The notes below the pieces were generated by a model that saw only the letters and a list, made by a program, of their open reading frames with translations, was not told the origin of the DNA and did no database searches. A stretch of DNA of 64,000 bases from the NCBI RefSeq assembly GCF_036346105.1, contig NZ_CP107811.1, positions 3,910,501-3,974,500 of the forward strand, in the 5' to 3' direction. The translations under genes and the position numbers were made by a program. Shown here piece by piece: positions 1-64,000 of this stretch; within the stretch, counting starts at the first letter, position 1; each line of letters starts with the position of its first letter. The stretch comes from Streptomyces sp. NBC_00539. Lineage in GTDB: Bacteria > Actinomycetota > Actinomycetes > Streptomycetales > Streptomycetaceae.

Positions 1-1
1 C

Positions 2-697
2 GGCGGACGGCTGCTGCTCGTCGCCCCGAACATCGTGCACGTCGAGCGGGAGCTGGAGGTGAACCCGCACGACTTCCGGCTGTGGGTGTGCCTGCACGAG
101 GAGACCCACCGTACGCAGTTCACGGCCGTCCCGTGGCTGCGCGCCCACCTGGAGGGCGAGATCCAGACGTTCCTCGGAGCGACCGAGATGGACCCGATGA
201 CGGTGCTGGAGCGGCTCCGCGAGGCCGCCCAGTCCTTCGCCGGTGCCCGGCCCGACTCCGAGCGGGGTGACGAGGGCCGGTCGCTGGTCGACCTGGTGCA
301 GACCCCCGAGCAGCGTGAGGTGCTGGCCCGGCTCACCGCCGTGATGTCGCTGCTGGAGGGCCACGCCGACTTCGTGATGGACGGGGTGGGCCCGGAAGTG
401 GTGCCCTCGGTGGCCGAGATCAGGGAGAAGTTCCAGCAGCGCCGGGCCAGCGGGGCGGGCCACCTCGACGCCGCGCTGCGCAAGTTGCTGGGCCTCGACG
501 CGAAGATGCGCCAGTACCGGGACGGCGAACGGTTCGTCCGCGCCGTCGTCGGCCAGGTCGGGATGGAGGGCTTCAACCGGGTCTGGACCTCCCCGAACAC
601 GCTGCCCACCAAGGCCGAGATCGCCAAGCCCGCGGACTGGGTGGCCCGCGTCCACCGCAAGGGGAGCGAGGGGCGCGACGGGAGCGAAGGGGCGTGA
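2..697 (+). CDS. Zinc-dependent metalloprotease-like protein (DUF2342 family), 3' part
   Basis: The reading frame is open from base 2, so the gene begins left of the window and only its C-terminal ~231 residues are seen. Near the visible start it carries HEETHRTQF, an HExxH zinc-peptidase signature, followed by a helix-rich domain with a GHADFVMDG segment. This matches the actinobacterial family sometimes called zinc-dependent metalloprotease or F420-biosynthesis-associated protein (DUF2342). Family membership is recalled from motif and context; substrate and true activity are unknown. It lies upstream of tilS on the same strand, the usual place for this family in actinomycetes. The GTG at 35 is an internal codon, not the start. 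The tail is charged and Gly/Ser-rich and ends in TGA. Confidence 0.8.
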
Positions 698-989
698 ACA
701 CGCGCACGGCGCGGGGCGCATTGCCGCGTCGGGCAGGTGTGAACTTGTCTCGTTGGGGGAAGCAGCATCACCCTTCCGAGGGACCGTGGGCCGTGGAAGG
801 GCGTGCGATGCTCAGGGAACGGCTCGGTTCTGTCACCATCGACGCACTCTGAGTGACATTCGGAGTGGCGGCCGGCATGAGGGGCGGTTCCCCGCGGGGG
901 GCCGCCACCGATACCGGGCGGACCGAGGACACCCCTGCGCACCACCCCCACGCCTCCGAGGCATCCGAACTCCACGAAGGGCACCGGAC
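698..989. other. Intergenic stretch upstream of tilS
   Basis: These 292 bases lie between the metalloprotease stop and the tilS start. I see no convincing gene. The tilS frame stays open back to 753, but the protein encoded there is low-complexity Arg/Pro/Gly and unlike TilS, so I treat it as non-coding. A purine-rich GAAGGG about 8 bases before the ATG at 990 is the likely tilS ribosome binding site. Confidence 0.5.
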
Positions 990-2012
990 ATGGGTCCCCA
1001 TCCTGCGGTCGCGGCGATACGCCTGGCGGTCCGCCGCGTACTCCACGACATCCTGACCGACCTGACAGACCCGGCGGACCGGGACGGCGCCGCGCCGCTC
1101 GTCCTCGTCGCCTGCTCGGGCGGCGCCGACTCCATGGCGCTCGCCTCCGCCCTCGCCTTCGAGGCCCCCAAGCTCGGCGTCCGGGCCGGCGGGGTCACCG
1201 TCGACCACGGCCTCCAGGCCGGCTCCGACCTGCGTGCCGCCGAGGTCGTCTCCCGCATGACCGCGCTCCGCCTGGACCCGGTGGAGTCCGTCGCCGTGCG
1301 CGTCGGCCGCGACGGCGGGCCCGAGGCCGCCGCCCGCGATGCCCGTTACGCCGCGCTGGACGAGGCCGCCGGCCGGCTCGGGGCGGTCGCCGTGCTGCTC
1401 GGCCACACGCGTGACGATCAAGCCGAAACCGTCCTGCTGGGCCTCGCCCGGGGCTCCGGCATCCGCTCGCTGTCCGGCATGGCGGAAGTGTCCGGCGGCA
1501 CCGGCCGCAGCCACCGCTACCGGCGCCCGTTCCTCCACATCGACCGGCAGACCGCCCGCAAGGCCTGCATGGTCCAGTCCCTCCCCGTCTGGGACGACCC
1601 GCACAACGCCGACCCCGCCTACACCCGCTCCCGGCTGCGCCACGAGGGGCTGCCCGCCCTCGAGAAGGCGCTCGGCAAGGGCGTCGTCGAGGCGCTCGCC
1701 CGTACCGCCCAGCTCTCCCGCGACGATGCCGACGCCCTGGACGCCTGGGCCGCCGACGCGGAGACCCGCGTGCGCGACGAGGACGGCCGCCTGGAGTGCG
1801 CGAAGCTGTACGCCCTGCCCCCGGCCGTCCGCCGCCGCGTCCTGCGCCGGGCCGTGGTCGCCGCGGGGTCTCCCGCCGGCTCGCTCTTCGCCCGCCACAT
1901 CGAGGAAGTCGACCGACTCATCACCGGATGGCGCGGTCAGGGCGCCATCAACCTGCCCGGCCGGGTCGAGGCCCAGCGGCAGGGTGGCAGACTTGTCATC
2001 CGGCAGGGCTGA
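990..2012 (+). CDS. tilS: tRNA(Ile)-lysidine synthetase
   Basis: TilS uses ATP to attach lysine to the wobble cytidine of the CAU-anticodon tRNA-Ile, so that it reads AUA as isoleucine. The 340-residue protein has the N-type ATP-pyrophosphatase P-loop SGGADS at residues 43-48, then [19 protein letters not shown] and a [17 protein letters not shown] segment, all typical of TilS. The C-terminal TilS substrate-binding region is shorter than in E. coli, as is usual in actinomycetes. I chose the ATG at 990 because it starts just before the conserved core and has GAAGGG 8 bases upstream. It precedes hpt and ftsH, a conserved order in Gram-positive bacteria. Confidence 0.93.
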
Positions 2013-2081
2013 TTGGTGCTGAAACGCGGCTGAGTCCTCCGGGGGCACCCACCTCCGGAGTCCCGGCCGACGACGAAAGTG

Positions 2082-2642
2082 ATGCGGGTGGACGTAAAGG
2101 ACATGGGCGACGACCTCCAGTCGGTGCTCATCACCAAGGAAGAGATCGACGCGAAGCTGGCGGAGCTGGCTGCGAAGATCGACGCGGAGTACGCGGGCAA
2201 GGACCTGCTCATCGTCGGTGTGCTCAAGGGCGCCGTGATGGTGATGGCGGACCTGGCGCGCGCCTTGTCCACCCCGCTCACCATGGACTGGATGGCGGTG
2301 TCCTCCTACGGCGCCGGGACCCAGTCGTCCGGCGTCGTGCGGATCCTCAAGGACCTGGACACCGACATCAAGGGCAAGCACGTCCTGATCGTCGAGGACA
2401 TCATCGACTCGGGCCTGACCCTGTCGTGGCTGCTGTCGAACCTGGGCTCGCGCGAGCCGGCCTCCCTGGAGGTCGTCACGCTGCTGCGCAAGCCCGACGC
2501 CGCGAAGGTCGCCATCGACGTCCGGTGGGTCGGCTTCGACATCCCGAACGAGTTCGTGGTCGGGTACGGCCTGGACTACGCGGAGAAGTACCGCAACCTG
2601 CCCTTCGTCGGCACGCTCGCCCCGCACGTCTACGGCGGCTGA
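2082..2642 (+). CDS. hpt: Hypoxanthine phosphoribosyltransferase
   Basis: Hpt salvages hypoxanthine and guanine by transferring phosphoribose from PRPP to give IMP or GMP. The 186-residue protein has the PRPP-binding motif [14 protein letters not shown] and the [22 protein letters not shown]-terminal region typical of the family. Several starts are close together: GTG 2079, ATG 2082, GTG 2091 and ATG 2103. I prefer ATG 2082, but the upstream signal (GAAAG) is very close and the choice is uncertain. It follows tilS by about 70 bases and precedes ftsH, consistent with the conserved tilS-hpt-ftsH cluster. Confidence 0.93.
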
Positions 2643-2850
2643 CCGGCCCACGGGCCGTGCGGTGAACCCCGTACCCCCGCCCCCGGGGAACCCATGGGAA
2701 ACCTGTGGGCCCCGGGGAACCTGGCGGCGCTTCCCGCCGTTGGACCAGGGGAAGACGGGACTGTCAGCCGTCCCACGAGGCCGCGGGTGACAATTCAGGG
2801 GTACATTCCGAAGAACAGTCTTTACTCACAGCAGCATTTACCTACGGGCA
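2643..2850. other. Upstream region of ftsH
   Basis: About 208 bases separate the hpt stop from the ftsH Shine-Dalgarno sequence. The second half (about 2788-2840) is richer in A/T than its surroundings and is the likely place for an ftsH promoter, but I could not match a clear -35/-10 pair. No gene is supported here. Confidence 0.4.
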
Positions 2851-2877
2851 GGAGGGACGGGGCGCCTAGCGCCCCGT
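2851..2877 (+). promoter_or_regulatory. Shine-Dalgarno plus perfect hairpin before ftsH
   Basis: GGAGGG (2851-2856) is a strong Shine-Dalgarno but lies 25 bases from the ftsH ATG at 2882, too far for normal initiation. Between them is a perfect inverted repeat: ACGGGGCGC (2857-2865), a 3-base loop CTA, and GCGCCCCGT (2869-2877). Folding this hairpin would bring the Shine-Dalgarno to about 4 bases from the start. An out-of-frame ATG at 2878 directly follows the hairpin. The structure is seen in the sequence; its role in translation is inferred. Confidence 0.65.
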
Positions 2878-2881
2878 ATGG

Positions 2882-4909
<2,028 letters not shown>

Positions 4910-4939
4910 TCGGTGCGGCCCGACGGGCCCCGGAATGCA

Positions 4940-4978
4940 TGCCGCGCCCCCCAGGTTCTAGCCTTGGGGGGCGCGGCA
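4940..4978 (+). terminator. Rho-independent-type hairpin after ftsH
   Basis: There is a perfect 14-bp stem: TGCCGCGCCCCCCA (4940-4953) pairs with TGGGGGGCGCGGCA (4965-4978) around an 11-base loop. CTTTCAC follows. The U-run is short, as is common in Streptomyces. It separates ftsH from folE. Confidence 0.8.
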
Positions 4979-5023
4979 CTTTCACATGCCCGCGAGCGCT
5001 GTGCACACAGGAACGAGGAAGAC

Positions 5024-5632
5024 ATGACCGACCCAGTGACCCTGACCGGTGGCGAGGGCACGATCGGCGCGTTCGACGAGAAGCGCGCCGAGGCGGCCGT
5101 GCGCGAGCTCCTGATCGCGGTCGGTGAGGATCCCGACCGTGAGGGTCTGCTGGAGACGCCGGCCCGGGTGGCGCGCTCGTACAGGGAGATATTCGCCGGC
5201 CTGTGGCAGAAGCCGGAGGAGGTCCTGACGACGACCTTCGACCTCGGCCACGACGAGATGGTCCTGGTGAAGGACATCGAGGTGATGAGCTCCTGCGAGC
5301 ACCACCTGGTGCCCTTCCACGGCGTGGCGCACGTCGGCTACATCCCGTCCACGGACGGCAAGATCACCGGCTTGTCGAAGCTCGCCCGCCTCGTGGACGT
5401 GTACGCCCGCCGTCCGCAGGTGCAGGAGCGGCTGACGACGCAGGTCGCGGACTCGCTCATGGAGATCCTGGAGCCGCGCGGCGTCATCGTGGTCATCGAG
5501 TGCGAGCACATGTGCATGACCATGCGCGGTGTCCGCAAGCCCGGCGCGAAGACCATCACCTCGGCGGTCCGCGGCCAGCTCCGCGACTCGGCCACCCGCA
5601 ACGAGGCGATGAGCCTCATCATGGCCCGCTGA
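5024..5632 (+). CDS. folE: GTP cyclohydrolase I
   Basis: FolE converts GTP to 7,8-dihydroneopterin triphosphate, the first step of folate synthesis. The 202-residue protein contains the zinc and catalytic motifs [12 protein letters not shown] and [16 protein letters not shown], plus the conserved TPxR element ([10 protein letters not shown]). The ATG at 5024 was chosen because GAGGAA lies about 5-9 bases upstream and the N-terminus MTDPVTL fits the family. The frame is open further upstream through the ftsH terminator, but that part is not FolE-like. The other pterin genes (folP, folB, folK) lie on the opposite strand just downstream, so the folate pathway is clustered but split over two transcription units. 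Confidence 0.96.
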
Positions 5633-5749
5633 CCCGGTGCACTGACCGCCGGCCGTGCCCGAACGCGCCCGGGAGCCGCTGAGCGCGGGGCCGGCCACGT
5701 CGCGCCCGAGCGGCCGGGTCCCGCGTACGGAGCGGGCCCCGGCGGGGCG

Positions 5750-6238
5750 TCAGGCGCGGGCCTGGGACTGTGGGGTGGTGTCGTCGTCCTCGGGGAGTTT
5801 CAGGACGTGCTCCAGGAACAGGGCCGCGGCGATGACCGCCGCGCCAGCCAGGACGGAGCCGCCCGCGTACCAGGCCTGGTCGCGGCGGACGGGGACGTCG
5901 AGGGAGTCGGTCAGCAAGAACACGCCGACGCCCCCGTACATGCCTGCCACCAGGGCCGCGACCAGGGCGCTGGCCTGCCCGAACACCACCGCTCGGGCCG
6001 CCATCAACGGCTCGACGCCCTTGGCTCCCGGCCGGCGCTCGCGCTGCGCCTTGAGCCGGCTGCGCATCGAGAGCCCCGTCGCGAAGAGGATCACCGCGAT
6101 CACCGCGAGGACGATCGGCGCGGCCAGCGGGACGCCCGGCAGGGTGCCGTAGGTGTTCCACAGCCGGGCGCCCGCCCAGGACAGCACCCCGGCGACCACG
6201 AAGATGCCCGCCAGGACCGCCGGCCTCAGTTGCTTCAC
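5750..6238 (-). CDS. DUF3180 integral membrane protein
   Basis: This 162-residue protein has four hydrophobic segments (about 8-28, 39-58, 82-107 and 123-143), short loops and a charged C-terminus. The pattern and its position directly after folK match the actinobacterial DUF3180 family. No function is established that I know of. It starts with GTG at 6238, about 55 bases after the folK stop, and is most likely the last gene of the folP-folB-folK transcription unit. Conserved linkage with folate genes in actinomycetes suggests a membrane role related to that pathway or simply operon hitch-hiking; the sequence cannot decide. Confidence 0.85.
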   Translation of the reverse strand: MKQLRPAVLAGIFVVAGVLSWAGARLWNTYGTLPGVPLAAPIVLAVIAVILFATGLSMRSRLKAQRERRPGAKGVEPLMAARAVVFGQASALVAALVAGMYGGVGVFLLTDSLDVPVRRDQAWYAGGSVLAGAAVIAAALFLEHVLKLPEDDDTTPQSQARA

Positions 6239-6293
6239 GTGCCCGTTCCCCGCTTTCTGAGCCGCTTTTCGTCAGCAGTGAACAGGCTAACGA

Positions 6294-6902
6294 CTACTCG
6301 GGGAGGTGGAGTTCCAGGTCCGGGCGCGGCGCGACGCCGGTGAGGCCGATTCCGGCCAGCAGTGCGGAGACCGCTCCACGGCCCGGGAGCTGGGCCTCGG
6401 GGTCGATGTCGTGCCACGGCGCGAGCACGAAGGCCCGCTGGTGGGCCCGCGGGTGGGGGAGGGTCAGGACGGGGTCGTCCGAGACGACATCGGCGTACGC
6501 GACGATGTCGACGTCGATCGTGCGCGGCCCCCAGCGCTCCTCGCGGACGCGGTCGAAGGCCTCCTCGATGGCGTGCCCGCGCTCCAGCAGGGAGGAGGGG
6601 GGCAGCGTGGTCTTCACGGTGACGACCGCGTTCAGGTACGAGGGCTGGGAGCCGGGCGCGACGCCCCACGGCTCGGTTTCGTAGACGGGCGAGACGCCCT
6701 TGACCCGCAGGCCCGGGGTGTCGCCGAGGGCGTCGATGGCGCCCTGGAGGGTCTCCAGCCGGTTGCCGAGGTTCGCGCCGAGCGCGATGACGGCCCATTT
6801 CGGGTTGGACAGCGTCGTGTCCGCCGCGTCGACCGCTTCCACCACCGAGGCGGGAACGGGCTGGACGGTCGGGTCGCTCTGGGCGCTGAGTCCGTTGTTC
6901 AT
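6294..6902 (-). CDS. folK: 6-hydroxymethyl-7,8-dihydropterin pyrophosphokinase
   Basis: FolK (HPPK) transfers pyrophosphate from ATP to 6-hydroxymethyl-dihydropterin, activating it for FolP. The 202-residue product has the family motifs ALGANLGNR, SPVYETEPWG, the signature RWGPRTIDVDIVAY and LPHPRAHQRAFVLAPW. It starts at ATG 6902, which overlaps the folB stop as ATGA (6899-6902), so translational coupling is likely. An N-terminal extension of ~40 residues before the core (MNNGLSAQ onwards) is not needed for HPPK and is typical of Streptomyces. A longer frame extends upstream, but that sequence is the folB region read in another frame. Confidence 0.95.
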   Translation of the reverse strand: MNNGLSAQSDPTVQPVPASVVEAVDAADTTLSNPKWAVIALGANLGNRLETLQGAIDALGDTPGLRVKGVSPVYETEPWGVAPGSQPSYLNAVVTVKTTLPPSSLLERGHAIEEAFDRVREERWGPRTIDVDIVAYADVVSDDPVLTLPHPRAHQRAFVLAPWHDIDPEAQLPGRGAVSALLAGIGLTGVAPRPDLELHLPE

Positions 6903-7258
6903 GCGCGGCTCCGGGTGATCGTGATGGTCACGTCGTCGAAGGGGACGGTGATCGGCGCGTCCGGCTTGTGGACGACGACCTCGACCTGCGCCACCGCTTC
7001 GTGCTTGAGGCACTGCTGGGCGATCCGCTCGGCGAGGGTCTCGATCAGGTCGACCGGCTCTCCCTGGACCACGTCGACGACTTCCTCGGCCACCACCCCG
7101 TAGTGCACGGTCTTGGCCAGGTCGTCGTCGGCCGCCGCGGGACGGGCGTCGATGTGCAGCACCAGGTCGACGATGAAGGTCTGGCCTTCTTCGCGTTCCC
7201 GGGGGAAGACGCCGTGGTGCCCGCGAGCCTTGAGGCCGCGCAGCGCGACACGATCCAC
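6899..7258 (-). CDS. folB: Dihydroneopterin aldolase
   Basis: FolB cleaves dihydroneopterin to 6-hydroxymethyl-dihydropterin and glycolaldehyde. The 119-residue protein begins VDRVALRGLKARGHHGVFPRE, matching the family N-terminus, and carries HYGVVAEEV and ETLAERIAQQCL. GTG at 7258 was chosen because AGGAG (complement of 7267-7271) lies 8 bases upstream and the length then equals the usual ~120 residues. The longer open frame upstream is low-complexity and unlikely to be coding. The stop overlaps the folK start by 4 bases. Confidence 0.94.
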   Translation of the reverse strand: MDRVALRGLKARGHHGVFPREREEGQTFIVDLVLHIDARPAAADDDLAKTVHYGVVAEEVVDVVQGEPVDLIETLAERIAQQCLKHEAVAQVEVVVHKPDAPITVPFDDVTITITRSRA

Positions 7259-7388
7259 GCGAATCACTCCTGTTTCGTAGGTGCTTCCGGCCCCGGGACT
7301 CCCCGGGGCCATGGTCCTGCGCCGAGTGCGGTCGGCGTCGTCCACCTTCGAATTTACCTGCGATAAACCTCCGGCCCCGCCCATGGGG

Positions 7389-7832
7389 TCAGTCGGTGTC
7401 CTCTTCGTCCTCATCTTCGGAGTCCGTAAGGACGGGGGATCCGTGGTGGGACCACAGGCGCCAGCCCTCGGATGTGCGTCGGAACACATTCGTGGCGACG
7501 ACCAGCTGACCGACCAGCGGACCCAGCTCCCCGCCGTCCTCCGCGGGGCCGCCGCTGAGGATGTTCTCGGTGCAGGTGACCAGCGCGGTGTCGCCGAGCA
7601 CGGCCACCTTGGTGTCGGTGAGGAAGAACTGGATGTACTCCGTGTGGGACATGATCAGGGCGTACGAGCGCAGCACCTCGCCGCGGCCGGAGAGCACCGG
7701 CCAGCCGGGGTGCACGCAGGAGATCTCGTCCTCCAGCCAGAGTGCCGACAGTGCGTCGAAGTCCCCCTGCTCCATGGCCTCGTAGAAGGCGGTGTTGATC
7801 TCTTCGACGGCCTCGATGTCGGTACGGCTCAC
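7389..7832 (-). CDS. NTF2/SnoaL-like fold protein in the folate cluster
   Basis: The 147-residue protein starts MSRTDIEAVEEINTAFYEAMEQGDFDALSALW and contains an FxHPGWPVLSGRxEVL-type stretch and GWRLWSHHGSPV. This is the nuclear transport factor 2/SnoaL-like alpha+beta barrel pattern. The acidic tail is DSEDEDEEDTD. GTG at 7832 has GAAGGGG upstream. It sits between folP (28 bases upstream) and folB (130 bases downstream), a conserved position in streptomycetes. A small-molecule binding or isomerase-like role is possible. No catalytic assignment can be made; this is a family-level call only. Confidence 0.85.
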   Translation of the reverse strand: MSRTDIEAVEEINTAFYEAMEQGDFDALSALWLEDEISCVHPGWPVLSGRGEVLRSYALIMSHTEYIQFFLTDTKVAVLGDTALVTCTENILSGGPAEDGGELGPLVGQLVVATNVFRRTSEGWRLWSHHGSPVLTDSEDEDEEDTD

Positions 7833-7860
7833 CGTGCCCCTTCCCGGTCGGTCTGACGGA

Positions 7861-8733
7861 TCACAGTGCCCCTTCCACGGCGCGGGCCACCCGAACCGCG
7901 TCGGCGCTCGCCCGTACCTCGTGGACCCGTACCGCCCAGGCGCCCTGGTGGGCGGCGATGGCGGACACGGCGGCCGTGGCGGCGTCCCGCTCGCGGGCGG
8001 GCGGCGGGGTGCCGCCCCCGGGCCCCGCGAGGACCCGTCCGAGGAAACGCTTCCGCGAGGCGGCGACCAGCAGCGGGAAGCCCAGCTCCCGCAGCTCGCG
8101 CAGGTGGGCGACGAGGGCCAGGTCGTGCTCGGCGTTCTTCGCGAAGCCCAGGCCGGGGTCGACCACGAGGCGCTCGGGCGCGATGCCGCCGGCGATGACT
8201 GCGTCGATGCGGTCCCGCAGCTCGGCGGTGACCTCGGCGAGGACGTCCCCGTAGACGGCGAGGCTGTTCATGCCGGCGCTGAAACCGCGCCAGTGCATGA
8301 CCACGAACGGCACCTCCGCGGCGGCCACCGCCGGGATCATGCCGGGATCGGCGAGCCCGCCGCTGACGTCGTTGACCAGCCGCGCACCGGCGGCGACGGC
8401 CTGGGCCGCGACCTCCGCGCGCATGGTGTCGACGGAGACGACGATCCCCTCGGCGGCCAGGCCGCGCACGACGGGGACGACGCGGCGCAGCTCCTCCTCG
8501 GCGTCGACGCGGCTGGCGCCGGGCCGGGTGGACTCCCCGCCGACGTCGACCAGGTCGGCGCCCTGGGCGACGAGGTCGAGCCCGCGCTTGACGGCGGCGG
8601 TGGTGTCGAACCAGCGGCCGCCGTCGGAGAAGGAGTCGGGGGTGACGTTCACGACGCCCATGACCCCGCAGCGGTCCCACTCCGGCAGGCCCGTCACCCG
8701 GCCCCTGGCGGTGGCCCCGTGGTTGGTGTTCAT
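7861..8733 (-). CDS. folP: Dihydropteroate synthase
   Basis: FolP joins p-aminobenzoate to the activated pterin to form dihydropteroate and is the sulfonamide target. The 290-residue protein has the signatures MGVVNVTPDSFSDGG and DVGGESTRPGA, then NDVSGG, DPGLGFAKN and SRKRFLG, all expected for DHPS. The start ATG at 8733 is exactly 6 bases after TACCCT read on the minus strand (complement of 8740-8745), which predicts a leaderless mRNA. It is the first gene of the minus-strand unit folP, NTF2-like, folB, folK, DUF3180. Confidence 0.96.
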   Translation of the reverse strand: MNTNHGATARGRVTGLPEWDRCGVMGVVNVTPDSFSDGGRWFDTTAAVKRGLDLVAQGADLVDVGGESTRPGASRVDAEEELRRVVPVVRGLAAEGIVVSVDTMRAEVAAQAVAAGARLVNDVSGGLADPGMIPAVAAAEVPFVVMHWRGFSAGMNSLAVYGDVLAEVTAELRDRIDAVIAGGIAPERLVVDPGLGFAKNAEHDLALVAHLRELRELGFPLLVAASRKRFLGRVLAGPGGGTPPPARERDAATAAVSAIAAHQGAWAVRVHEVRASADAVRVARAVEGAL

Positions 8734-8812
8734 AGCTCAAGGGTAGGGCCCGTGCCCCGGCCGTTCGGCGTACGGGGACGGGCCCTGGGGGCGCGCGAGC
8801 AGGACGTACCGG

Positions 8813-10666
8813 CTACGCGGCCTGCACCTCGCGCTCGCCGGGCTGGGCCGGTACCGCCGCACCGTCCGTGTGGGCGCAGGGGCGGACCTGCTTGGGCGGG
8901 CGGCGGCTCGCGAAGAGCCGGGGCAGGGCCAGCGTCACGAAGCCCTCGGCCTGCATCACGGCGAAGCCGATGCGGGGCAGGTCGCGGGTCTGCCGGTAGA
9001 CCATGAAGCGGGGTTCCCAGCGCGGGCGGAACTTCTCGTTGAACTTGTACAGGGACTCGATCTGGAACCAGCGCGACAGGAAGACCAGCAGGCCGCGCCA
9101 CATCCGCAGCACCGGTCCGGCGCCGATCTTCTCGCCGCGGGCCAGGGCCGCGCGGAACATCGCGAAGTTCAGGGAGACCTTCTCGATGCCGAGCTCCGGG
9201 CAGGCCCCGAGGGCGGCGACGATCAACAGTTCGTTCATGCCGGGGTCGGCCGCGCGGTCGCGGCGCATCAGCTCCAGGGACATGCCGTCCTTGCCCCAGG
9301 GGACGAAGTGCAGGATGGCCTTGAGGTCGCCGAAGGGGCTGGTGTCGCCCTCCTCCACGCGGTGCGCGGTGGCGATGAAGCAGTCCCCGTCGCCCGGGTC
9401 GCCGACCCGGCCCAGCGCCATGGAGAAGCCGCGCTCGGTGTCGGTGCCGCGCCAGGCCTCGGCGGCGCCGCGGACCTGCTCCAGCTCCTCCTCGGTCAGC
9501 TCGCTGACCCGGCGGACCTTGGTGGTGTAGCCGTTGCGTTCGATGCGCTTGACCATCTGGCGGACGTTGCGCATGGCGCGTCCGGCGAGGGAGAAGTCTT
9601 TGACGTCGACGATCGCCTCGTCACCGAGTTCCAGGGCGTCCAGGCCGGTCTCACGGGTCCAGACCTCGCCGCCGGTCTCGCTGCATCCCACGACGGCGGG
9701 GGTCCAGGAGTGGGCCTTGGCCTCCTCCATGAACCGCTCGATGGCGCCGGGCCAGGCCTCGACGTCGCCGACCGGGTCGCCGGAGGCGAGCATCACGCCG
9801 GAGACGACGCGGTAGGTGACGGCGGCCTTGCCGCTGGGGGAGAAGACGACGGCCTTGTCGCGGCGCAGCGCGAAGTGGCCGAGCGAGTCGCGGCCGCCGT
9901 GCTTGGCCAGCAGCTCGCGCAGCTTGGTCTCGTCGTCGGCGGTGAGCCGGGCGGCCGGGTGCTCGGGGCGGAAGGCCAGGTAGATGGTGGTGACCGCGGT
10001 CAGCATGCCGAGCGCGCCGAGGGAGTAGCCGACGGTCCAGGAGACGCGTCCGGCGTACTCGACCGGGCCCTCGAAGCCGAAGAGCCCGTAGACGACGTGC
10101 GTGATCTGCTCGTACAGGCTCGGGTTGCCGACGACCTTGTTCGGGTGGACGTTGACGATGACCAGGCCGAGGCTGATGGAGCCGGCGCTCATCAGGACGA
10201 AGTTGGCCAGCGCCTTCCAGCGGCTGCGCGGGTCCGGGAGCGCCTTGAACTCACTCTGGTGGCGCAGCAGCAGGGCCAGGAGCACCGCCGCGATGACCAC
10301 GCCGATGACGGAGTGCCGGTATGTGAATTGCGCCACCGCGCCCGCGGGCAGCAGGACCACCGCGGCCCGCCAGGCACGCCGCTTGCGCCGCTTGAGGCCG
10401 TGGGCCAGCAGCAGGATCAGTACGCCCGCGCTGATGGACAGCGCGGCGGCGAACGGACCCAGGGAGCCGGGCAGCACCTCGGTGAACGAGTGGAACCGGC
10501 TGTGCCGGAATCGCGGGAAGACACCCGCCGCGATGTCCAGAAGGCCGACGATCATGACGGCCGTACCTACCAGGCCGGGCACCGACTCCGGCTGGGGTCC
10601 GCGGAAGATTCGGCGGACCGCCTTCGGAACCTGTCCCGACTTATCGCCATCTATCCTGCTAGACAT
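8813..10666 (-). CDS. MprF-like membrane protein with DUF2156 (aminoacyl-phosphatidylglycerol synthase-type) domain
   Basis: The 617-residue protein has about six membrane spans in its first ~240 residues. A soluble domain of the DUF2156 type follows, containing MKRIERNG-like, AWRGTDTERGFSMALGR and GMSLELMRRDRAADPGMNELLI stretches. This C-terminal GNAT-like fold is what MprF and LysX use to transfer an amino acid from aminoacyl-tRNA to phosphatidylglycerol. The N-terminal part is shorter than the 14-span MprF flippase region. The product (lysyl-, alanyl- or other aminoacyl-PG) cannot be read from the sequence. It is divergent from an esterase gene 152 bases away (see findings). ATG 10666 has GGGAAG very close upstream, so the start is less certain. 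Confidence 0.85.
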   Translation of the reverse strand: MSSRIDGDKSGQVPKAVRRIFRGPQPESVPGLVGTAVMIVGLLDIAAGVFPRFRHSRFHSFTEVLPGSLGPFAAALSISAGVLILLLAHGLKRRKRRAWRAAVVLLPAGAVAQFTYRHSVIGVVIAAVLLALLLRHQSEFKALPDPRSRWKALANFVLMSAGSISLGLVIVNVHPNKVVGNPSLYEQITHVVYGLFGFEGPVEYAGRVSWTVGYSLGALGMLTAVTTIYLAFRPEHPAARLTADDETKLRELLAKHGGRDSLGHFALRRDKAVVFSPSGKAAVTYRVVSGVMLASGDPVGDVEAWPGAIERFMEEAKAHSWTPAVVGCSETGGEVWTRETGLDALELGDEAIVDVKDFSLAGRAMRNVRQMVKRIERNGYTTKVRRVSELTEEELEQVRGAAEAWRGTDTERGFSMALGRVGDPGDGDCFIATAHRVEEGDTSPFGDLKAILHFVPWGKDGMSLELMRRDRAADPGMNELLIVAALGACPELGIEKVSLNFAMFRAALARGEKIGAGPVLRMWRGLLVFLSRWFQIESLYKFNEKFRPRWEPRFMVYRQTRDLPRIGFAVMQAEGFVTLALPRLFASRRPPKQVRPCAHTDGAAVPAQPGEREVQAA

Positions 10667-10818
10667 CGCTTCCCGTTGCTCCGCGAGAGATCATATGGCC
10701 GAAGGCCGCGACAGCCTCCGGAGTGTGGTGCGTCCCCTAGGACGACATCGAGGGCGAGCGGGTTCACTCTTCCGTCGAGAAAAACTAGTCCTGCCACCAG
10801 AAAGTCGACTGACTGCTC

Positions 10819-11928
10819 ATGGGTCTCACCAGTAATACGGTTCTGGTCCTGGCCATCATCCTCGGTGTGCTGCTCTTCGCGGCCACCGTGTGGTTCTGGC
10901 CGCGGCTCTCGGGCCGCACCTGGCGTGCGTTGCTCGGCCGGATCGGCCTCCTGCTCGTGACCCAGCTGGCGCTCTTCGCGGCGGTCGGCCTGGCGGCGAA
11001 CAAGTCCTTCCTCTTCTACGGTTCTTGGGCCGACCTGTTCGGCCAGCAGACGTCCATGGGCAAGGTCGTCGACCACTCGATGAGCACCAAGGACATCAAG
11101 GTCGTCGACAAGCAGAGCCTGGACGTGCCCGGCGGCGCCAAGCCGCAGGTCGGCGGTCAGATCCTGAAGGTTGCCATAACCGGCCCCAAGTCGCAGATAA
11201 CGAGCCCCGGGTACGTGTGGCTGCCGCCGGAGTACTTCCAGCCGCACTACAAGAACAAGAACTTTCCGGCCTCCATCGTGCTGACGGGCTACCCGGGCAC
11301 GGCCGAGAACCTGATCAAAGGGCTGAACTACCCGATGACGGCCTTCAAGCAGGCCAAAGCGGGCAAGATGCAGCCGATGATCCTCGTGATGCTGCGCCCG
11401 ACGATCGCGCCCCCGCGCGACACGGAGTGCGTGGACATCCCGGGCGGCCCGCAGACCGAGACCTTCTTCGCGCAGGACCTGCCGCAGGCGATCCAGAGCA
11501 CCTTCCGGGTGGGCAAGAAGCCGCAGAACATGGGCTTCATCGGCAACTCCACGGGCGGCTACTGCGCCCTGAAGATCGCCGCGCACTACCCGCAGACCTT
11601 CGGCGCCGGTGTGGGCCTGTCCGCGTACTACCAGGCCGCCGACGACCCGACGACCGGTGACCTGTTCAAGGGCGACGACAGGCTCAAGAAGCGCGCCGAC
11701 GTCCTGCACAGCATCGAGCACAAGAAGCCGGCCGGTACGTCCTTCCTCGTCACGACCAGCGAGAAGGGCGAGGACAACCTCGGCGACACCAAGAAGTTCA
11801 TCAAGCTGGTCAAGGGCTCGGACCGGGTTTCCTCGATCATCCTCGACAGCGGCGGCCACAACTTCAACACCTGGCGCCGCGAGATCGCGCCGATGCTGGT
11901 GTGGCTGAGCGGCCGGATGCAGGCCTGA
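10819..11928 (+). CDS. Membrane-anchored alpha/beta-hydrolase esterase
   Basis: This 369-residue protein has two N-terminal hydrophobic segments (about 6-27 and 42-60). A large domain follows, with the nucleophile elbow GNSTGG (Ser ~244), a preceding FFAQDLPQAIQ segment and a late SGGHNF (His ~347). This matches the esterase-D/mycolyltransferase-like alpha/beta hydrolases seen in actinomycetes. The catalytic domain is predicted to face the outside after the second span. It is divergently arranged with the MprF-like gene, so hydrolysis of an aminoacyl-lipid is a reasonable hypothesis, but the substrate is not shown by the sequence. No clear ribosome binding site precedes ATG 10819. A very strong terminator follows. 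Confidence 0.85.
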   Translation: MGLTSNTVLVLAIILGVLLFAATVWFWPRLSGRTWRALLGRIGLLLVTQLALFAAVGLAANKSFLFYGSWADLFGQQTSMGKVVDHSMSTKDIKVVDKQSLDVPGGAKPQVGGQILKVAITGPKSQITSPGYVWLPPEYFQPHYKNKNFPASIVLTGYPGTAENLIKGLNYPMTAFKQAKAGKMQPMILVMLRPTIAPPRDTECVDIPGGPQTETFFAQDLPQAIQSTFRVGKKPQNMGFIGNSTGGYCALKIAAHYPQTFGAGVGLSAYYQAADDPTTGDLFKGDDRLKKRADVLHSIEHKKPAGTSFLVTTSEKGEDNLGDTKKFIKLVKGSDRVSSIILDSGGHNFNTWRREIAPMLVWLSGRMQA

Positions 11929-11963
11929 CGTGGGCCGCCGGCGGGGTTCCGGCGGGGGGAGCG

Positions 11964-12000
11964 AGGAGGGTGACCGGCCCTGACGGCCGGTCACCCTCCT
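11964..12000. terminator. Bidirectional terminator between convergent genes
   Basis: A perfect 16-bp stem is formed by AGGAGGGTGACCGGCC (11964-11979) and GGCCGGTCACCCTCCT (11985-12000) around the 5-base loop CTGAC, followed by TTTCG. It lies between the esterase stop and the end of the convergent ABC ATPase gene, so it can serve both. Confidence 0.85.
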
Positions 12001-12007
12001 TTCGCGT

Positions 12008-12970
12008 TCACGCCTCCTGGAGCTGGGCCCGGCGCAGCGCCCGGTGCACGGCCCCGGGGGTCAGTACGCCGAGCAGCGCGCCGGAGTCCGGGTCCGTGAC
12101 CCCGATCCGGCCGGAGTCCTCCTGGAGCAGCGCCGCGAGCGCCTCGCGCAGCGTGGCCCCCAGCGGCACGTCGGCGGCCGGGGCGGTGCCGTCGGCCGGA
12201 GACAGGTCGGCCGTGTCCACGGGGGTGACCGCGAGCCGCTTGAGGCCGCGGTCGGCGCCGACGAAGGAGGCCACGTACGCGGTGGCGGGCGCGGCCAGCA
12301 CCACGGCCGGGCGGGCGAACTGCTCGATGGTGCCCGCTCCGTAGACGGCTATGCGGTCGCCGAGCCGGATCGCCTCCTCCAGGTCGTGCGTGACCAGCAG
12401 GATCGTCTTGCGCACGGTGCGCTGGAGCTCCAGGAACTCGTTCTGGAGGTGTTCGCGCACCACCGGGTCCACGGCGCCGAACGGCTCGTCCATCAGCAGA
12501 ACCGGCGGATCGGCGGCGAGCGCGCGGGCCACGCCGACGCGCTGGCGCTGGCCGCCCGACAGCTGCTCCGGGTACCGGTCGCCGAACACCGACGGGTCCA
12601 GTCCGACGAGTTCGAGGAGCTCGGCGGCGCGGGCGCGGGCCTTGGCCTTGGGGGTGCCGATGAGCTGGGGCACGGTGGCCGTGTTCTCCAGCACCGTCTT
12701 GTGCGGGAACAGCCCGACCTGCTGGATGACGTAGCCGATGTGCCGCCGCAGTTCGACGGGGTCGGCGGCGGAGACGTCCTCGCCGTCCAGCAGGATCCGG
12801 CCGGAGGTCGGCTCGATGAGCCGGTTCACCATCTTCATGGTGGTCGTCTTGCCGCAGCCGGAGGGGCCGACCAGCGTGACCAGCTCACCCTCCGCCACCT
12901 CGAAGGACAGGTCCTCGACGGCCGTGGTCCCGTCGGGGTAGCGCTTGGTCACGTGCTCGAATCGGATCAC
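12008..12970 (-). CDS. Glycine betaine/choline-type ABC transporter, ATP-binding subunit with CBS-like tail
   Basis: The 320-residue ATPase has Walker A GPSGCGKT (35-42), a Q-loop, signature LSGGQRQRVGVARAL, Walker B LLMDEPFGAVDP and the H-loop VTHDLEEA. After residue ~230 follows a CBS-like segment (GRIGVTDPDSGALLGVLTPGAVHRAL), characteristic of OpuCA/ProV-type osmoprotectant ATPases. GTG at 12970 was chosen because AGGAAAG lies 8 bases upstream. It is divergent from the permease and binding-protein genes of the same system at 13.1-15.6 kb, an arrangement that suggests a shared control region at 12971-13141. The solute (betaine, choline, carnitine or similar) is not certain. Confidence 0.93.
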   Translation of the reverse strand: MIRFEHVTKRYPDGTTAVEDLSFEVAEGELVTLVGPSGCGKTTTMKMVNRLIEPTSGRILLDGEDVSAADPVELRRHIGYVIQQVGLFPHKTVLENTATVPQLIGTPKAKARARAAELLELVGLDPSVFGDRYPEQLSGGQRQRVGVARALAADPPVLLMDEPFGAVDPVVREHLQNEFLELQRTVRKTILLVTHDLEEAIRLGDRIAVYGAGTIEQFARPAVVLAAPATAYVASFVGADRGLKRLAVTPVDTADLSPADGTAPAADVPLGATLREALAALLQEDSGRIGVTDPDSGALLGVLTPGAVHRALRRAQLQEA

Positions 12971-13141
12971 CCCGCCATCTTTCCTCACTCCGGGGGCATG
13001 GTGTGTGAAGGGTGTGTTGCCCGCGTGCGAAGGATTCCGGCCATTGTCGGTGCCGGGGGTTATGGTCGGTTCCGGCCGCGTCCCCCGCGCGACGGGGCCT
13101 TGATCGAAAACGTATGCGTCCGGTGAGAGGGGGTGGGCAGG

Positions 13142-13867
13142 GTGGACAAGCGGAACTGCCTCGTGGACAACGACTGGTTCTGCTGGGAGTACGTCACCTC
13201 CCGCTCCCAGGAACTCACCGACGCCACCGTCCAGCACGTCTGGATCACCGCCGTCTCGGTGCTGATCGGTCTCGCCGTGTCGGTGCCGCTCGCGCTGCTG
13301 GCCCGCCGGGGCCGCCGCTGGGCCGCTCCCGTCCTCGGTCTGACCACCCTGCTCTACACGATCCCGTCCCTCGCGATGTTCTCGCTGCTGCTGCCGTTCT
13401 TCGGGCTCTCGGCGGCGCTGGTCGTCACCGGGCTGGTGCTGTACTCGCTGACGATCCTGGTCCGCAATGTGATGGCCGGCCTGGCGGCCGTGCCGGATGA
13501 CGTACGGGAAGCGGCGCGCGGGATGGGGTACGGACCGGGCCGCCTGCTGTGGCAGGTGGAACTGCCGCTGGCACTGCCCGCGTTGCTGGCCGGGGTACGG
13601 ATCGCCACCGTGTCGACCGTGGCCCTGACGACCGTCGGCTCCATCGTGGGCAAGGGCGGGCTGGGCAACCTCATCGCCCCCGCCGTGAACAGCTCCTTCA
13701 AGGCGCAGGTGCTCACCGCATCCGTGCTGTGCGTACTGCTCGCGCTGGTGGCGGACCTGCTGCTGCTCGGCTTGCAGCGGCTGCTCACGCCGTGGACCCG
13801 GGCGGGCCGCGCGCGCAAGGCGACGACCCCGGACGTTCCCGTGCCGGTCCCGGCCGAGGGGGTCTGA
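13142..13867 (+). CDS. Glycine betaine/choline-type ABC transporter permease 1
   Basis: This 241-residue integral membrane protein has about five to six spans and the EAA-loop region AARGMGYGPGRLLWQVELPLALPALLAG, which couples to the ATPase. The N-terminus MDKRNCLVDNDWFCWEYV precedes the first span. GTG 13142 has AGAGGGG 9 bases upstream; GTG 13133 is a possible earlier start but lies too close to that signal. It is followed 3 bases later by the second permease. It is of the OpuCB/OpuCD (ProW-like) type. Confidence 0.92.
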   Translation: MDKRNCLVDNDWFCWEYVTSRSQELTDATVQHVWITAVSVLIGLAVSVPLALLARRGRRWAAPVLGLTTLLYTIPSLAMFSLLLPFFGLSAALVVTGLVLYSLTILVRNVMAGLAAVPDDVREAARGMGYGPGRLLWQVELPLALPALLAGVRIATVSTVALTTVGSIVGKGGLGNLIAPAVNSSFKAQVLTASVLCVLLALVADLLLLGLQRLLTPWTRAGRARKATTPDVPVPVPAEGV

Positions 13868-13870
13868 GTC

Positions 13871-14542
13871 ATGGGCGTACTGGGCGGGACGTGGGACTGG
13901 CTGGCGGACGGCGCCAACTGGGCGGGGGAGAACGGCGTCTGGCACCGGCTCGGCGAGCACGTGTACGTCAGCGGGATCGCGCTGGCCATCGCCTGCGCGG
14001 TGGCCCTGCCACTCGGCCTGTGGCTCGGCCACCTCGGCAAGGGCGGCGCCCTCGCGGTGAACGTGTCCAATGCCGGGCGGGCCGTCCCGGTCTTCGCGGT
14101 GCTGGCCCTGTTCATGGTCTCGCCGCTGCGCAGCGCGGGCTATCTGCCGACCGTCATCGCGCTCGTGCTGTTCGCGGTCCCGCCGCTGCTGACCAACGCC
14201 TACGTGGGCGTGCGCGAGGTCGACCGCTCGGTGGTCGAGGCGGCCCGGGGCATGGGCATGTCCGGGGTCCAGCTGTTCCTGCGGGTGGAACTGCCGCTCG
14301 CCCGGGCGCTGGTGATGACGGGCCTGCGCTCGGGCGCCGTCCAGGTCATCGCCACCGCCACGATCGCGGCGATGGTCGGCCAGGGCGGCCTGGGCCGGAT
14401 CATCACCGCCGGTTTCAACACGTACAACACCCCGCAGGTGGTGGCGGGCGCCGTACTCGTGGCCCTGCTGGCCCTGCTGGTGGAGGGGGCGCTGGTGGCG
14501 GCGGACAGGCTGCTGCCGCGCCACCCGTCGGCGGCCCGCTGA
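13871..14542 (+). CDS. Glycine betaine/choline-type ABC transporter permease 2
   Basis: The 223-residue membrane protein has about five spans and its own EAA-loop region (AARGMGMSGVQLFLRVELPLARALVMTG). It is paralogous to the preceding permease, so the transporter probably works as a heterodimeric channel, as in OpuCB/OpuCD systems. Its ATG lies 3 bases after the previous stop, indicating coupled translation. The binding-protein gene follows after 57 bases. Confidence 0.92.
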   Translation: MGVLGGTWDWLADGANWAGENGVWHRLGEHVYVSGIALAIACAVALPLGLWLGHLGKGGALAVNVSNAGRAVPVFAVLALFMVSPLRSAGYLPTVIALVLFAVPPLLTNAYVGVREVDRSVVEAARGMGMSGVQLFLRVELPLARALVMTGLRSGAVQVIATATIAAMVGQGGLGRIITAGFNTYNTPQVVAGAVLVALLALLVEGALVAADRLLPRHPSAAR

Positions 14543-14599
14543 CCGCCCCGCTCGACCCTGATCTCTCCCGTCGGCCCCACTCCTTTGGAGGAGCACCAC

Positions 14600-15580
14600 A
14601 TGAGCAAGTCCCTGCACGTCCTCGGCGCGGCGCTGGGTGTGGCCGCCCTGGCCGCATCGCTCACCGCGTGCGGCGGCGACAGCCTGGAAAAGACGAAGGA
14701 CGGCGGCTCGTCCTCGGCCTCGGACGGCGGCGCCAAGGGCAAGCTGGTGATCGGCGCGGCCGGCTTCACCGAGTCCAACGTACTGGCGGAGCTGTACGCG
14801 CAGGTCCTGCGGGACGCGGGCTACTCGACCTCCGTCACCACGGTCAACAACCGCGAGCTGTACGAGCCGTCGCTGGAGAAGGGCGAGATAGACGTCGTCC
14901 CCGAGTACGCGGCGACCCTGGCGGAGTTCCTGAACGCCAAGGTCAACGGCAAGGACGCGCCGAAGGACAAGCCGGTCGCCTCGAGCGATGCGACGGCGAC
15001 GGTGGCGGCGCTGGAGAAGCTCGCGACGCCGCTCGGGCTGAAGGTCCTGCCGGCGGGTTCGGCGGTCGACCAGAACGCTTTCGCGGTGACGAAGGAATTC
15101 GCCGCGAAGAACAACCTCAAGAGCCTTTCCGATCTCGGTAAGTCGGGGCTCAAGGTGAAGATCGCCGCCGGCGACGAATGCGCCGTGCGCCCCTTCTGCC
15201 AGCCGGGGCTGGAGAAGACATACGGAATTTCGGTCTCCGGTGTCGACCCGAAGGGTGTCGGGACCCCCCAGGCCAAGCAGGCCGTCAAGGACGGCGTGGA
15301 CCAGCTCGTGCTCACCACGACCACCGACGCCACGCTCGACAGCTACGGCCTGGTCCTGCTGGAGGACGACAAGAAGCTGCAGAACGCCGACAACGTCCTG
15401 CCGGTCGTCAACGCCAAGGACGCCGGCTCCGCGGAGGTCGCGGCCGCGCTCGACCGGCTCACCAAGACGCTGACGACGGCCGACCTCGTCGACCTCAACC
15501 GGAAGGTGGACGCGGAGCGCGCGAAGGCCTCCGATGTCGCCGGGGCGTACCTCGAATCCAAGGGTCTGCTCAAGAAGTAG
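14600..15580 (+). CDS. Substrate-binding lipoprotein of the glycine betaine/choline-type ABC transporter
   Basis: The 326-residue protein starts with a lipoprotein signal peptide (MSKSLHVLGAALGVAALAASLTAC, lipobox LTAC with Cys 24), then a Ser/Gly linker and an OpuAC/ProX-type domain (KLVIGAAGFTESNVLAELYAQVL, EIDVVPEYAATLAEFLN). It would capture the solute outside the membrane and deliver it to the two permeases. ATG 14600 has an excellent GGAGGAG (14587-14593) upstream. It is the last gene of the permease operon and is followed by a hairpin. Confidence 0.94.
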   Translation: MSKSLHVLGAALGVAALAASLTACGGDSLEKTKDGGSSSASDGGAKGKLVIGAAGFTESNVLAELYAQVLRDAGYSTSVTTVNNRELYEPSLEKGEIDVVPEYAATLAEFLNAKVNGKDAPKDKPVASSDATATVAALEKLATPLGLKVLPAGSAVDQNAFAVTKEFAAKNNLKSLSDLGKSGLKVKIAAGDECAVRPFCQPGLEKTYGISVSGVDPKGVGTPQAKQAVKDGVDQLVLTTTTDATLDSYGLVLLEDDKKLQNADNVLPVVNAKDAGSAEVAAALDRLTKTLTTADLVDLNRKVDAERAKASDVAGAYLESKGLLKK

Positions 15581-15623
15581 CCGCGTACGAAGATCAGTTA
15601 CGCGGTTGGTGCGGAAATGGCGG

Positions 15624-15657
15624 GTAACCGCCCGGTAAGAGATTGCCGGGCGGCTAC
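15624..15657 (+). terminator. Hairpin after the osmoprotectant ABC operon
   Basis: GTAACCGCCCGGTA (15624-15637) pairs with TGCCGGGCGGCTAC (15644-15657), with one A-C mismatch and one G-U pair, around a short loop. It lies 43 bases after the lipoprotein stop and probably ends this operon. Confidence 0.65.
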
Positions 15658-15692
15658 CCCACACCACGCCTACGCCCTGTAAATTTCAGGCC

Positions 15693-16784
15693 ATGCCCCG
15701 TGGACGCCACCGCAATCCAGAACCTCTGCACCGTCTGCTCACGCCGACGGCCCTCGCCGGTGTTTCCGTGGCCGGTGCCGGCGCGGCCTGGCTGCTCGCG
15801 GAACCGGTGGCGCTGCGCCTGCTCGTGGCCCTCACCGCGGCCGCGGGCGTGGCGGGCGCCGTCGTCATGCGCTCCTGGGACCGCTCGGCCGGGCGCCGGG
15901 TGGCGGAGCTCGCCCGGGAACGGGTCAAGGACGAGTGGAAGACGGAAGAGCGGATAGCAGAGCTCGAATCCGACCTGGACGAAGCCCGCGTGCTGCGCGC
16001 CAAGCTCGACGCGAAGCTGCGGGCCAAGCGCGTCGAACTGGCGGGCCTGCGCGGTGAACACGCCTCGCTGCTGCGCCGGTACGCGACCGCCGAAACGGAG
16101 CGCGCCAGCGCCCTGGAGCGGCGCAGGCTGCTCGCCATCGAGGCTGCTTCGGGGCCGGGCGCGCCCAAGGAACTCCCGGTGGTGTCGCAGGAGCGCACCG
16201 GCAGCGGGGCGCCCACGGCGGTCGGGTACGCCCGCGCGAACGCGGCGATGGCCGCGCTGGTGCGCAAGGCGGAGCAGCGGGCCGCGGCGTCGGGGGCTTC
16301 GGGGGCCGCGGTGACCGCTGCTCCGGGCGACGGGTCCGGCGCGCACGGCCGTGCGACGGGCGGTGGGGCGGACCGTGAGACGGGCGCCGAGGCGGGTGCT
16401 GAGACGGGCGCCGATGCGGGCGCCGGTGCGGGCGCCGGGACCGCGCAGCTTCCGGCCCGGCGGCTCGCGGCGACGGTGGCCCCGTATGCGGCACCCCGGC
16501 GTTCCGCTTCGCGCGTCGAGGGCGGCTTCGACTTCTTCGGCACCAAGAACGCCGCCCAGGCCCGCGCCGTGATCGAGTCCGTGCAGAACGAGGACCTGGC
16601 GGACGTCGTCGGCGCGGAGGCGCTCGCGGTGCACAAGGCGGAGTCGGCCGGACAGGGCGACCCCGAACCGGAGTTCAAGGCGGCGACCGCCGAACAGCGC
16701 GCGGTGGGCCAGGTCATCGACCTGACGGCCCACGACGAGACCGAGCCGGTCGACGTGGCCCGGCTGCGCACCGCGATCTCCTAG
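15693..16784 (+). CDS. Hypothetical membrane protein with coiled coil
   Basis: I do not recognise a named family. The 363-residue protein has two adjacent hydrophobic segments (about 18-36 and 39-59). A strongly charged heptad-like region (about 65-135, rich in E/A/R/L) predicts a coiled coil. A low-complexity Gly/Ala/Asp stretch (about 200-248) and a C-terminal domain with GGFDFFGTKNAAQARAVIESVQNE follow. The topology suggests a short membrane hairpin holding a long cytoplasmic coiled coil, which might organise a complex, but this is inference. TAAATT (15680-15685) ends 7 bases before ATG 15693, so the mRNA is probably leaderless or nearly so. Confidence 0.75.
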   Translation: MPRGRHRNPEPLHRLLTPTALAGVSVAGAGAAWLLAEPVALRLLVALTAAAGVAGAVVMRSWDRSAGRRVAELARERVKDEWKTEERIAELESDLDEARVLRAKLDAKLRAKRVELAGLRGEHASLLRRYATAETERASALERRRLLAIEAASGPGAPKELPVVSQERTGSGAPTAVGYARANAAMAALVRKAEQRAAASGASGAAVTAAPGDGSGAHGRATGGGADRETGAEAGAETGADAGAGAGAGTAQLPARRLAATVAPYAAPRRSASRVEGGFDFFGTKNAAQARAVIESVQNEDLADVVGAEALAVHKAESAGQGDPEPEFKAATAEQRAVGQVIDLTAHDETEPVDVARLRTAIS

Positions 16785-16807
16785 GCACCTTCGCAGGGGG
16801 AGCGCGG

Positions 16808-17023
16808 TCAGAACAGCGGCAGCTGGCCCGGGTGCGGCCCCAGGGTGAAGCCGTCCAGGGTGGGGGCCGAGGCGCCGAGGACCACGCGGGCGCGGGAGCC
16901 GGGGCAGGACACCAGGCCGCCGCGCTCCCGGCCGCCGGGCGGGTCGTGGCGGGCGATCCTTCCGGCCGTCACGGCGCAGTCGCGGCCGCAGGCGGGGCAG
17001 GCCCGTCGGGGGGAGTGGGACAT
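16808..17023 (-). CDS. Small hypothetical protein with CxxC
   Basis: The 71-residue product starts MSHSPRRACPACGRDCAVTAGRI and contains a CPACGRDC cluster that could bind zinc, followed by a Gly/Arg/Pro-rich tail. I know no function. ATG 17023 lies 6 bases after CAGACT on the minus strand, a weak match to the leaderless promoter pattern seen elsewhere here. Its frame is supported by codon bias, but at this length the call is only moderate. Confidence 0.6.
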   Translation of the reverse strand: MSHSPRRACPACGRDCAVTAGRIARHDPPGGRERGGLVSCPGSRARVVLGASAPTLDGFTLGPHPGQLPLF

Positions 17024-17113
17024 GCCCCCAGTCTGCACCCCGCCACCGACAGCCGTACCGCCACGGGCAGCCGTACTGCCACCGGCCGGCCCTGCCCGTC
17101 GCCGGAGCCGGGC

Positions 17114-18010
17114 TCAGGCCGGCCGGGCCGCCGCCCAGGCCTCGTGGGCGCGCAGCACCCGCGACCACAGGGCCGTGCGGTCCGCCGGGGTCAGGTCGCC
17201 CAGGTCCCGCCCGAAGACGGTGGCGACGGCTTCGTAGAACTCCCCCGAGTCCGACAACTCCCGCTTGCTCGTGCCCCCGAGCGGGTCGATGCGGCTCAGG
17301 ACCCGCCCCTGGAGCGCGTCGATGCCCCCGGCGTCACGCCGGTACAGGACGAGCGTGCGCACGAAGGGGGAGTCCTCGTCGGCCGAGAGCCAGGCGTGCA
17401 TGGGGGCGAAGTCGGCCATCACGGCCGGCGCGGAGCGGAAGTTCATCCGGGGCGCCGGGCGGGCGGAGTTGTGCAGGCTCCACCCCCCGGCCCCGCTCCC
17501 GCCCTCCCCCTCCGCAACCCGCGGCTCCAGCCGCTCCAGCCGCTCCAGCCGCTCCAGTGCGTAGGGGAAACCGCCCTGCTCGTACGTGCCTTCGCGCAGC
17601 GGCAGCGGCTCGTGCGGGCCGTCGCCGAGCCCGACGTCCACGAGGTATTCCGCCCCCTCGACGCGCACGGTCAGCGTGAGGTGGTCACCGCTGATCTCCT
17701 GCGAGGCGGGGTCCTTGGCGACGCCGCCGTAGTGGCGCGTCACGTCGTAGCCCAGGGTTTCGAGGAGCGCCGAGAACGCGCCGTTGAGGTGGAAGCAGTA
17801 GCCGCCCGTCCCCGCGGCCAGGCGGCGTACCGACAGCTCCGGGTCGATGCCGGGCGGCCGGCCGAGCTGGATCCCGAGGTTCTCGAACGGCACGCGCTCC
17901 ACGTGGGCCCGGTGCAGGGCGAACAGGCCCTCGGTGGAGGGGGTGCCCGGGTCGGCGACGCGCAGCCGCCGCAGGTAGTCGGCGTACATCGCGGAGGTCC
18001 CAGAGGTCAT
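17114..18010 (-). CDS. Arylamine N-acetyltransferase
   Basis: NATs move acetyl (or other acyl) groups from CoA to aromatic amines or hydrazines through a cysteine. The 298-residue protein shows the catalytic triad in order: Cys 72 in GTGGYCFHLNGAF, His 110 in SGDHLTL and Asp 125 in VDVGLGDGP. PFENLGIQLGRP near residue 41 is also typical. An unusual LERLERLERLE stretch near residue 151 is encoded by a 9-base tandem repeat (17522-17557). ATG 18010 is exactly 6 bases after TAGGGT on the minus strand, so the transcript is probably leaderless. Physiological substrate unknown. Confidence 0.93.
   Translation of the reverse strand: MTSGTSAMYADYLRRLRVADPGTPSTEGLFALHRAHVERVPFENLGIQLGRPPGIDPELSVRRLAAGTGGYCFHLNGAFSALLETLGYDVTRHYGGVAKDPASQEISGDHLTLTVRVEGAEYLVDVGLGDGPHEPLPLREGTYEQGGFPYALERLERLERLEPRVAEGEGGSGAGGWSLHNSARPAPRMNFRSAPAVMADFAPMHAWLSADEDSPFVRTLVLYRRDAGGIDALQGRVLSRIDPLGGTSKRELSDSGEFYEAVATVFGRDLGDLTPADRTALWSRVLRAHEAWAAARPA
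17522..17557. repeat. 9-base tandem repeat inside the acetyltransferase gene
   Basis: Four copies of CCGCTCCAG (the first as CGGCTCCAG) occur back to back. They are in frame and encode repeating Leu-Glu-Arg units in the arylamine N-acetyltransferase. Copy-number changes would keep the frame. Confidence 0.85.
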
Positions 18011-18063
18011 GCGGGCACCCTAGGCCGGGCCCCGGGCTGCTCCGCCCGGTTTTCGTGCCGCAT

Positions 18064-18142
18064 GTCAGGTCCCGGGTACGTCAGGTCGCCGGGTACGTCA
18101 GGCCGCCCGCGCGTCAGACCGTCCGCGGGTCAGGTCGCCCCC
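18064..18142. repeat. Imperfect 16-17 base tandem repeat between the NAT gene and nuoD-like gene
   Basis: Five units beginning GTCAG start at 18064, 18080, 18097, 18113 and 18129, a spacing of 16-17 bases. The first two are nearly identical (GTCAGGTC, then CCGGGTAC). They fill the gap between the stop of the orphan NuoD gene and the start of the NAT gene. Confidence 0.75.
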
Positions 18143-18167
18143 GTGTCTGCGCCCGCTCGACCGAGCG

Positions 18168-19310
18168 CTACTTGTCGATGTCGCCGACCACGAAGAACAG
18201 CGAGCCGAGGATCGCCACCATGTCCGCGACCAGCTGTCCCGGCAGCAGCACCGCGAGCGCCTGGATGTTGTTGAAGGACGCCGACCGCAGTTTCAGCCGG
18301 TAGGGCGTCTTCTCGCCCTTCGAGACGAGGTAGTAGCCGTTGATGCCGAGCGGGTTCTCGGTCCACGCGTACGTGCTCCCCTCGGGCGCCTTGAGGACCT
18401 TCGGCAGGCGCTGGTTGACCGGCCCCGGCGGCAGCTCCGCCATCCGGTCCAGGCAGGCCTCGGCGAGGTCGAGGGCGTTGTGCGTCTGGTCGAGCAGCAC
18501 CTCGAAGCGGGCCAGGCAGTCGCCCTCGGTGCGGGTGACCACCTCGAGGACGTCCTGGAGCTCGCCGTAGGCCAGGTACGGCTCGTCGCGGCGCAGGTCG
18601 AAGTCGACGCCGGAGGCGCGGGCGATCGGGCCGGAGACCCCGTACGCGTGCACGGCCTCCGCCGACAGCACGCCGACCCCGCGCGTGCGGCCGCGGAAGA
18701 TCTCGTTGCCGTGGACCAGCTTGTCGTAGACGTCCATGCGGGTGCGGACGTCGGCGATCGCGGCGCGGGCCCGGCCGAGCCAGCCGGCCGGAAGGTCCTC
18801 CTTGAGGCCGCCGACCCGGTTGAACATGTAGTGCATCCGGCCGCCGGAGATCTCCTCCATGACGGCCTGGAGCTCCTCGCGCTCGCGGAACGCGTGGAAG
18901 ATCGGGGTGATCCCGCCGAGTTCGAGCGGGTACGACCCGAGGAACATCAGGTGGTTCAGTACCCGGTTCAGCTCGGCGAGCAGGGTCCGCATCCACACGG
19001 CCCGCTCCGGGACCTCCATGCCCAGCATCCGCTCGACGGCCATGACCACGCCGAGTTCGTTCGAGAACGCGGACAGCCAGTCGTGCCGGTTGGCCAGCAT
19101 CACGATCTGCCGGTAGTCGCGGGCCTCGAAGAGCTTCTCGGCGCCGCGGTGCATGTACCCGACCACCGGTTCGGCACTGACGATGCGCTCGCCGTCCAGG
19201 ACGAGGCGCAGGCGCAGGACGCCGTGCGTGGAAGGGTGCTGCGGTCCGATGTTGAGCACCATGTCGGTGCTTTCCGCCGCTCCGCCGATGCCGACCGTGG
19301 TCTCCGTCAT
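18168..19310 (-). CDS. nuoD: NADH-quinone oxidoreductase subunit D-like protein (stand-alone)
   Basis: The 380-residue protein is a clear NuoD/49-kDa-type subunit: [15 protein letters not shown] near residue 20, [12 protein letters not shown] (51-62), [26 protein letters not shown], and the C-terminus VVGDIDK. In complex I, NuoD lines the quinone site together with NuoB. No other nuo gene is present in this window, so this is an orphan copy outside the main nuo operon. It may be a second NuoD (nuoD2) that swaps into the complex or serves a hydrogenase-like or regulatory role; the sequence does not decide. GACAAT lies 6 bases before ATG 19310 on the minus strand. A large inverted repeat follows upstream. 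Confidence 0.92.
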
Positions 19311-19331
19311 GGCCGCATTGTCTCAGCCTCC

Positions 19332-19383
19332 GGGGGTGTCCCACCGGTCAGGCCCGGCCCGGTCCGAACGGTGGGACACCCCC
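19332..19383. repeat. 15-bp perfect inverted repeat between divergent genes
   Basis: GGGGGTGTCCCACCG (19332-19346) and CGGTGGGACACCCCC (19369-19383) are exact reverse complements separated by 22 bases. The element fills the gap between the divergent nuoD-like and PH-domain genes and ends 2 bases before the TACCCT box (19385-19390) of the latter. It could be an operator for both promoters. Confidence 0.75.
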
Positions 19384-19384
19384 C

Positions 19385-19390
19385 TACCCT
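19385..19390 (+). promoter_or_regulatory. -10 box TACCCT of a leaderless PH-domain gene
   Basis: TACCCT ends 6 bases before the ATG at 19397, so the expected transcription start coincides with the start codon. No ribosome binding site is present. This is one of sixteen such arrangements in the window. Confidence 0.6.
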
Positions 19391-19396
19391 GTGCCC

Positions 19397-19888
19397 ATGG
19401 AAACAGGGACGAGCGGCGGGACGAGCCGCCCCGACTGGGTGGGGCTGCCGGACGGCCTGCTCAGGCTGCGCCGGCTCCTGCTGGGGTTCTGGGCGGTGCT
19501 CCTCGCGGCGGCGACGGGGGTCGTCCTGGGCCTGGCGGCCGGCCCGGCGTGGGCGGCCTGCGGGGCGCTGTGGCTGGTGGCGGCGGCCTGGGCCTGGGTG
19601 CTGCTCGGGCGGAACTGGCGGTCCTGGCGGTACGCGGAGCGCGCCGACGACCTGCTGATCAGCCGGGGGGTGCTGTGGCAGGCCCAGACGGTGGTGCCGT
19701 ACGGCCGGATGCAGCTGGTGGAGGTGACCTCCGGCCCGCTGGAGCGGCGGTTCGGGCTGGCTTCCGTGCAGCTGCACACGGCGGCCGCGGCGACCGACGC
19801 CAAGATCCCCGGGCTGGTGCCGGGCGAGGCCGAGCGGCTGCGCGACCGGCTGACGGAGCTGGGCGAAGCCAGATCGGCGGGCCTGTGA
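19397..19888 (+). CDS. Bacterial PH-domain membrane protein (YdbS-like)
   Basis: The 163-residue protein has two hydrophobic segments (about 27-48 and 51-69). A bPH2-type domain follows (RYAERADDLLISRGVLWQAQTVVPYGRMQLVEVTSGPLERRFGLASVQLHTA), the hallmark of YdbS-like proteins. Function is not known beyond membrane association. ATG 19397 is preferred over GTG 19391 because it matches the predicted transcription start of a leaderless mRNA. The stop overlaps the next gene's GTG by 4 bases, so the two PH-domain proteins are made together. Confidence 0.85.
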   Translation: METGTSGGTSRPDWVGLPDGLLRLRRLLLGFWAVLLAAATGVVLGLAAGPAWAACGALWLVAAAWAWVLLGRNWRSWRYAERADDLLISRGVLWQAQTVVPYGRMQLVEVTSGPLERRFGLASVQLHTAAAATDAKIPGLVPGEAERLRDRLTELGEARSAGL

Positions 19889-21273
19889 GCCGGGCGGGCG
19901 GTGAGGCCGGGGGTACGGCGGAGGCGGTGGGCGGCCCGACCGCCGGGGCCGCGGAGGCGGTGGGCGTCCCGGTGGCGGGAGCCGCGTACGAGCGACGGCT
20001 GCACCCGCTGACCCCGCTGCTGCGCGCCTGGGTCCCGATCGCGGCCGTCATCGGCGCGCTCGCGCAGCAGGGCGACCGGGCGGAGGAGTGGATCACGGAG
20101 CTGCCCGTGTCGTTCCGCTTCCTGCTCCTCGTCGCCCTGCTCCTCGTCTTCGGCACGTACGGGCTGCTGAGCTGGTGGTTCACGCACTACGCCGTCACCG
20201 ACACCGAGCTGCGCATCCGCAGCGGGCTCCTCTTCCGCCGTACCGCCCACATCCGGCTCGACCGGATCCAGGCGGTGGACGTCACGCGGCCGATGCTGGC
20301 CCGGCTCGCCGGGGTCGCGAAGCTGCGGATCGACGTCATCGGCGCCGACGACAAGGACGAGCTGGCATACCTGGGCGAGAAGGACGCCGCCGCGCTGCGC
20401 GCCGAACTCCTCGCACGGGCCGCCGGCTTCGCCCCGGCCGAGGCGGTCGCCCTGGGCGAGGCGCCGGAGCGTGCGCTGCTCCGGGTCGGGCCGCGCGAGC
20501 TGGTGGTCTCCCTGCTGCTGAGCCTGGGCGTGCTGGCGGCGGTGACCGGCGGGCTGCTCGTGCCGGTGGCGGTGTGGTGGTTCAGCGCCAACCCCTGGGC
20601 GGCCGCGGCGGCCCTGCTGCCGTTGCTCGGCTGGGCCTGGAGCAGCAGCGCGGGCCGGTTCCTGACCGAGTACGACTGGACGGTCGCGGAGTCCCCCGAC
20701 GGGCTGCGGCTCGACCACGGGCTGTTGGACCGGGCCCACGAGACGGTGCCGCCGGGCCGGGTACAGACCGTACGGATCGTCGAGCCGCTGCTGTGGCGGT
20801 GGCGCGGCTGGGTACGGGTGGAGCTGGCGGTGGCGGGCTCGAAGAACGACGTCCTGGTGCCGGTCGCCGCGCGGGCCGCCGCGTACGAGGTGATCGCGCG
20901 CGTGCTCCCTGGCGTGGACCTGACGGCACTCGGCTTCTCCCCCGCCACGGGGGCGGGGGCGCGCTGGGTGGTCCCGGTGTGGTGGCGGGGCTACGGCGTG
21001 GCCGTCTCCGCGGACGTGTTCGCCGCCCGGCGGGGGCTGTTGTGCCGCCGTACGGAGATCGTTCCGCACGCCAAGGTGCAGAGCGTGAGACTCACCCGGG
21101 GTCCGTGGAAGCGGCTCCACGGCGTGGCCGACGTCCACGTCGACACCGGCGCCAACGGCACGGTGACGGCCCGCCTCCGCCCGGCCCCCGAGGCCTCCGC
21201 CCTCCTCCACGCCCAGGCGGACCGCTCCCGCACCTCCCGCGCCACGGCGCGCCCGGACCGCTGGATGACCTGA
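19885..21273 (+). CDS. Large bacterial PH-domain membrane protein (YdbT-like)
   Basis: The 462-residue partner of the preceding protein contains an N-terminal Gly/Ala-rich leader, paired membrane spans (near 54-75, 78-96 and about 215-255), and repeated bPH2 domains. Examples are ELRIRSGLLFRRTAHIRLDRIQAVDV, GLRLDHGLLDRAHETVPPGRVQTVRI and ARRGLLCRRTEIVPHAKVQSVRL. Three such modules with this spacing is typical of YdbT. In Bacillus the YdbS/YdbT pair is linked to resistance to certain bacteriocins or lantibiotics, as I recall; whether that holds here is not known. The GTG start overlaps the previous stop (GTGA, 19885-19888). Confidence 0.88.
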   Translation: MSRAGGEAGGTAEAVGGPTAGAAEAVGVPVAGAAYERRLHPLTPLLRAWVPIAAVIGALAQQGDRAEEWITELPVSFRFLLLVALLLVFGTYGLLSWWFTHYAVTDTELRIRSGLLFRRTAHIRLDRIQAVDVTRPMLARLAGVAKLRIDVIGADDKDELAYLGEKDAAALRAELLARAAGFAPAEAVALGEAPERALLRVGPRELVVSLLLSLGVLAAVTGGLLVPVAVWWFSANPWAAAAALLPLLGWAWSSSAGRFLTEYDWTVAESPDGLRLDHGLLDRAHETVPPGRVQTVRIVEPLLWRWRGWVRVELAVAGSKNDVLVPVAARAAAYEVIARVLPGVDLTALGFSPATGAGARWVVPVWWRGYGVAVSADVFAARRGLLCRRTEIVPHAKVQSVRLTRGPWKRLHGVADVHVDTGANGTVTARLRPAPEASALLHAQADRSRTSRATARPDRWMT

Positions 21274-21304
21274 CGCCGACGCCGACGCCGCCGGAGCCCC
21301 CCGT

Positions 21305-21331
21305 CCTCCGCGGCGGAGGTGACGTACGTCA
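21305..21331. repeat. Two adjacent palindromes upstream of the AhpD-like gene
   Basis: CCTCCGC-G-GCGGAGG (21305-21319) is followed at once by the perfect 12-bp palindrome TGACGTACGTCA (21320-21331). The first may end the PH-domain operon. The second, 75 bases before the next start, looks like an operator half-site pair. Both are seen directly; the roles are inferred. Confidence 0.6.
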
Positions 21332-21405
21332 TATCGACCTCTGTCACACGGGGCCGCGCCGCCCGGTCATAGCGGTGTAACCCCGTAACGGCAGAGGAGA
21401 ACACC

Positions 21406-21879
21406 ATGAGCGCCCGTTTGAACCTCTTCGGCAACGCGACAGCCGGGAAGTTCCTCAAGCACCTCAACTCGGCCGGCAAGTCGGTGTCGGATTCGGCGCT
21501 GCCCGCCGCGACGCAGGAACTCGTGAAGATCCGCGCGAGCCAGATCAACGGGTGCGGGTTCTGCACCGACATGCACGTCAAGGACGCCGCCGCCGCCGGT
21601 GAGACCCCGCTGCGCCTGCACCTGGTGGCGGTGTGGCGGGAGGCCACGGTGTTCACCGAGGCCGAACGCGCCGCGCTGGAGCTGGCGGAGCAGGGGACCC
21701 GCATCGCCGACGCGGCGGGCGGTGTCACGGACGAGGCGTGGGCGAACGCGGCCAAGCACTACGACGAGGAGCAGCTCGCCGCCCTCGTGTCGCTGATCGC
21801 CCTCATCAACGCCTACAACCGGCTGAACGTCGTCGTCCAGCAGCCCGCCGGCGACTACCAGCCCGGCCAGTTCGGCTGA
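21406..21879 (+). CDS. Carboxymuconolactone decarboxylase/AhpD-family protein
   Basis: This 157-residue helical protein has the redox motif CGFCTDMH (Cys 50, Cys 53, His 57) found in AhpD-like alkylhydroperoxidase proteins. It is likely a thiol peroxidase partner or peroxide-detoxifying enzyme in the cytoplasm. GGCAGAGGAG provides a good ribosome binding site 7-10 bases before ATG 21406. It is a single gene between the PH-domain operon and a convergent response regulator. Confidence 0.9.
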   Translation: MSARLNLFGNATAGKFLKHLNSAGKSVSDSALPAATQELVKIRASQINGCGFCTDMHVKDAAAAGETPLRLHLVAVWREATVFTEAERAALELAEQGTRIADAAGGVTDEAWANAAKHYDEEQLAALVSLIALINAYNRLNVVVQQPAGDYQPGQFG

Positions 21880-21910
21880 GGGCCGTCCGGCGCGGGCAGC
21901 CCTCGGCCGG

Positions 21911-22588
21911 TCAGACCGACGGGGGGCTGCCCGCGCGGACCAGGCCGGATTCGTAGGCCAGGACGACCACTTGGACGCGGTCGCGCAGGCCCAGCTTCGT
22001 CAGGATGCGGCCCACGTGCGTCTTCACCGTCGCCTCCGACAGGACCAGCCGGGCCGCGATCTCGCCGTTCGACAGGCCCTGCGCCACCAGCAGCATGACC
22101 TCCCGCTCCCGCTCCGTCAGCCGCTCGATCTCCTTGTTCCGGGGCTCCTGCGAGGTGGTCGGCAGCATCGGCGCGAACCGGTCCAGCAGCCGCCGGGTCG
22201 TCGAGGGCGCCACCACCGCGTCGCCGCTGTGCACCGAGCGGATCGCGGCCAGCAGCTCCGCCGGCGGGACGTCCTTGAGCATGAAGCCGCTCGCGCCCGC
22301 CTTGAGGCCCGAGAACGCGTACTCGTCCAGGTCGAAGGTGGTCAGGATGATCACCTTGGGGTGCTCCTCCGGTTCGCAGATGCGCCGCGTCGCCTCCACC
22401 CCGTCGAGCCTCGGCATCCGGACGTCCATCAGCACCACGTCCACCTTCGTGGCCCGCAGCACCTCCAGCGCCTCCAGGCCGTCACCGGCCTCGGCGACGA
22501 CCTCCATGTCCGGCTGGGCCGCCAGCACCATGCGGAAGCCCGTGCGCAGCAGGACCTGGTCGTCGACCAGCATCACGCGGATGGACAT
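21911..22588 (-). CDS. NarL/LuxR-family response regulator
   Basis: The 225-residue regulator has a receiver domain (MLVDDQVLLRTGFRM, phosphoacceptor in VVLMDVRMPRLDG, switch residue region IILTTFDLDEYAF, Lys in FMLKDVPPAELL). Its C-terminal LuxR-type helix-turn-helix is LTEREREVMLLVAQGLSNGEIAARLVLSEATVKTHVGRILTKL. ATG 22588 has AGAGGTG 6 bases upstream; a preceding TTG is possible. The gene starts 3 bases after the kinase stop, so the pair is translated from one mRNA. Target genes are not known. Confidence 0.94.
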   Translation of the reverse strand: MSIRVMLVDDQVLLRTGFRMVLAAQPDMEVVAEAGDGLEALEVLRATKVDVVLMDVRMPRLDGVEATRRICEPEEHPKVIILTTFDLDEYAFSGLKAGASGFMLKDVPPAELLAAIRSVHSGDAVVAPSTTRRLLDRFAPMLPTTSQEPRNKEIERLTEREREVMLLVAQGLSNGEIAARLVLSEATVKTHVGRILTKLGLRDRVQVVVLAYESGLVRAGSPPSV

Positions 22589-22591
22589 CAA

Positions 22592-23794
22592 TCACCTCTT
22601 CTTGAGTGGGAGGAGCGCGCTGATCCGGAAGCCGCCGCCGGGCCGCGGGCCCGCGTCCAGCGTGCCCCCGACCATACCGACGCGCTCCCGCATGCCGATC
22701 AGTCCGTGCCCGGCGCCGTCCGCGCCGCCGTCCTCGTACAGTTCGTGGGCGGCGCCCCGCCCGTCGTCCTCGATCAGCAGCCCGAGGCCGTCGTCGAAGT
22801 ACACCAGCCGGACGTTCGCCCTGGCCTCCGGGCCGCCGTGCTTGCGCGTATTGGTCAGCGCCTCCTGCACGATCCGGTACGCCGTCAGCTCCACCCCGCT
22901 CGGCAGCCGCCGCGGCGCGCCCTCGACCGCGAAGTCCACGGCGAGCCCGGCCGTGCGGACCTGCTCGACCAGGACCTCGATCTGCTCGACGTCCGGCTGG
23001 GGCACGTAGTCCTCGGACTCCTGCGGCTCGCCGGTGCGCAGCACGCCCAGCAGCCGCCGCATCTCGGCCAGCGCCTGGCGGCCGGTGCCCGAGATGGTCT
23101 GGAGCGCCTCCTTGGCCTGTTCCGGTGCCACGTCCATCACGTACGCGGCGCCGTCCGCCTGGACCACCATCACCGAGACGTTGTGCGCGACCACGTCGTG
23201 CAGTTCGCGGGCGATCCGGGCGCGCTCGGCGGCGACGGCCACCTTGGCCTGCGCCTCGCGCTCCTTCTCCAGGCGCTGGTTCCGCTCGACGAGCTGGGCG
23301 TAGTAGGCGCGGCGGGTGCGCAGCGAGTCGCCCAGTACCCAGGCGAGGGCGAAGGGGACGATGGCGAAGAGGGTGAAGAAGATGTTGTCGCTGGTGTCGC
23401 CCTTGTCGACGTGGAAACGCAGGGCGTACAGGGGCGCGGCGGTCAGCCCGACGGCGAACGCGAAGCGCGAGAGCCGGCGCGAGACCTCGCCCGAGGCGGC
23501 CACGGTGTAGAGGATCACCAGCATCCCGAAGTCGCCGTTGTGCACCTCGATCCCGGCGGCGAGCTGGTAGGCGCCCGTGCCCACCGCCAGCCAGAACATC
23601 TGCGGCGTCCACTTGCGGCGCAGCGCGATGACGACGCCCATCGCGATCACCGAGGGGACGGTGAGGAGCCGCTCGGCCGTGCCGCGCTGGCCGGCGGACG
23701 CCAGGTCCAGCAGCGCGATCCCGCACAGGAGGACGGCCCAGAAGCTGTCGACCCCTGTCGGGTGTCTGCGGAGGAAATCGTAAAGGCGCTGCAC
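22592..23794 (-). CDS. Membrane sensor histidine kinase (NarX/DesK-like)
   Basis: The 400-residue kinase has about five to six membrane spans in its first ~170 residues. A DHp domain of the HisKA_3 type (ERARIARELHDVVAHNVSVMVVQADGA, His in ELHDVVAH) and a HATPase_c domain (YRIVQEALTNTRKH, GLLIEDDGRG, GHGLIGMRERV) follow. It phosphorylates the response regulator encoded just downstream. The open frame reaches a TTG at 23812, but I prefer GTG 23794, because TACGCT (complement of 23802-23807) ends 7 bases upstream of it and no ribosome binding site exists. The signal is unknown. Confidence 0.92.
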   Translation of the reverse strand: MQRLYDFLRRHPTGVDSFWAVLLCGIALLDLASAGQRGTAERLLTVPSVIAMGVVIALRRKWTPQMFWLAVGTGAYQLAAGIEVHNGDFGMLVILYTVAASGEVSRRLSRFAFAVGLTAAPLYALRFHVDKGDTSDNIFFTLFAIVPFALAWVLGDSLRTRRAYYAQLVERNQRLEKEREAQAKVAVAAERARIARELHDVVAHNVSVMVVQADGAAYVMDVAPEQAKEALQTISGTGRQALAEMRRLLGVLRTGEPQESEDYVPQPDVEQIEVLVEQVRTAGLAVDFAVEGAPRRLPSGVELTAYRIVQEALTNTRKHGGPEARANVRLVYFDDGLGLLIEDDGRGAAHELYEDGGADGAGHGLIGMRERVGMVGGTLDAGPRPGGGFRISALLPLKKR

Positions 23795-23901
23795 GTAACC
23801 CAGCGTAGGCAAAGGAGATAGGTGCTGGAGTCAACCACAGGGGCGATCCGTGCGAAGGGGGCGTACTCCCCAAGGTGGAGGGTGAGCTTAGCCTGTGGGG
23901 A

Positions 23902-24909
23902 ATGAGCGCTCAGGGTGAAGGGATCGGGCCGGTCCGCTGGCGGGCCGCCATGGAGGCGGCGCTGTACGGACCGGGCGGCTTCTACGTGGACCCCCGGGGC
24001 CCCGGCCCCGCCGGGCACTTCCGTACCTCCGTGCACGCCTCGCCGCTCTACGCGGGCGCGGTGGCCCGGCTCCTCCTCGCCGTGGACGAGGCCCTCGGCC
24101 GCCCGGAGCGGCTGGACCTGGTCGACGTGGGGGCCGGGCGCGGGGAACTCCTGACCGGGGTGCTCGCCGCCCTGCCCGCGCCGACGGCGGCGCGGGTGCG
24201 CCCGTACGGGGTGGAACGCGCGGACCGGCCCGAGGGGCTGGACCCCCGCGTCCGCTGGGTCGCGGAGCCGCCCGAGGGGGCGACGGGGCTGCTGTTCGCC
24301 AACGAGTGGCTGGACAACGTACCGCTGGAGGTCGCCGAGGACGGGCGGTACGTCCTGGTCGCGCCCGACGGTACGGAAGGCCCGGGCGGCCCGCTGGAGG
24401 ACCGGGACCGGGCCTGGCTGGAGCGGTGGTGGCCGGACGGGGGCCGGGCGGAGATCGGCCGCCCGCGCGACGAGGCCTGGGCGGCGGCCGTAGCGGCCCT
24501 CGACCGGGGCCTGGCCGTGGCGGTGGACTACGCGCACACCTGCGGGGCCCGGCCCCCGTACGGCACCTTGACCGGATTCCGCGGCGGCCGGGAGGTCGCG
24601 CCGGTCCCGGACGGCAGCTGTGACATCACCGCGCACGTGGCCCTGGATGCCTGCGCGGGGCCGGGCGCGGTCCTGCTCACGCAGCGGGAGGCGCTGACCG
24701 CCCTCGGCGTCTCGGGCGCCCGCCCGCCGCTGACGCTGGCGTCGACGGATCCGGCGGGGTACGTGCGCGCCCTCGCCTCGGCCGGGGAGGCCGCCGAACT
24801 CACCGCGCGCGGCGGCCTCGGGGACTTCGGGTGGCTGGTGCAGCCGGTGGGGTTGCGGGGGGTGCCCGGCCTGCCGGGCCCGTCCCGCTCCGGGGCCCGG
24901 CAGGGCTGA
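23902..24909 (+). CDS. MidA-family SAM-dependent methyltransferase
   Basis: The 335-residue protein carries a Rossmann SAM-binding motif ([14 protein letters not shown], about 69-82) and [15 protein letters not shown], which matches the NE-x-DxxP motif of the MidA/NDUFAF7 family (COG1565-type). NDUFAF7 in mitochondria dimethylates an arginine of the complex I 49-kDa subunit, the homologue of NuoD. An orphan NuoD lies 4.6 kb away (see findings). ATG 23902 is used because TAGCCT (23889-23894) ends 7 bases upstream; GTG 23875 is an alternative. The gene is divergent from the histidine kinase. Confidence 0.83.
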
Positions 24910-24944
24910 CGCCGCGCGGCGCCGCCCGTGCCGGACCCGCCGCA

Positions 24945-26507
24945 CTACTGGGTCACGCCGTGGCCGTGGCCCTCGCGCAGACCGCTGCCGCTGCCGCTGC
25001 CGGCCGCGCCGCCGTCCGCGTGCCGGGCGGAGACCTGCCGGGCGAGCGGGGCCAGGTCGTAGGCGTAGTGGCCGACCGCGTTCGCGATGACGTCGACGTT
25101 GATGTCGAGCGCCTTGTGGTCGATGTTGGCGATGGTGTCGCCCTTGCCGTGGTAGTTCACGTCGTAGGCCACACCGGCCTGGCCGCCGAACTTCGCGGCC
25201 TGCGCCGCCGTCTTGATGCCCTCGGCCCCGGTGTCCGTACCACCGGAGGGGATCCCGGCCTCGATGAACGGGCCGTAGTCCGAGCGGCCGGTGAAGTCCG
25301 AACCCTCGTGCGGGATGTTCCGCCCGTCCAGGAAGTCCGTGATGCCCTTCTCCAGTTGGGCCGAGCCCTCGGGTCCGGGGCCGGAGCCGACCTTGTCCGA
25401 GTCGTCGCCGTCGTAGACGAAGTAGGCGCCGTTCGGCGAGGCGATCATGTCGAAGTTCAGGTAGAGCCGGATCTGCTTCTTCTGCGCGTCCGTCAGGCCG
25501 CCCACGTACGCCTCGGAGCCGAGCAGGCCGAACTCCTCCGCCGACCACCAGGCGAACTTGACCTTGTTCTTGATCTTCGTCTGGCTGCTCGCGAGGCGCT
25601 GCGCGACCTGGAGGATGCCGGCCGAGCCGGAGCCGTTGTCGTTGATGCCGGGGCCGGCCGCGACCGAGTCGAGGTGCGCGCCGAGGAAGACGGTGTTGTT
25701 CTCGTCGCCGCCGCGGGTCTCGGCGATGACGTTGTACGTCGTGCGGTTCTCGCGCAGTTCGCGGATGTCCAGGGTGACCTCGACCGGTCCTGCCGCGGCC
25801 TCGGCGGCGAGCTTCTCGCCCTCCGCCTGGCTGATGCCGCCGGTGGGGACCTTGCCCGCGTCGGCCTCGCCGAGCGTGCCGTTCAGGGCGCCCTCGGTGT
25901 TGTTGTAGATGACCGCGCCGACCGCCCCGGCCGCCGCGGCGTTGGCCTGCTTGACGGCGAAGGTGCAGCCGCCGCGCTTGACGAGCGCGATGCGGCCGGT
26001 GAAGGCGCCGGGGGCGAAGTCACCCGGCTCGCAGCCGTTCGTACCGTCCGCGTCGACGGGGACGACGGCGAGGCGCGCCGTGACGCCGTCGGCCGGGCCG
26101 CTCGCGGTGTACGTCATCAGCTTGATGGGGACCTCGCGCGGGGAGGCGCCGCCCACCTTCAGCGTCTCGGCGACCGTCTCGACGTACACGAAGTCGAACG
26201 CGTTCTTCGTGACCTCGTACCCGGCCGCCTTCATCACGGCTTCCACGTACTGGGCGGACTGCACGTGGCCCTTGGAGCCGGCCACCCGGGTGCCGTTGTT
26301 GTAGTCGGCGATCGACTGGAAGACCTTGAGGTGGTTGGCGGCGCCCTTGCCGGTCGCCTCCCGGACCAGCTTCTTCGCGAGCGCGTCGCCCTTGGCGGCG
26401 TCGCTCTGCGGGCTGCTGGCACCGGCGGGCCCGGCGAGCAGCAGCGGGGAGGCCAGGGCCAGCGCGGCCAGGGCGGCGGTGGCTGCGGCTATACGGCGTG
26501 AGGGCAT
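24945..26507 (-). CDS. Secreted M28-family aminopeptidase with PA domain
   Basis: The 520-residue protein has a signal peptide (MPSRRIAAATAALAALALA, cleavage near AGASS at about 30). A protease-associated insert of about 120-230 (GRIALVKRGGCTFAVKQANAAAAG) and an M28 di-zinc peptidase domain follow. The zinc ligands are in GAHLDSV, GINDNGSG, SAEEFGL, NFDMI and YHGKGD. It should remove N-terminal residues from peptides outside the cell. The last ~30 residues are Gly/Ser/His-rich and probably disordered. AAAGGA lies 5 bases before ATG 26507. It is convergent with the methyltransferase gene. Confidence 0.95.
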   Translation of the reverse strand: MPSRRIAAATAALAALALASPLLLAGPAGASSPQSDAAKGDALAKKLVREATGKGAANHLKVFQSIADYNNGTRVAGSKGHVQSAQYVEAVMKAAGYEVTKNAFDFVYVETVAETLKVGGASPREVPIKLMTYTASGPADGVTARLAVVPVDADGTNGCEPGDFAPGAFTGRIALVKRGGCTFAVKQANAAAAGAVGAVIYNNTEGALNGTLGEADAGKVPTGGISQAEGEKLAAEAAAGPVEVTLDIRELRENRTTYNVIAETRGGDENNTVFLGAHLDSVAAGPGINDNGSGSAGILQVAQRLASSQTKIKNKVKFAWWSAEEFGLLGSEAYVGGLTDAQKKQIRLYLNFDMIASPNGAYFVYDGDDSDKVGSGPGPEGSAQLEKGITDFLDGRNIPHEGSDFTGRSDYGPFIEAGIPSGGTDTGAEGIKTAAQAAKFGGQAGVAYDVNYHGKGDTIANIDHKALDINVDVIANAVGHYAYDLAPLARQVSARHADGGAAGSGSGSGLREGHGHGVTQ

Positions 26508-26626
26508 GGAGGTCCTTTCACGGCAAGGTGCGGCGGGCCGAACGGTGGACGCACGTTAAGCAGCGGGGAGCCGCTCCCGCCAGACTGCGAATTCCGGCCA
26601 GTCCCAGGCGAGTTGCCGGCCGGCGG

Positions 26627-27751
26627 TCAGCGGAGGATCCCCTCGATGAAGTCGGACCCGATGCGGGCCACCACGGACAGGTCCAGCTGGTGCTGTGCGT
26701 AACGGCCTTGGCGGCGCGTGTGCAGCAGCCCGGCCTTCTTGAGCACGGCGAGGTGACGGGAGACCTCGGGGGCGGATATGCCGCACACGGTGGCCAGCTC
26801 GCCGGTGGTGTACGGGGCCCTGGCCAGGCTGCGGCACAGCTGCATCCGCATCGGGTGCGCGAGGGCGTCCATGCGGCGCCGCAGCAGCTCGACCGAGCTG
26901 GGGGACGAGGCCGGTTCGGGGGAGCCGAGGGGGTAGTGGACGACCGGTCGCCAGCCGGGGGCGTGCAGTACGAGCAGGTGCGGCCAGCCGAAGTTGGTGG
27001 GGACGAGGACCAGACCGGCGCCGATGGTGGGATCGGTGGCGGTGGCCGATCCGTCGACCATCTTGTCGACGGTGATGGTGGTCCCGGCCTCGTCGACGCT
27101 CAGCGCCGCCGAGGCCTCCCGCAGCGCGGCGGACAGGCCCTTGCGGCGCAGCACCTCGGTCTTGTGGCGGGCGTCGGCGGCCTGCTGGGGGCCGGTCCGC
27201 TGCCAGGTCTCGGCGAAGAACGCCTCGTCGCAGTCCTCCAGGAGGCGGCGCAGCCAGACGCGGACGGCGGCGGTGTCGTCCAGCAGCCGCCGCGAGAACC
27301 GCAGCTGGGCGGGCCCGCGGGCGGCGGCGGCCTCCAGCACCCGGGCGCGGGAGGAGGGGTCCTTGAGGGGGGAGGGGGCGCCGCCCTCGTTGTAGAGCGC
27401 GAGCCAGCAGTGTTCGAGGGCGGCCGTCACGAAGCGCTCGTCGTCGAGGCCGTCGAGCACGTCGAGCTCCTCGGCCAGGGTCGCGGCGGGGAGTCCGGTG
27501 CCGCCGGGGGTGCCGGCGAAGGGCATGAAGATGTCGGAGAAGGAGCTGCGCCAGAGGAAGTCGGCCTCCAGCAGCCGGTCGGCGAGGCAGGGGTCGAACG
27601 CGGCGGCGGTGGCGGTGGCCCAGGGGGCGAGGCGGGGGTGGTGGGCGGGCTGGGAGAGCGCGTGCAGGGCCATGCAGAGTTCCGCGAGGGGGGAGGGCGC
27701 GAAGCGGATCCGCTCCGCGGGGAGCCCGGCGATGTCGATGGTGACGCTCAT
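26627..27751 (-). CDS. ArsR-type winged-helix regulator with large N-terminal domain (DUF5937-like)
   Basis: The 374-residue protein has an alpha-helical N-terminal domain of about 270 residues. A C-terminal ArsR-like winged helix follows: LLRRRMDALAHPMRMQLCRSLARAPYTTGELATVCGISAPEVSRHLAVLKKAGLLHTRRQGRYAQH. This architecture matches streptomycete regulators labelled ArsR or DUF5937. No metal-binding ELCV(C/G)D motif is visible in the wHTH, so a non-metal ligand is likely. ATG 27751 lies 6 bases after GAGAAT on the minus strand, a weaker leaderless promoter match. The frame remains open further upstream, but that sequence is repeat DNA. Confidence 0.87.
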   Translation of the reverse strand: MSVTIDIAGLPAERIRFAPSPLAELCMALHALSQPAHHPRLAPWATATAAAFDPCLADRLLEADFLWRSSFSDIFMPFAGTPGGTGLPAATLAEELDVLDGLDDERFVTAALEHCWLALYNEGGAPSPLKDPSSRARVLEAAAARGPAQLRFSRRLLDDTAAVRVWLRRLLEDCDEAFFAETWQRTGPQQAADARHKTEVLRRKGLSAALREASAALSVDEAGTTITVDKMVDGSATATDPTIGAGLVLVPTNFGWPHLLVLHAPGWRPVVHYPLGSPEPASSPSSVELLRRRMDALAHPMRMQLCRSLARAPYTTGELATVCGISAPEVSRHLAVLKKAGLLHTRRQGRYAQHQLDLSVVARIGSDFIEGILR

Positions 27752-27850
27752 CGCCCCATTCTCCCGGGCCCCCGGCCCCCCGCCCCCCACACGGGCCGTC
27801 CGGGCGACGCCCCCGGCGGAGCGGGATCGTCCCGGGGCCCCGCCCCGAGG

Positions 27851-28250
27851 CATTCCAGCCTCGCCGCCGCTCGGGGCGCGGTGCCGGGGTGTTCCAGCCT
27901 CGCCGGCGTTTGAGGCGCGGGTCCGGGCGGAGCCCGGGGAACGGTGGAAGGGCGGGTAGGGGACGGCTTCGCGCAGCGCCCACCGCGCCGCCGCTGCGGG
28001 GGCCGGCCCCCGAACCCCCGCGCCTCAAACGCCGGCGGGGCTGGAACACCCCGGCACCGCGCCGGAGCTCCCGCGCGCCGAACGCCGGCGGGGCTGAACA
28101 CCCCCGGCCCGCACCGGGGCCTTCGCTCCCCGAGCGCCGGCGGGGCTGGGACCCCGGGCCCGCGCCCGAGCCCCCGCTCCCCGAGCACCGGCGAGGCGGA
28201 ACGCCCCGAGGCCGCCCGAGCCCCCGCGCCCGAACGCCGGCCGGGCCGGG
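27851..28250. repeat. Array of dispersed Streptomyces-type intergenic repeats
   Basis: The 567-base gap 27752-28318 holds no gene but a set of related GC-rich units. Five units of the type CGAACGCCGGCGGGGCTG run rightwards, beginning near 28026, 28079, 28131, 28182 and 28231 (spacing 49-53 bases). Two opposite-orientation copies (TTCCAGCCTCGCCGGCG-type) lie at 27852 and 27891. The element CCTCAAACGCCGGCG resembles a repeat I recall as common in Streptomyces intergenic DNA. The two orientations face each other across about 100 bases. Long open frames across this stretch come from base composition, not genes. Confidence 0.8.
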
Positions 28251-28318
28251 GTCGGCCGACTCGGGGACGGGGCCGGCCGGCCGGGGCTACGGCCCCGCCG
28301 GGGTGGGGGATGGTTCGG

Positions 28319-29443
28319 CTACAGGCGGGCCGTGAAGTCCGCGACCGCCGCTCGGACGTCCGACGCGGTCCAGGACAGGGACGGCGAGGTGACCTCGAGT
28401 TCCGTCATGGACAAGCCCGGGGGCCCGGCGGGGGCCCAGCGGCGGAACAGGACGCACCCCGTCTCCTCCGCCTGCCGCAGCCCCGCCTCCGTCAGCCGGT
28501 CCGCCTCGTACGGCAGCCACACCTGGAACTGGTGCGTGTGCGGCACCTCCGGATGCACCCGGAACCACGCGAGTCCCGCCTGCGCGAAGCCCTCCCGCAG
28601 CGCCTGCGCCACCACCCCCGCCTGGGCCACGTACGACGGCAGGCGCGGCAGCTCCACCTCCAGGCCGGCCAGCGCCGACAACGCCTGCGGGAACTGCCGG
28701 AAGACCTGGCCCCCGTACCGGTGCCGCCAGACCCTCGCCTCCGCGACGAGCGACGCGGAGCCCGCCAGCGCCGCCCCGCTCAGCCCCCCGAGGGACTTGT
28801 AGAACGACACGTACACCGAATCCGCGAGCCCCGCGATCTCCGGCAGCGGCCGCCCGAGCCGCACCGTCGACTCCCACAGCCGGGCCCCGTCGAAGTGGAC
28901 CACCGCATCCCGTTCCCGGGCCGTCTCCACCACCGCCACGAGCTCCTCCCACGTCGGCAGCACGAACCCCGCCTCCCGCAGCGGCAGCTCCAGCATCAGC
29001 GTGCCGAACGGCTCCGCCAGCTCCGCGACCTCCCGGGCCGTCGGCTGCCGCGGCTCGCGCGTGGGGTGCACCGTCCGCAGTCCCGCCAGCACCGACAGCG
29101 CGTCGCTCTCCCACAGCTCCGGGTGGCTCATCGGGTGCAGCGCCACCACCGGGTTCCCCGTCCGCCCCGCCCAGCACCGCAGCGCGACCTGCTGGGCCAT
29201 CGTCCCGCTCGGGAAGAACGCCGCGTCCTCCGTCCCCAGCAGCTCCGCGACGCGCTGCTCCAGCCGCGCCACCACCCCGTCGCCGTACACGTCGACGCCC
29301 TCGTCCGGGTCGCTCTCCGCCAGTCCCGGCAGCATCGCCAGCAGCTCACCCACCGTCGGCTCCAGCAGGCTCCGGGACAGGACCCGGTCGGCCCGTCGCC
29401 ACGCCGCCACCAGCCGCTTCGTCCGGTCTTCGTCATCCGTCAT
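28319..29443 (-). CDS. Threonine aldolase-like PLP enzyme (beta-eliminating lyase family)
   Basis: The 374-residue protein shows a fold-type I PLP enzyme pattern: FFPSGTMAQQVALRCWAG, HFDGARLWES and the Lys motif VSFYKSLGGLSGAALAG. These fit the low-specificity L-threonine aldolase/tyrosine phenol-lyase family, which cleaves threonine-like beta-hydroxy amino acids to glycine and an aldehyde. ATG 29443 lies 6 bases after GATGAT on the minus strand. It is divergent from the DUF2520-panC operon. Substrate specificity is not certain. Confidence 0.86.
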   Translation of the reverse strand: MTDDEDRTKRLVAAWRRADRVLSRSLLEPTVGELLAMLPGLAESDPDEGVDVYGDGVVARLEQRVAELLGTEDAAFFPSGTMAQQVALRCWAGRTGNPVVALHPMSHPELWESDALSVLAGLRTVHPTREPRQPTAREVAELAEPFGTLMLELPLREAGFVLPTWEELVAVVETARERDAVVHFDGARLWESTVRLGRPLPEIAGLADSVYVSFYKSLGGLSGAALAGSASLVAEARVWRHRYGGQVFRQFPQALSALAGLEVELPRLPSYVAQAGVVAQALREGFAQAGLAWFRVHPEVPHTHQFQVWLPYEADRLTEAGLRQAEETGCVLFRRWAPAGPPGLSMTELEVTSPSLSWTASDVRAAVADFTARL

Positions 29444-29551
29444 GCCCTGATCATCGCCGGGCCGCCGCCGACCGGCCGACACGCCCAGGGGCTAGCATGG
29501 CGGCGTATCGTCCGGTACCCCCCGCGGACTGGAACGGAAGGCATTCCCCGC

Positions 29552-30508
29552 GTGAACGCAGCCCATCAGACGGAGCCCCGGGATCCGTCCGACCGCCCTG
29601 CCCGGCTCGCCGTGGGCGTCGTCGGCGCCGGCCGGGTCGGCCCCGCGCTGGCCCGCGCCCTCCAGCAGGCCGGGCACCGCCCCGTCGCCGTCTCCGGTGT
29701 CTCCGACGCCTCCCGCCGCCGGGCCGCCCGGATGCTGCCCGACGTGCCGGTCGTCCCGGCCGAGCGGGTGCTCGAACACGCCGACCTGGTGCTCCTGACC
29801 GTCCCGGACGACGCCCTGCCCGGCCTCGTCGAGGGCCTCGCCGAGACGGGCGCGATCCGCCCAGGCCAGCTGCTCGTCCACACCTCCGGGCGCTACGGGA
29901 CCGCCGTCCTGGACCCGGCCCGGCGCGCGGGCGCCCTGCCGCTGGCCCTGCACCCCGCGATGACCTTCACCGGCACCGAGGTCGACGTGCAGCGCCTGGC
30001 CGGCTGCTCCTTCGGCGTGACCGCCCCCGACGAGCTGCGGCTCGCCGCCGAGGCCCTGGTCATCGAGATGGGCGGGGAACCCGAGTGGATCGCGGAGGAG
30101 AACCGTCCGCTCTACCACGCCGCCCTCGCCCTCGGCGCGAACCACCTGGTCACCCTGGTCGCCCAGGCCATGGAGCTGCTGGCCAAGGCCGGCGTCGAGC
30201 ACCCCGACCGGATGCTCGGCCCCCTCCTCGGCGCGGCCCTCGACAACGCCCTGCGCTCCGGTGACTCCGCGCTCACCGGGCCGGTGGCCCGCGGTGACGC
30301 CGGTACGGTCGCCGCGCACGTCTCCGAGCTGCGCAAGCACGCCCCGGCCGCCGTCCCCGGCTACCTCGCGATGGCCCGGACCACCGCCGACCGCGCCCTG
30401 GCGCACGGTCTGCTCAAGCCGGAGCTCGCCGAGGACCTGCTGGGCGCCCTGGCCGGGAGCGAGACCAGCCCCGACCCCGAAACCGACCCCGAGGGCGACG
30501 GCCGATGA
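29552..30508 (+). CDS. Rossmann-like, DUF2520-domain dehydrogenase
   Basis: The 318-residue protein begins with an NAD(P)-binding fold ([24 protein letters not shown]). A DUF2520 C-terminal helical domain follows ([27 protein letters not shown]). It is related in layout to ketopantoate reductase-type enzymes. Its stop overlaps the panC start (ATGA, 30505-30508), so a role linked to pantothenate synthesis is plausible but unproven. GTG 29552 has GGAAGG 10 bases upstream. TAGCAT at 29494-29499 is a candidate promoter -10. Confidence 0.87.
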
Positions 30509-31515
30509 CCGAGCACCCCCTGCTGCTGAACACCGCCGACGCGCTGCACCGGCTCCCGCGCACCGGCCGTCGCGCCGTCGTCATGACCATGGGGGCCCTG
30601 CACGACGGCCACGCCACTTTGGTCCGCACCGCCCGGGACCTGGCCGGCCCCACCGGCCAGGTCGTGGTCACCGTCTTCGTCAACCCCCTCCAGTTCGGGG
30701 CGAACGAGGACCTCGACCGCTACCCCCGCACCCTCGACGCCGACCTGGAGATCGCCCGCAGGGCGGGCGCCGACGCCGTGTTCGCCCCGGCCGTCGACGA
30801 GGTCTACCCCGGCGGCGACCCCCAGGTACGCATCAGCGCCGGCCCCATGGGCGGCCGCCTCGAAGGGGCCACCCGCCCCGGCCACTTCGACGGCATGCTC
30901 ACCGTCGTCGCGAAGCTGCTCCACCTCACCCGCCCGGACCTGGCCCTCTTCGGCCAGAAGGACGCGCAGCAGCTGGCCCTGATCCGCCGGATGGTCACCG
31001 ACCTGAACTTCGCGGTGGACGTGGTGGGCGTACCCACCGTCCGCGAGGAGGACGGCCTCGCCCTGTCCTCCCGCAACCGCTACCTCTCGCCCGCCGAGCG
31101 CCGCACGGCCCTCGCCCTCTCCCGCGCCCTGTTCGCGGGCCGCGACCGCCTCGCCGCCCAGGCCGCCCTGCGCGCCCGCGCCGAGGCCGCCCCCGCCAGT
31201 GACCAGCGGGCCACCGGCCTGGCCCGGCTCGGCGAGATCCGCGCCTCCGCCGACGCGCACGCCGTCTCGGTGGCGGTCTCCGCCGCCGGCACGGGCCTGC
31301 CCGACGCCGTCCGGGCGGCTGCCCGCCACGTGCTGGAGGAGGCCGGCCGCCAGGACCCGCCGCTGGCCCTGGACTACCTCGCGCTGGTGGACCCGCAGGA
31401 CTTCACCGAGGTCGGCCCCGATTTCACCGGCCAGGCCGTCCTGGCCGTCGCCGCGAAGGTGGGCACGACCCGGCTGATCGACAACATCCCATTGGAGTTC
31501 GGAGCACACACGTGA
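30505..31515 (+). CDS. panC: Pantothenate synthetase
   Basis: PanC condenses pantoate with beta-alanine using ATP to make pantothenate, the CoA precursor. The 336-residue protein has [49 protein letters not shown] and [12 protein letters not shown], covering the ATP and pantoate sites. It is slightly longer than E. coli PanC because of an insertion after SSRN. The ATG overlaps the DUF2520 stop, and its own stop overlaps the nadB GTG (GTGA, 31512-31515). This is strict translational coupling in a CoA/NAD operon. Confidence 0.95.
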
Positions 31516-33269
31516 GCACCCCAGGCACAGGCACCGCCGGCACCGGCATACGGCTGCACGCCCCCGCCCCCGGCTGGGCCGTCGAAGCCGACGTCGTGGT
31601 CGTCGGCTCGGGCGTCGCGGGCCTGACGGTGGCGCTGCGCTGCGCCGCCGCGGGCCGCCGTACGGTCGTGGTCACCAAGGCCCGGCTCGACGACGGCTCG
31701 ACCCGCTGGGCCCAAGGGGGCATCGCGGCCGCCCTCGGCGACGGCGACACCCCCGAGCAGCACCTGGACGACACCCTGGTGGCGGGGGCGGGCCTGTGCG
31801 ACGAGGCGGCCGTACGGCTGCTGGTCACCGAGGGCCCCGACGCCGTACGCCGGCTCATCGAGACCGGCGCGGTCTTCGACACCTCCGCCGAGACGGGCGA
31901 GATCGAGCTGACCCGCGAGGGCGGCCACCACCGCCGCCGGATCGCCCACGCGGGCGGCGACGCGACGGGCGCCGAGATCTCCCGGGCCCTGGTCGAGGCG
32001 GTCCAGGCGGCCGGTATCCGTACCGTCGAGAACGCCCTCGTACTGGACCTCCTCCAGGACGCCGGAGGCCGTACGGCCGGCGTCACCCTGCACGTCATGG
32101 GCGAAGGCCAGCACGACGGCGTCGGCGCCGTCCACGCCCCGGCCGTGATCCTCGCGACCGGCGGCATGGGCCAGGTCTTCTCCGCCACCACCAACCCGGC
32201 CGTCTCCACGGGCGACGGCGTGGCCCTCGCCCTGCGCGCCGGCGCCGAGGTCTCCGACCTGGAGTTCGTCCAGTTCCACCCGACGGTGCTGTTCCTGGGA
32301 CCGGACGCCGAGGGCCAGCAGCCGCTGGTGTCGGAGGCGGTCCGCGGCGAAGGCGCCCACCTCGTCGACGCCGACGGGGTGCGCTTCATGGTGGGCCAGC
32401 ACGAGCTCGCCGAGCTCGCCCCGCGCGACATCGTCGCCAAGGGCATCATGCGCCGCATGCAGGAGCAGGGCACCAGTCACATGTACCTCGACGCCCGGCA
32501 CTTCGGCGCCCAGATGTGGGAACAGCGCTTCCCCACCATCCTCGCCGCCTGCCGCGCCCACGGCATCGACCCGGTGACCGAGCCCATCCCGGTCGCGCCC
32601 GCCGCCCACTACGCGTCCGGCGGCGTACGGACCGACCTGCACGGCCGCACCACCGTCCCCGGCCTGTACGCCTGCGGGGAGGTCGCCTGCACGGGCGTGC
32701 ACGGCGCGAACCGGCTCGCCTCCAACTCCCTGCTGGAGGGCCTGGTCTTCGCCGAGCGCATCGCCGAGGACATCGTCGCCAACCCGTCCGCCGGGGGCGC
32801 CCCGGTCGTTCCCGCCCCCGCCACCGGCCCGCTCCAGCCCTCCGGGGCGCGCTACGAGGTCCAGCGCATCATGACGGACGGCGCGGGCGTCCTGCGCTCC
32901 GCCGGCTCCCTCGCCGGTGCCGCCGCCGCGCTCGAGGACCTGTACGCGGCCGCCCTGGGCGACCTCGAGGCGCACGGCAAGACCGCCGAACCGGGCGTCG
33001 ACACCTGGGAGGCCACCAACCTCCTGTGCGTGGCCCGGGTCCTGGTCGCCGCCGCGCGGCGGCGCGAGGAGACCCGCGGCTGCCACTGGCGCGAGGACCA
33101 CCCCGACCGGGACGACGCGAACTGGCGGCGCCACCTCGTCGTCCGGCTCTCCGCGACCGAGAAGCGGGCCCTGGTCGTCACCCCCACCGACTCCGCGGAC
33201 TTCCCGTCCGTACAGCGGCCCCCCCGTGGCACCGACACCGTCAACGACAGCATGGAGCAGTCAGCGTGA
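31512..33269 (+). CDS. nadB: L-aspartate oxidase
   Basis: NadB oxidises L-aspartate to iminoaspartate with FAD, the first step of de novo NAD synthesis. The 585-residue flavoprotein has an N-terminal FAD-binding motif [20 protein letters not shown] and [12 protein letters not shown]. It also has [26 protein letters not shown] and [20 protein letters not shown], plus a helical C-terminal domain. These are the fumarate-reductase-family features of aspartate oxidase. GTG 31512 overlaps the panC stop; the nadB stop overlaps nadC by 4 bases. nadA is not in this operon. Confidence 0.95.
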
Positions 33270-34255
33270 GCACGCACGAGCACGACCACCAGCACGACGA
33301 ACTCCCCCTCATCGACCGGTCGGAGGGCGGTTGCGGCGACGACTGCGCCTGCGGTGACGGCGAGGAGTCCGGCCTGGACCCGGCGCTGGCCCAGCTGCTG
33401 ACCGACGCCGGCCTGGACCCCATCGAGGTCGAGGACATCGCGCACATGGCGCTGTCCGAGGACCTGGACGGCGGGGTCGACGTCACCACCGTCGCCACCG
33501 TGCCCGAAGAGGCCGAGGCCGTGGCGGACTTCGTCGCCCGCGAGGACGGCGTCGTGGCCGGTCTGCGCGTCGCCGAGGCCGTGTTCTCGATGGTGTGCAC
33601 CGAGGCGTTCGAGGTGGAGCGGCACGCGGAGGACGGCGACGCCGTCAAGGCCGGTCAGCTGCTGCTGTCCGTGCGCTCCCGCACCCGCGACCTGCTGACC
33701 GCCGAGCGCAGCGCGCTGAACATCCTGTGCCGGATGTCCGGCATCGCGACCGCCACCCGCCGCTGGGCGGACGCCCTGGAGGGCACGACGGCCAAGGTCC
33801 GCGACACCCGCAAGACCACGCCGGGCCTGCGCGCGCTGGAGAAGTACGCGGTCCGCTGCGGCGGCGGCGTCAACCACCGCATGTCCCTGTCGGACGCGGC
33901 GCTCGTCAAGGACAACCACGTCGTCGCGGCGGGCGGCGTCGCGCAGGCGTTCACCGCCGTGCGCGAGGCCTTCCCGGAGGTCCCGATCGAGGTCGAGGTC
34001 GACACCCTGGAGCAGATCGGCGAGGTCCTGGAGGCGGGCGCCGACCTCATCCTGCTGGACAACTTCACGGTGGCCCAGACGGCCGAGGCGGTCGCCCTCG
34101 TCGCCGGCCGCGCCACCCTGGAGTCCTCGGGCCGGCTCAGCCTGGACAACGCCCGCGACTACGCCCTGACCGGCGTGGACTACCTCGCGGTCGGCGCGCT
34201 GACGCACTCCTCGCCGATCCTCGACATCGGCCTCGATCTGCGCGGGGCGGTGTAA
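33266..34255 (+). CDS. nadC: Nicotinate-nucleotide pyrophosphorylase (quinolinate phosphoribosyltransferase)
   Basis: NadC converts quinolinate and PRPP to nicotinate mononucleotide. The 329-residue protein contains the core motifs DVTTVATVPE, LNILCRMSGIAT, DTRKTTPGLRALEKYAVRCGGGVNHR, VKDNH, EVEVDTLEQ and LLDNF. A 35-residue N-terminal extension carries four His (4, 6, 8, 10) and three Cys (23, 27, 29) and is absent from E. coli NadC. This looks like a metal-binding tail; similar Cys-rich starts occur in other Streptomyces NadC proteins as I recall. GTG 33266 overlaps the nadB stop; coaX follows 3 bases later. Confidence 0.94.
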   Translation: MSTHEHDHQHDELPLIDRSEGGCGDDCACGDGEESGLDPALAQLLTDAGLDPIEVEDIAHMALSEDLDGGVDVTTVATVPEEAEAVADFVAREDGVVAGLRVAEAVFSMVCTEAFEVERHAEDGDAVKAGQLLLSVRSRTRDLLTAERSALNILCRMSGIATATRRWADALEGTTAKVRDTRKTTPGLRALEKYAVRCGGGVNHRMSLSDAALVKDNHVVAAGGVAQAFTAVREAFPEVPIEVEVDTLEQIGEVLEAGADLILLDNFTVAQTAEAVALVAGRATLESSGRLSLDNARDYALTGVDYLAVGALTHSSPILDIGLDLRGAV

Positions 34256-34258
34256 CCC

Positions 34259-35068
34259 ATGCTGCTGACCATCGACGTCGGCAACACCCATACGGTCCTG
34301 GGCCTGTTCGACGGCGACGAGATCGTCGAGCACTGGCGGATCTCGACCGACCCGCGCCGGACGGCCGACGAGATGGCCGTCCTGATGCAGGGCCTGATGG
34401 GCACCCACCCGATGCTCGGCACCGAACTGGGCGACGGGATCCACGGGATCGCCATCTGCTCGACGGTGCCCTCGGTGCTGCACGAGCTCCGCGAGGTCAC
34501 CCGCCGGTACTACGGCGACGTCCCCGCGGTGCTGGTGGAGCCCGGCATCAAGACCGGTGTGCCGATCCTGATGGACAACCCGAAGGAAGTCGGCGCGGAC
34601 CGCATCATCAACGCGGTCGCGGCCGTCGAGCTCTACGGAGGCCCGGCGATCGTGGTCGACTTCGGTACGGCGACCACCTTCGACGCGGTGTCGGCGAAGG
34701 GCGAGTACGTGGGCGGGGTGATCGCGCCGGGCATCGAGATCTCGATGGAGGCGCTGGGCGTCCGGGGCGCCCAGCTGCGCAAGATCGAGCTGGCGCGCCC
34801 GCGCAACGTGATCGGCAAGTCCACGGTCGAGGCGATGCAGTCGGGCGTCGTGTACGGCTTCGCGGGTCAGGTGGACGGGGTCGTCGCGCGCATGGCCAAG
34901 GAGCTGGCCGGCCCGCACGGCGAGCCGGACGACGTGCGCGTCATCGCGACGGGCGGCCTGGCCCCGATGGTCCTCGGCGAGTCCTCGGCGATCGACGACC
35001 ACGAGCCGTGGCTGACGCTGATCGGCCTGCGGCTGGTCTACGAGCGCAACGCGCCCAACTTCGACTAG
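34259..35068 (+). CDS. coaX: Type III pantothenate kinase
   Basis: CoaX phosphorylates pantothenate, the committed step of CoA synthesis, in the ASKHA-fold, feedback-insensitive version. The 269-residue protein has DVGNTHTVLGLF (phosphate loop), GADRIINAVAA, VVDFGTATTFDAV and GGVIAPGI, as expected. It follows nadC after 3 bases, so CoA and NAD precursor genes form one operon. The upstream spacing leaves only a weak ribosome binding site within nadC. A hairpin follows the stop. Confidence 0.95.
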   Translation: MLLTIDVGNTHTVLGLFDGDEIVEHWRISTDPRRTADEMAVLMQGLMGTHPMLGTELGDGIHGIAICSTVPSVLHELREVTRRYYGDVPAVLVEPGIKTGVPILMDNPKEVGADRIINAVAAVELYGGPAIVVDFGTATTFDAVSAKGEYVGGVIAPGIEISMEALGVRGAQLRKIELARPRNVIGKSTVEAMQSGVVYGFAGQVDGVVARMAKELAGPHGEPDDVRVIATGGLAPMVLGESSAIDDHEPWLTLIGLRLVYERNAPNFD

Positions 35069-35083
35069 CCGGCCCGCCCGGCT

Positions 35084-35163
35084 GACCGACCTACCCGACC
35101 CGACCGACCCGACCGACCGACCGGCTCCGGCGTCCGGCCCGGCCCCGCACCCCGGGCCGGACG
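35084..35163 (+). terminator. GACC-type tandem repeats and terminator hairpin after coaX
   Basis: After the coaX stop lies a run of GACC/CCGA units (about 35084-35122). A perfect 12-bp hairpin follows: CGTCCGGCCCGG (35131-35142) with CCGGGCCGGACG (35152-35163), then GGGGAATT. A shorter stem (AGCCGG/CCGGCT) overlaps the stop codon itself. The larger hairpin is the likely end of the pan-nad-coaX operon. Confidence 0.65.
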
Positions 35164-35270
35164 GGGAATTCACCGACGAGCAATTTCCCCGAAATGGCCG
35201 GAACGCACGCCCGCCGGGGTTACGGTCCCTCCGGGAAACACCCGAACCCTTCCCCGGCGGAGGAGACACC

Positions 35271-35462
35271 ATGACCGCGACCGCTCGGCTCACCTGGCAG
35301 AAGTCGTCCTACTGCGGCGACGGCGACGCATGCGTCTACGTCGCCTCCGCCCCGGGCGTCCTGGTCCGCGTCGCGGACCGCGCCGACCCGGCCCACCTGG
35401 TCCTGGCCACCACCCACGCGGCCTGGGCCGCCTTCCTGGAAGCGGTCAAGGCGCAGCCGTAG
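35271..35462 (+). CDS. DUF397 small protein
   Basis: The 63-residue protein has the family start WQKSSYCGDGDACVYVA and a VRVADRADP segment. DUF397 proteins in Streptomyces usually sit next to an XRE-type helix-turn-helix regulator, and some pairs control development or antibiotic production (the WhiJ-like arrangement). No such partner is next to it here, so it is an orphan copy. GGCGGAGGAG upstream of ATG 35271 is a strong ribosome binding site. Confidence 0.88.
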   Translation: MTATARLTWQKSSYCGDGDACVYVASAPGVLVRVADRADPAHLVLATTHAAWAAFLEAVKAQP

Positions 35463-35544
35463 GAAGAGCCGACGGAGGGCCCCCGGCGCGCCGGGAAGAG
35501 CCCACATCGGGGGATTTTGTCCGATTAGCGCGTATCTTCGCCCC

Positions 35545-36180
35545 ATGCCCACGCCCTACGGTTCCCGCGGCGGCATGGCGTTCAGCGCTGCTGAGCTGCA
35601 CCTGCTCAGGCGTTCGCTCGCCCACGCCCTCCAGTCCTCCCCGGCCCCCCTGACGGCCGGCGAGGTCCAGGACTGCCTGCGCCTCGCGGCGTCGGTGGAC
35701 GACGCGGTGCAGGAGGCGGGGCGGCTCAGAGAGTTCCTCCTCGCCGACCTGGCCCGCTACAGAGCCGCCCTCCCGGGCAGCCTGCCCGGGTACCTGGAGC
35801 TGCTCCAGGACGCCCTGGCCGCCGGCTACGAGCCCGTCCCCGACGACCTCGCCGCGCTTCGGGCGCTGCGCGCCAACCCGGTCGCCGCCGCGGTACTGGA
35901 GCGGGCCCGCACGGTCGCGGAGCGCTCCGTGCGCCGCCGGCTCTCCACCGCGCCCGCGCCCCGGACCCGCCTGCTGGCCCTGGCCGGCGGCCGCGAGGAG
36001 GAGCGGCGCTCGCCGCCGAGGCCCGCGCCCGGTCCCGCCCCGCGGCCCGCCGAGAAGCCCGCCCAGCCGGGCGAGAAGCCGGCGCCGCATCCGGAGCGGC
36101 CCATCCCCACTCCGGGCGAGGTCTTCCCGCCGCGCCGCAAGCCCACCCCGCCCCCGAAGGACGACCGCGCGGCGGGATAG
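35545..36180 (+). CDS. Hypothetical protein with Pro-rich tail
   Basis: The 211-residue protein is unrecognised. Residues ~10-130 are mostly helical and charged (ELHLLRRSLAHALQSSPAPLTAGEVQDCLRLA and following). Residues 150-205 are a Pro/Lys/Glu-rich, probably disordered tail. TATCTT (35533-35538) ends exactly 6 bases before ATG 35545, which predicts a leaderless mRNA. It sits just before a 55-residue membrane protein gene; a link between the two is possible but not shown. Confidence 0.75.
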   Translation: MPTPYGSRGGMAFSAAELHLLRRSLAHALQSSPAPLTAGEVQDCLRLAASVDDAVQEAGRLREFLLADLARYRAALPGSLPGYLELLQDALAAGYEPVPDDLAALRALRANPVAAAVLERARTVAERSVRRRLSTAPAPRTRLLALAGGREEERRSPPRPAPGPAPRPAEKPAQPGEKPAPHPERPIPTPGEVFPPRRKPTPPPKDDRAAG

Positions 36181-36194
36181 CTACGCTGGTGGGC

Positions 36195-36362
36195 ATGGAC
36201 TACGTTTCCGCGCTCGTGCCCCCCTTCGTGATGGCCGTGTTCTTCATCTTCCTCGTCAAGACGATCGTGAAGAGCCAGGGCGGTGCCAACAAGGCAAAGG
36301 AAGACGCGGCGGTGGACGCCGTACTCGCCCGCGCCGAGACGGCCCGGCAGACCGGGAACTGA
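36195..36362 (+). CDS. Small membrane protein, 55 residues
   Basis: MDYVSALVPPFVMAVFFIF begins a single hydrophobic span (about 6-23). A charged helix follows (VKSQGGANKAKEDAAVDAVL and on). I know no function. It starts 14 bases after the previous gene's stop. TACGCT (36182-36187) ends 7 bases before ATG 36195, again a leaderless-type start. The gene is short but its frame, start context and hydropathy pattern all agree, and a strong terminator follows. Confidence 0.75.
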   Translation: MDYVSALVPPFVMAVFFIFLVKTIVKSQGGANKAKEDAAVDAVLARAETARQTGN

Positions 36363-36433
36363 CCCGGCGGACCGGGAACCGGCCCCGGGAGACCGGGAAC
36401 CGGCCCGGCACCGCGGACCGGCCCGAGAACAGC

Positions 36434-36464
36434 TGTGGGGCCCCGACCGAGTCGGGGCCCCACA
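36434..36464 (+). terminator. Strong hairpin terminator
   Basis: A perfect 14-bp stem is made by TGTGGGGCCCCGAC (36434-36447) and GTCGGGGCCCCACA (36451-36464) with a 3-base loop, followed by CTTGTCG. It closes the unit ending in the 55-residue membrane protein gene. Confidence 0.82.
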
Positions 36465-36504
36465 CTTGTCGCGCGTTGTCCTCCGAATAGTCGGGCAATT
36501 CCTG

Positions 36505-36529
36505 ACAACCCGCACTATCGTGCTGTTGT
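36505..36529 (+). promoter_or_regulatory. Dyad over promoter and start of the BlaI-type gene
   Basis: GCAC-TATC-GTGC (36512-36523) is a perfect core dyad flanked by ACAAC (36505-36509) and GTTGT (36525-36529), which is symmetric except for one base of offset. It contains the -10 box TATCGT (36516-36521) and reaches the GTG start at 36528. Such a position suggests autorepression by the BlaI-type product. Confidence 0.55.
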
Positions 36530-36989
36530 GCCTCGCCCCTTGGGAGAACTCGAAGACGCCGTGATGACACGGGTGTGGCAGTGGAACCGCCCGGTCACCG
36601 TTCGTGAAGTCCTGGAAGACCTTCAGCAGGAACGGTCCATCGCGTACACCACGGTCATGACCGTTATGGACAACCTCCATCAGAAGGGGTGGGTCCGGCG
36701 GGAAGCGGAAGGCCGCGCCTATCGCTATACGGCGGTCTCCACCCGCGCCGCCTACTCGGCCGCACTGATGAACGAGGCCTGGTCGACCAGCGACAATCCG
36801 GCGGCCGCCCTCGTGGCCTTCTTCGGCATGATGTCCCAGGAACAGCGCGAAGCCCTCCGCGACGCCGTACGGATCGTCAGCCATGACGACGAGGGGCCCG
36901 CGGAACCCGCCACCGGCGAAGTGCCGCCCCCGCCGGCCGCGGAAGGCGCGGGGGACACCGGCGAGCGGCCGCCCGAGCCGGGGCGATAG
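36528..36989 (+). CDS. BlaI/MecI/CopY-family transcriptional regulator
   Basis: The 153-residue protein has a MecI/BlaI winged helix: LGELEDAVMTRVWQWNRPVTVREVLEDLQ, IAYTTVMTVMDNLHQKGWVRREAEGRAYRY. A dimerisation region and a Pro/Glu-rich tail (about 120-153) follow. No BlaR/MecR-like sensor protease gene is next to it, so it may respond to another signal. GTG 36528 is exactly 6 bases after TATCGT. The mRNA is predicted leaderless, and a dyad overlaps this region. The gene just upstream of argA-like is its neighbour, 9 bases downstream. Confidence 0.9.
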   Translation: MPRPLGELEDAVMTRVWQWNRPVTVREVLEDLQQERSIAYTTVMTVMDNLHQKGWVRREAEGRAYRYTAVSTRAAYSAALMNEAWSTSDNPAAALVAFFGMMSQEQREALRDAVRIVSHDDEGPAEPATGEVPPPPAAEGAGDTGERPPEPGR

Positions 36990-36998
36990 CGTCACCGC

Positions 36999-37529
36999 AT
37001 GGGAGAGTTTTCCACCGAAGACGCTAAATCAGTGACCATCCGCCGCGCGCGCACGGGCGATGTTCCCGCACTGCGCCGCCTGCTCGACCAGTACGTACAG
37101 CAGCGGATCCTGCTCGACAAAGCCCCCGTGGTCCTTTACGAGGACATCCAGGAGTTCTGGGTCGCGGAACGCGACAGCGACGGTCAGGTCGTCGGCTGCG
37201 GCGCTCTGCACGTGATGTGGGAAGACCTCGCCGAAGTACGCACTCTCGCGGTCGACCGCGCGTTGAAGGGCGCCGGCGTAGGGCACCGGGTGCTGGCCCA
37301 GTTGTTGGAGACCGCGCGCCGGCTCGGCGTGAGCCGGGTTTTCTGCCTCACCTTCGAAGTGGACTTCTTCGCGAAGCACGGCTTCGTCGAGATCGGGGAG
37401 ACCGCGGTCGACACCGATGTCTACATGGAGCTCCTGCGTTCCTATGACGAGGGCGTCGCCGAGTTCCTCGGTCTCGAACGAGTGAAGCCGAACACCTTGG
37501 GCAACAGTCGGATGCTTCTGCACCTCTGA
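36999..37529 (+). CDS. Amino-acid N-acetyltransferase (short N-acetylglutamate synthase-like GNAT)
   Basis: The 176-residue GNAT protein has VTIRRARTGDVPALRRLLDQYV, the acetyl-CoA region VRTLAVDRALKGAGVGHRVLAQLL and FAKHGFVEIG. It resembles the short ArgA-like enzymes of actinomycetes that acetylate glutamate as the first step of arginine synthesis. Assignment to arginine synthesis is from family memory. No other arg gene is here. ATG 36999 is exactly 6 bases after TAGCGT (36987-36992), which overlaps the preceding gene's stop, so it can have its own leaderless transcript. Confidence 0.85.
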   Translation: MGEFSTEDAKSVTIRRARTGDVPALRRLLDQYVQQRILLDKAPVVLYEDIQEFWVAERDSDGQVVGCGALHVMWEDLAEVRTLAVDRALKGAGVGHRVLAQLLETARRLGVSRVFCLTFEVDFFAKHGFVEIGETAVDTDVYMELLRSYDEGVAEFLGLERVKPNTLGNSRMLLHL

Positions 37530-37663
37530 TCGGTGGGTGCTCGATCCCGGCCGCTTTTAGAGGCTCCGCACACCTGTGGCCTATGTCCGAATCGCGTACG
37601 TTTCCCGCTCCGGGGCGGCCTTGAACCTCTCGCCGGGGGTTTGTGTTTTCCCGGCAAAAGCGG

Positions 37664-37700
37664 TTTCCTTTCCGCGTACTGCATTTTCGATGAAAGGAAA
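37664..37700 (+). promoter_or_regulatory. Stem sequestering the lsr2 Shine-Dalgarno
   Basis: TTTCCTTTC (37664-37672) is the exact reverse complement of GAAAGGAAA (37692-37700), separated by 19 bases, with one more G-U and one G-C pair possible outside. The second arm contains the lsr2 Shine-Dalgarno AAAGGA. The surrounding leader (about 37590-37700) is clearly richer in A/T than its neighbours. Confidence 0.65.
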
Positions 37701-37704
37701 TCCG

Positions 37705-38040
37705 GTGGCACAGAAGGTTCAGGTCCTTCTTGTCGACGACCTCGACGGTGGCGAGGCGGACGAGACCGTGACGTTCGCTCTGGACGGCAAGACCTACGAG
37801 ATCGACCTCACCGCCGCCAACGCTGAAAAGCTCCGCGGCCTGCTCGACCCTTACACCAAGAGCGGCCGCCGCACCGGTGGCCGTGCCGCCACGGGCCGTT
37901 CCAAGGGCCGCGCCGCCGCGACGTCCGGCAACCCGGACACCGCGGAGATCCGCGCGTGGGCGAAGGCCAAGGGCCTCACGGTCAACGACCGCGGCCGCGT
38001 CCCCGCCGAGATCCGCGAGGCCTACGAGAACCGGGCCTGA
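37705..38040 (+). CDS. lsr2: Nucleoid-associated silencer Lsr2
   Basis: Lsr2 coats AT-rich DNA and silences foreign and secondary-metabolite genes in actinobacteria. The 111-residue protein has an N-terminal oligomerisation domain (MAQKVQVLLVDDLDGGEADETVTFALDGKTYEIDL). A basic linker (about 53-75) and a C-terminal DNA-binding domain with the AT-hook-like RGR at 96-98 (VNDRGRVPAEIREAYE) follow. GTG 37705 was chosen for the family N-terminus and the AAAGGA 6 bases upstream; earlier in-frame codons lie in the leader. Its 3' end overlaps a convergent gene by 19 bases. clpC is the next gene on this strand, as in other streptomycetes. Confidence 0.96.
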   Translation: MAQKVQVLLVDDLDGGEADETVTFALDGKTYEIDLTAANAEKLRGLLDPYTKSGRRTGGRAATGRSKGRAAATSGNPDTAEIRAWAKAKGLTVNDRGRVPAEIREAYENRA

Positions 38041-38627
38041 TCCACGGCACCGGCCCGCCCCGCCGGGGGCGTACGCCGCCGCAGGCGCGCCCTGTGGCAC
38101 TCCGTCGCCGCCGCGGCGACCAGGCGTACGAGATCGGGCCCGTCGCCCTGCCCCGGACCGGGCAGGGCGGGCAGTGATGCCTCGCACCCCTGCTCGGGGG
38201 GCCGCAGCCACACCGCGGCCCCCCGAGGGCCGTGCGCCGCGGGGTGCCCGGGAGGCGCCGGGGCGGCGATCAGACCCCCCTCGCCGAGCGCGGTGAGGTC
38301 GAGGTCCACCCCGCCCCATTCCAGCCAGTCGAGGAGCCCGTCCAGCTCCTCCGCGCCCCCGGGCGCCACGAGGAACCGCATCCGGCGGCCCGCGACGGCC
38401 ACCGGTCCGGTGGCGACCCGACGGCGCAGCACCTGCGTCCCCGCGTCGGCCGGCAGCTCCAGTACGTCGAACACGGTCCCGGTGGCGAGCCGGGCGGGCG
38501 CCGCGTCGGCCAGGGTCCAGCCGGGCACCCGGGCGTACCAGGCGGCGTAGGACTCCGCGCCGGGGGCGGTCCGGGGCGGTGGGACGGCGGCGAGGCCGCG
38601 GGTGTTCCCGGCGGCGGTGAGTGCCAT
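38022..38627 (-). CDS. SCO3374-like hypothetical protein
   Basis: The 201-residue protein starts MALTAAGNTRGLAAVPPP and contains GWTLADAAPARLATGTVFDVLELPADAG, RRMRFLVAPGGAEELDGLLDWLEWGGVDLDL and a CEASLPALPGPG region. I recall this pattern as a Streptomyces protein found between lsr2 and clpC. Parts resemble the N-terminal region of primase-polymerase-like proteins, but catalytic residues are not evident. It is convergent with lsr2 and its last 19 bases overlap the lsr2 coding end. Function unknown. Confidence 0.8.
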   Translation of the reverse strand: MALTAAGNTRGLAAVPPPRTAPGAESYAAWYARVPGWTLADAAPARLATGTVFDVLELPADAGTQVLRRRVATGPVAVAGRRMRFLVAPGGAEELDGLLDWLEWGGVDLDLTALGEGGLIAAPAPPGHPAAHGPRGAAVWLRPPEQGCEASLPALPGPGQGDGPDLVRLVAAAATECHRARLRRRTPPAGRAGAVDQARFS

Positions 38628-39089
38628 GTCCCGAGCAACTGCGGATTCGGCTCCGGGTTACGCCATGCGTACGGAAGAATGCGGAACGTAAACGTCCGAC
38701 GGGCTCAGTCCCACATTCGAAGACGGAAGCCTGTTCGCCCGTAGCGGAGACGACCGTGGTCCCCGGCATGGAAGGTTCGTCCTTAGGGGTAAGACATTCC
38801 TAGTGGATAGGGGCGACACGGCGAGGTGAACGGCCTTCGAGGGGGTTCCGTTCGCCATCGGCGTACACGTGTGACGGGTATCTGCCTGGCCTGCGGGAAC
38901 ATCGTCTCGCACCATCGGGTTGGAGCAGTTGTCGGCTCTTACGGCCGGTTTTCCCACAGAACGTGGGGGTGAGCCGCGGACGGATGTCGGCAGTTGGAAT
39001 GAGCTGTCCCGCCCCGCGGGACTAGCATGCGGAAGGACAGGGCGGGGACCGACCCCGAACTGCCCGACCGCTCTGAGGAGCGATAAACG
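38628..39089. other. 462-base control region upstream of clpC
   Basis: No gene is supported here. Seen in it: a ClgR-like box at 38850-38866, an A/T-richer patch near 38785-38812 (TTAGGGG..TAAGACATTCCTAG), TAGCAT at about 39025, and the clpC ribosome binding site GAGGAG just before 39090. It serves clpC on the plus strand and the SCO3374-like gene on the minus strand. I could not fix a transcription start. Confidence 0.5.
38850..38866. promoter_or_regulatory. ClgR-like operator
   Basis: GTTCGC-CATCG-GCGTAC is a near-palindrome that fits the GTTCGC-N5-GCG motif recalled for the actinobacterial regulator ClgR. ClgR activates clpP, clpC and lon operons. It lies 223 bases before the clpC start, so a promoter between them is needed. 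Confidence 0.5.
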
Positions 39090-41615
<2,526 letters not shown>

Positions 41616-41639
41616 GCGCGAGCCGCCCCTGGCGGTGTG

Positions 41640-41679
41640 AAGGGCGGCCCCGGGACCGAAAGGTCCCGGGGCCGCCCTT
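41640..41679 (+). terminator. Very strong terminator after clpC
   Basis: An 18-bp perfect stem, AAGGGCGGCCCCGGGACC (41640-41657) with GGTCCCGGGGCCGCCCTT (41662-41679), is closed by a GAAA tetraloop and followed by TCGTGTG. It isolates clpC from the M23 peptidase gene. Confidence 0.9.
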
Positions 41680-42005
41680 TCGTGTGTGTGGTGCAGGCCG
41701 CACCGTGCCCCGGGGCGTGGGCCGTACACGCCCTCGCGGCGGTGACAAGCCGCACAGGGCAAATCGGACCTCCTACCACCTTTCGTAGATCGACTGTCCG
41801 TTTTGCCCCCGGCTCCCCCCTGATGTGAAGCGGTCAACACCCTGGGGTACTTCGTCCGTATCTACGAGCTCGGGTAGTAATGGGGCGGTTTGGGCGGGAG
41901 CAGGTGGACGGGTTACCAAAGTGGGCGAGCCCAGCCCGGTACGTCGGCAGCCGCCGAGCGCGCCGGGCAGCTTGTTGCCCTGTTCCCGGCCCCGGAGGTC
42001 CCCGC
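41680..42005. other. Leader region of the M23 peptidase gene
   Basis: These 326 bases hold no gene. Around 41755-41880 the DNA is less GC-rich and contains TAGTAA (41875-41880), a possible -10 with TTCGTC 18 bases upstream; the match is weak. About 125 bases would then remain as 5' leader. GGAGGT (41995-42000) is the ribosome binding site. No known riboswitch consensus was recognised. Confidence 0.4.
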
Positions 42006-42656
42006 ATGTCCGCGAAGCGCGTCAGCACCCGTCGTACCCGTCTTGCCCTCGTCGCCACCGGTCTCGGTGCGGCCCTGGCTCTCGGTGCCGGGACGTCCGC
42101 CGCCTTCGCCGACGAGGCCAACAGCGCCCTCACCGGTACCGCCCAGCTGGTGGCCGCCCAGGCGAAGGCCCAGGCCCAGGCCGCGACCACCGCCGCGAAG
42201 CCGGCGGCCGCCAAGCCGGTTGCAGTGAAGCGGGCGGTCACCTGGAACAAGCCGGTGGCCCGTTACACGCTCTCCGCGACCTTCGCCCAGGCCGGCGGCC
42301 TGTGGGCGCACAAGCACTCCGGCCAGGACTTCGCCTGCCCGATCGGCACCCCGGTGCACGCGGCGAGCGCGGGCGTGGTCGTCAAGGCAGGCCCGAACGG
42401 CGGCGGCGACGGCCCGGCGTACGGCAACGCCATCGTGATCCGGCACGCGAACAACACGTACTCCCAGTACGCGCACCTCTCGCGGATCCAGGTCAAGATC
42501 GGCCAGAAGGTCGCGATGGGCGCGCGGATCGGCCTGTCCGGCAACACCGGGAACTCCACGGGCCCGCACCTGCACTTCGAGATCCGCACGACCCCGAACT
42601 ACGGCTCGGCCGTGAACCCGGTCGCCTTCCTCCGCAAGGTCGGCATCACCGTCTGA
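42006..42656 (+). CDS. Secreted M23-family peptidase
   Basis: This 216-residue exported protein likely cuts cell-wall peptide cross-links. It has a signal peptide (TRLALVATGLGAALALGAG, cleavage after about AFA at 35) and an Ala/Lys-rich linker (about 45-75). The LytM/M23 zinc domain has HSGQDFACPIGTPVHAA (zinc His and Asp) and GPHLHFEIR (catalytic/zinc His pair). ATG 42006 with GGAGGT 5 bases upstream is clearly the start. It is convergent with the LamG gene. Its place next to sigE-cseABC fits cell-envelope maintenance. Confidence 0.94.
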   Translation: MSAKRVSTRRTRLALVATGLGAALALGAGTSAAFADEANSALTGTAQLVAAQAKAQAQAATTAAKPAAAKPVAVKRAVTWNKPVARYTLSATFAQAGGLWAHKHSGQDFACPIGTPVHAASAGVVVKAGPNGGGDGPAYGNAIVIRHANNTYSQYAHLSRIQVKIGQKVAMGARIGLSGNTGNSTGPHLHFEIRTTPNYGSAVNPVAFLRKVGITV

Positions 42657-42679
42657 GTCCCGTGCTGCCGGGGCAGGGG

Positions 42680-42717
42680 GTACTGAGCCCCCACGCCCCG
42701 GCGCGGGGGCTCAGTAC
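42680..42717. terminator. Bidirectional hairpin between M23 and LamG genes
   Basis: GTACTGAGCCCCC (42680-42692) pairs perfectly with GGGGGCTCAGTAC (42705-42717) around a 12-base loop. The right arm contains the stop codon of the minus-strand LamG gene, so it can terminate both converging transcripts. Confidence 0.75.
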
Positions 42718-43898
42718 AGGAGCCAGGCAGCCGTGGGGCGGGCCACCGGGTCGAGCTTGCCCGCCTTGAGGGCGTCGATGCGGTACTGCGGCAGGGCCAC
42801 GTCGTAGATGCGCAGGCTGTCCATGGCGCCGTTCCAGGGGGCGGTCCAGTTGTCCTGGTGGCGGGAGCGGCCGATCTCCAGCGGGCCGGGGGCCGGGAAG
42901 ATGCCGGAGGGCACCGGCGCCTCCTGCGCCTTCTTGCCGTTCACGTACAGCGTGATCTTCTTGCTCGGTGCGTCGTAGGTCGCCGTCAGCTCCGAGAACG
43001 TCCTCTCCATCTTCGAGCTCACGCCGGAGACCGTCGTGGTGGTGGTCTCGGCGCCCTGGTCGCCGGTCTGCACGCGGAAGATCCAGACCGGCTTGCCGTT
43101 CACCTCGTCCAGGCCGAGCTCGAAGGAGAACGACTTCTCGTTGCCCTGGCTGATGGCGATCTGGCGTCCCTTGGGCACCCGGTTCCACACGCGGGCGACG
43201 ACGGTGAAGCTCTTGGACGTGTCGACGACGCGCTGCTGGGACTCGGCGAACGAGTTCGCGTTGTTCTTGAGCCGGACCTCGTAGCGCTTGTCGATCGGGA
43301 AGACCCCGGCGTCGGGACCCATCTTGAGGTTGGACTTGCCGCTCAGGTCCCGGATGGTCGTCGGGTCGCCCGGCACGGTCGGGGTGAGGTCGGTGGGCGG
43401 CTGGTTCTGCGAGGGGGTGGCGGACGCCGAGGGCGTGTCGTCGCCGCCCTTGCCCTCGTCGCCCTTGCCGTCGCCCAGCAGCAGGAACGTTCCTCCGGCG
43501 GCGAGCAGCGCCAGCACGCTCACCCCGCCCACGATCAGCCAGAGCCGCTTCTTGCGCCGCGCCGCCGCCGAGCGGTCCGCGAGCGCGTCCCAGTCGGGCT
43601 GCGGCGTCTGGGCCGGGAGCGGGAAGGGCTGCTGCGCGGGCTGCGCCTGCGCGGGCTGCTGGGCCTGCGGGTAGGGGCCCTGTTGGTAGGGGCCGGGCTG
43701 CGGCTGCTGCGGATAGCCGTACCCGCCCGTCTGCGGCGGGGGACCGAAGCCGCCCGGTGCTTGCTGCCCGGCGGGAGCGCCGGGCGGGAAGCCGTAGCCA
43801 CCGGAGGCCGGAGTTCCCGGCGGGAACCCGTAGCCGCCGCTCCCCGGGGCGGGCTGCTCGGGCTGCGGGCTGCTGGGGGGATTCGTACCGTCGGTCAT
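42711..43898 (-). CDS. Membrane protein with extracellular LamG-like jellyroll domain
   Basis: The 395-residue protein begins with a cytoplasmic Pro/Gly/Gln/Tyr-rich tract (about 1-100, with repeated GGYGFPPG and PYQQGPYPQ units). One membrane span (about 118-142) and a Ser/Thr/Pro linker follow. The C-terminal concanavalin/LamG-type domain has SFTVVARVWNRV, WIFRVQTGDQ, LYVNGKKAQEAPVP and MDSLRIYDVALPQ. Such domains bind sugars or surface ligands. ATG 43898 follows TAGCAT by 7 bases on the minus strand, so the mRNA is nearly leaderless. It may work with the adjacent cell-wall peptidase; no ligand is known. Confidence 0.85.
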   Translation of the reverse strand: MTDGTNPPSSPQPEQPAPGSGGYGFPPGTPASGGYGFPPGAPAGQQAPGGFGPPPQTGGYGYPQQPQPGPYQQGPYPQAQQPAQAQPAQQPFPLPAQTPQPDWDALADRSAAARRKKRLWLIVGGVSVLALLAAGGTFLLLGDGKGDEGKGGDDTPSASATPSQNQPPTDLTPTVPGDPTTIRDLSGKSNLKMGPDAGVFPIDKRYEVRLKNNANSFAESQQRVVDTSKSFTVVARVWNRVPKGRQIAISQGNEKSFSFELGLDEVNGKPVWIFRVQTGDQGAETTTTTVSGVSSKMERTFSELTATYDAPSKKITLYVNGKKAQEAPVPSGIFPAPGPLEIGRSRHQDNWTAPWNGAMDSLRIYDVALPQYRIDALKAGKLDPVARPTAAWLLY

Positions 43899-43986
43899 TC
43901 CACGGATGCTAAGACATGAGCGGTACGGAGCGAACGCCCGTAGGTCCCGATCGGGAACCGATCGGGATCAAGCCCCCGGGTGCCCG

Positions 43987-45300
43987 CTACACCGACGGCT
44001 TGATGATCGGAAAACTGCCGGTCGCCGTCGGCGCGTGCTCGGGCAGCCACAGCACCGCCACCGCCCCGGCGGCCGCGCCCCCGCCCTCCGCGAGGCCCCG
44101 CGCCGCAACGTTGCGGAACGTCAGCCGGGCGCCCAGGACGCGCGCCTGCCCCTCCGCGATGGTCAGCCCCAGCCCGTGCCCGACCCCGGCCCGGTCCGTG
44201 GACCCCGTACGGAAACGGCTCGGCCCCTCGCGCAGCAGCGCCTCCGGGAAGCCCGGCCCGTGGTCCCGTACGCGTACCACCCGGCCCTCGATGTCCACCT
44301 GCACCGGCGGCTGCCCGTACCGCCCGGCGTTGGCCAGCAGGTTGCCCAGGATCCGCTCCAGGCGGCGCGGGTCGGTGCTGACGATCTCGTCCGCGACGAC
44401 CCGTACCGACGCCTGCGGCATCAGCGCCTTCACCCGCCGCGTCACGAACTCGCCCAGCGCCACGTCCTGGAGTTCGGCCCGCTCCGAGGCACTGTCCAGC
44501 CGGGCCACCTCCAGCACGTCCTCGACGAGCGCCCGCATCGCCTGCGCCCGGTCCCGCACGAGCTCGGTCGGCCGGCCCGGGGGCAGCAGTTCCGCCGCGG
44601 TGAGCAGGCCCGTCACCGGGGTGCGCAGCTCGTGGGCGATGTCGGCGGTCACCCGCCGCTCGGCCTCCACCCGCTGCTGGAGGGTGTCCGCCATGGCGTC
44701 CACGGCCCGCGCCAGGTCGTCCGTCTCGTCCCGTACGACGCCGCCCACCGCGTCCCGTACCCGTACGTCGGGATCGCCGTGCGCCACCCGCTGCGCGGCG
44801 GCCGCGGCCTTGCGCAGCCGGCGCGAGATCTGCCCGCCGATGAGCACGCCCAGCGCCGAGCCGGCGAGCACCACGGACAGCGAGCCGACGACCAGTGCCC
44901 GGTCCAGGTCGCGCACCATGTTGGCGCTCTCACGGAACTGCGTGTGCAGCGACACCACCTGCCCGTTGCCGAGCGGTACGGCCGCCCACACCTCCGGGAG
45001 CCCCCGGGGGTTCTCCTGGACGTAGGTCCCGCGCCGCCCGCTGCGCGCCTTCTCGCGCAGCTCGGCGGGCAGGTCGGGGTCGTTGAGCTTGGCGCCCATG
45101 GGGGGCTTGCGCCCGGCCTCGGCGTTGCGGGAGATGAACTGCACGCGGTCCAGCTGCACCTCGCGGGCGCTCTCCAGCATCGACACGCGCGCAGCGCTGT
45201 GCACCACGAGGCTCAGCGCGACGGCGATCAGCGCACCGACCGCGGCGACGGCGAGGGCGATCTTCCAGCGGATCCCGGTGCGCAGGGTGAACCGCTTCAC
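43987..45300 (-). CDS. cseC: Sensor histidine kinase CseC
   Basis: CseC senses cell-envelope damage and phosphorylates CseB, which turns on sigE. The 437-residue kinase has two membrane spans (about 12-34 and 135-157) around an extracytoplasmic sensor loop. A HAMP domain, the H-box VTADIAHELRTPVTGLL and ATPase motifs (RILGNLLANAGRYG, VRVRDHGPGF, GHGLGLTIAE) follow. GTG 45300 starts 13 bases after the cseB stop. The identification rests on the gene order sigE-cseA-cseB-cseC, unique to this system in Streptomyces. Confidence 0.93.
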   Translation of the reverse strand: MKRFTLRTGIRWKIALAVAAVGALIAVALSLVVHSAARVSMLESAREVQLDRVQFISRNAEAGRKPPMGAKLNDPDLPAELREKARSGRRGTYVQENPRGLPEVWAAVPLGNGQVVSLHTQFRESANMVRDLDRALVVGSLSVVLAGSALGVLIGGQISRRLRKAAAAAQRVAHGDPDVRVRDAVGGVVRDETDDLARAVDAMADTLQQRVEAERRVTADIAHELRTPVTGLLTAAELLPPGRPTELVRDRAQAMRALVEDVLEVARLDSASERAELQDVALGEFVTRRVKALMPQASVRVVADEIVSTDPRRLERILGNLLANAGRYGQPPVQVDIEGRVVRVRDHGPGFPEALLREGPSRFRTGSTDRAGVGHGLGLTIAEGQARVLGARLTFRNVAARGLAEGGGAAAGAVAVLWLPEHAPTATGSFPIIKPSV

Positions 45301-45313
45301 AGCACGGACCGTT

Positions 45314-46024
45314 TCATGGCTTGAGCTTGTATCCGAAGCCCCGGACCGTTTCGATCCGGTCCTGTCCGATCTTGGTGCGCAGCCGCTGGACGTGGACGTC
45401 CACGACGCGGGTGTCGCCGCCCCAGTCGTAGTCCCAGACCCGCTCCAGCAGCCGGTCGCGGGAGAGGACGGTGCCGGGCGCGGAGGAGAACTCCAGCAGC
45501 AGCCGCATCTCGGTGGGGGTCAGGGCCACGGGGGCGCCCGCCTTGCGCACCTCCATGCCCTCGGTGTCGACCTCCAGGTCGCCGAAGTTCAGCACCCCGC
45601 GCTCGCCGGAGTCCTCCTCCCCGGCCGCCGGGCCCCCGCCGTGCACGCCGTTCGCGTGTCCGAAGCGGCGCAGCACGGCGCGGATGCGGGCGACGAGGAC
45701 GGAGCCGTCGAACGGCTTGGTGACGTAGTCGTCGGCGCCCGCCTCCAGCCCCAGGACGACGTCGATGGAGTCGGCCCGCGCGGACAGCATGATCACGGGG
45801 ACGGTGGACTCGTCGCGGATGCGGCGGCACAGGCTCACGCCGTCCATGCCGGGCACCATCACGTCGAGGAGCGCGATGTCGGGCCGGTTCGCGCGGAACG
45901 ACTCCAGGCCGGCCAGGCCGTCGGGCATGGCGGTGACCACGAAGCCGTCGCGTTCCAGCGCCAGGGTCGTGGCCTCGCGGATGACGTCGTCGTCCTCCAC
46001 GAACAGCACATGGGTCTCGGCCAT
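45314..46024 (-). CDS. cseB: OmpR-type response regulator CseB
   Basis: The 236-residue regulator has a receiver domain (HVLFVEDDDVIREAT, phosphoacceptor Asp in DIALLDVMVPGMDG, Lys in YVTKPFDG). Its OmpR winged helix is ALTPTEMRLLLEFSSAPGTVLSRDRLLERVW, VDVHVQRLRTKIG, GFGYKL. Phosphorylated by CseC, it activates the sigE promoter. It lies between cseA (13 bases) and cseC (13 bases). GAGGCACC precedes ATG 46024. Confidence 0.94.
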   Translation of the reverse strand: MAETHVLFVEDDDVIREATTLALERDGFVVTAMPDGLAGLESFRANRPDIALLDVMVPGMDGVSLCRRIRDESTVPVIMLSARADSIDVVLGLEAGADDYVTKPFDGSVLVARIRAVLRRFGHANGVHGGGPAAGEEDSGERGVLNFGDLEVDTEGMEVRKAGAPVALTPTEMRLLLEFSSAPGTVLSRDRLLERVWDYDWGGDTRVVDVHVQRLRTKIGQDRIETVRGFGYKLKP

Positions 46025-46037
46025 GCGGTGCCTCGCT

Positions 46038-46736
46038 TCAGTTCTTGGGTGTGACGGCCGGGGCGGGCTGGGAACCGCCGTCGACGTTGCTGTAGTCCGT
46101 GTGGACCCGGTCCTGCTCGGTGAACTTCTCGCCGTTCCACCGGTACGTGATCACGTCCTCGCCGGACGGGTACGAGAGCGCGTCGCTCTTCCCGTACACC
46201 GGCTTGGTGACCACGAGGTCGCCGCGGTCGATCTCCGCGTAGACGGGAGGCTGCTCGTCCGCGAAGACGTTCGCGTACGTCGCGCCCTCGGCGCGGTACA
46301 CGTACGTGCCGCGCCCCAGCGCGTCGGCGCACGACAGCACGTTGACGACGATGTCGACGACCGGGCCCGCGGTGACCTTCCCGTAGCTGACGTCGACGGG
46401 GTACTCCTTGCCCGTGCAGGGCTTGAGGTCCCGTTTGACCTCGGCGCTCACCTTGGGGTCCGCCTTGAGCAGCGCGACCGGGTCGACCTTCCCGGCCGGG
46501 CGGTCCGGGGGCACCGCGGAGGACGCGGCGTTCGGGGACGCGGCCGAGCCGACCGGCGCGCCGGTCCGGGCCACCGTCTCGGTACGGGCCGGGCCGCCGT
46601 CGCGCAGCCCCGTGCCGCCGGTCGAGCAACCGACCGCGAGCAGCCCGGTGCCGACGAGGACGACCGTCCCCGCCGACATCAGCACCAGCGGCTTCCTGCC
46701 GCCGGCGTCCTTGCCATGGCCGTTCAGGCCGCGCAC
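46038..46736 (-). CDS. cseA: Lipoprotein CseA, modulator of SigE induction
   Basis: CseA is the lipoprotein that dampens sigE expression, probably by acting on CseC outside the membrane. The 232-residue protein has a charged N-terminus, a hydrophobic stretch and the lipobox LLAVGC (Cys 37). A Ser/Ala/Pro linker and a globular domain with VVDIVVNVLSCADALGRGTYVYRA and EDVITYRWNGEKFTEQDRV follow. GTG 46736 lies inside the end of sigE (13-base overlap), so translation is probably coupled. A longer frame upstream is sigE read in another phase. Confidence 0.88.
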   Translation of the reverse strand: MRGLNGHGKDAGGRKPLVLMSAGTVVLVGTGLLAVGCSTGGTGLRDGGPARTETVARTGAPVGSAASPNAASSAVPPDRPAGKVDPVALLKADPKVSAEVKRDLKPCTGKEYPVDVSYGKVTAGPVVDIVVNVLSCADALGRGTYVYRAEGATYANVFADEQPPVYAEIDRGDLVVTKPVYGKSDALSYPSGEDVITYRWNGEKFTEQDRVHTDYSNVDGGSQPAPAVTPKN

Positions 46737-47284
46737 CGCTCCCGCCCCTCGTACCGCACCGTGTGGTCGCCGCGCTCCAGCGCGCGCATGTCGAGGTCCC
46801 GGCTCTCCAGCTCCTGCCGGAGGCGGGCCAGTGCGCGGTGCAGGGTGCTCTTCACGGTTCCCGTCGACATGCCGAGCGCCGCCGCCGTCTCCTCGGTGCT
46901 CATCTGCTCCCAGTGTCGCAGTACGACCACACTGCGCTGCTTGGGGGCGAGGACCTTGAGGATGTCCATCAGCAGGGCGCGGTCGGCGCGCTGGTCGGAG
47001 CCGTCCTCGACGGAGGCGTCCGGGAGCTGCTCGGTGGGGACCTCGTCGAGCTTGCGGGCACGCCACCACTCGGTACGCGTGTTGATCATGACGCGGCGCA
47101 GGTAGGCGTCGGCCAGCGCCTTGTCGGCGATGCCGTCCCAGCGGCCGTACGTGCGCACGAGCGCGGTCTGCAGGAGGTCCTGGGCGTCCGTGGGGTCCGG
47201 GACGAGGCGCCGGGCACTGCGCAGCAGCGCGTCCTGCCGGGTGCGTACGTACTCCTCGAATCCGAGTACCTCGCCGTGCGCCAT
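46724..47284 (-). CDS. sigE: ECF sigma factor SigE
   Basis: SigE directs transcription of cell-envelope stress genes in Streptomyces. The 186-residue ECF factor has region 2 (FEEYVRTRQDALLRSARRLVPDPTDAQDLLQTALVRTYGRW, NTRTEWWRARKLDE). Region 4 is LAPKQRSVVVLRHWEQMSTEETAAALGMSTGTVKSTLHRALARLRQEL. No anti-sigma gene is adjacent; control is through CseABC at the sigE promoter. ATG 47284 has GGAGG 9 bases upstream. The 287-base region upstream (47285-47571) holds its promoter and a GTTGT/ACAAC dyad. Confidence 0.95.
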   Translation of the reverse strand: MAHGEVLGFEEYVRTRQDALLRSARRLVPDPTDAQDLLQTALVRTYGRWDGIADKALADAYLRRVMINTRTEWWRARKLDEVPTEQLPDASVEDGSDQRADRALLMDILKVLAPKQRSVVVLRHWEQMSTEETAAALGMSTGTVKSTLHRALARLRQELESRDLDMRALERGDHTVRYEGRERCAA

Positions 47285-47401
47285 CTCAGACCGCCTCCGT
47301 TCCGCCCAACGTGCATCCACCGTGTTACGGGTCCGACGGTACGGAGGCGTTGTCACGGCACTGTGCGGGTAAGCCTTCGGTGGGCGCACGGACACCCGTA
47401 G

Positions 47402-47414
47402 GTTGTGTAACAAC
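47402..47414. promoter_or_regulatory. 13-bp palindrome upstream of sigE
   Basis: GTTGT-GTA-ACAAC is a perfect inverted repeat located 118 bases upstream of the sigE start, in the 287-base gap after mutY. It is a candidate CseB or other regulator site; no consensus for CseB is available to me to test it. Confidence 0.4.
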
Positions 47415-47571
47415 GCCGGTGAGCTGCGGTTTCCCGGGCGTGAGCGGAGCCGCCGACTCCACTTCCGGCGGCTCCTTGCGGGGGCGCGCGCCGCCTTCCG
47501 GGAGTCCGCGGCGCGTCTTGGCGCCGGCTCGGCGGCGGGCCCCGCGCCGGCTCCGCGGCGGCCCGTGGGCG

Positions 47572-48477
47572 TCAGCTGCGCGGCAGTCGGTACATGCCCT
47601 GCGCGAGGGGCTCCACCAGCCCGTCGGAGACCAGCCCGTCCAGCGCCCGCGCCCGCTGCACCGGTTCGTCCCAGACCGTGTCGAGCACGGACTGCGGAAC
47701 CGGGCCCACCGCCTCCCGGAGCACCGCGAGGAGCCGGCCGCGCACCTGCCGGTCGGTCCCGGCGTACGTCTGCGCCCGCCGCGGCGGCCCGTCGTGCGGC
47801 GGCTTCCCGGCGAGCCGCCACGCGCACTGCCCCGCCACCGGACAGCGCTCGCAGTCCGGGGACTTGGCCGTGCACACCAGCGCGCCGAGCTCCATCGAGG
47901 CTGCCGCCCAGCGCGCCGCGGTCGCCTCCTCGGCGGGCAGCAGGGCCCGGGCCAGGCGCCGTTCGGCGGCGGTGGTGGCGTTCGGCGGGAATTCGACCCC
48001 GGTCGTGGTGCGGGCGATGACCCGGCGGACGTTGGTGTCCAGCACCGCGTGCCGCTGGCCGTACGCGAAGGAGGCCACCGCCGCCGCCGTGTACTCGCCG
48101 ATCCCGGGCAGCGCCAGCAGCTGTGTGTGGTCCCGCGGCACGTCGCCCCCGTGCCGTTCCGTTATCGCGACGGCGGCGCCGTGCAGGCGCAGGGCCCGGC
48201 GCGGGTAACCGAGCCGGCCCCAGGCCCGTACGGCCTCGCCGGGGGCCTCGGCGGCCAGGTCGGCGGGCCGGGGCCACCGGGCGAGCCACTGCTCGTACAC
48301 CGGCAGGACCCGGCTGACCGGGGTCTGCTGGAGCATGAACTCGCTGACCATGACCCCCCAGGGGCCGGCCTCGGGGCGGCGCCAGGGCAGGTCGCGGGCG
48401 TGCTCGTCGAACCACGCGATGACGGGGGAGTGCAGCGCGTGGGAGACGTCGGGGGAGGGGAAGGTGGATGCAGTCAT
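47572..48477 (-). CDS. mutY: A/G-specific adenine glycosylase
   Basis: MutY removes adenine mispaired with 8-oxoguanine. The 301-residue protein has PWRRPEAGPWGVMVSEFMLQQTPV and the helix-hairpin-helix LPGIGEYTAAAVASFAYGQ. It has the catalytic Asp in AVLDTNVRRVIAR and an iron-sulfur cluster loop CTAKSPDCERCPVAGQC (Cys spacing 6-2-5). A C-terminal lysine-free domain of ~60 residues replaces the usual NUDIX-like part, as in short actinobacterial MutY. ATG 48477 was chosen at the family start; the open frame runs further upstream through Arg/Pro-rich sequence. It is upstream of sigE on the same strand. Confidence 0.93.
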   Translation of the reverse strand: MTASTFPSPDVSHALHSPVIAWFDEHARDLPWRRPEAGPWGVMVSEFMLQQTPVSRVLPVYEQWLARWPRPADLAAEAPGEAVRAWGRLGYPRRALRLHGAAVAITERHGGDVPRDHTQLLALPGIGEYTAAAVASFAYGQRHAVLDTNVRRVIARTTTGVEFPPNATTAAERRLARALLPAEEATAARWAAASMELGALVCTAKSPDCERCPVAGQCAWRLAGKPPHDGPPRRAQTYAGTDRQVRGRLLAVLREAVGPVPQSVLDTVWDEPVQRARALDGLVSDGLVEPLAQGMYRLPRS

Positions 48478-48746
48478 GGCACACGCATCCTGGCACGTTT
48501 CGTCCCCCTCGCGCCGGGCCCGGCGCGGGGCCCGCGGGTGTGGCGCGGGCGCGAACCGGACCCCACCGCCGTGGTCCGGGCCGCGCACGGTCACGGACGG
48601 TGCCCGCCGCCCGTACGCCGGGGGCACCCCGTATGGCCTGATCTTTTCGGCCGGACGGGGCCAGCGGGATGATCATCGGCAAAACACGCCGGATGCACGG
48701 CATGTGGGGCGCTGATCGCGGCGCCGGTTCTCGTAAAGTTCCGTCC

Positions 48747-49541
48747 GTGGGATCACTGCGCAATCCGGTCGGGCCGCTCCCCTCCTCCATTTACTGGCGA
48801 CGGAGGGCTGTGCTGGCGTCTGTCGCCGCGCTCCTCGCGCTCCTCGCCGTATGGACCGTCAGTTCCGGTGGCGGGAAGCCGAGTACGAACGGCGAGGGCA
48901 AGGGGGGCCCGCGTCCCGTCACCTCGATCACCCCCGGTCCCTCCGGCTCCGGCCCGGCGATCAGTCAGGCGCCGGGCGGCCGAGGCGGTTCCGGCTCCGG
49001 TTCCGGTTCCGGAGCCGGGACGGGTTCCGGTGCGGGCGCCGGCAAGAACGGCGAGACGGGCGGCGGCGGTTCGAGCGACGGGGGCGGCAACGGGAGCTCC
49101 GGCGCCGCGGCCCCGGTCCCCGCCGACGCCGCGCTCCCCGCCTGTGCGCCGGGCGTGGTGCAGTGGGAGGTCAAGAGCGTCAAGAACGAGTACGAGGCGA
49201 ACGAGAAGCCCCGGCTCGAACTGATCGTCCGCAACGTGTCGGGAACCACCTGCAAGATCGGACTCGGCCCGAAGCAGGCCGTCATGACGATCACTCAGGC
49301 CAGTGGCAACAAGCCGGTGTGGTCGGGTGCCGACTGCCCGGCCGGTGCGGGCAACGCCTTCTTCCGGCTGCCCGCGCAGGGCGAGGCGAAGCAGTCGCTG
49401 GAGTGGGACCGCAAGCCCAGCGCGCCCGACCAGTGCCAGACGCCTCCGGCGGGGTCGGCGGCCCCGGACACCTACGTGGTCGAGGTCAAGGCCCCCGGCC
49501 TGCCGGTCGCCCGCACCTCGTTCGTCCTCAAGCAGGACTGA
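48747..49541 (+). CDS. Hypothetical exported/membrane-anchored protein
   Basis: The 264-residue protein has a short cytoplasmic N-terminus (MGSLRNPVGPLPSSIYWRRR) and one hydrophobic span (about 21-39). A long Gly/Ser/Pro-rich linker (about 42-125) and an outer domain of ~130 residues with paired Cys (LPACAPG, TTCKIG, ADCPAG, DQCQTP) follow. The domain looks like a beta-sandwich that could bind an extracellular partner (DUF4232-like proteins have this look), but I do not assign a family. TAAAGT (48734-48739) ends 7 bases before GTG 48747, so the start is nearly leaderless. It is convergent with disA. Confidence 0.78.
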   Translation: MGSLRNPVGPLPSSIYWRRRAVLASVAALLALLAVWTVSSGGGKPSTNGEGKGGPRPVTSITPGPSGSGPAISQAPGGRGGSGSGSGSGAGTGSGAGAGKNGETGGGGSSDGGGNGSSGAAAPVPADAALPACAPGVVQWEVKSVKNEYEANEKPRLELIVRNVSGTTCKIGLGPKQAVMTITQASGNKPVWSGADCPAGAGNAFFRLPAQGEAKQSLEWDRKPSAPDQCQTPPAGSAAPDTYVVEVKAPGLPVARTSFVLKQD

Positions 49542-49559
49542 GCGGGGCGGGCGCGCCGC

Positions 49560-50684
49560 TCACACGTAGCGTTCGAGGATCGAGGACTCGGCCAGGCGGG
49601 ACAGGCCCTCGCGGACGCTGCGCGCGCGGGCCTCGCCCACGCCGTCCACGGTCTGGAGGTCGTCCACGCTCGCGGCCAGCAGCTTCTGCAGGCCCCCGAA
49701 GTGCTCGACCAGCCGCTCGATGATCGCCCCCGGCAGCCGGGGCACCTTGGCCAGGAGCCGGTACCCGCGCGGCGAGACCGCCGAATCCAGCGTCTCAGGC
49801 GAGCCCGTGTACCCGAGGGCCCTCGCGACGATCCCCAGCTCCAGCAGCTCCGGGTGCGTCAGCGCGTCCAGCGCCGGCAGCGCCTCCTCCACCGTGCGGG
49901 AACGCTTCGCCGTCGGCTCCGGAACGTAGTCCCGGATCACCAGCTCCCGTTCCTGCTCGATCCCGACCGTCAGCTCGTCCAGCTGGAGCGACAGGAGGCG
50001 TCCGTCGGTGCCGAGTTCCACCACGTATTCGGCGATTTCCGTGGCAATACGGCGAACCATTTCCAGCCGCTGCGCGACCGCCGTCACGTCGCGCACCGTG
50101 ACCAGGTCCTCGATCTCCAGCGCCGACAGCGTTCCCGCGACCTCGTCCAGGCGCAGCTTGTACCGCTCCAGCGTGGCCAGCGCCTGGTTCGCGCGGGACA
50201 GGATCGCCCCGGACTCCTCCAGGACCCGCCGCTCCCCGTCCACGTAGAGCGCGATCAGCCGCATCGACTGCGACACGGACACGACGGGGAACCCGCACTG
50301 CTTCGAGACCCGGTCCGCCGTGCGGTGCCGGGTGCCGGTCTCCTCCGTCGGGATCGACGCGTCCGGGACCAGCTGCACGCCCGCCCGGAGGATCTTGGTG
50401 AGGTCCTTGTCGAGGATGAGGGCGCCGTCGAGCTTGCACAGCTCGCGCAGCCGGGTCGCGGTGAACTCCACGTCCAGCACGAAACCGCCCGTGCACATCG
50501 CCTCGACGGACTTGTCCATCCCGAGGACGATCAGGCCGCCGGTGTTGCCGCGGACGATCCGTTCGAGACCGTCGCGCAGGGGCTGACCAGGTGCGACCGC
50601 GCTCAGCGAGGCCCGCATCATGGCTTCCTGCCTGGAGCTCGCGCCCGACTTCCCGGATGCTGCTGCACCGTCCTTGGCTGCCAC
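49560..50684 (-). CDS. disA: DNA integrity scanning diadenylate cyclase
   Basis: DisA makes the second messenger c-di-AMP and slides along DNA to sense lesions. The 374-residue protein has the DAC domain motifs [11 protein letters not shown] and [13 protein letters not shown], a helical spine and a RuvA-like helix-hairpin-helix C-terminus ([24 protein letters not shown]). GTG 50684 has GGAGGAG upstream. In Streptomyces DisA is the c-di-AMP synthase that affects osmotic balance and development. It follows radA (217 bases), the conserved pair. Confidence 0.96.
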
Positions 50685-50900
50685 TGCACTCCTCCGGTCG
50701 CGGGTTGCGCCGCCTGCGTACGGCCGGGCGGACCAGCACAAAGTCTACCGGCGCGCTCTGCGCCTTGGCCGTGCCTTGTCCCGTATCGGTCCCGCACCCC
50801 CACCGCGGGACGAGTTCCGGCCGCCCGGCCACCGCCCGGCCACCGCCCTCCGGCCGGCCTTCGGCCCGGCCGGCGGTGACGGCCGGCGGTGACGGCCGGG

Positions 50901-52313
50901 CTACTCGCCCGCCCGCTCCCGGGCAGGCGTGCGGGCCCGGCCGCGCGGCAAGACCCGTAGCGCGTCGCCCATGTCCGCCACCTCGATCACCTTCATGCCC
51001 GCCGGCACCTTCCCCGGATCTGCCGGGACCAGCGCGTGCGTGAACCCGAGCCGGTGGGCTTCCGCGAGCCGTCGCTGGACGCCGGTCACCCGCCGCACCT
51101 CGCCCGCCAGCCCGACCTCCCCGATCGCCACGAGGTTCTTCGGCAGCGGGACGTCGCTCGCCGCCGAGGCCAGCGCCAGCGCGATCGCCAGGTCCGCGGC
51201 CGGCTCCGTGAGCTTCACCCCGCCCACCGTGGCGCTGTAGATGTCCCGCTTGCCCAGGGCCGTGATCCGGCCGCGTTGCTCCAGCACCGCCAGCATCATC
51301 GAGACGCGCGAGGTCTCCAGCCCCGAGGTGGTCCGGCGCGGCGAGGGGATCTGCGAGTCCACCGTCAGCGCCTGCACCTCGGCGACCAGCGGCCGCTTGC
51401 CCTCCAGCGTCACCGTCAGGCAGGTGCCCGGCACGGCCTCCGCGCGGCGCGTGAGGAACAGCCCGCTCGGGTCGGCGAGACCGATGATGCCCTCGTCGTG
51501 CAGCTCGAAGCAGCCGACCTCGTCGGTGGCCCCGTAACGGTTCTTCACACCGCGCACCAGCCGCAGCCGCGCGTGCCGGTCGCCCTCGAAGCTGAGCACC
51601 ACGTCCACGAGGTGTTCCAGCAGCCGGGGGCCGGCGATCGCGCCGTCCTTGGTGACGTGGCCGACGAGCAGGGTCGACATCCCGCGCTCCTTGGAGGCCC
51701 GGATCAGTGCCCCGGCCACCTCGCGCACCTGTGCCATGCCGCCGGGCGCGCCGTCGATCTCGGGGGAGGCGATGGTCTGTACGGAGTCCAGGATCAGCAG
51801 CGAGGGCTTGACCGCGTCCAGGTGTCCGAGGACGGCGGAGAGGTCCGTCTCCGCCGCGAGGTAGAGGTGGTCGTTCAGCGCGTTGATCCGGTCGGCCCGC
51901 AGCCGGACCTGGCTCGCGGACTCCTCGCCCGTCACGTACAGGGTGCGGTGGTCGTCGGTGGCCGCCTTCGCGGCGACGTCCAGCAGCAGCGTCGACTTGC
52001 CGACGCCCGGCTCGCCCGCCAGCAGCACGACGGCCCCCGGCACGAGGCCGCCGCCGAGGACCCGGTCCAGCTCGTCCACGCCGGTGCTGCGGGCCGTCGC
52101 CGTACGGCCGTCGACCTGGGCGATCGGGACGGCGGGGGCCGAGACCCGGCCGGCCGCGGTGGTCCGCACGGCGGGCGCACCCATCTCCTCGACGGTCCCC
52201 CACGCCTGGCACTCGGGGCACCGGCCGAGCCATTTCGCGGTCGTCCAGCCGCACTCGGAGCAGCGGTAGGACGGCCGGTCCTTGGCGGATGAACGAGATG
52301 TACGGGCAGCCAT
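50901..52313 (-). CDS. radA: DNA repair protein RadA
   Basis: RadA is a RecA-like helicase that helps branch migration in recombination. The 470-residue protein has an N-terminal zinc finger (CSECGWTTAKWLGRCPEC) and Walker A GEPGVGKS. It also has the RadA-specific KNRYGATDEVG motif and a C-terminal Lon-like domain (GVKLTEPAADLAIALALASA). TACGGT (complement of 52321-52326) ends 7 bases before ATG 52313, predicting a near-leaderless mRNA. RadA and DisA interact functionally in Bacillus, where RadA lowers DisA activity; this neighbourhood fits that link. Confidence 0.96.
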   Translation of the reverse strand: MAARTSRSSAKDRPSYRCSECGWTTAKWLGRCPECQAWGTVEEMGAPAVRTTAAGRVSAPAVPIAQVDGRTATARSTGVDELDRVLGGGLVPGAVVLLAGEPGVGKSTLLLDVAAKAATDDHRTLYVTGEESASQVRLRADRINALNDHLYLAAETDLSAVLGHLDAVKPSLLILDSVQTIASPEIDGAPGGMAQVREVAGALIRASKERGMSTLLVGHVTKDGAIAGPRLLEHLVDVVLSFEGDRHARLRLVRGVKNRYGATDEVGCFELHDEGIIGLADPSGLFLTRRAEAVPGTCLTVTLEGKRPLVAEVQALTVDSQIPSPRRTTSGLETSRVSMMLAVLEQRGRITALGKRDIYSATVGGVKLTEPAADLAIALALASAASDVPLPKNLVAIGEVGLAGEVRRVTGVQRRLAEAHRLGFTHALVPADPGKVPAGMKVIEVADMGDALRVLPRGRARTPARERAGE

Positions 52314-52508
52314 GCGCACCACCGTAGCCGCCGGCACCGACACCGCCGCCGGGACGGCTTGCGGCACCCCTTCCGGCACTGCCCCCGGTACCGCCCCCAC
52401 TACCGCCCCCGGCTGCCGCGTCAGGGGCGCTGTCAGCACGGGCTCGATCTGTTCACCCGTAAGGGCTAAAACCGCTGAAGGCTTCCGGACCGTCACGGGC
52501 GCGCCGCC

Positions 52509-52514
52509 TACGGT
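52509..52514 (+). promoter_or_regulatory. -10 box TACGGT of a leaderless gene
   Basis: TACGGT ends exactly 6 bases before GTG 52521, placing the transcription start on the start codon. No ribosome binding site is present upstream. Confidence 0.55.
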
Positions 52515-52520
52515 CGCCGA

Positions 52521-54269
52521 GTGAACAGCAGCAGCCAACCACACCCCCCGGCGCGCACCGGCGCACACCGGGCGCAGGGGCGCACGCCCTCCCGCGGACC
52601 CGAGCTGGGCCCCGCGGACGAGCAGCCTCCCCCCTTCCGGCACGAGCCCTACCTCGACGGACTGTTCACTTACTGCCTGTCGGTGCTGTGTGACCACGAC
52701 ACCGCCACCGACGTGCTCGGTGAGGTCCTCGCCGTCGCCGAACGGCATCCCGGCCGGTGCCCCGACGAAGGGGACCGGCGGGCCTGGCTCTACGCACTGG
52801 CCCGCTGGGGCTGCCTCACCCGGCTGGGCGAACAACGGCGCACCCGCCAGGGGGCGCATTCCGCCGGGCGCACGCCGGAGCACACCGACGAAAAGCATGC
52901 GCCGGGGGCGCTGGACGTGAGCGCCTACCGCCGTACCGAGCTGGCCCGCCTCGCCTGGCCCGAAGCCGCCGGAACCACCCCCGAGCAGCGCGAGGCCCTC
53001 GAACTCGCCGTCCGCCACCGCCTCGCCGTACCGGAACTCGCCGCCGTCCTCGGCACCCAGGCAGCCACCGCCCGGGAACTGCTCACCGGCGCCGCATGCG
53101 AGGTGGAACGCACCCGCGCCGCCCTCGCCGTGGTCGAGACCGGCAACTGTCCGGCCGTGTCCCGGCTCACCGGCGACGGCCAGGTGCTGCTGTCCACCAC
53201 CCTGCGCGCCGAGCTGGTGCGCCACGTCGACGACTGCCCCCGCTGCCGCCGGGTCGCCGAACGGGTGGGCGCCGCGGCGCCCTGGCCCGGCTCCGGCGGC
53301 GTCCACACCCCCGGGCTCCCCCTGGTCCCCGCCCCGCGCCCCGCCGTCCACGCCGCGATGCTGCGCTCCGGCCGGCGCCGCCGGGGCGGGCCCGGCCCCC
53401 GCTTCGACCGCACCGGCTTCCCCATGGACCCCAAGGACCGCGCGGCGCGCCGCGACCGGCTCCGGGCGCGGGCGGTCACCACCACCGTCGTCGCCACCGT
53501 GGTCGCCGCTCCCGTCCTCGCGCTGTGGGCCGCGTACCGGGGCGCCCCCAGTACCGGCGAACCCGCCGCGGGCACCACCGCCCGTATCTCGGCCAGCGAA
53601 TCGGAGCTTCCGCTCCCACACGTCGACGGGCGCCCCTTCGCCGCCTATCAGAACGCCGGCAACACGCGCACCACCGGCGAGCCGGGCTTCGCGCCGGGCG
53701 CGGACGTCCCGGACGTCTCGGTCGAGGTGATCAGCCCCGGTGCCTCCGGCACGCCGCAACCGGGTGGTCCCGGGGCCCCGGGCCACATCGCCGTGAGCGC
53801 CTCCACCCGGGGCGGCACCACCGCGCTCACCCTCACCGCCTCCGGCGGCGCGCCGGTGCACTGGCGGCTGTGGTCGGACGCGCCGTGGCTGCGGGCGAGC
53901 CGGAGCGCGGGCACCCTGGCGCCGGGAGGATCGGTCACCGTGTGGATCACCGTCGACTCCGCGGCCCAGCCGGTCGGGGCCTGGTCGGCCAGGGTCGGGA
54001 TCGACCCCGACGGCGCGGTGGTCTCCCTCCGGGGCCACGGCCGCCCCGCGCCGCCCGCGACGCCACCCGGGACCCCGGACCGGGACCCGGACCCGGACCC
54101 GACGCCGACTCCGACGCCGCCCAGCCCCACGCCGACGCCGCCGGCGACCCCGGATCCCACGCCGACTCCGACGCCGCCGAGCCCCACGCCTACGCCGACG
54201 GAGCCCGAAGGAACGGTTTCCCCCGCGCCGGACCCGGGCGGCCCGGGCCCCTCCGGTTCGGCGTCCTAG
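52521..54269 (+). CDS. Transmembrane fusion of sigma-like and anti-sigma-like segments with an extracellular BACON/Ig-like domain
   Basis: The 582-residue protein combines unusual parts. Residues ~45-110 resemble ECF sigma region 2 ([42 protein letters not shown]). Residues ~150-203 resemble region 4 ([38 protein letters not shown]). HVDDCPRC (His 235, Cys 239, Cys 242) is the HxxxCxxC zinc motif of anti-sigma factors. A membrane span (about 318-338) follows, then a linker, a BACON/Ig-like domain (about 421-506, [25 protein letters not shown]) and a Pro/Thr-repeat tail (about 509-563). GTG 52521 is predicted leaderless. A cytoplasmic signalling part coupled to an external sensor is inferred. 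Whether the sigma-like part can bind RNA polymerase is unknown. Confidence 0.8.
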
Positions 54270-54330
54270 CCGGGTCAGCCCACAGCGCAGGCCCACGGCG
54301 CAGGCTCAGGCCCCGGTCCGGGTCCGCCGG

Positions 54331-55128
54331 TCAGGCCTGGCCGGCCGCCGCCGGCGGGTCCGCCGGGTGCGGGGCCATCGGCAGCAGCGAAGACAGCCGC
54401 GCCTCGCACAGCTTCACCAGCTCCGCGTACGCCGCCTCGCCCATCAGCTCCGTCAGCTCGGGCCGGTAGGACACGTACACCGGCTGCCCGGCGCCGTGCG
54501 CGGAGGTGGCCGAGGTGCACCACCAGTGCAGGTCGTGGCCGCCCGGCCCCCAGCCGCGCCGGTCGTACTCCCCGATCGACACCTGGAGCACCCGCGTGTC
54601 GTCGGGCCGGTCGATCCAGTCGTACGTACGCCGGATCGGCAGCTGCCAGCACACGTCGGGCTTGGTCTCCAGCGGCTCCTGGCCGTTCTGCAACGCCAGG
54701 ATGTGCAGCGAACAGCCCGCGCCGGCCGGGAAACCGGGCCGGTTCAGGAAGATGCAGGCGCCGTCCCAGCGGCGGGTCTGCTTCTCCCCGTCGTCGTCCG
54801 TCTGCGTCCAGCCGGACTCGCTGCCGACGTCGTGGAACTGCCACAGCTCGGGCGTCAGGCGGGCCACGTGCCCGGCGACCCGCTTCTCGTCGTCCTCGTC
54901 GGAGAAGTGCGCGCCGAGCGTGCAGCAGCCGTCGGCCGCCCGGCCGGCCTGGATGCCCTGGCAGCCGCTGCCGAAGATGCACGTCCATCGGGAGGTCAGC
55001 CAGGTCAGGTCACAGCGGAAGACCTGCTCGTCGTCGGCGGGGTCGGGGAACTCCACCCAGGCCCGGGGGAAGTCGATGCCCTTCTCGTCGGCCACGACCT
55101 TCGGTTTCTTCTTGGGGGTCTTGGACAT
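54331..55128 (-). CDS. Conserved hypothetical Cys-rich protein
   Basis: The 265-residue soluble protein has several Cys motifs: [56 protein letters not shown] and [11 protein letters not shown]. Eight to ten Cys in conserved spacing suggest a metal or Fe-S site, in the manner of YkgJ/zinc-cluster proteins. Charged N-terminus [18 protein letters not shown] recall close relatives across Streptomyces but no function. ATG 55128 has AGAAGG 6 bases upstream. GTG 55152 is an earlier alternative. Divergent from the ppx-like gene. Confidence 0.75.
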
Positions 55129-55215
55129 GTTGGCCTTCTTCGTATTTGGCACAAACCCAAGCCTAAGCGCCCCTTACCTCACCCATACGCGACGAGCCCA
55201 GTAGCGTTTCCGGTT

Positions 55216-56145
55216 ATGAGACTCGGTGTCCTCGATGTGGGTTCCAATACGGTTCATCTGCTGGTGGTGGACGCGCACCCCGGTGCGCGCCCGCTGTCCG
55301 CGCACTCGCACAAGGTGGAGCTGCGGCTCGCGGAGCTGCTGGACGAGCGGGGCTCGGTCTCGCCGGAGGGCATACGACGGCTCGTGTCGGTGATCGGCGA
55401 CGCGGTGCAGGCCGCCGAGGACAAGGGCTGCGAGGACCTGCTGCCCTTCGCGACGAGCGCGGTGCGGGAGGCGACGAACGCGGACGAGGTGCTGGCCCGG
55501 GTCAAGGCCGAGACCGGCATCGACCTGCCCATCCTCAGCGGTGACGACGAGGCCCGCCTCACGTTCCTCGCGGTGCGGCGGTGGTTCGGCTGGTCGGCGG
55601 GCAAGCTGCTGGTCCTGGACATCGGCGGCGGCTCGCTGGAGATCGCGTACGGCATCGACGAGGAACCCGACGCGGCCGTGTCCCTCCCGCTCGGCGCGGG
55701 CCGCCTCACCTCGGCGTGGCTCCCCGGGGACCCTCCGGCGCCGGCCGACGTGAAGGCGCTGCGCCGCCACGCGCGTGCGCAGATCGCCCGGTCGGTCGGG
55801 GAGTTCAGCCGCTTCGGGACGCCGGACCACGTGGTGGCGACGTCGAAGACGTTCAAGCAGCTGGCCCGGATCGCGGGCGCGGCCCGCTCGGCGGAGGGGC
55901 TGTACGTACAGCGCGACCTGACGCGCAAGGCGCTGGAGGAGTGGGTCCCGCGCCTGGCCACGATGACCACGGCCCAGCGAGCCGCCCTTCCGGGCGTCTC
56001 GCAGGGCCGTGCGCACCAGCTGCTGGCGGGTGCGCTGGTGGCGGAGGGCGCGATGGACCTCTTCGGCGTGGACGACCTCGAAATCTGCCCCTGGGCCCTC
56101 CGCGAGGGCGTGATCCTGCGCAGACTGGACCACCTGCCGGCCTGA
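55216..56145 (+). CDS. Ppx/GppA-family exopolyphosphatase or pppGpp phosphohydrolase
   Basis: The 309-residue ASKHA-fold protein has [17 protein letters not shown] (phosphate 1), [31 protein letters not shown] (phosphate 2) and [10 protein letters not shown]. It cleaves phosphate from polyphosphate and/or converts pppGpp to ppGpp. It is the short actinobacterial form lacking the C-terminal HD-like domain. TAGCGT (55202-55207) ends 8 bases before ATG 55216, so a very short leader is expected. A sugar isomerase gene follows after 280 bases. Confidence 0.92.
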
Positions 56146-56425
56146 CCCGCACCGATCCGCAGCCCCCGGCCCGCGCGGCGCCCCACCCGGTACGACCCCT
56201 ACGGCGCGGCCGGGTCCTGCACGCCTTCCCTCCGCCACCGCCCGGCCGGGCAGGGCACGTTGGACCGGCCGCGGGCCGCCGTGGGGAGGAGGCCCGGCCA
56301 CCGGCCGTGTACCGGTGCGGTGGAGGGAGGGCGCAGGGGCGGCCGCAGGGGCTGGGCCGGGGACGGCCGGTGGCGGGTGGCGGGTGTCACGGCGGGGGGC
56401 GGGGCGGGGACCGTACCCTGTCTCC
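56146..56425. other. 280-base intergenic region before the sugar isomerase gene
   Basis: A very GC-rich stretch between the Ppx/GppA stop and GTG 56426, with no gene or obvious hairpin terminator. TACCCT at 56414-56419 is the likely -10 of the downstream gene. Confidence 0.4.
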
Positions 56426-57259
56426 GTGGCAGAACCAGTCCGGATCCCGAACGTGAAAGTCGCCCTCTCCACCGCCTCCGTATATCCGGAGACGACGGCG
56501 ACCGCCTTCGAGATCGCCGCACGCCTCGGGTACGACGGCGTCGAGGTGATGGTCTGGACGGATCCCGTCAGCCAGGACGTCGACGCGCTGCGGCGGCTGT
56601 CCGACCACCATCAGGTGCCGGTCCTGGCCGTGCACGCCCCTTGTCTGCTCATCACCCAGCGGGTGTGGTCCACCGATCCGTGGACCAAGCTCCGCCGCGC
56701 CCAGGCCGCCGCCGAGCGGCTCGGGGCGTCCACCGTCGTCGTGCATCCGCCTTTCCGCTGGCAGCGCCAGTACGCCCGTGACTTCGTCACCGGCATCTGG
56801 CGGATGGCCGACGAGACCGACGTCCGGTTCGCCGTCGAGAACATGTACCCCTGGCGCTACCGCGACCGCGAGATGCTCGCGTACGCGCCGGAGTGGGACG
56901 TCACCAAGGACGACTACCGGCACTTCACCATCGACCTCTCGCACACCGCGACCGCCCGGGCCGACGCCGCGGCCATGGTCGACCGCATGGGCGAGCGCCT
57001 CGCGCACGTCCACCTCGCCGACGGGAACGGTTCCGCGAAGGACGAGCACCTCGTCCCCGGCCGCGGCACCCAGCCCTGCGCCGAGCTGCTGGCCGGGCTG
57101 GCCCGTACGTCCTTCGACGGGCACGTCGTGATCGAGGTCAACACCCGCCGCGCGATGTCCTCCGCCGAGCGCGAGGCGGACCTCGCCGAGGCCCTCGCCT
57201 TCACCCGCGAGCACCTCGCCGCAGCCACGGCCGCGCCCAAGCCGGCCCGCCGCCCATGA
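56426..57259 (+). CDS. Sugar phosphate isomerase/epimerase (xylose isomerase-like TIM barrel)
   Basis: The 277-residue protein has a TIM-barrel xylose-isomerase-like pattern: [47 protein letters not shown] and [11 protein letters not shown] with metal-binding Glu/His/Asp positions. It probably isomerises a sugar or inositol derivative. Substrate unknown. GTG 56426 is exactly 6 bases after TACCCT, a leaderless start. Its stop overlaps the TetR start (ATGA, 57256-57259), suggesting that the regulator controls this gene or the operon. Confidence 0.88.
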
Positions 57260-57906
57260 CCGAGCCCCCCGTGAACGAGCCGTCCACGACCGAGCCGCCG
57301 CCCCGCCGGCGCCGCGGCCCCGGCCGCCCCCGCCAGGACGAGGCCGACGAGGGCCCCGGCACCCAGGAGCGCATCCGCGCCGCCGCCCGCGCCGAGTTCG
57401 CGGCGCGCGGCTACGACAAGACCTCCGTACGCGGCATCGCGAAGGCCGCCGGCGTCGACCCGGCCCTGGTGCACCACTACTTCGGCAGCAAGGACGACCT
57501 CTTCGCCGCCGCGATCGAACTGACCCTGGAGCCCGCCCTCGTCGCCCCGCGGATCCTCGAAGGCGGCCCGGACGGCATCGGCGAGCGCCTCGCCCGCTAC
57601 TTCCTCGGCGTGTGGGAGAACCCCGCCACCCGGGTGCCGCTGCTCGCCGTCATCCGGTCGGCGCTCACCCACGAGGCGGCGGCGAAGGTGCTGCGCCGGC
57701 TCATCCTGCGCCGGGTCCTGGAGCGGGTCGCCGCCGAGCTCAACGTGCCCGACCCCACTTTCCGCGCGGAGCTCGCCGCCTCCCACATGATCGGCATCGT
57801 GATCCTGCGCTACGTCGTCCAGGTCGAGCCCCTCGCGTCCGCCGAACCGGAGGCGATCATCGCCCTCGTAGCCCCTACGCTGCAGCGTTATCTGACCGAG
57901 GACTGA
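57256..57906 (+). CDS. TetR-family transcriptional regulator
   Basis: The 216-residue protein has a basic/Pro-rich start ([19 protein letters not shown]) and a TetR N-terminal helix-turn-helix ([53 protein letters not shown]). A helical ligand-binding domain with a long hydrophobic helix ([20 protein letters not shown]) follows. It overlaps the sugar isomerase gene by 4 bases. A perfect palindrome 15 bases after its stop, before ilvD, could be its operator. Confidence 0.94.
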
Positions 57907-57920
57907 GCTGCCCGTATCGG

Positions 57921-57943
57921 GATGCGGACAACCTGTCCGCATC
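57921..57943. promoter_or_regulatory. 23-bp palindrome between TetR gene and ilvD
   Basis: GATGCGGACA (57921-57930) and TGTCCGCATC (57934-57943) form a perfect 10-bp inverted repeat around ACC. No T-run follows, so it is less like a terminator and more like a TetR-type operator upstream of ilvD. Confidence 0.55.
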
Positions 57944-58031
57944 GCGGGCCAGGAGCGTAGCCTCGTAACCGAGCCATATCCACAGTCGCGGGGGCGTGCG
58001 AACGCCACCGTACTCATGGGGAGTGAACCCG

Positions 58032-59882
58032 ATGCCCGAGCTGAGGTCCCGCACCGTCACCCACGGCCGCAACATGGCAGGCGCACGCGCGCTGATGCGC
58101 GCCTCGGGCGTAGCGAGCGCGGACATCGGGAAGCCGATCATCGCGGTCGCCAACTCGTTCACCGAGTTCGTCCCCGGCCACACCCACCTCGCCCCGGTCG
58201 GCCGGATCGTCTCCGACGCCATCCGCGCCGCGGGCGCCATCCCGCGCGAGTTCAACACCATCGCCGTGGACGACGGCATCGCGATGGGCCACGCCGGCAT
58301 GCTCTACTCCCTGCCGTCCCGCGACCTGATCGCGGACTCCGTGGAGTACATGGTGGAGGCGCACTGCGCCGACGCCCTGATCTGCATCTCCAACTGCGAC
58401 AAGATCACCCCCGGCATGCTGATGGCCGCGATGCGCCTCAACATCCCGGTCGTCTTCGTCTCCGGCGGCCCCATGGAGGCCGGGCAGGCCACCCTGGTCG
58501 ACGGCACCGTCCGCAAGCTCGACCTGATCGACGCCATGGTCGACGCCTCCAACGAGAACGTCTCGGACGAGGACATCCTGCGCATCGAGGAGAACGCCTG
58601 TCCGACCTGCGGTTCGTGTTCGGGCATGTTCACCGCCAACTCGATGAACTGCCTCGCCGAGGCCATCGGTCTGGCCCTCCCCGGCAACGGCTCGGTCCTC
58701 GCCACGCACACCGCCCGCCGCGCCCTGTACGAGGACGCCGGCCGGACCGTCGTGGAGATCACCAAGCGCTACTACGAGCAGGACGACGCCTCCGTCCTGC
58801 CCCGCAACATCGCCACCCGCCAGGCCTTCGAGAACGCCATGGCCCTCGACATCGCCATGGGCGGCTCCACGAACACGATCCTGCACCTCCTCGCCGCCGC
58901 CCAGGAGGCCGGCCTGGACTACGACCTCACCGACATCGACGAGGTCTCGCGCCGAGTCCCGTGCCTGGCCAAGGTCGCGCCGAACGTGGCGCCCGGCGGT
59001 ACGTACTACATGGAGGACGTCCACCGCGCCGGCGGCATCCCCGCCATCCTGGGCGAACTGCACCGCGGCGGCCTCCTCAACAAGGACGTCACCACCGTCC
59101 ACTCCGAGAACCTCGAAGACTGGCTCGCCACGTGGGACGCCCGCTCCGGCACGGCGTCCGAGGAGGCCATGGAGCTGTGGCACGCCGCCCCCGGCTGCAA
59201 GCGCTCCGCGACCGCCTTCTCCCAGTCCGAGCGGTGGGACAGCCTCGATCTGGACGCCGAGGGCGGCTGCATCCGCTCCGTCCAGCACGCCTACTCCAAG
59301 GACGGCGGCCTGGCCGTCCTGCGCGGCAACCTCGCCGCCGACGGGTGCGTGGTCAAGACCGCCGGCGTCGACGAGTCGATCTGGACCTTCGAGGGTCCGG
59401 CCGTGGTCTGCGAGTCGCAGGACGAGGCCGTCGACAAGATCCTGCGCAAGGAGATCGAGCCGGGCGACGTCGTCGTCATCCGCTACGAGGGCCCGCGCGG
59501 CGGCCCCGGCATGCAGGAGATGCTCTACCCCACCTCCTTCCTCAAGGGCCGCGGCCTCGGAAAGGTCTGCGCGCTGGTCACCGACGGCCGCTTCTCGGGC
59601 GGCACTTCCGGCCTGTCCATCGGCCACGCCTCCCCGGAGGCGGCCTCGGGCGGCACCATCGCCCTGGTCGAGGACGGTGACCGGATCCGCATCGACATCC
59701 CGAACCGCTCGATCGAGCTGCTGGTCTCCGACGAGGAGCTGGCGGCCCGCCGCGAGGCCCTCGGCGGGGTCTACGCCCCGAAGGACCGCGAGCGCAAGGT
59801 GTCCGCCGCGCTGCGCGCCTACGCCGCGATGGCCACCAGCGCCGACAAGGGCGCGGTCCGCGACGTGTCCCGCCTGGGCTGA
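58032..59882 (+). CDS. ilvD: Dihydroxy-acid dehydratase
   Basis: IlvD dehydrates dihydroxy acids in isoleucine and valine synthesis. The 616-residue iron-sulfur enzyme shows [13 protein letters not shown] and [13 protein letters not shown]. It also has [42 protein letters not shown] and [21 protein letters not shown]. It is the ~616-residue form that usually carries a [4Fe-4S] cluster. ATG 58032 has GGGGAG about 8 bases upstream and begins at the family start ([21 protein letters not shown]); an earlier ATG at 57996/58017 region is less likely. Other ilv genes are not in the window. Confidence 0.97.
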
Positions 59883-59913
59883 GCTCCCGGCCCGCCGGGC
59901 CCCGCTCCGCTTC

Positions 59914-59951
59914 CGGACCCCGCCGGCGTCCTCACCACCCGGCGGGGTCCG
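59914..59951. terminator. Bidirectional hairpin between ilvD and the kinase gene
   Basis: CGGACCCCGCCGG (59914-59926) pairs perfectly with CCGGCGGGGTCCG (59939-59951) around a 12-base loop. It spans the stop codon of the convergent kinase gene and serves both. Confidence 0.78.
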
Positions 59952-62094
59952 CCGCGTCCACGGCGAACACGGACCCGTCGGGCGCGGACGCGTACACCGT
60001 GCCGTCGGCGACGACGGGCGCGTTCAGGGAGGCGGCGAAGGCGCCCTGGTCGCCGCCCATCCGCGGCTTGGTCTGCCCCAGCAGCCGCCCGCCGGAGGCC
60101 TCGACCGCGAGCAGCCGGCCGTCGGGCGCCGTCAGGTAGACCCGCCCGGCGGCGACCGCCGGGCGGGACGCGACCGCCAGGCCCGTCTCCAGCCGCCACA
60201 GTTCCCGCTCCGGGCCCACCGCGGCCAGTCCGCCCGCCGCGCCCACGAGGTACACGACGCCGTCGGGGCCCGCCGTCGCCTGGGCCTCGTACAGGGGGAC
60301 CGCCAGGCGGACCCGCCGCACCGCCCGCGTCGCCAGGTCCACGCGGACGACGGCGTCCGTCTTGCCCTGCGCGTCGTTCTCCAGCAGGTACGCGCTGCCC
60401 TGCACGGTGGCGACCGGCTGGAGGAGCCCCGCCGTACGGATCTGCCAGCGCACCGCCCCGTCGCCCGGGTCGACCGCCGCCACCTGGGTCTGCCTGCCGT
60501 CCGGCTGGCGCGTCGCCACGTACAGCGCGGCCCTGCCCGAGGCGTCCGGGCCGCCCCACCACACCGAGCCCGTCCCGCCGATCCGCCTGCTCCACTTCGG
60601 GGTGCCGGTCGCCGCGTCCAGCAGGGTCGCGCTCCCGTCGGAGCCGGCCGCGAGGACGTGCCCGGCCTCCGCGACCACCTGGGCTCCGCCCGGCAGGTCG
60701 CGCTGCCAGCGCCGGGTTCCGGTCGCCGGGTCCAGGGCCTGGAGTACGCCGCTGCCCGCCCCGGCGGCGAGGACGAGGCCGCCCGCGTACAGCGGAGCCC
60801 GCGCCGACCCCGGCCCGGGCTCCGCCTGCGCCGGGACCGTCCACCCGAGGGCGCCGTTGGAGGGGTCCAACCGGGCGGCCGCCAGCCCCCGCCCCGAGCA
60901 GTACAGCGCCGCGCTCCCCCAGGAGCAGGCCCCGCTGCCCTTCCCGGCGGAGGGGCCCGCCAGGGGCACCGACCAGGGCGCGAAGTGCTTCGTCGCACCC
61001 GCCTGCGCCGCCGTGGAGGCCGTCGGCCCGGGGGAGTCGTCGCCCGTCGCGGAGCCGAGGTAGCCGCCGACGGCGCCGCCCGCGAGCAGCACCACCAGCC
61101 CCGCCGCCCACGCCGTGCGGACCCGCCCGCGCACCGGGCGCCCCGCCGCCCCGCCGGCCGCCGGGCTCGCCGCGTCCTCGCCGCCGGTGCCGATGCGCTC
61201 CCGCCGGTGCGTGTCGACTTCCGCCGGGGCGGGCCGCCGCGGTTGCGGGGTGAACACCTGCGTGTCCTCGCCGGTGGGGTAGGCCAGCGCCCGCATCTGG
61301 GCGATCAGCGCGTCGGCGGTCGGCCGCCGGGCCGGGTCCTTCGCCAGGCAGCGGGCGACCAGCGGGACGAGCGGCTCCGGGAGCCCCGTCAGATCGGGCT
61401 CGCCGTGCACCACCTGGTACGCGACGAGGTAGTGGCTGTCGGAGTCGAACGGGCCGCGCCCGGTCGCCGCGTGCACCAGTACCGCGCCCAGCGCGAACAC
61501 GTCGGCGGCCGTCCCGACCTCGCGCGGCGACTGGAACTGCTCCGGCGCCATGAACGGAGGGGTCCCGATCAGCTTGCCCGTCTCGGTCCGCAGGTCGCTG
61601 TCGGCGGGCCGCGAGATCCCGAAGTCGATGACCCGCACCCCGTCGGGCGCCATCAGCACGTTGCTGGGTTTGAGGTCCCGGTGCACCACCCCGGCCCGGT
61701 GGATGTCCCGCAGCGCCTCCGCCAGGCCGGCGGCCAGCCGGGTCAGCTCACCGGGGTCCAGAACCCGTTCCCGTACCCGCTCGGAGAGCGTCGGCGCGTC
61801 GATGAACAGCGTGGCCATCCAGGGCCGTTCGGCGTCGGGGTCCGCGTCCACCACCGGCGCGGTGAACGCCCCGCTCACCCGGCGCGCGGCCGCGACCTCC
61901 TGCCGGAAGCGCGCCCGGAACTCCGGGTCCACCGCGTGCTGCGCGTGCACCACCTTGACGGCGAGTTTCAGCCCCGAGCTGGAAGCGGCCAGGTGGACGA
62001 CGCCCATACCGCCGGAGCCGAGCACGGATTCCAGCCGGTAGTGCCCGGCGTACTCGGGAAAGCCCGCGCCGTCCGTGCGCCGACCATGCACCAC
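59932..62094 (-). CDS. Membrane Ser/Thr protein kinase with extracellular PQQ-type beta-propeller
   Basis: The 720-residue kinase has an N-terminal Hanks-type domain (Gly loop LGSGGMGVVH near 27, VAVKVV-like AVKVVH, catalytic HRDLKPSN, IDFGISRPA, APEQFQSP) ending near residue 265. A Pro-rich juxtamembrane stretch, one membrane span (about 328-347) and an outer domain of PQQ-like repeats follow. Examples are ALDPATGTRRWQRDL, LLDAATGTPKWSRRI, AVDPGDGAVRWQIRT and AVEASGGRLLGQTKP. The propeller is likely the sensor. No PASTA repeats are present. Ligand and targets are unknown. It is divergent from the SH3-domain gene. Confidence 0.93.
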   Translation of the reverse strand: MVHGRRTDGAGFPEYAGHYRLESVLGSGGMGVVHLAASSSGLKLAVKVVHAQHAVDPEFRARFRQEVAAARRVSGAFTAPVVDADPDAERPWMATLFIDAPTLSERVRERVLDPGELTRLAAGLAEALRDIHRAGVVHRDLKPSNVLMAPDGVRVIDFGISRPADSDLRTETGKLIGTPPFMAPEQFQSPREVGTAADVFALGAVLVHAATGRGPFDSDSHYLVAYQVVHGEPDLTGLPEPLVPLVARCLAKDPARRPTADALIAQMRALAYPTGEDTQVFTPQPRRPAPAEVDTHRRERIGTGGEDAASPAAGGAAGRPVRGRVRTAWAAGLVVLLAGGAVGGYLGSATGDDSPGPTASTAAQAGATKHFAPWSVPLAGPSAGKGSGACSWGSAALYCSGRGLAAARLDPSNGALGWTVPAQAEPGPGSARAPLYAGGLVLAAGAGSGVLQALDPATGTRRWQRDLPGGAQVVAEAGHVLAAGSDGSATLLDAATGTPKWSRRIGGTGSVWWGGPDASGRAALYVATRQPDGRQTQVAAVDPGDGAVRWQIRTAGLLQPVATVQGSAYLLENDAQGKTDAVVRVDLATRAVRRVRLAVPLYEAQATAGPDGVVYLVGAAGGLAAVGPERELWRLETGLAVASRPAVAAGRVYLTAPDGRLLAVEASGGRLLGQTKPRMGGDQGAFAASLNAPVVADGTVYASAPDGSVFAVDAADPAGW

Positions 62095-62198
62095 TCACCA
62101 CCCCCGCCGGAGCCTAGTCGATGGCACGTGCGACCATCCAAGGGCTTGCCGCCCTGCGTGAGTTGCGCCGGGCAACGCCCACGGGGGGAGTTTTCCGC

Positions 62199-62510
62199 AT
62201 GACTGTCGAGAACGATTCGAGCCAGGTCCAGGCCGAGGCCCAGAGCCTGTCCGGCTCCGGATTCCCGACGTTCCCGGTCGCTCCGGGATACCAGGTGAAC
62301 GTCCGCACCGGCCCGGGTACCGGCTACTCGATCTCCCGGGTCCTGCCGCTCGGCGCGTACGTCTCCATCCACTGCCAGTGCGACGGCACCACGGTCTCCG
62401 GCCCCTACGGCACCACCGGCATCTGGGACTGCGTCGGCAACGGCGAGTTCGTGTCGGACGCGTACGTGAAGACGGGCAGCGACGGGTACGTGGCCACCCG
62501 CTGCGGCTGA
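62199..62510 (+). CDS. Small SH3-domain protein
   Basis: This 103-residue protein has an SH3b-type core (GYQVNVRTGPGTGYSISRVLPLGAYVSIHCQCDG, then GIWDCVGNGEFVSDAYVKTG). Four Cys in the core may form disulfides. No signal peptide is visible, so either it stays inside or the start is further upstream. ATG 62199 has GGGGAG 9 bases upstream. Such domains often bind cell-wall peptides. Divergent from the membrane kinase. Confidence 0.82.
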   Translation: MTVENDSSQVQAEAQSLSGSGFPTFPVAPGYQVNVRTGPGTGYSISRVLPLGAYVSIHCQCDGTTVSGPYGTTGIWDCVGNGEFVSDAYVKTGSDGYVATRCG

Positions 62511-62589
62511 CCGGCTGCCGCCCGCCCCACCGTTCTGCCAGATGAGACGCACCCCGACGGGTGCGTCCCGGGCTGGAATAATCGCCGGT

Positions 62590-63123
62590 GTGAGCGACGA
62601 CCAGCGAGACCAGACCCCCGCCGACCCGGCCCCCGCGGCGCCGGCCCCGGCAGCCGGCCCGCGCCCCGAGCCCCTGCGGTTCTTCGGCACCACCTGGGTC
62701 GACCACGACGGCGGCTACGCCCTGCGCCGCGCCGGGGTCGCCGCCGGGTCCCTGGTCTCGGCCTTCGCCGCCGCGTACCTGCTGCGCTTCGCCTACGAGG
62801 GGCTGGAGATCGGCGACGTCGGCCCGTTCCTCAGCATCTCCGTCGTCGTGCTGTTCGCGATCGCCAGCGCCATCGCCTTCGTCAAGACGTGGGAGTCGTT
62901 CGGCCGCCGCCCCCGGCCGTCCTCGGACGAGGCCGCCCTCAAGGGGCTCAAAGCGATCGGTTTCATCGGCTCCCTCATCGCGTACTTCCTGCGCAGCCTG
63001 ACCGAGGCCCCGGGCGAGAAGCTGCACCGCGCCGAGTACGAGCAGGCCCGCGCCGAGTTCGCCCGCCGGCGCAGCACCCGTACGGGCAACCCGTCCGCGC
63101 GCCGCCCCAAGCGCAAGAAGTAA
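62590..63123 (+). CDS. Hypothetical integral membrane protein
   Basis: The 177-residue protein has a Pro/Ala-rich N-terminus (about 1-35), two to three hydrophobic segments (about 48-67, 78-99 and 125-140), and a basic C-terminal tail rich in Arg/Lys (RRRSTRTGNPSARRPKRKK). I do not recognise a function. GTG 62590 follows AATAAT by 7 bases, a weak leaderless-type start. It precedes the ABC exporter promoter. Confidence 0.75.
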   Translation: MSDDQRDQTPADPAPAAPAPAAGPRPEPLRFFGTTWVDHDGGYALRRAGVAAGSLVSAFAAAYLLRFAYEGLEIGDVGPFLSISVVVLFAIASAIAFVKTWESFGRRPRPSSDEAALKGLKAIGFIGSLIAYFLRSLTEAPGEKLHRAEYEQARAEFARRRSTRTGNPSARRPKRKK

Positions 63124-63154
63124 CGGGGCAGTCCCCCTCCTCCCGCCCGGCCTG

Positions 63155-63202
63155 TTGACGCCCGGGCACCGCCAGGAGCATTATTCATCACGTGATGAAT
63201 AA
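63155..63202 (+). promoter_or_regulatory. Promoter with overlapping 22-bp operator
   Basis: TTGACG (63155-63160) and CATTAT (63179-63184), with an 18-base spacer, form the clearest vegetative-type promoter in the window. The perfect 22-bp AT-rich palindrome made of TTATTCATCAC and its reverse complement (63181-63202) overlaps the -10, the predicted start site and the GTG/ATG start codons of the ABC gene. This position suggests tight repression, typically by a TetR-like protein. Confidence 0.8.
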
Positions 63203-63998
63203 ATCGCCCGACGGCACCGACGGGGCTGCGGCCCCCGCCGTCCACGCCCGCGCACTCACCGTCCGCCGAGGCACCGGCCGCCACCCGCGCACCGTCCTCG
63301 ACGACCTCGCCTTCGACGTCCCCCGCGGCCGCATCACCGGCCTCCTCGGCCCCTCCGGCTGCGGCAAATCAACCCTCATGCGCTCCGTCGTCGGCACGCA
63401 GGCCCACGTCACCGGCACCCTCGACGTCCTCGGCCGCCCCTCCGGCCACCCCGAGCTGCGTTCCCGCATCGGCTACGTCACCCAGGCGCCCTCCGTCTAC
63501 GACGACCTCACCGTCCGGCAGAACCTCGACTACTTCGCGGCCGTCCTCACCCCGGGCCGCGCCGCCGCCGAACGCCGGCGCGCCGACGTCACCCGCGCCC
63601 TCACCGACGTCGACCTCACCACCCACGCCACCGCCCTCGCCGGCAACCTCTCCGGAGGCCAGCGCAGCCGCGTCTCCCTCGCCGTCGCCCTGCTCGGCGC
63701 CCCCGAACTGCTCGTCCTCGACGAACCCACCGTCGGCCTCGACCCCGTCCTGCGCCGCGACCTGTGGAACCTCTTCCACGAACTCACCGCCGCCCGCGGC
63801 ACCACGCTCCTCGTCTCCTCCCACGTCATGGACGAGGCCGAGCGCTGCCACGACCTGCTCCTCATGCGCGAAGGCCGCATCCTCGCCCAGGACACCCCCG
63901 ACGCGCTCCGCACCCGCACCCACTGCGCCACCGTCGAAGAAGCCTTCCTGCGCCTCGTCGACGAGGCCGACGCCCGAGCCCGGGAGCAGACCCGATGA
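63195..63998 (+). CDS. ABC exporter ATP-binding protein
   Basis: The 267-residue ATPase has Walker A GPSGCGKS, Q-loop YVTQAP, signature NLSGGQRSRVSLAVAL, Walker B LLVLDEPTVGLDP and H-loop VSSHVMDEAE. The class (DrrA-like, no membrane part) indicates a multidrug or lipid exporter with a separate permease. ATG 63195 is used; GTG 63192 is equally possible. The stop overlaps the next gene's ATG (ATGA, 63995-63998). The operator over its start implies ligand-induced expression. Confidence 0.94.
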   Translation: MNKSPDGTDGAAAPAVHARALTVRRGTGRHPRTVLDDLAFDVPRGRITGLLGPSGCGKSTLMRSVVGTQAHVTGTLDVLGRPSGHPELRSRIGYVTQAPSVYDDLTVRQNLDYFAAVLTPGRAAAERRRADVTRALTDVDLTTHATALAGNLSGGQRSRVSLAVALLGAPELLVLDEPTVGLDPVLRRDLWNLFHELTAARGTTLLVSSHVMDEAERCHDLLLMREGRILAQDTPDALRTRTHCATVEEAFLRLVDEADARAREQTR

Positions 63999-64000
63999 AC
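63995..64000 (+). CDS. Start of a downstream gene, probably the ABC permease (cut by window edge)
   Basis: ATGAAC at the very end overlaps the ATPase stop by 4 bases. Only the first two codons (Met-Asn) are inside the window. By operon logic it should encode the exporter's membrane subunit, but the sequence is not visible. Confidence 0.4.

Follow-up and report, generated by a model that had tools for sequence, protein, structure and literature searches.

A conserved sigma/anti-sigma-like membrane protein beside radA in Streptomyces: a candidate protein-binding module

Results

Gene organization and distribution

The DNA analysed here, referred to below as the window, is a stretch of 64,000 nt from Streptomyces sp. 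NBC_00539 (assembly GCF_036346105.1, contig NZ_CP107811.1, positions 3,910,501-3,974,500 of the forward strand). On its plus strand at 52521..54269 lies an ordinary high-GC Streptomyces gene with a GTG start, which encodes a fusion protein of 582 aa. The divergent neighbour on the minus strand is radA (50901..52313; NCBIfam sms, 6.6e-153 on 50901-52310; start CAT at 52311-52313), behind which the disA gene for diadenylate cyclase is located (49560..50741, minus strand; NCBIfam PRK13482, 1.1e-156). The gene downstream (54331-55152, minus strand) gave neither a Pfam match (E<=0.01) nor an NCBIfam match (E<=1e-10), and was present in all 78 Streptomyces loci with enough sequence among the matches listed. 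Genes for a cell-envelope stress system, cseC, cseB and a SigE-family sigma gene, lie at 43987-48790, about 4-9 kb from the fusion gene. Presumably SCO3347-SCO3350 cover this locus; the open literature on SCO3347 and SCO3348 concerns other contexts, and SCO3349 and SCO3350 were not found there.

From at least 307 relatives obtained by contig search, 80 were kept, all from Streptomyces. Relatives were detected in 40 of 41 sampled Streptomycetaceae genomes (own genome included) and in all 17 genera, G036 being the sole genome without a match. The family profile matched 33 of 79 genomes of the class; in the class-wide scan, beside five Streptomyces, six genomes scored above 100 bits and the others below 45 bits. 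A search of plasmids gave two weak matches (30% and 28% identity) and no close relative. In some Streptomycetaceae genera (L144, L146, L148, L149, L151 and L153), a tandem second copy was observed beside the ortholog, identical in layout but further diverged in its sigma part.

The radA gene is divergent upstream of the fusion gene in 78 of 80 loci among the matches listed and in all 39 further loci. In G047, a genome of another family, the neighbours of a related fused gene include radA, disA and a gene related to the one at 54331 in the window. Gene order thus suggests common descent at the radA locus for some outgroups only, because radA was identified in two of the ten outgroup stretches examined (L214 and L221) and was absent from the other eight.

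Domain organization of the fusion protein

The preliminary description of this DNA had proposed a single polypeptide with sigma-like, zinc anti-sigma (ZAS)-like, membrane, BACON and Pro/Thr-rich parts, and this layout was confirmed by profiles, models and conservation. One 582-aa chain was found to carry ECF-type sigma2 and sigma4 folds, a ZAS domain, a single membrane span, a BACON-type domain and a Pro/Thr tail. After a poorly ordered N-terminal tail, the sigma region-2-like domain (52632..52862, plus strand, as for all following features; residues 38-114) is separated by a variable linker from the region-4-like domain (52929..53138; residues 137-206). In the window protein BACON_2 is above its Pfam cut-off, Sigma70_r2 and zf-HC2 are below theirs, and ECF family models match weakly. 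Conservation was examined in an alignment of 60 orthologs, consisting of the window, 27 of the 80 Streptomyces loci, 16 of the 19 loci L115-L133 and 16 of the 20 loci L134-L153. Left outside were L060 and L072, which run off the contig, L120, L121, L132 and the remaining Streptomyces, which are too similar, and L141, L142, L152 and L153, which are split, partial or very divergent. By Pfam scan, BACON_2 was detected in 59 and Sigma70_r4_2 in 42 of these 60 orthologs.

The sigma-like half

A profile made from the family alone matched 5uxx weakly (0.0052), and the match reached 3.2e-12 with a second alignment of 56 of the 60 orthologs plus six outgroup rows. The predicted fold of this part agrees with the profile match. 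The sigma region 2/4 fold is thus present, as anticipated in the preliminary description, and chance resemblance to sigma was ruled out. The model (pTM 0.81) is closed, with a shape as in SigW-RsiW, RpoE-NepR and PhyR, and is consistent with a ZAS domain binding and blocking a sigma factor.

We then scored the residues of regions 2.2, 2.4 and 4.2, which we take to be the contact sites with core RNA polymerase (RNAP) and promoter. The region-2.2 Gln, the region-2.4 Asn and the second region-4.2 Arg were each found in none of the 60 orthologs. For comparison, ten ECFs were chosen from the 30 retrieved of 48 own-genome sigma2 matches. The Gln is present in 9/10 of these ECFs, 6/20 outgroup fusions and 0/30 family rows, the Asn in 6/10, 7/20 and 0/30, and the second Arg in 5/10, 15/20 and 0/30, respectively. 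The first region-4.2 Arg (7/10, 12/20 and 5/30) and the acidic residue closing the region-2.2 motif (9/10, 20/20 and 18/30) persist in part of the family. Seven rows designated as paralogs, including L152 though it is placed inside the family clade, have neither Gln nor Asn (0/7 each) and retain the second Arg in 3/7. At the Gln position, own-genome ECF L098 has Ser and the SigE of the window has Gln.

Mean net charge of the recognition block decreased from +3.7 for the ECFs (n=10) to +1.6 for the outgroup fusions and -1.3 for the family rows; the values ranged between +3 and +5 in 10/10 ECFs and between -3 and 0 in 30/30 family rows. Accordingly, in place of the basic region-4.2 recognition helix of an ECF the family has a neutral to acidic helix, and the DxxQ(D/E) core-binding motif of region 2.2 is lacking from the family. 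As judged from these counts, the loss of sigma motifs is graded across ECFs, outgroup fusions and the family.

The zinc anti-sigma half and the juxtamembrane region

The ZAS bundle (53139..53270; residues 207-250) carries the Hx3Cx2C motif of class I zinc anti-sigma domains. Its putative ligands, C210, H235, C239 and C242, are invariant in all 60 orthologs and in all 81 Streptomyces copies among the matches listed, so that the HxxxCxxC motif pointed out beforehand is retained in close relatives; equivalent residues were found in all 60 fused tree rows, outgroups included. Their spacing, C-x24-H-x3-C-x2-C, is close to that of RsrA, and the four residues probably bind zinc. One further invariant Cys, C98, is located in the sigma-like part.

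In class I anti-sigma factors, helix 1 contacts sigma4, helix 4 contacts sigma2, and Hx3Cx2C extends across helices 2 and 3 (PMC7406223, accessible text). The predicted helices 226-238, 240-250 and 273-285 appear to fit this plan, and residues 273-285 (53337..53375) are the candidate for 'helix 4' docking on sigma2; mean pLDDT is 94 for residues 271-280. Toward the membrane there follows a conserved FDRxGFP motif (53403..53423; residues 295-301), in which G299 and P301 are invariant and F295 and F300 conserved at 90% or more (60 rows), and then a basic stretch before the span. The motif was modelled with high confidence, and its GFP part recurs in the outgroup proteins L159, L160 and L163.

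Membrane span, outer part and selection

The single membrane span (53472..53540; residues about 318-340) is followed by an extracellular stalk (53541..53774; residues 341-418), which is poorly conserved (46% mean identity) with low pLDDT over most of its length. The next domain (53775..54041; residues 419-507), which resembles sugar-binding domains, has both the BACON profile and an Ig-like fold, and the protein terminates with a Pro/Thr-rich tail (54042..54266; residues 508-582). The ratio dN/dS was determined for ten near pairs. On the inside it was 0.11 for the sigma2-like domain, 0.12 for the sigma4-like domain, 0.12 for ZAS and 0.22 for the juxtamembrane region, and on the outside 0.38 for the stalk, 0.50 for BACON and 0.36 for the tail. 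The span, which may serve as dimer contact or protease substrate, is the best-conserved segment (95% mean identity, dN/dS 0.03); such conservation would be unusual if it were an anchor and nothing more. A decaying pseudogene was ruled out by the values of 0.03-0.12 for the cytoplasmic domains and span (juxtamembrane, 0.22). By these estimates purifying selection on the sigma-like part is strong, and the conserved function lies in the cytoplasmic core and the span; the outer part changes fast.

Relatives in the same genome and class

A quick tree was constructed for 70 rows: 30 orthologs, 7 paralogs, 20 outgroup proteins, 3 own-genome fusions and the 10 chosen ECFs (L098 and the window's SigE stayed outside). 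The Streptomycetaceae family (30 rows plus L152) forms one clade with support of 100, within a 57-row fused clade with support of 99. The 20 outgroup proteins (L184-L203) have the sigma-ZAS-span layout by motif and hydropathy, and such fusions elsewhere in the class retain sigma motifs in part. Among ten scanned, chosen from 26 loci, eight passed the Sigma70_r2 cut-off and two had BACON_2. The simplest history would be that a working fused sigma lost its contacts on the way to Streptomycetaceae, the direction being our inference.

At least three more sigma-ZAS fusions are encoded by the own genome. Two, L105 and L107 (G000:C1, about 316 kb and 884 kb), have canonical region-2.2 motifs and HxxxCxxC; they pair as a clade of their own in the quick tree. 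Another, L112 (607 aa), is the ECF52 homolog and is encoded by a separate gene. This single ECF52 row is placed among ordinary ECFs and not in the fused clade of 57 rows, but in this quick tree its branch is long and the support weak. L112 has both acidic region-2.2 residues and both region-4.2 Arg, but is without the region-2.2 Gln.

The upstream control region

A BldM-like palindromic site, TTCACCCGTAAGGGCTAA, is located at 52452..52469, 69 nt upstream of the start codon; the BldM Group I consensus is given as TCACcCgnncGgGTGA (PMC4125116, accessible text). Seventy-seven intergenic regions were compared, the window and 76 of the 80 loci listed, leaving out two loci without a radA match and two with gaps of more than 400 nt. 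In every one of the 77, among the matches listed, the best BldM-like match lies 68-70 nt upstream of the start. The left half-site TTCACCCG is exact in 69/77, and the right half is imperfect. A score of at least 13 of 16 was obtained for 66 of these 77 related sequences versus 4 of 1540 mononucleotide shuffles. Within the window the pattern occurs twice at 3 mismatches, which 5 of 100 shuffles equalled, and in the genome the relaxed pattern gave 101 matches versus 6 in the control. For 39 more distant loci, best scores were 10-14, and the distance to the called start varied, with some sites inside the ORF. BldM may bind at 52452..52469, and the conserved site hints at developmental control of the fusion gene. 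BldM control is a lead, because the right half is imperfect and the site weakens in distant genera.

A -10-like TAnnnT hexamer, TACGGT, is present at 52509..52514, 6 nt upstream of GTG, and TAnnnT occurs near the start in 53/77 intergenic regions among the matches listed. This position suggests a leaderless transcript, with the BldM-like site centred near -60. Such a site and start would tie the fusion gene to aerial growth and sporulation.

An ECF-type promoter, AAC-N15-18-CGTC, was detected in 8/77 intergenic regions versus a shuffle mean of 3.3, and a conserved one was not found; the window has a single loose AAC-N-CGT match at 52470. Regulation by Sigma-E was considered and rejected; for this locus, the main text of PMC6767563 gave sco3342-3341 and an unrelated substring only.

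Discussion

We favour the view, at a probability of roughly 0.55, that a sigma/anti-sigma switch has here been put to a new use, as a protein-binding module which is tethered to the membrane and carries its own anti-sigma clamp. Because the inhibitor is intact but the RNAP- and DNA-touching parts of the sigma half are lost, the protein probably works by binding other proteins and not by reading promoters; reading of promoters by a freed or opened sigma-like domain seems unlikely. Two possibilities had been raised earlier, a tethered, sensor-controlled sigma and a degenerate sigma fold used as binding platform. The latter is favoured, since the sampled Streptomycetaceae have lost the residues for core binding and DNA contact. 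This falls short of proof, because the own-genome homolog of ECF52, a type active in vivo, also is without the region-2.2 Gln (1/1), and own-genome ECF L098 has Ser in its place.

The strongest rival holds that the protein is a working, divergent ECF sigma factor, which its own anti-sigma domain retains at the membrane until a signal sensed by the outside domain leads to release by regulated intramembrane proteolysis. Its layout is that of ECF52 SCO4117, a protein active in vivo of which the sigma part, in truncated form, activates the SCO4117 gene (PMC5826349, accessible text), and proteolytic release of the sigma domain is expected for ECF48, ECF52 and ECF53 by the accessible text of a review (PMC8999054). 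The outgroup fusions passing the Sigma70_r2 cut-off, some with motifs retained, and the loose AAC-N-CGT match at 52470 point the same way. In S. venezuelae, RS15920, labelled 'r4, BACON', is included in a count of sigma-factor genes (PMC11256431, Table 3), and its expression is raised in three ECF deletion mutants, each with 1433 to 2366 genes up; from its domain label and locus-tag distance to RS15950, RS15920 is probably the ortholog. Against a working sigma stand the core- and promoter-contact residues found in 0/60 orthologs, the net charge of the recognition block, which exceeds zero in none of 30 rows, and the negative search upstream of the gene for a conserved ECF-type promoter (8/77 versus a shuffle mean of 3.3), such as would be expected of an autoregulated ECF. 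On balance we consider a released sigma doubtful, and prefer the protein-binding reading to it.

It is quite improbable that the protein acts mainly in the envelope, with BACON and the Pro/Thr tail at work on the cell wall and the cytoplasmic part as an anchor only. BACON_2 is indeed nearly universal among the orthologs, but such a role predicts the opposite of the observed rates, which are highest for the outer parts (dN/dS 0.36-0.50) and lowest for the cytoplasmic core and the span (0.03-0.12). Least probable of all is an explanation built on the invariant Cys and His of the ZAS domain with their fixed spacing, and on C98, as about half of the membrane-bound class I anti-sigma factors keep the zinc motif, for which a structural role was suggested (PMC7406223, accessible text).

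Under the favoured protein-binding reading, the ancestor would be a membrane-tethered ECF sigma/anti-sigma fusion of the ECF48/52/53 kind. Within Streptomycetaceae its sigma half would have turned into a pseudo-sigma, keeping the sigma2-sigma4 fold and losing the residues that grip RNAP and promoter, with the zinc anti-sigma half and the span held under strong constraint. On the inner side of the membrane, pseudo-sigma and anti-sigma domain would most likely be closed onto each other within the one chain. This pair might be opened or released by a signal from outside, probably envelope tension or the binding of a cell-wall component or polysaccharide to BACON. The surface uncovered in this way could then meet a protein partner: a free sigma factor captured through the ZAS domain, for example, or another anti-sigma factor, towards which it would act as a decoy in the manner of PhyR. 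Gene expression would be altered indirectly. More tentatively, we picture in Streptomycetaceae a membrane-anchored core-genome sigma mimic beside radA-disA, under BldM-type developmental control, which carries its own anti-sigma domain, is opened from outside and switches partners among sigma and anti-sigma factors, as an actinobacterial, membrane-bound equivalent of PhyR that arose independently from a working fused sigma; this wider proposal is conceivable rather than probable. If correct, it would illustrate how promoter reading can be lost from a one-piece membrane sigma that stays under strong selection and becomes a protein-binding signal relay. As the gene is near-universal in the sampled Streptomycetaceae, lies beside radA-disA and has the BldM-like site upstream, it is a testable candidate for connecting the cell envelope to development or to the production of antibiotics.

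The notion that sigma and anti-sigma are normally separate proteins needs qualifying, since fused ECF48, ECF52 and ECF53 have been published (PMC8999054, PMC5826349, accessible text). The one-polypeptide layout itself is thus already known (ECF48, ECF52 SCO4117 and ECF53), and it is the sigma half that is unusual. A description of the BACON family as pseudo-sigma was not found in the open literature, where one mention counts RS15920 as a sigma-factor gene; literature on BACON domain and sigma factor in Streptomyces concerned glycan processing only.

By layout the fusion protein is likened to ECF48 and ECF53 of Actinobacteria, which combine sigma with a zinc finger and with one or two membrane spans (PMC8999054, accessible text); outgroup fusions L184-L203 keep more sigma motifs than the Streptomycetaceae family. 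SCO4117 of S. coelicolor likewise has ECF sigma, zinc finger, membrane and Pro-rich regions and a carbohydrate-binding module (PMC5826349, accessible text). The window protein shares the combination of sigma, zinc finger, span and Pro-rich region, the Pfam zinc-finger model itself being below cut-off, but has BACON_2 in place of the NPCBM-type module of ECF52; the two NPCBM matches of its genome sit in other genes. An assignment as ECF52 ortholog was not supported, as the genome has a separate NPCBM-type ECF52 and the tree, with weak deep support, sets the two apart. With the class I ZAS proteins RsiW, ChrR and RsrA it shares the Hx3Cx2C helical bundle, a later helix and invariant putative ligands; unlike these, its ZAS sits behind its own sigma-like domain in a single chain. 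PhyR, the alphaproteobacterial anti-anti-sigma factor, has RNAP and promoter regions that are degenerate within a correct ECF fold, and titrates an anti-sigma factor (PMC8103513, accessible text). A degenerate sigma-like domain is common to PhyR and the window protein, and the sigma-mimic reading is suggested by this analogy, because PhyR shows a use for such a domain. PhyR also has a receiver domain with a phosphoryl-accepting Asp; the families listed for the window protein and for the 60 orthologs did not include such a domain. Unlike PhyR, the window protein belongs to a different phylum and has its sigma-like domain fused to ZAS, a membrane span and BACON.
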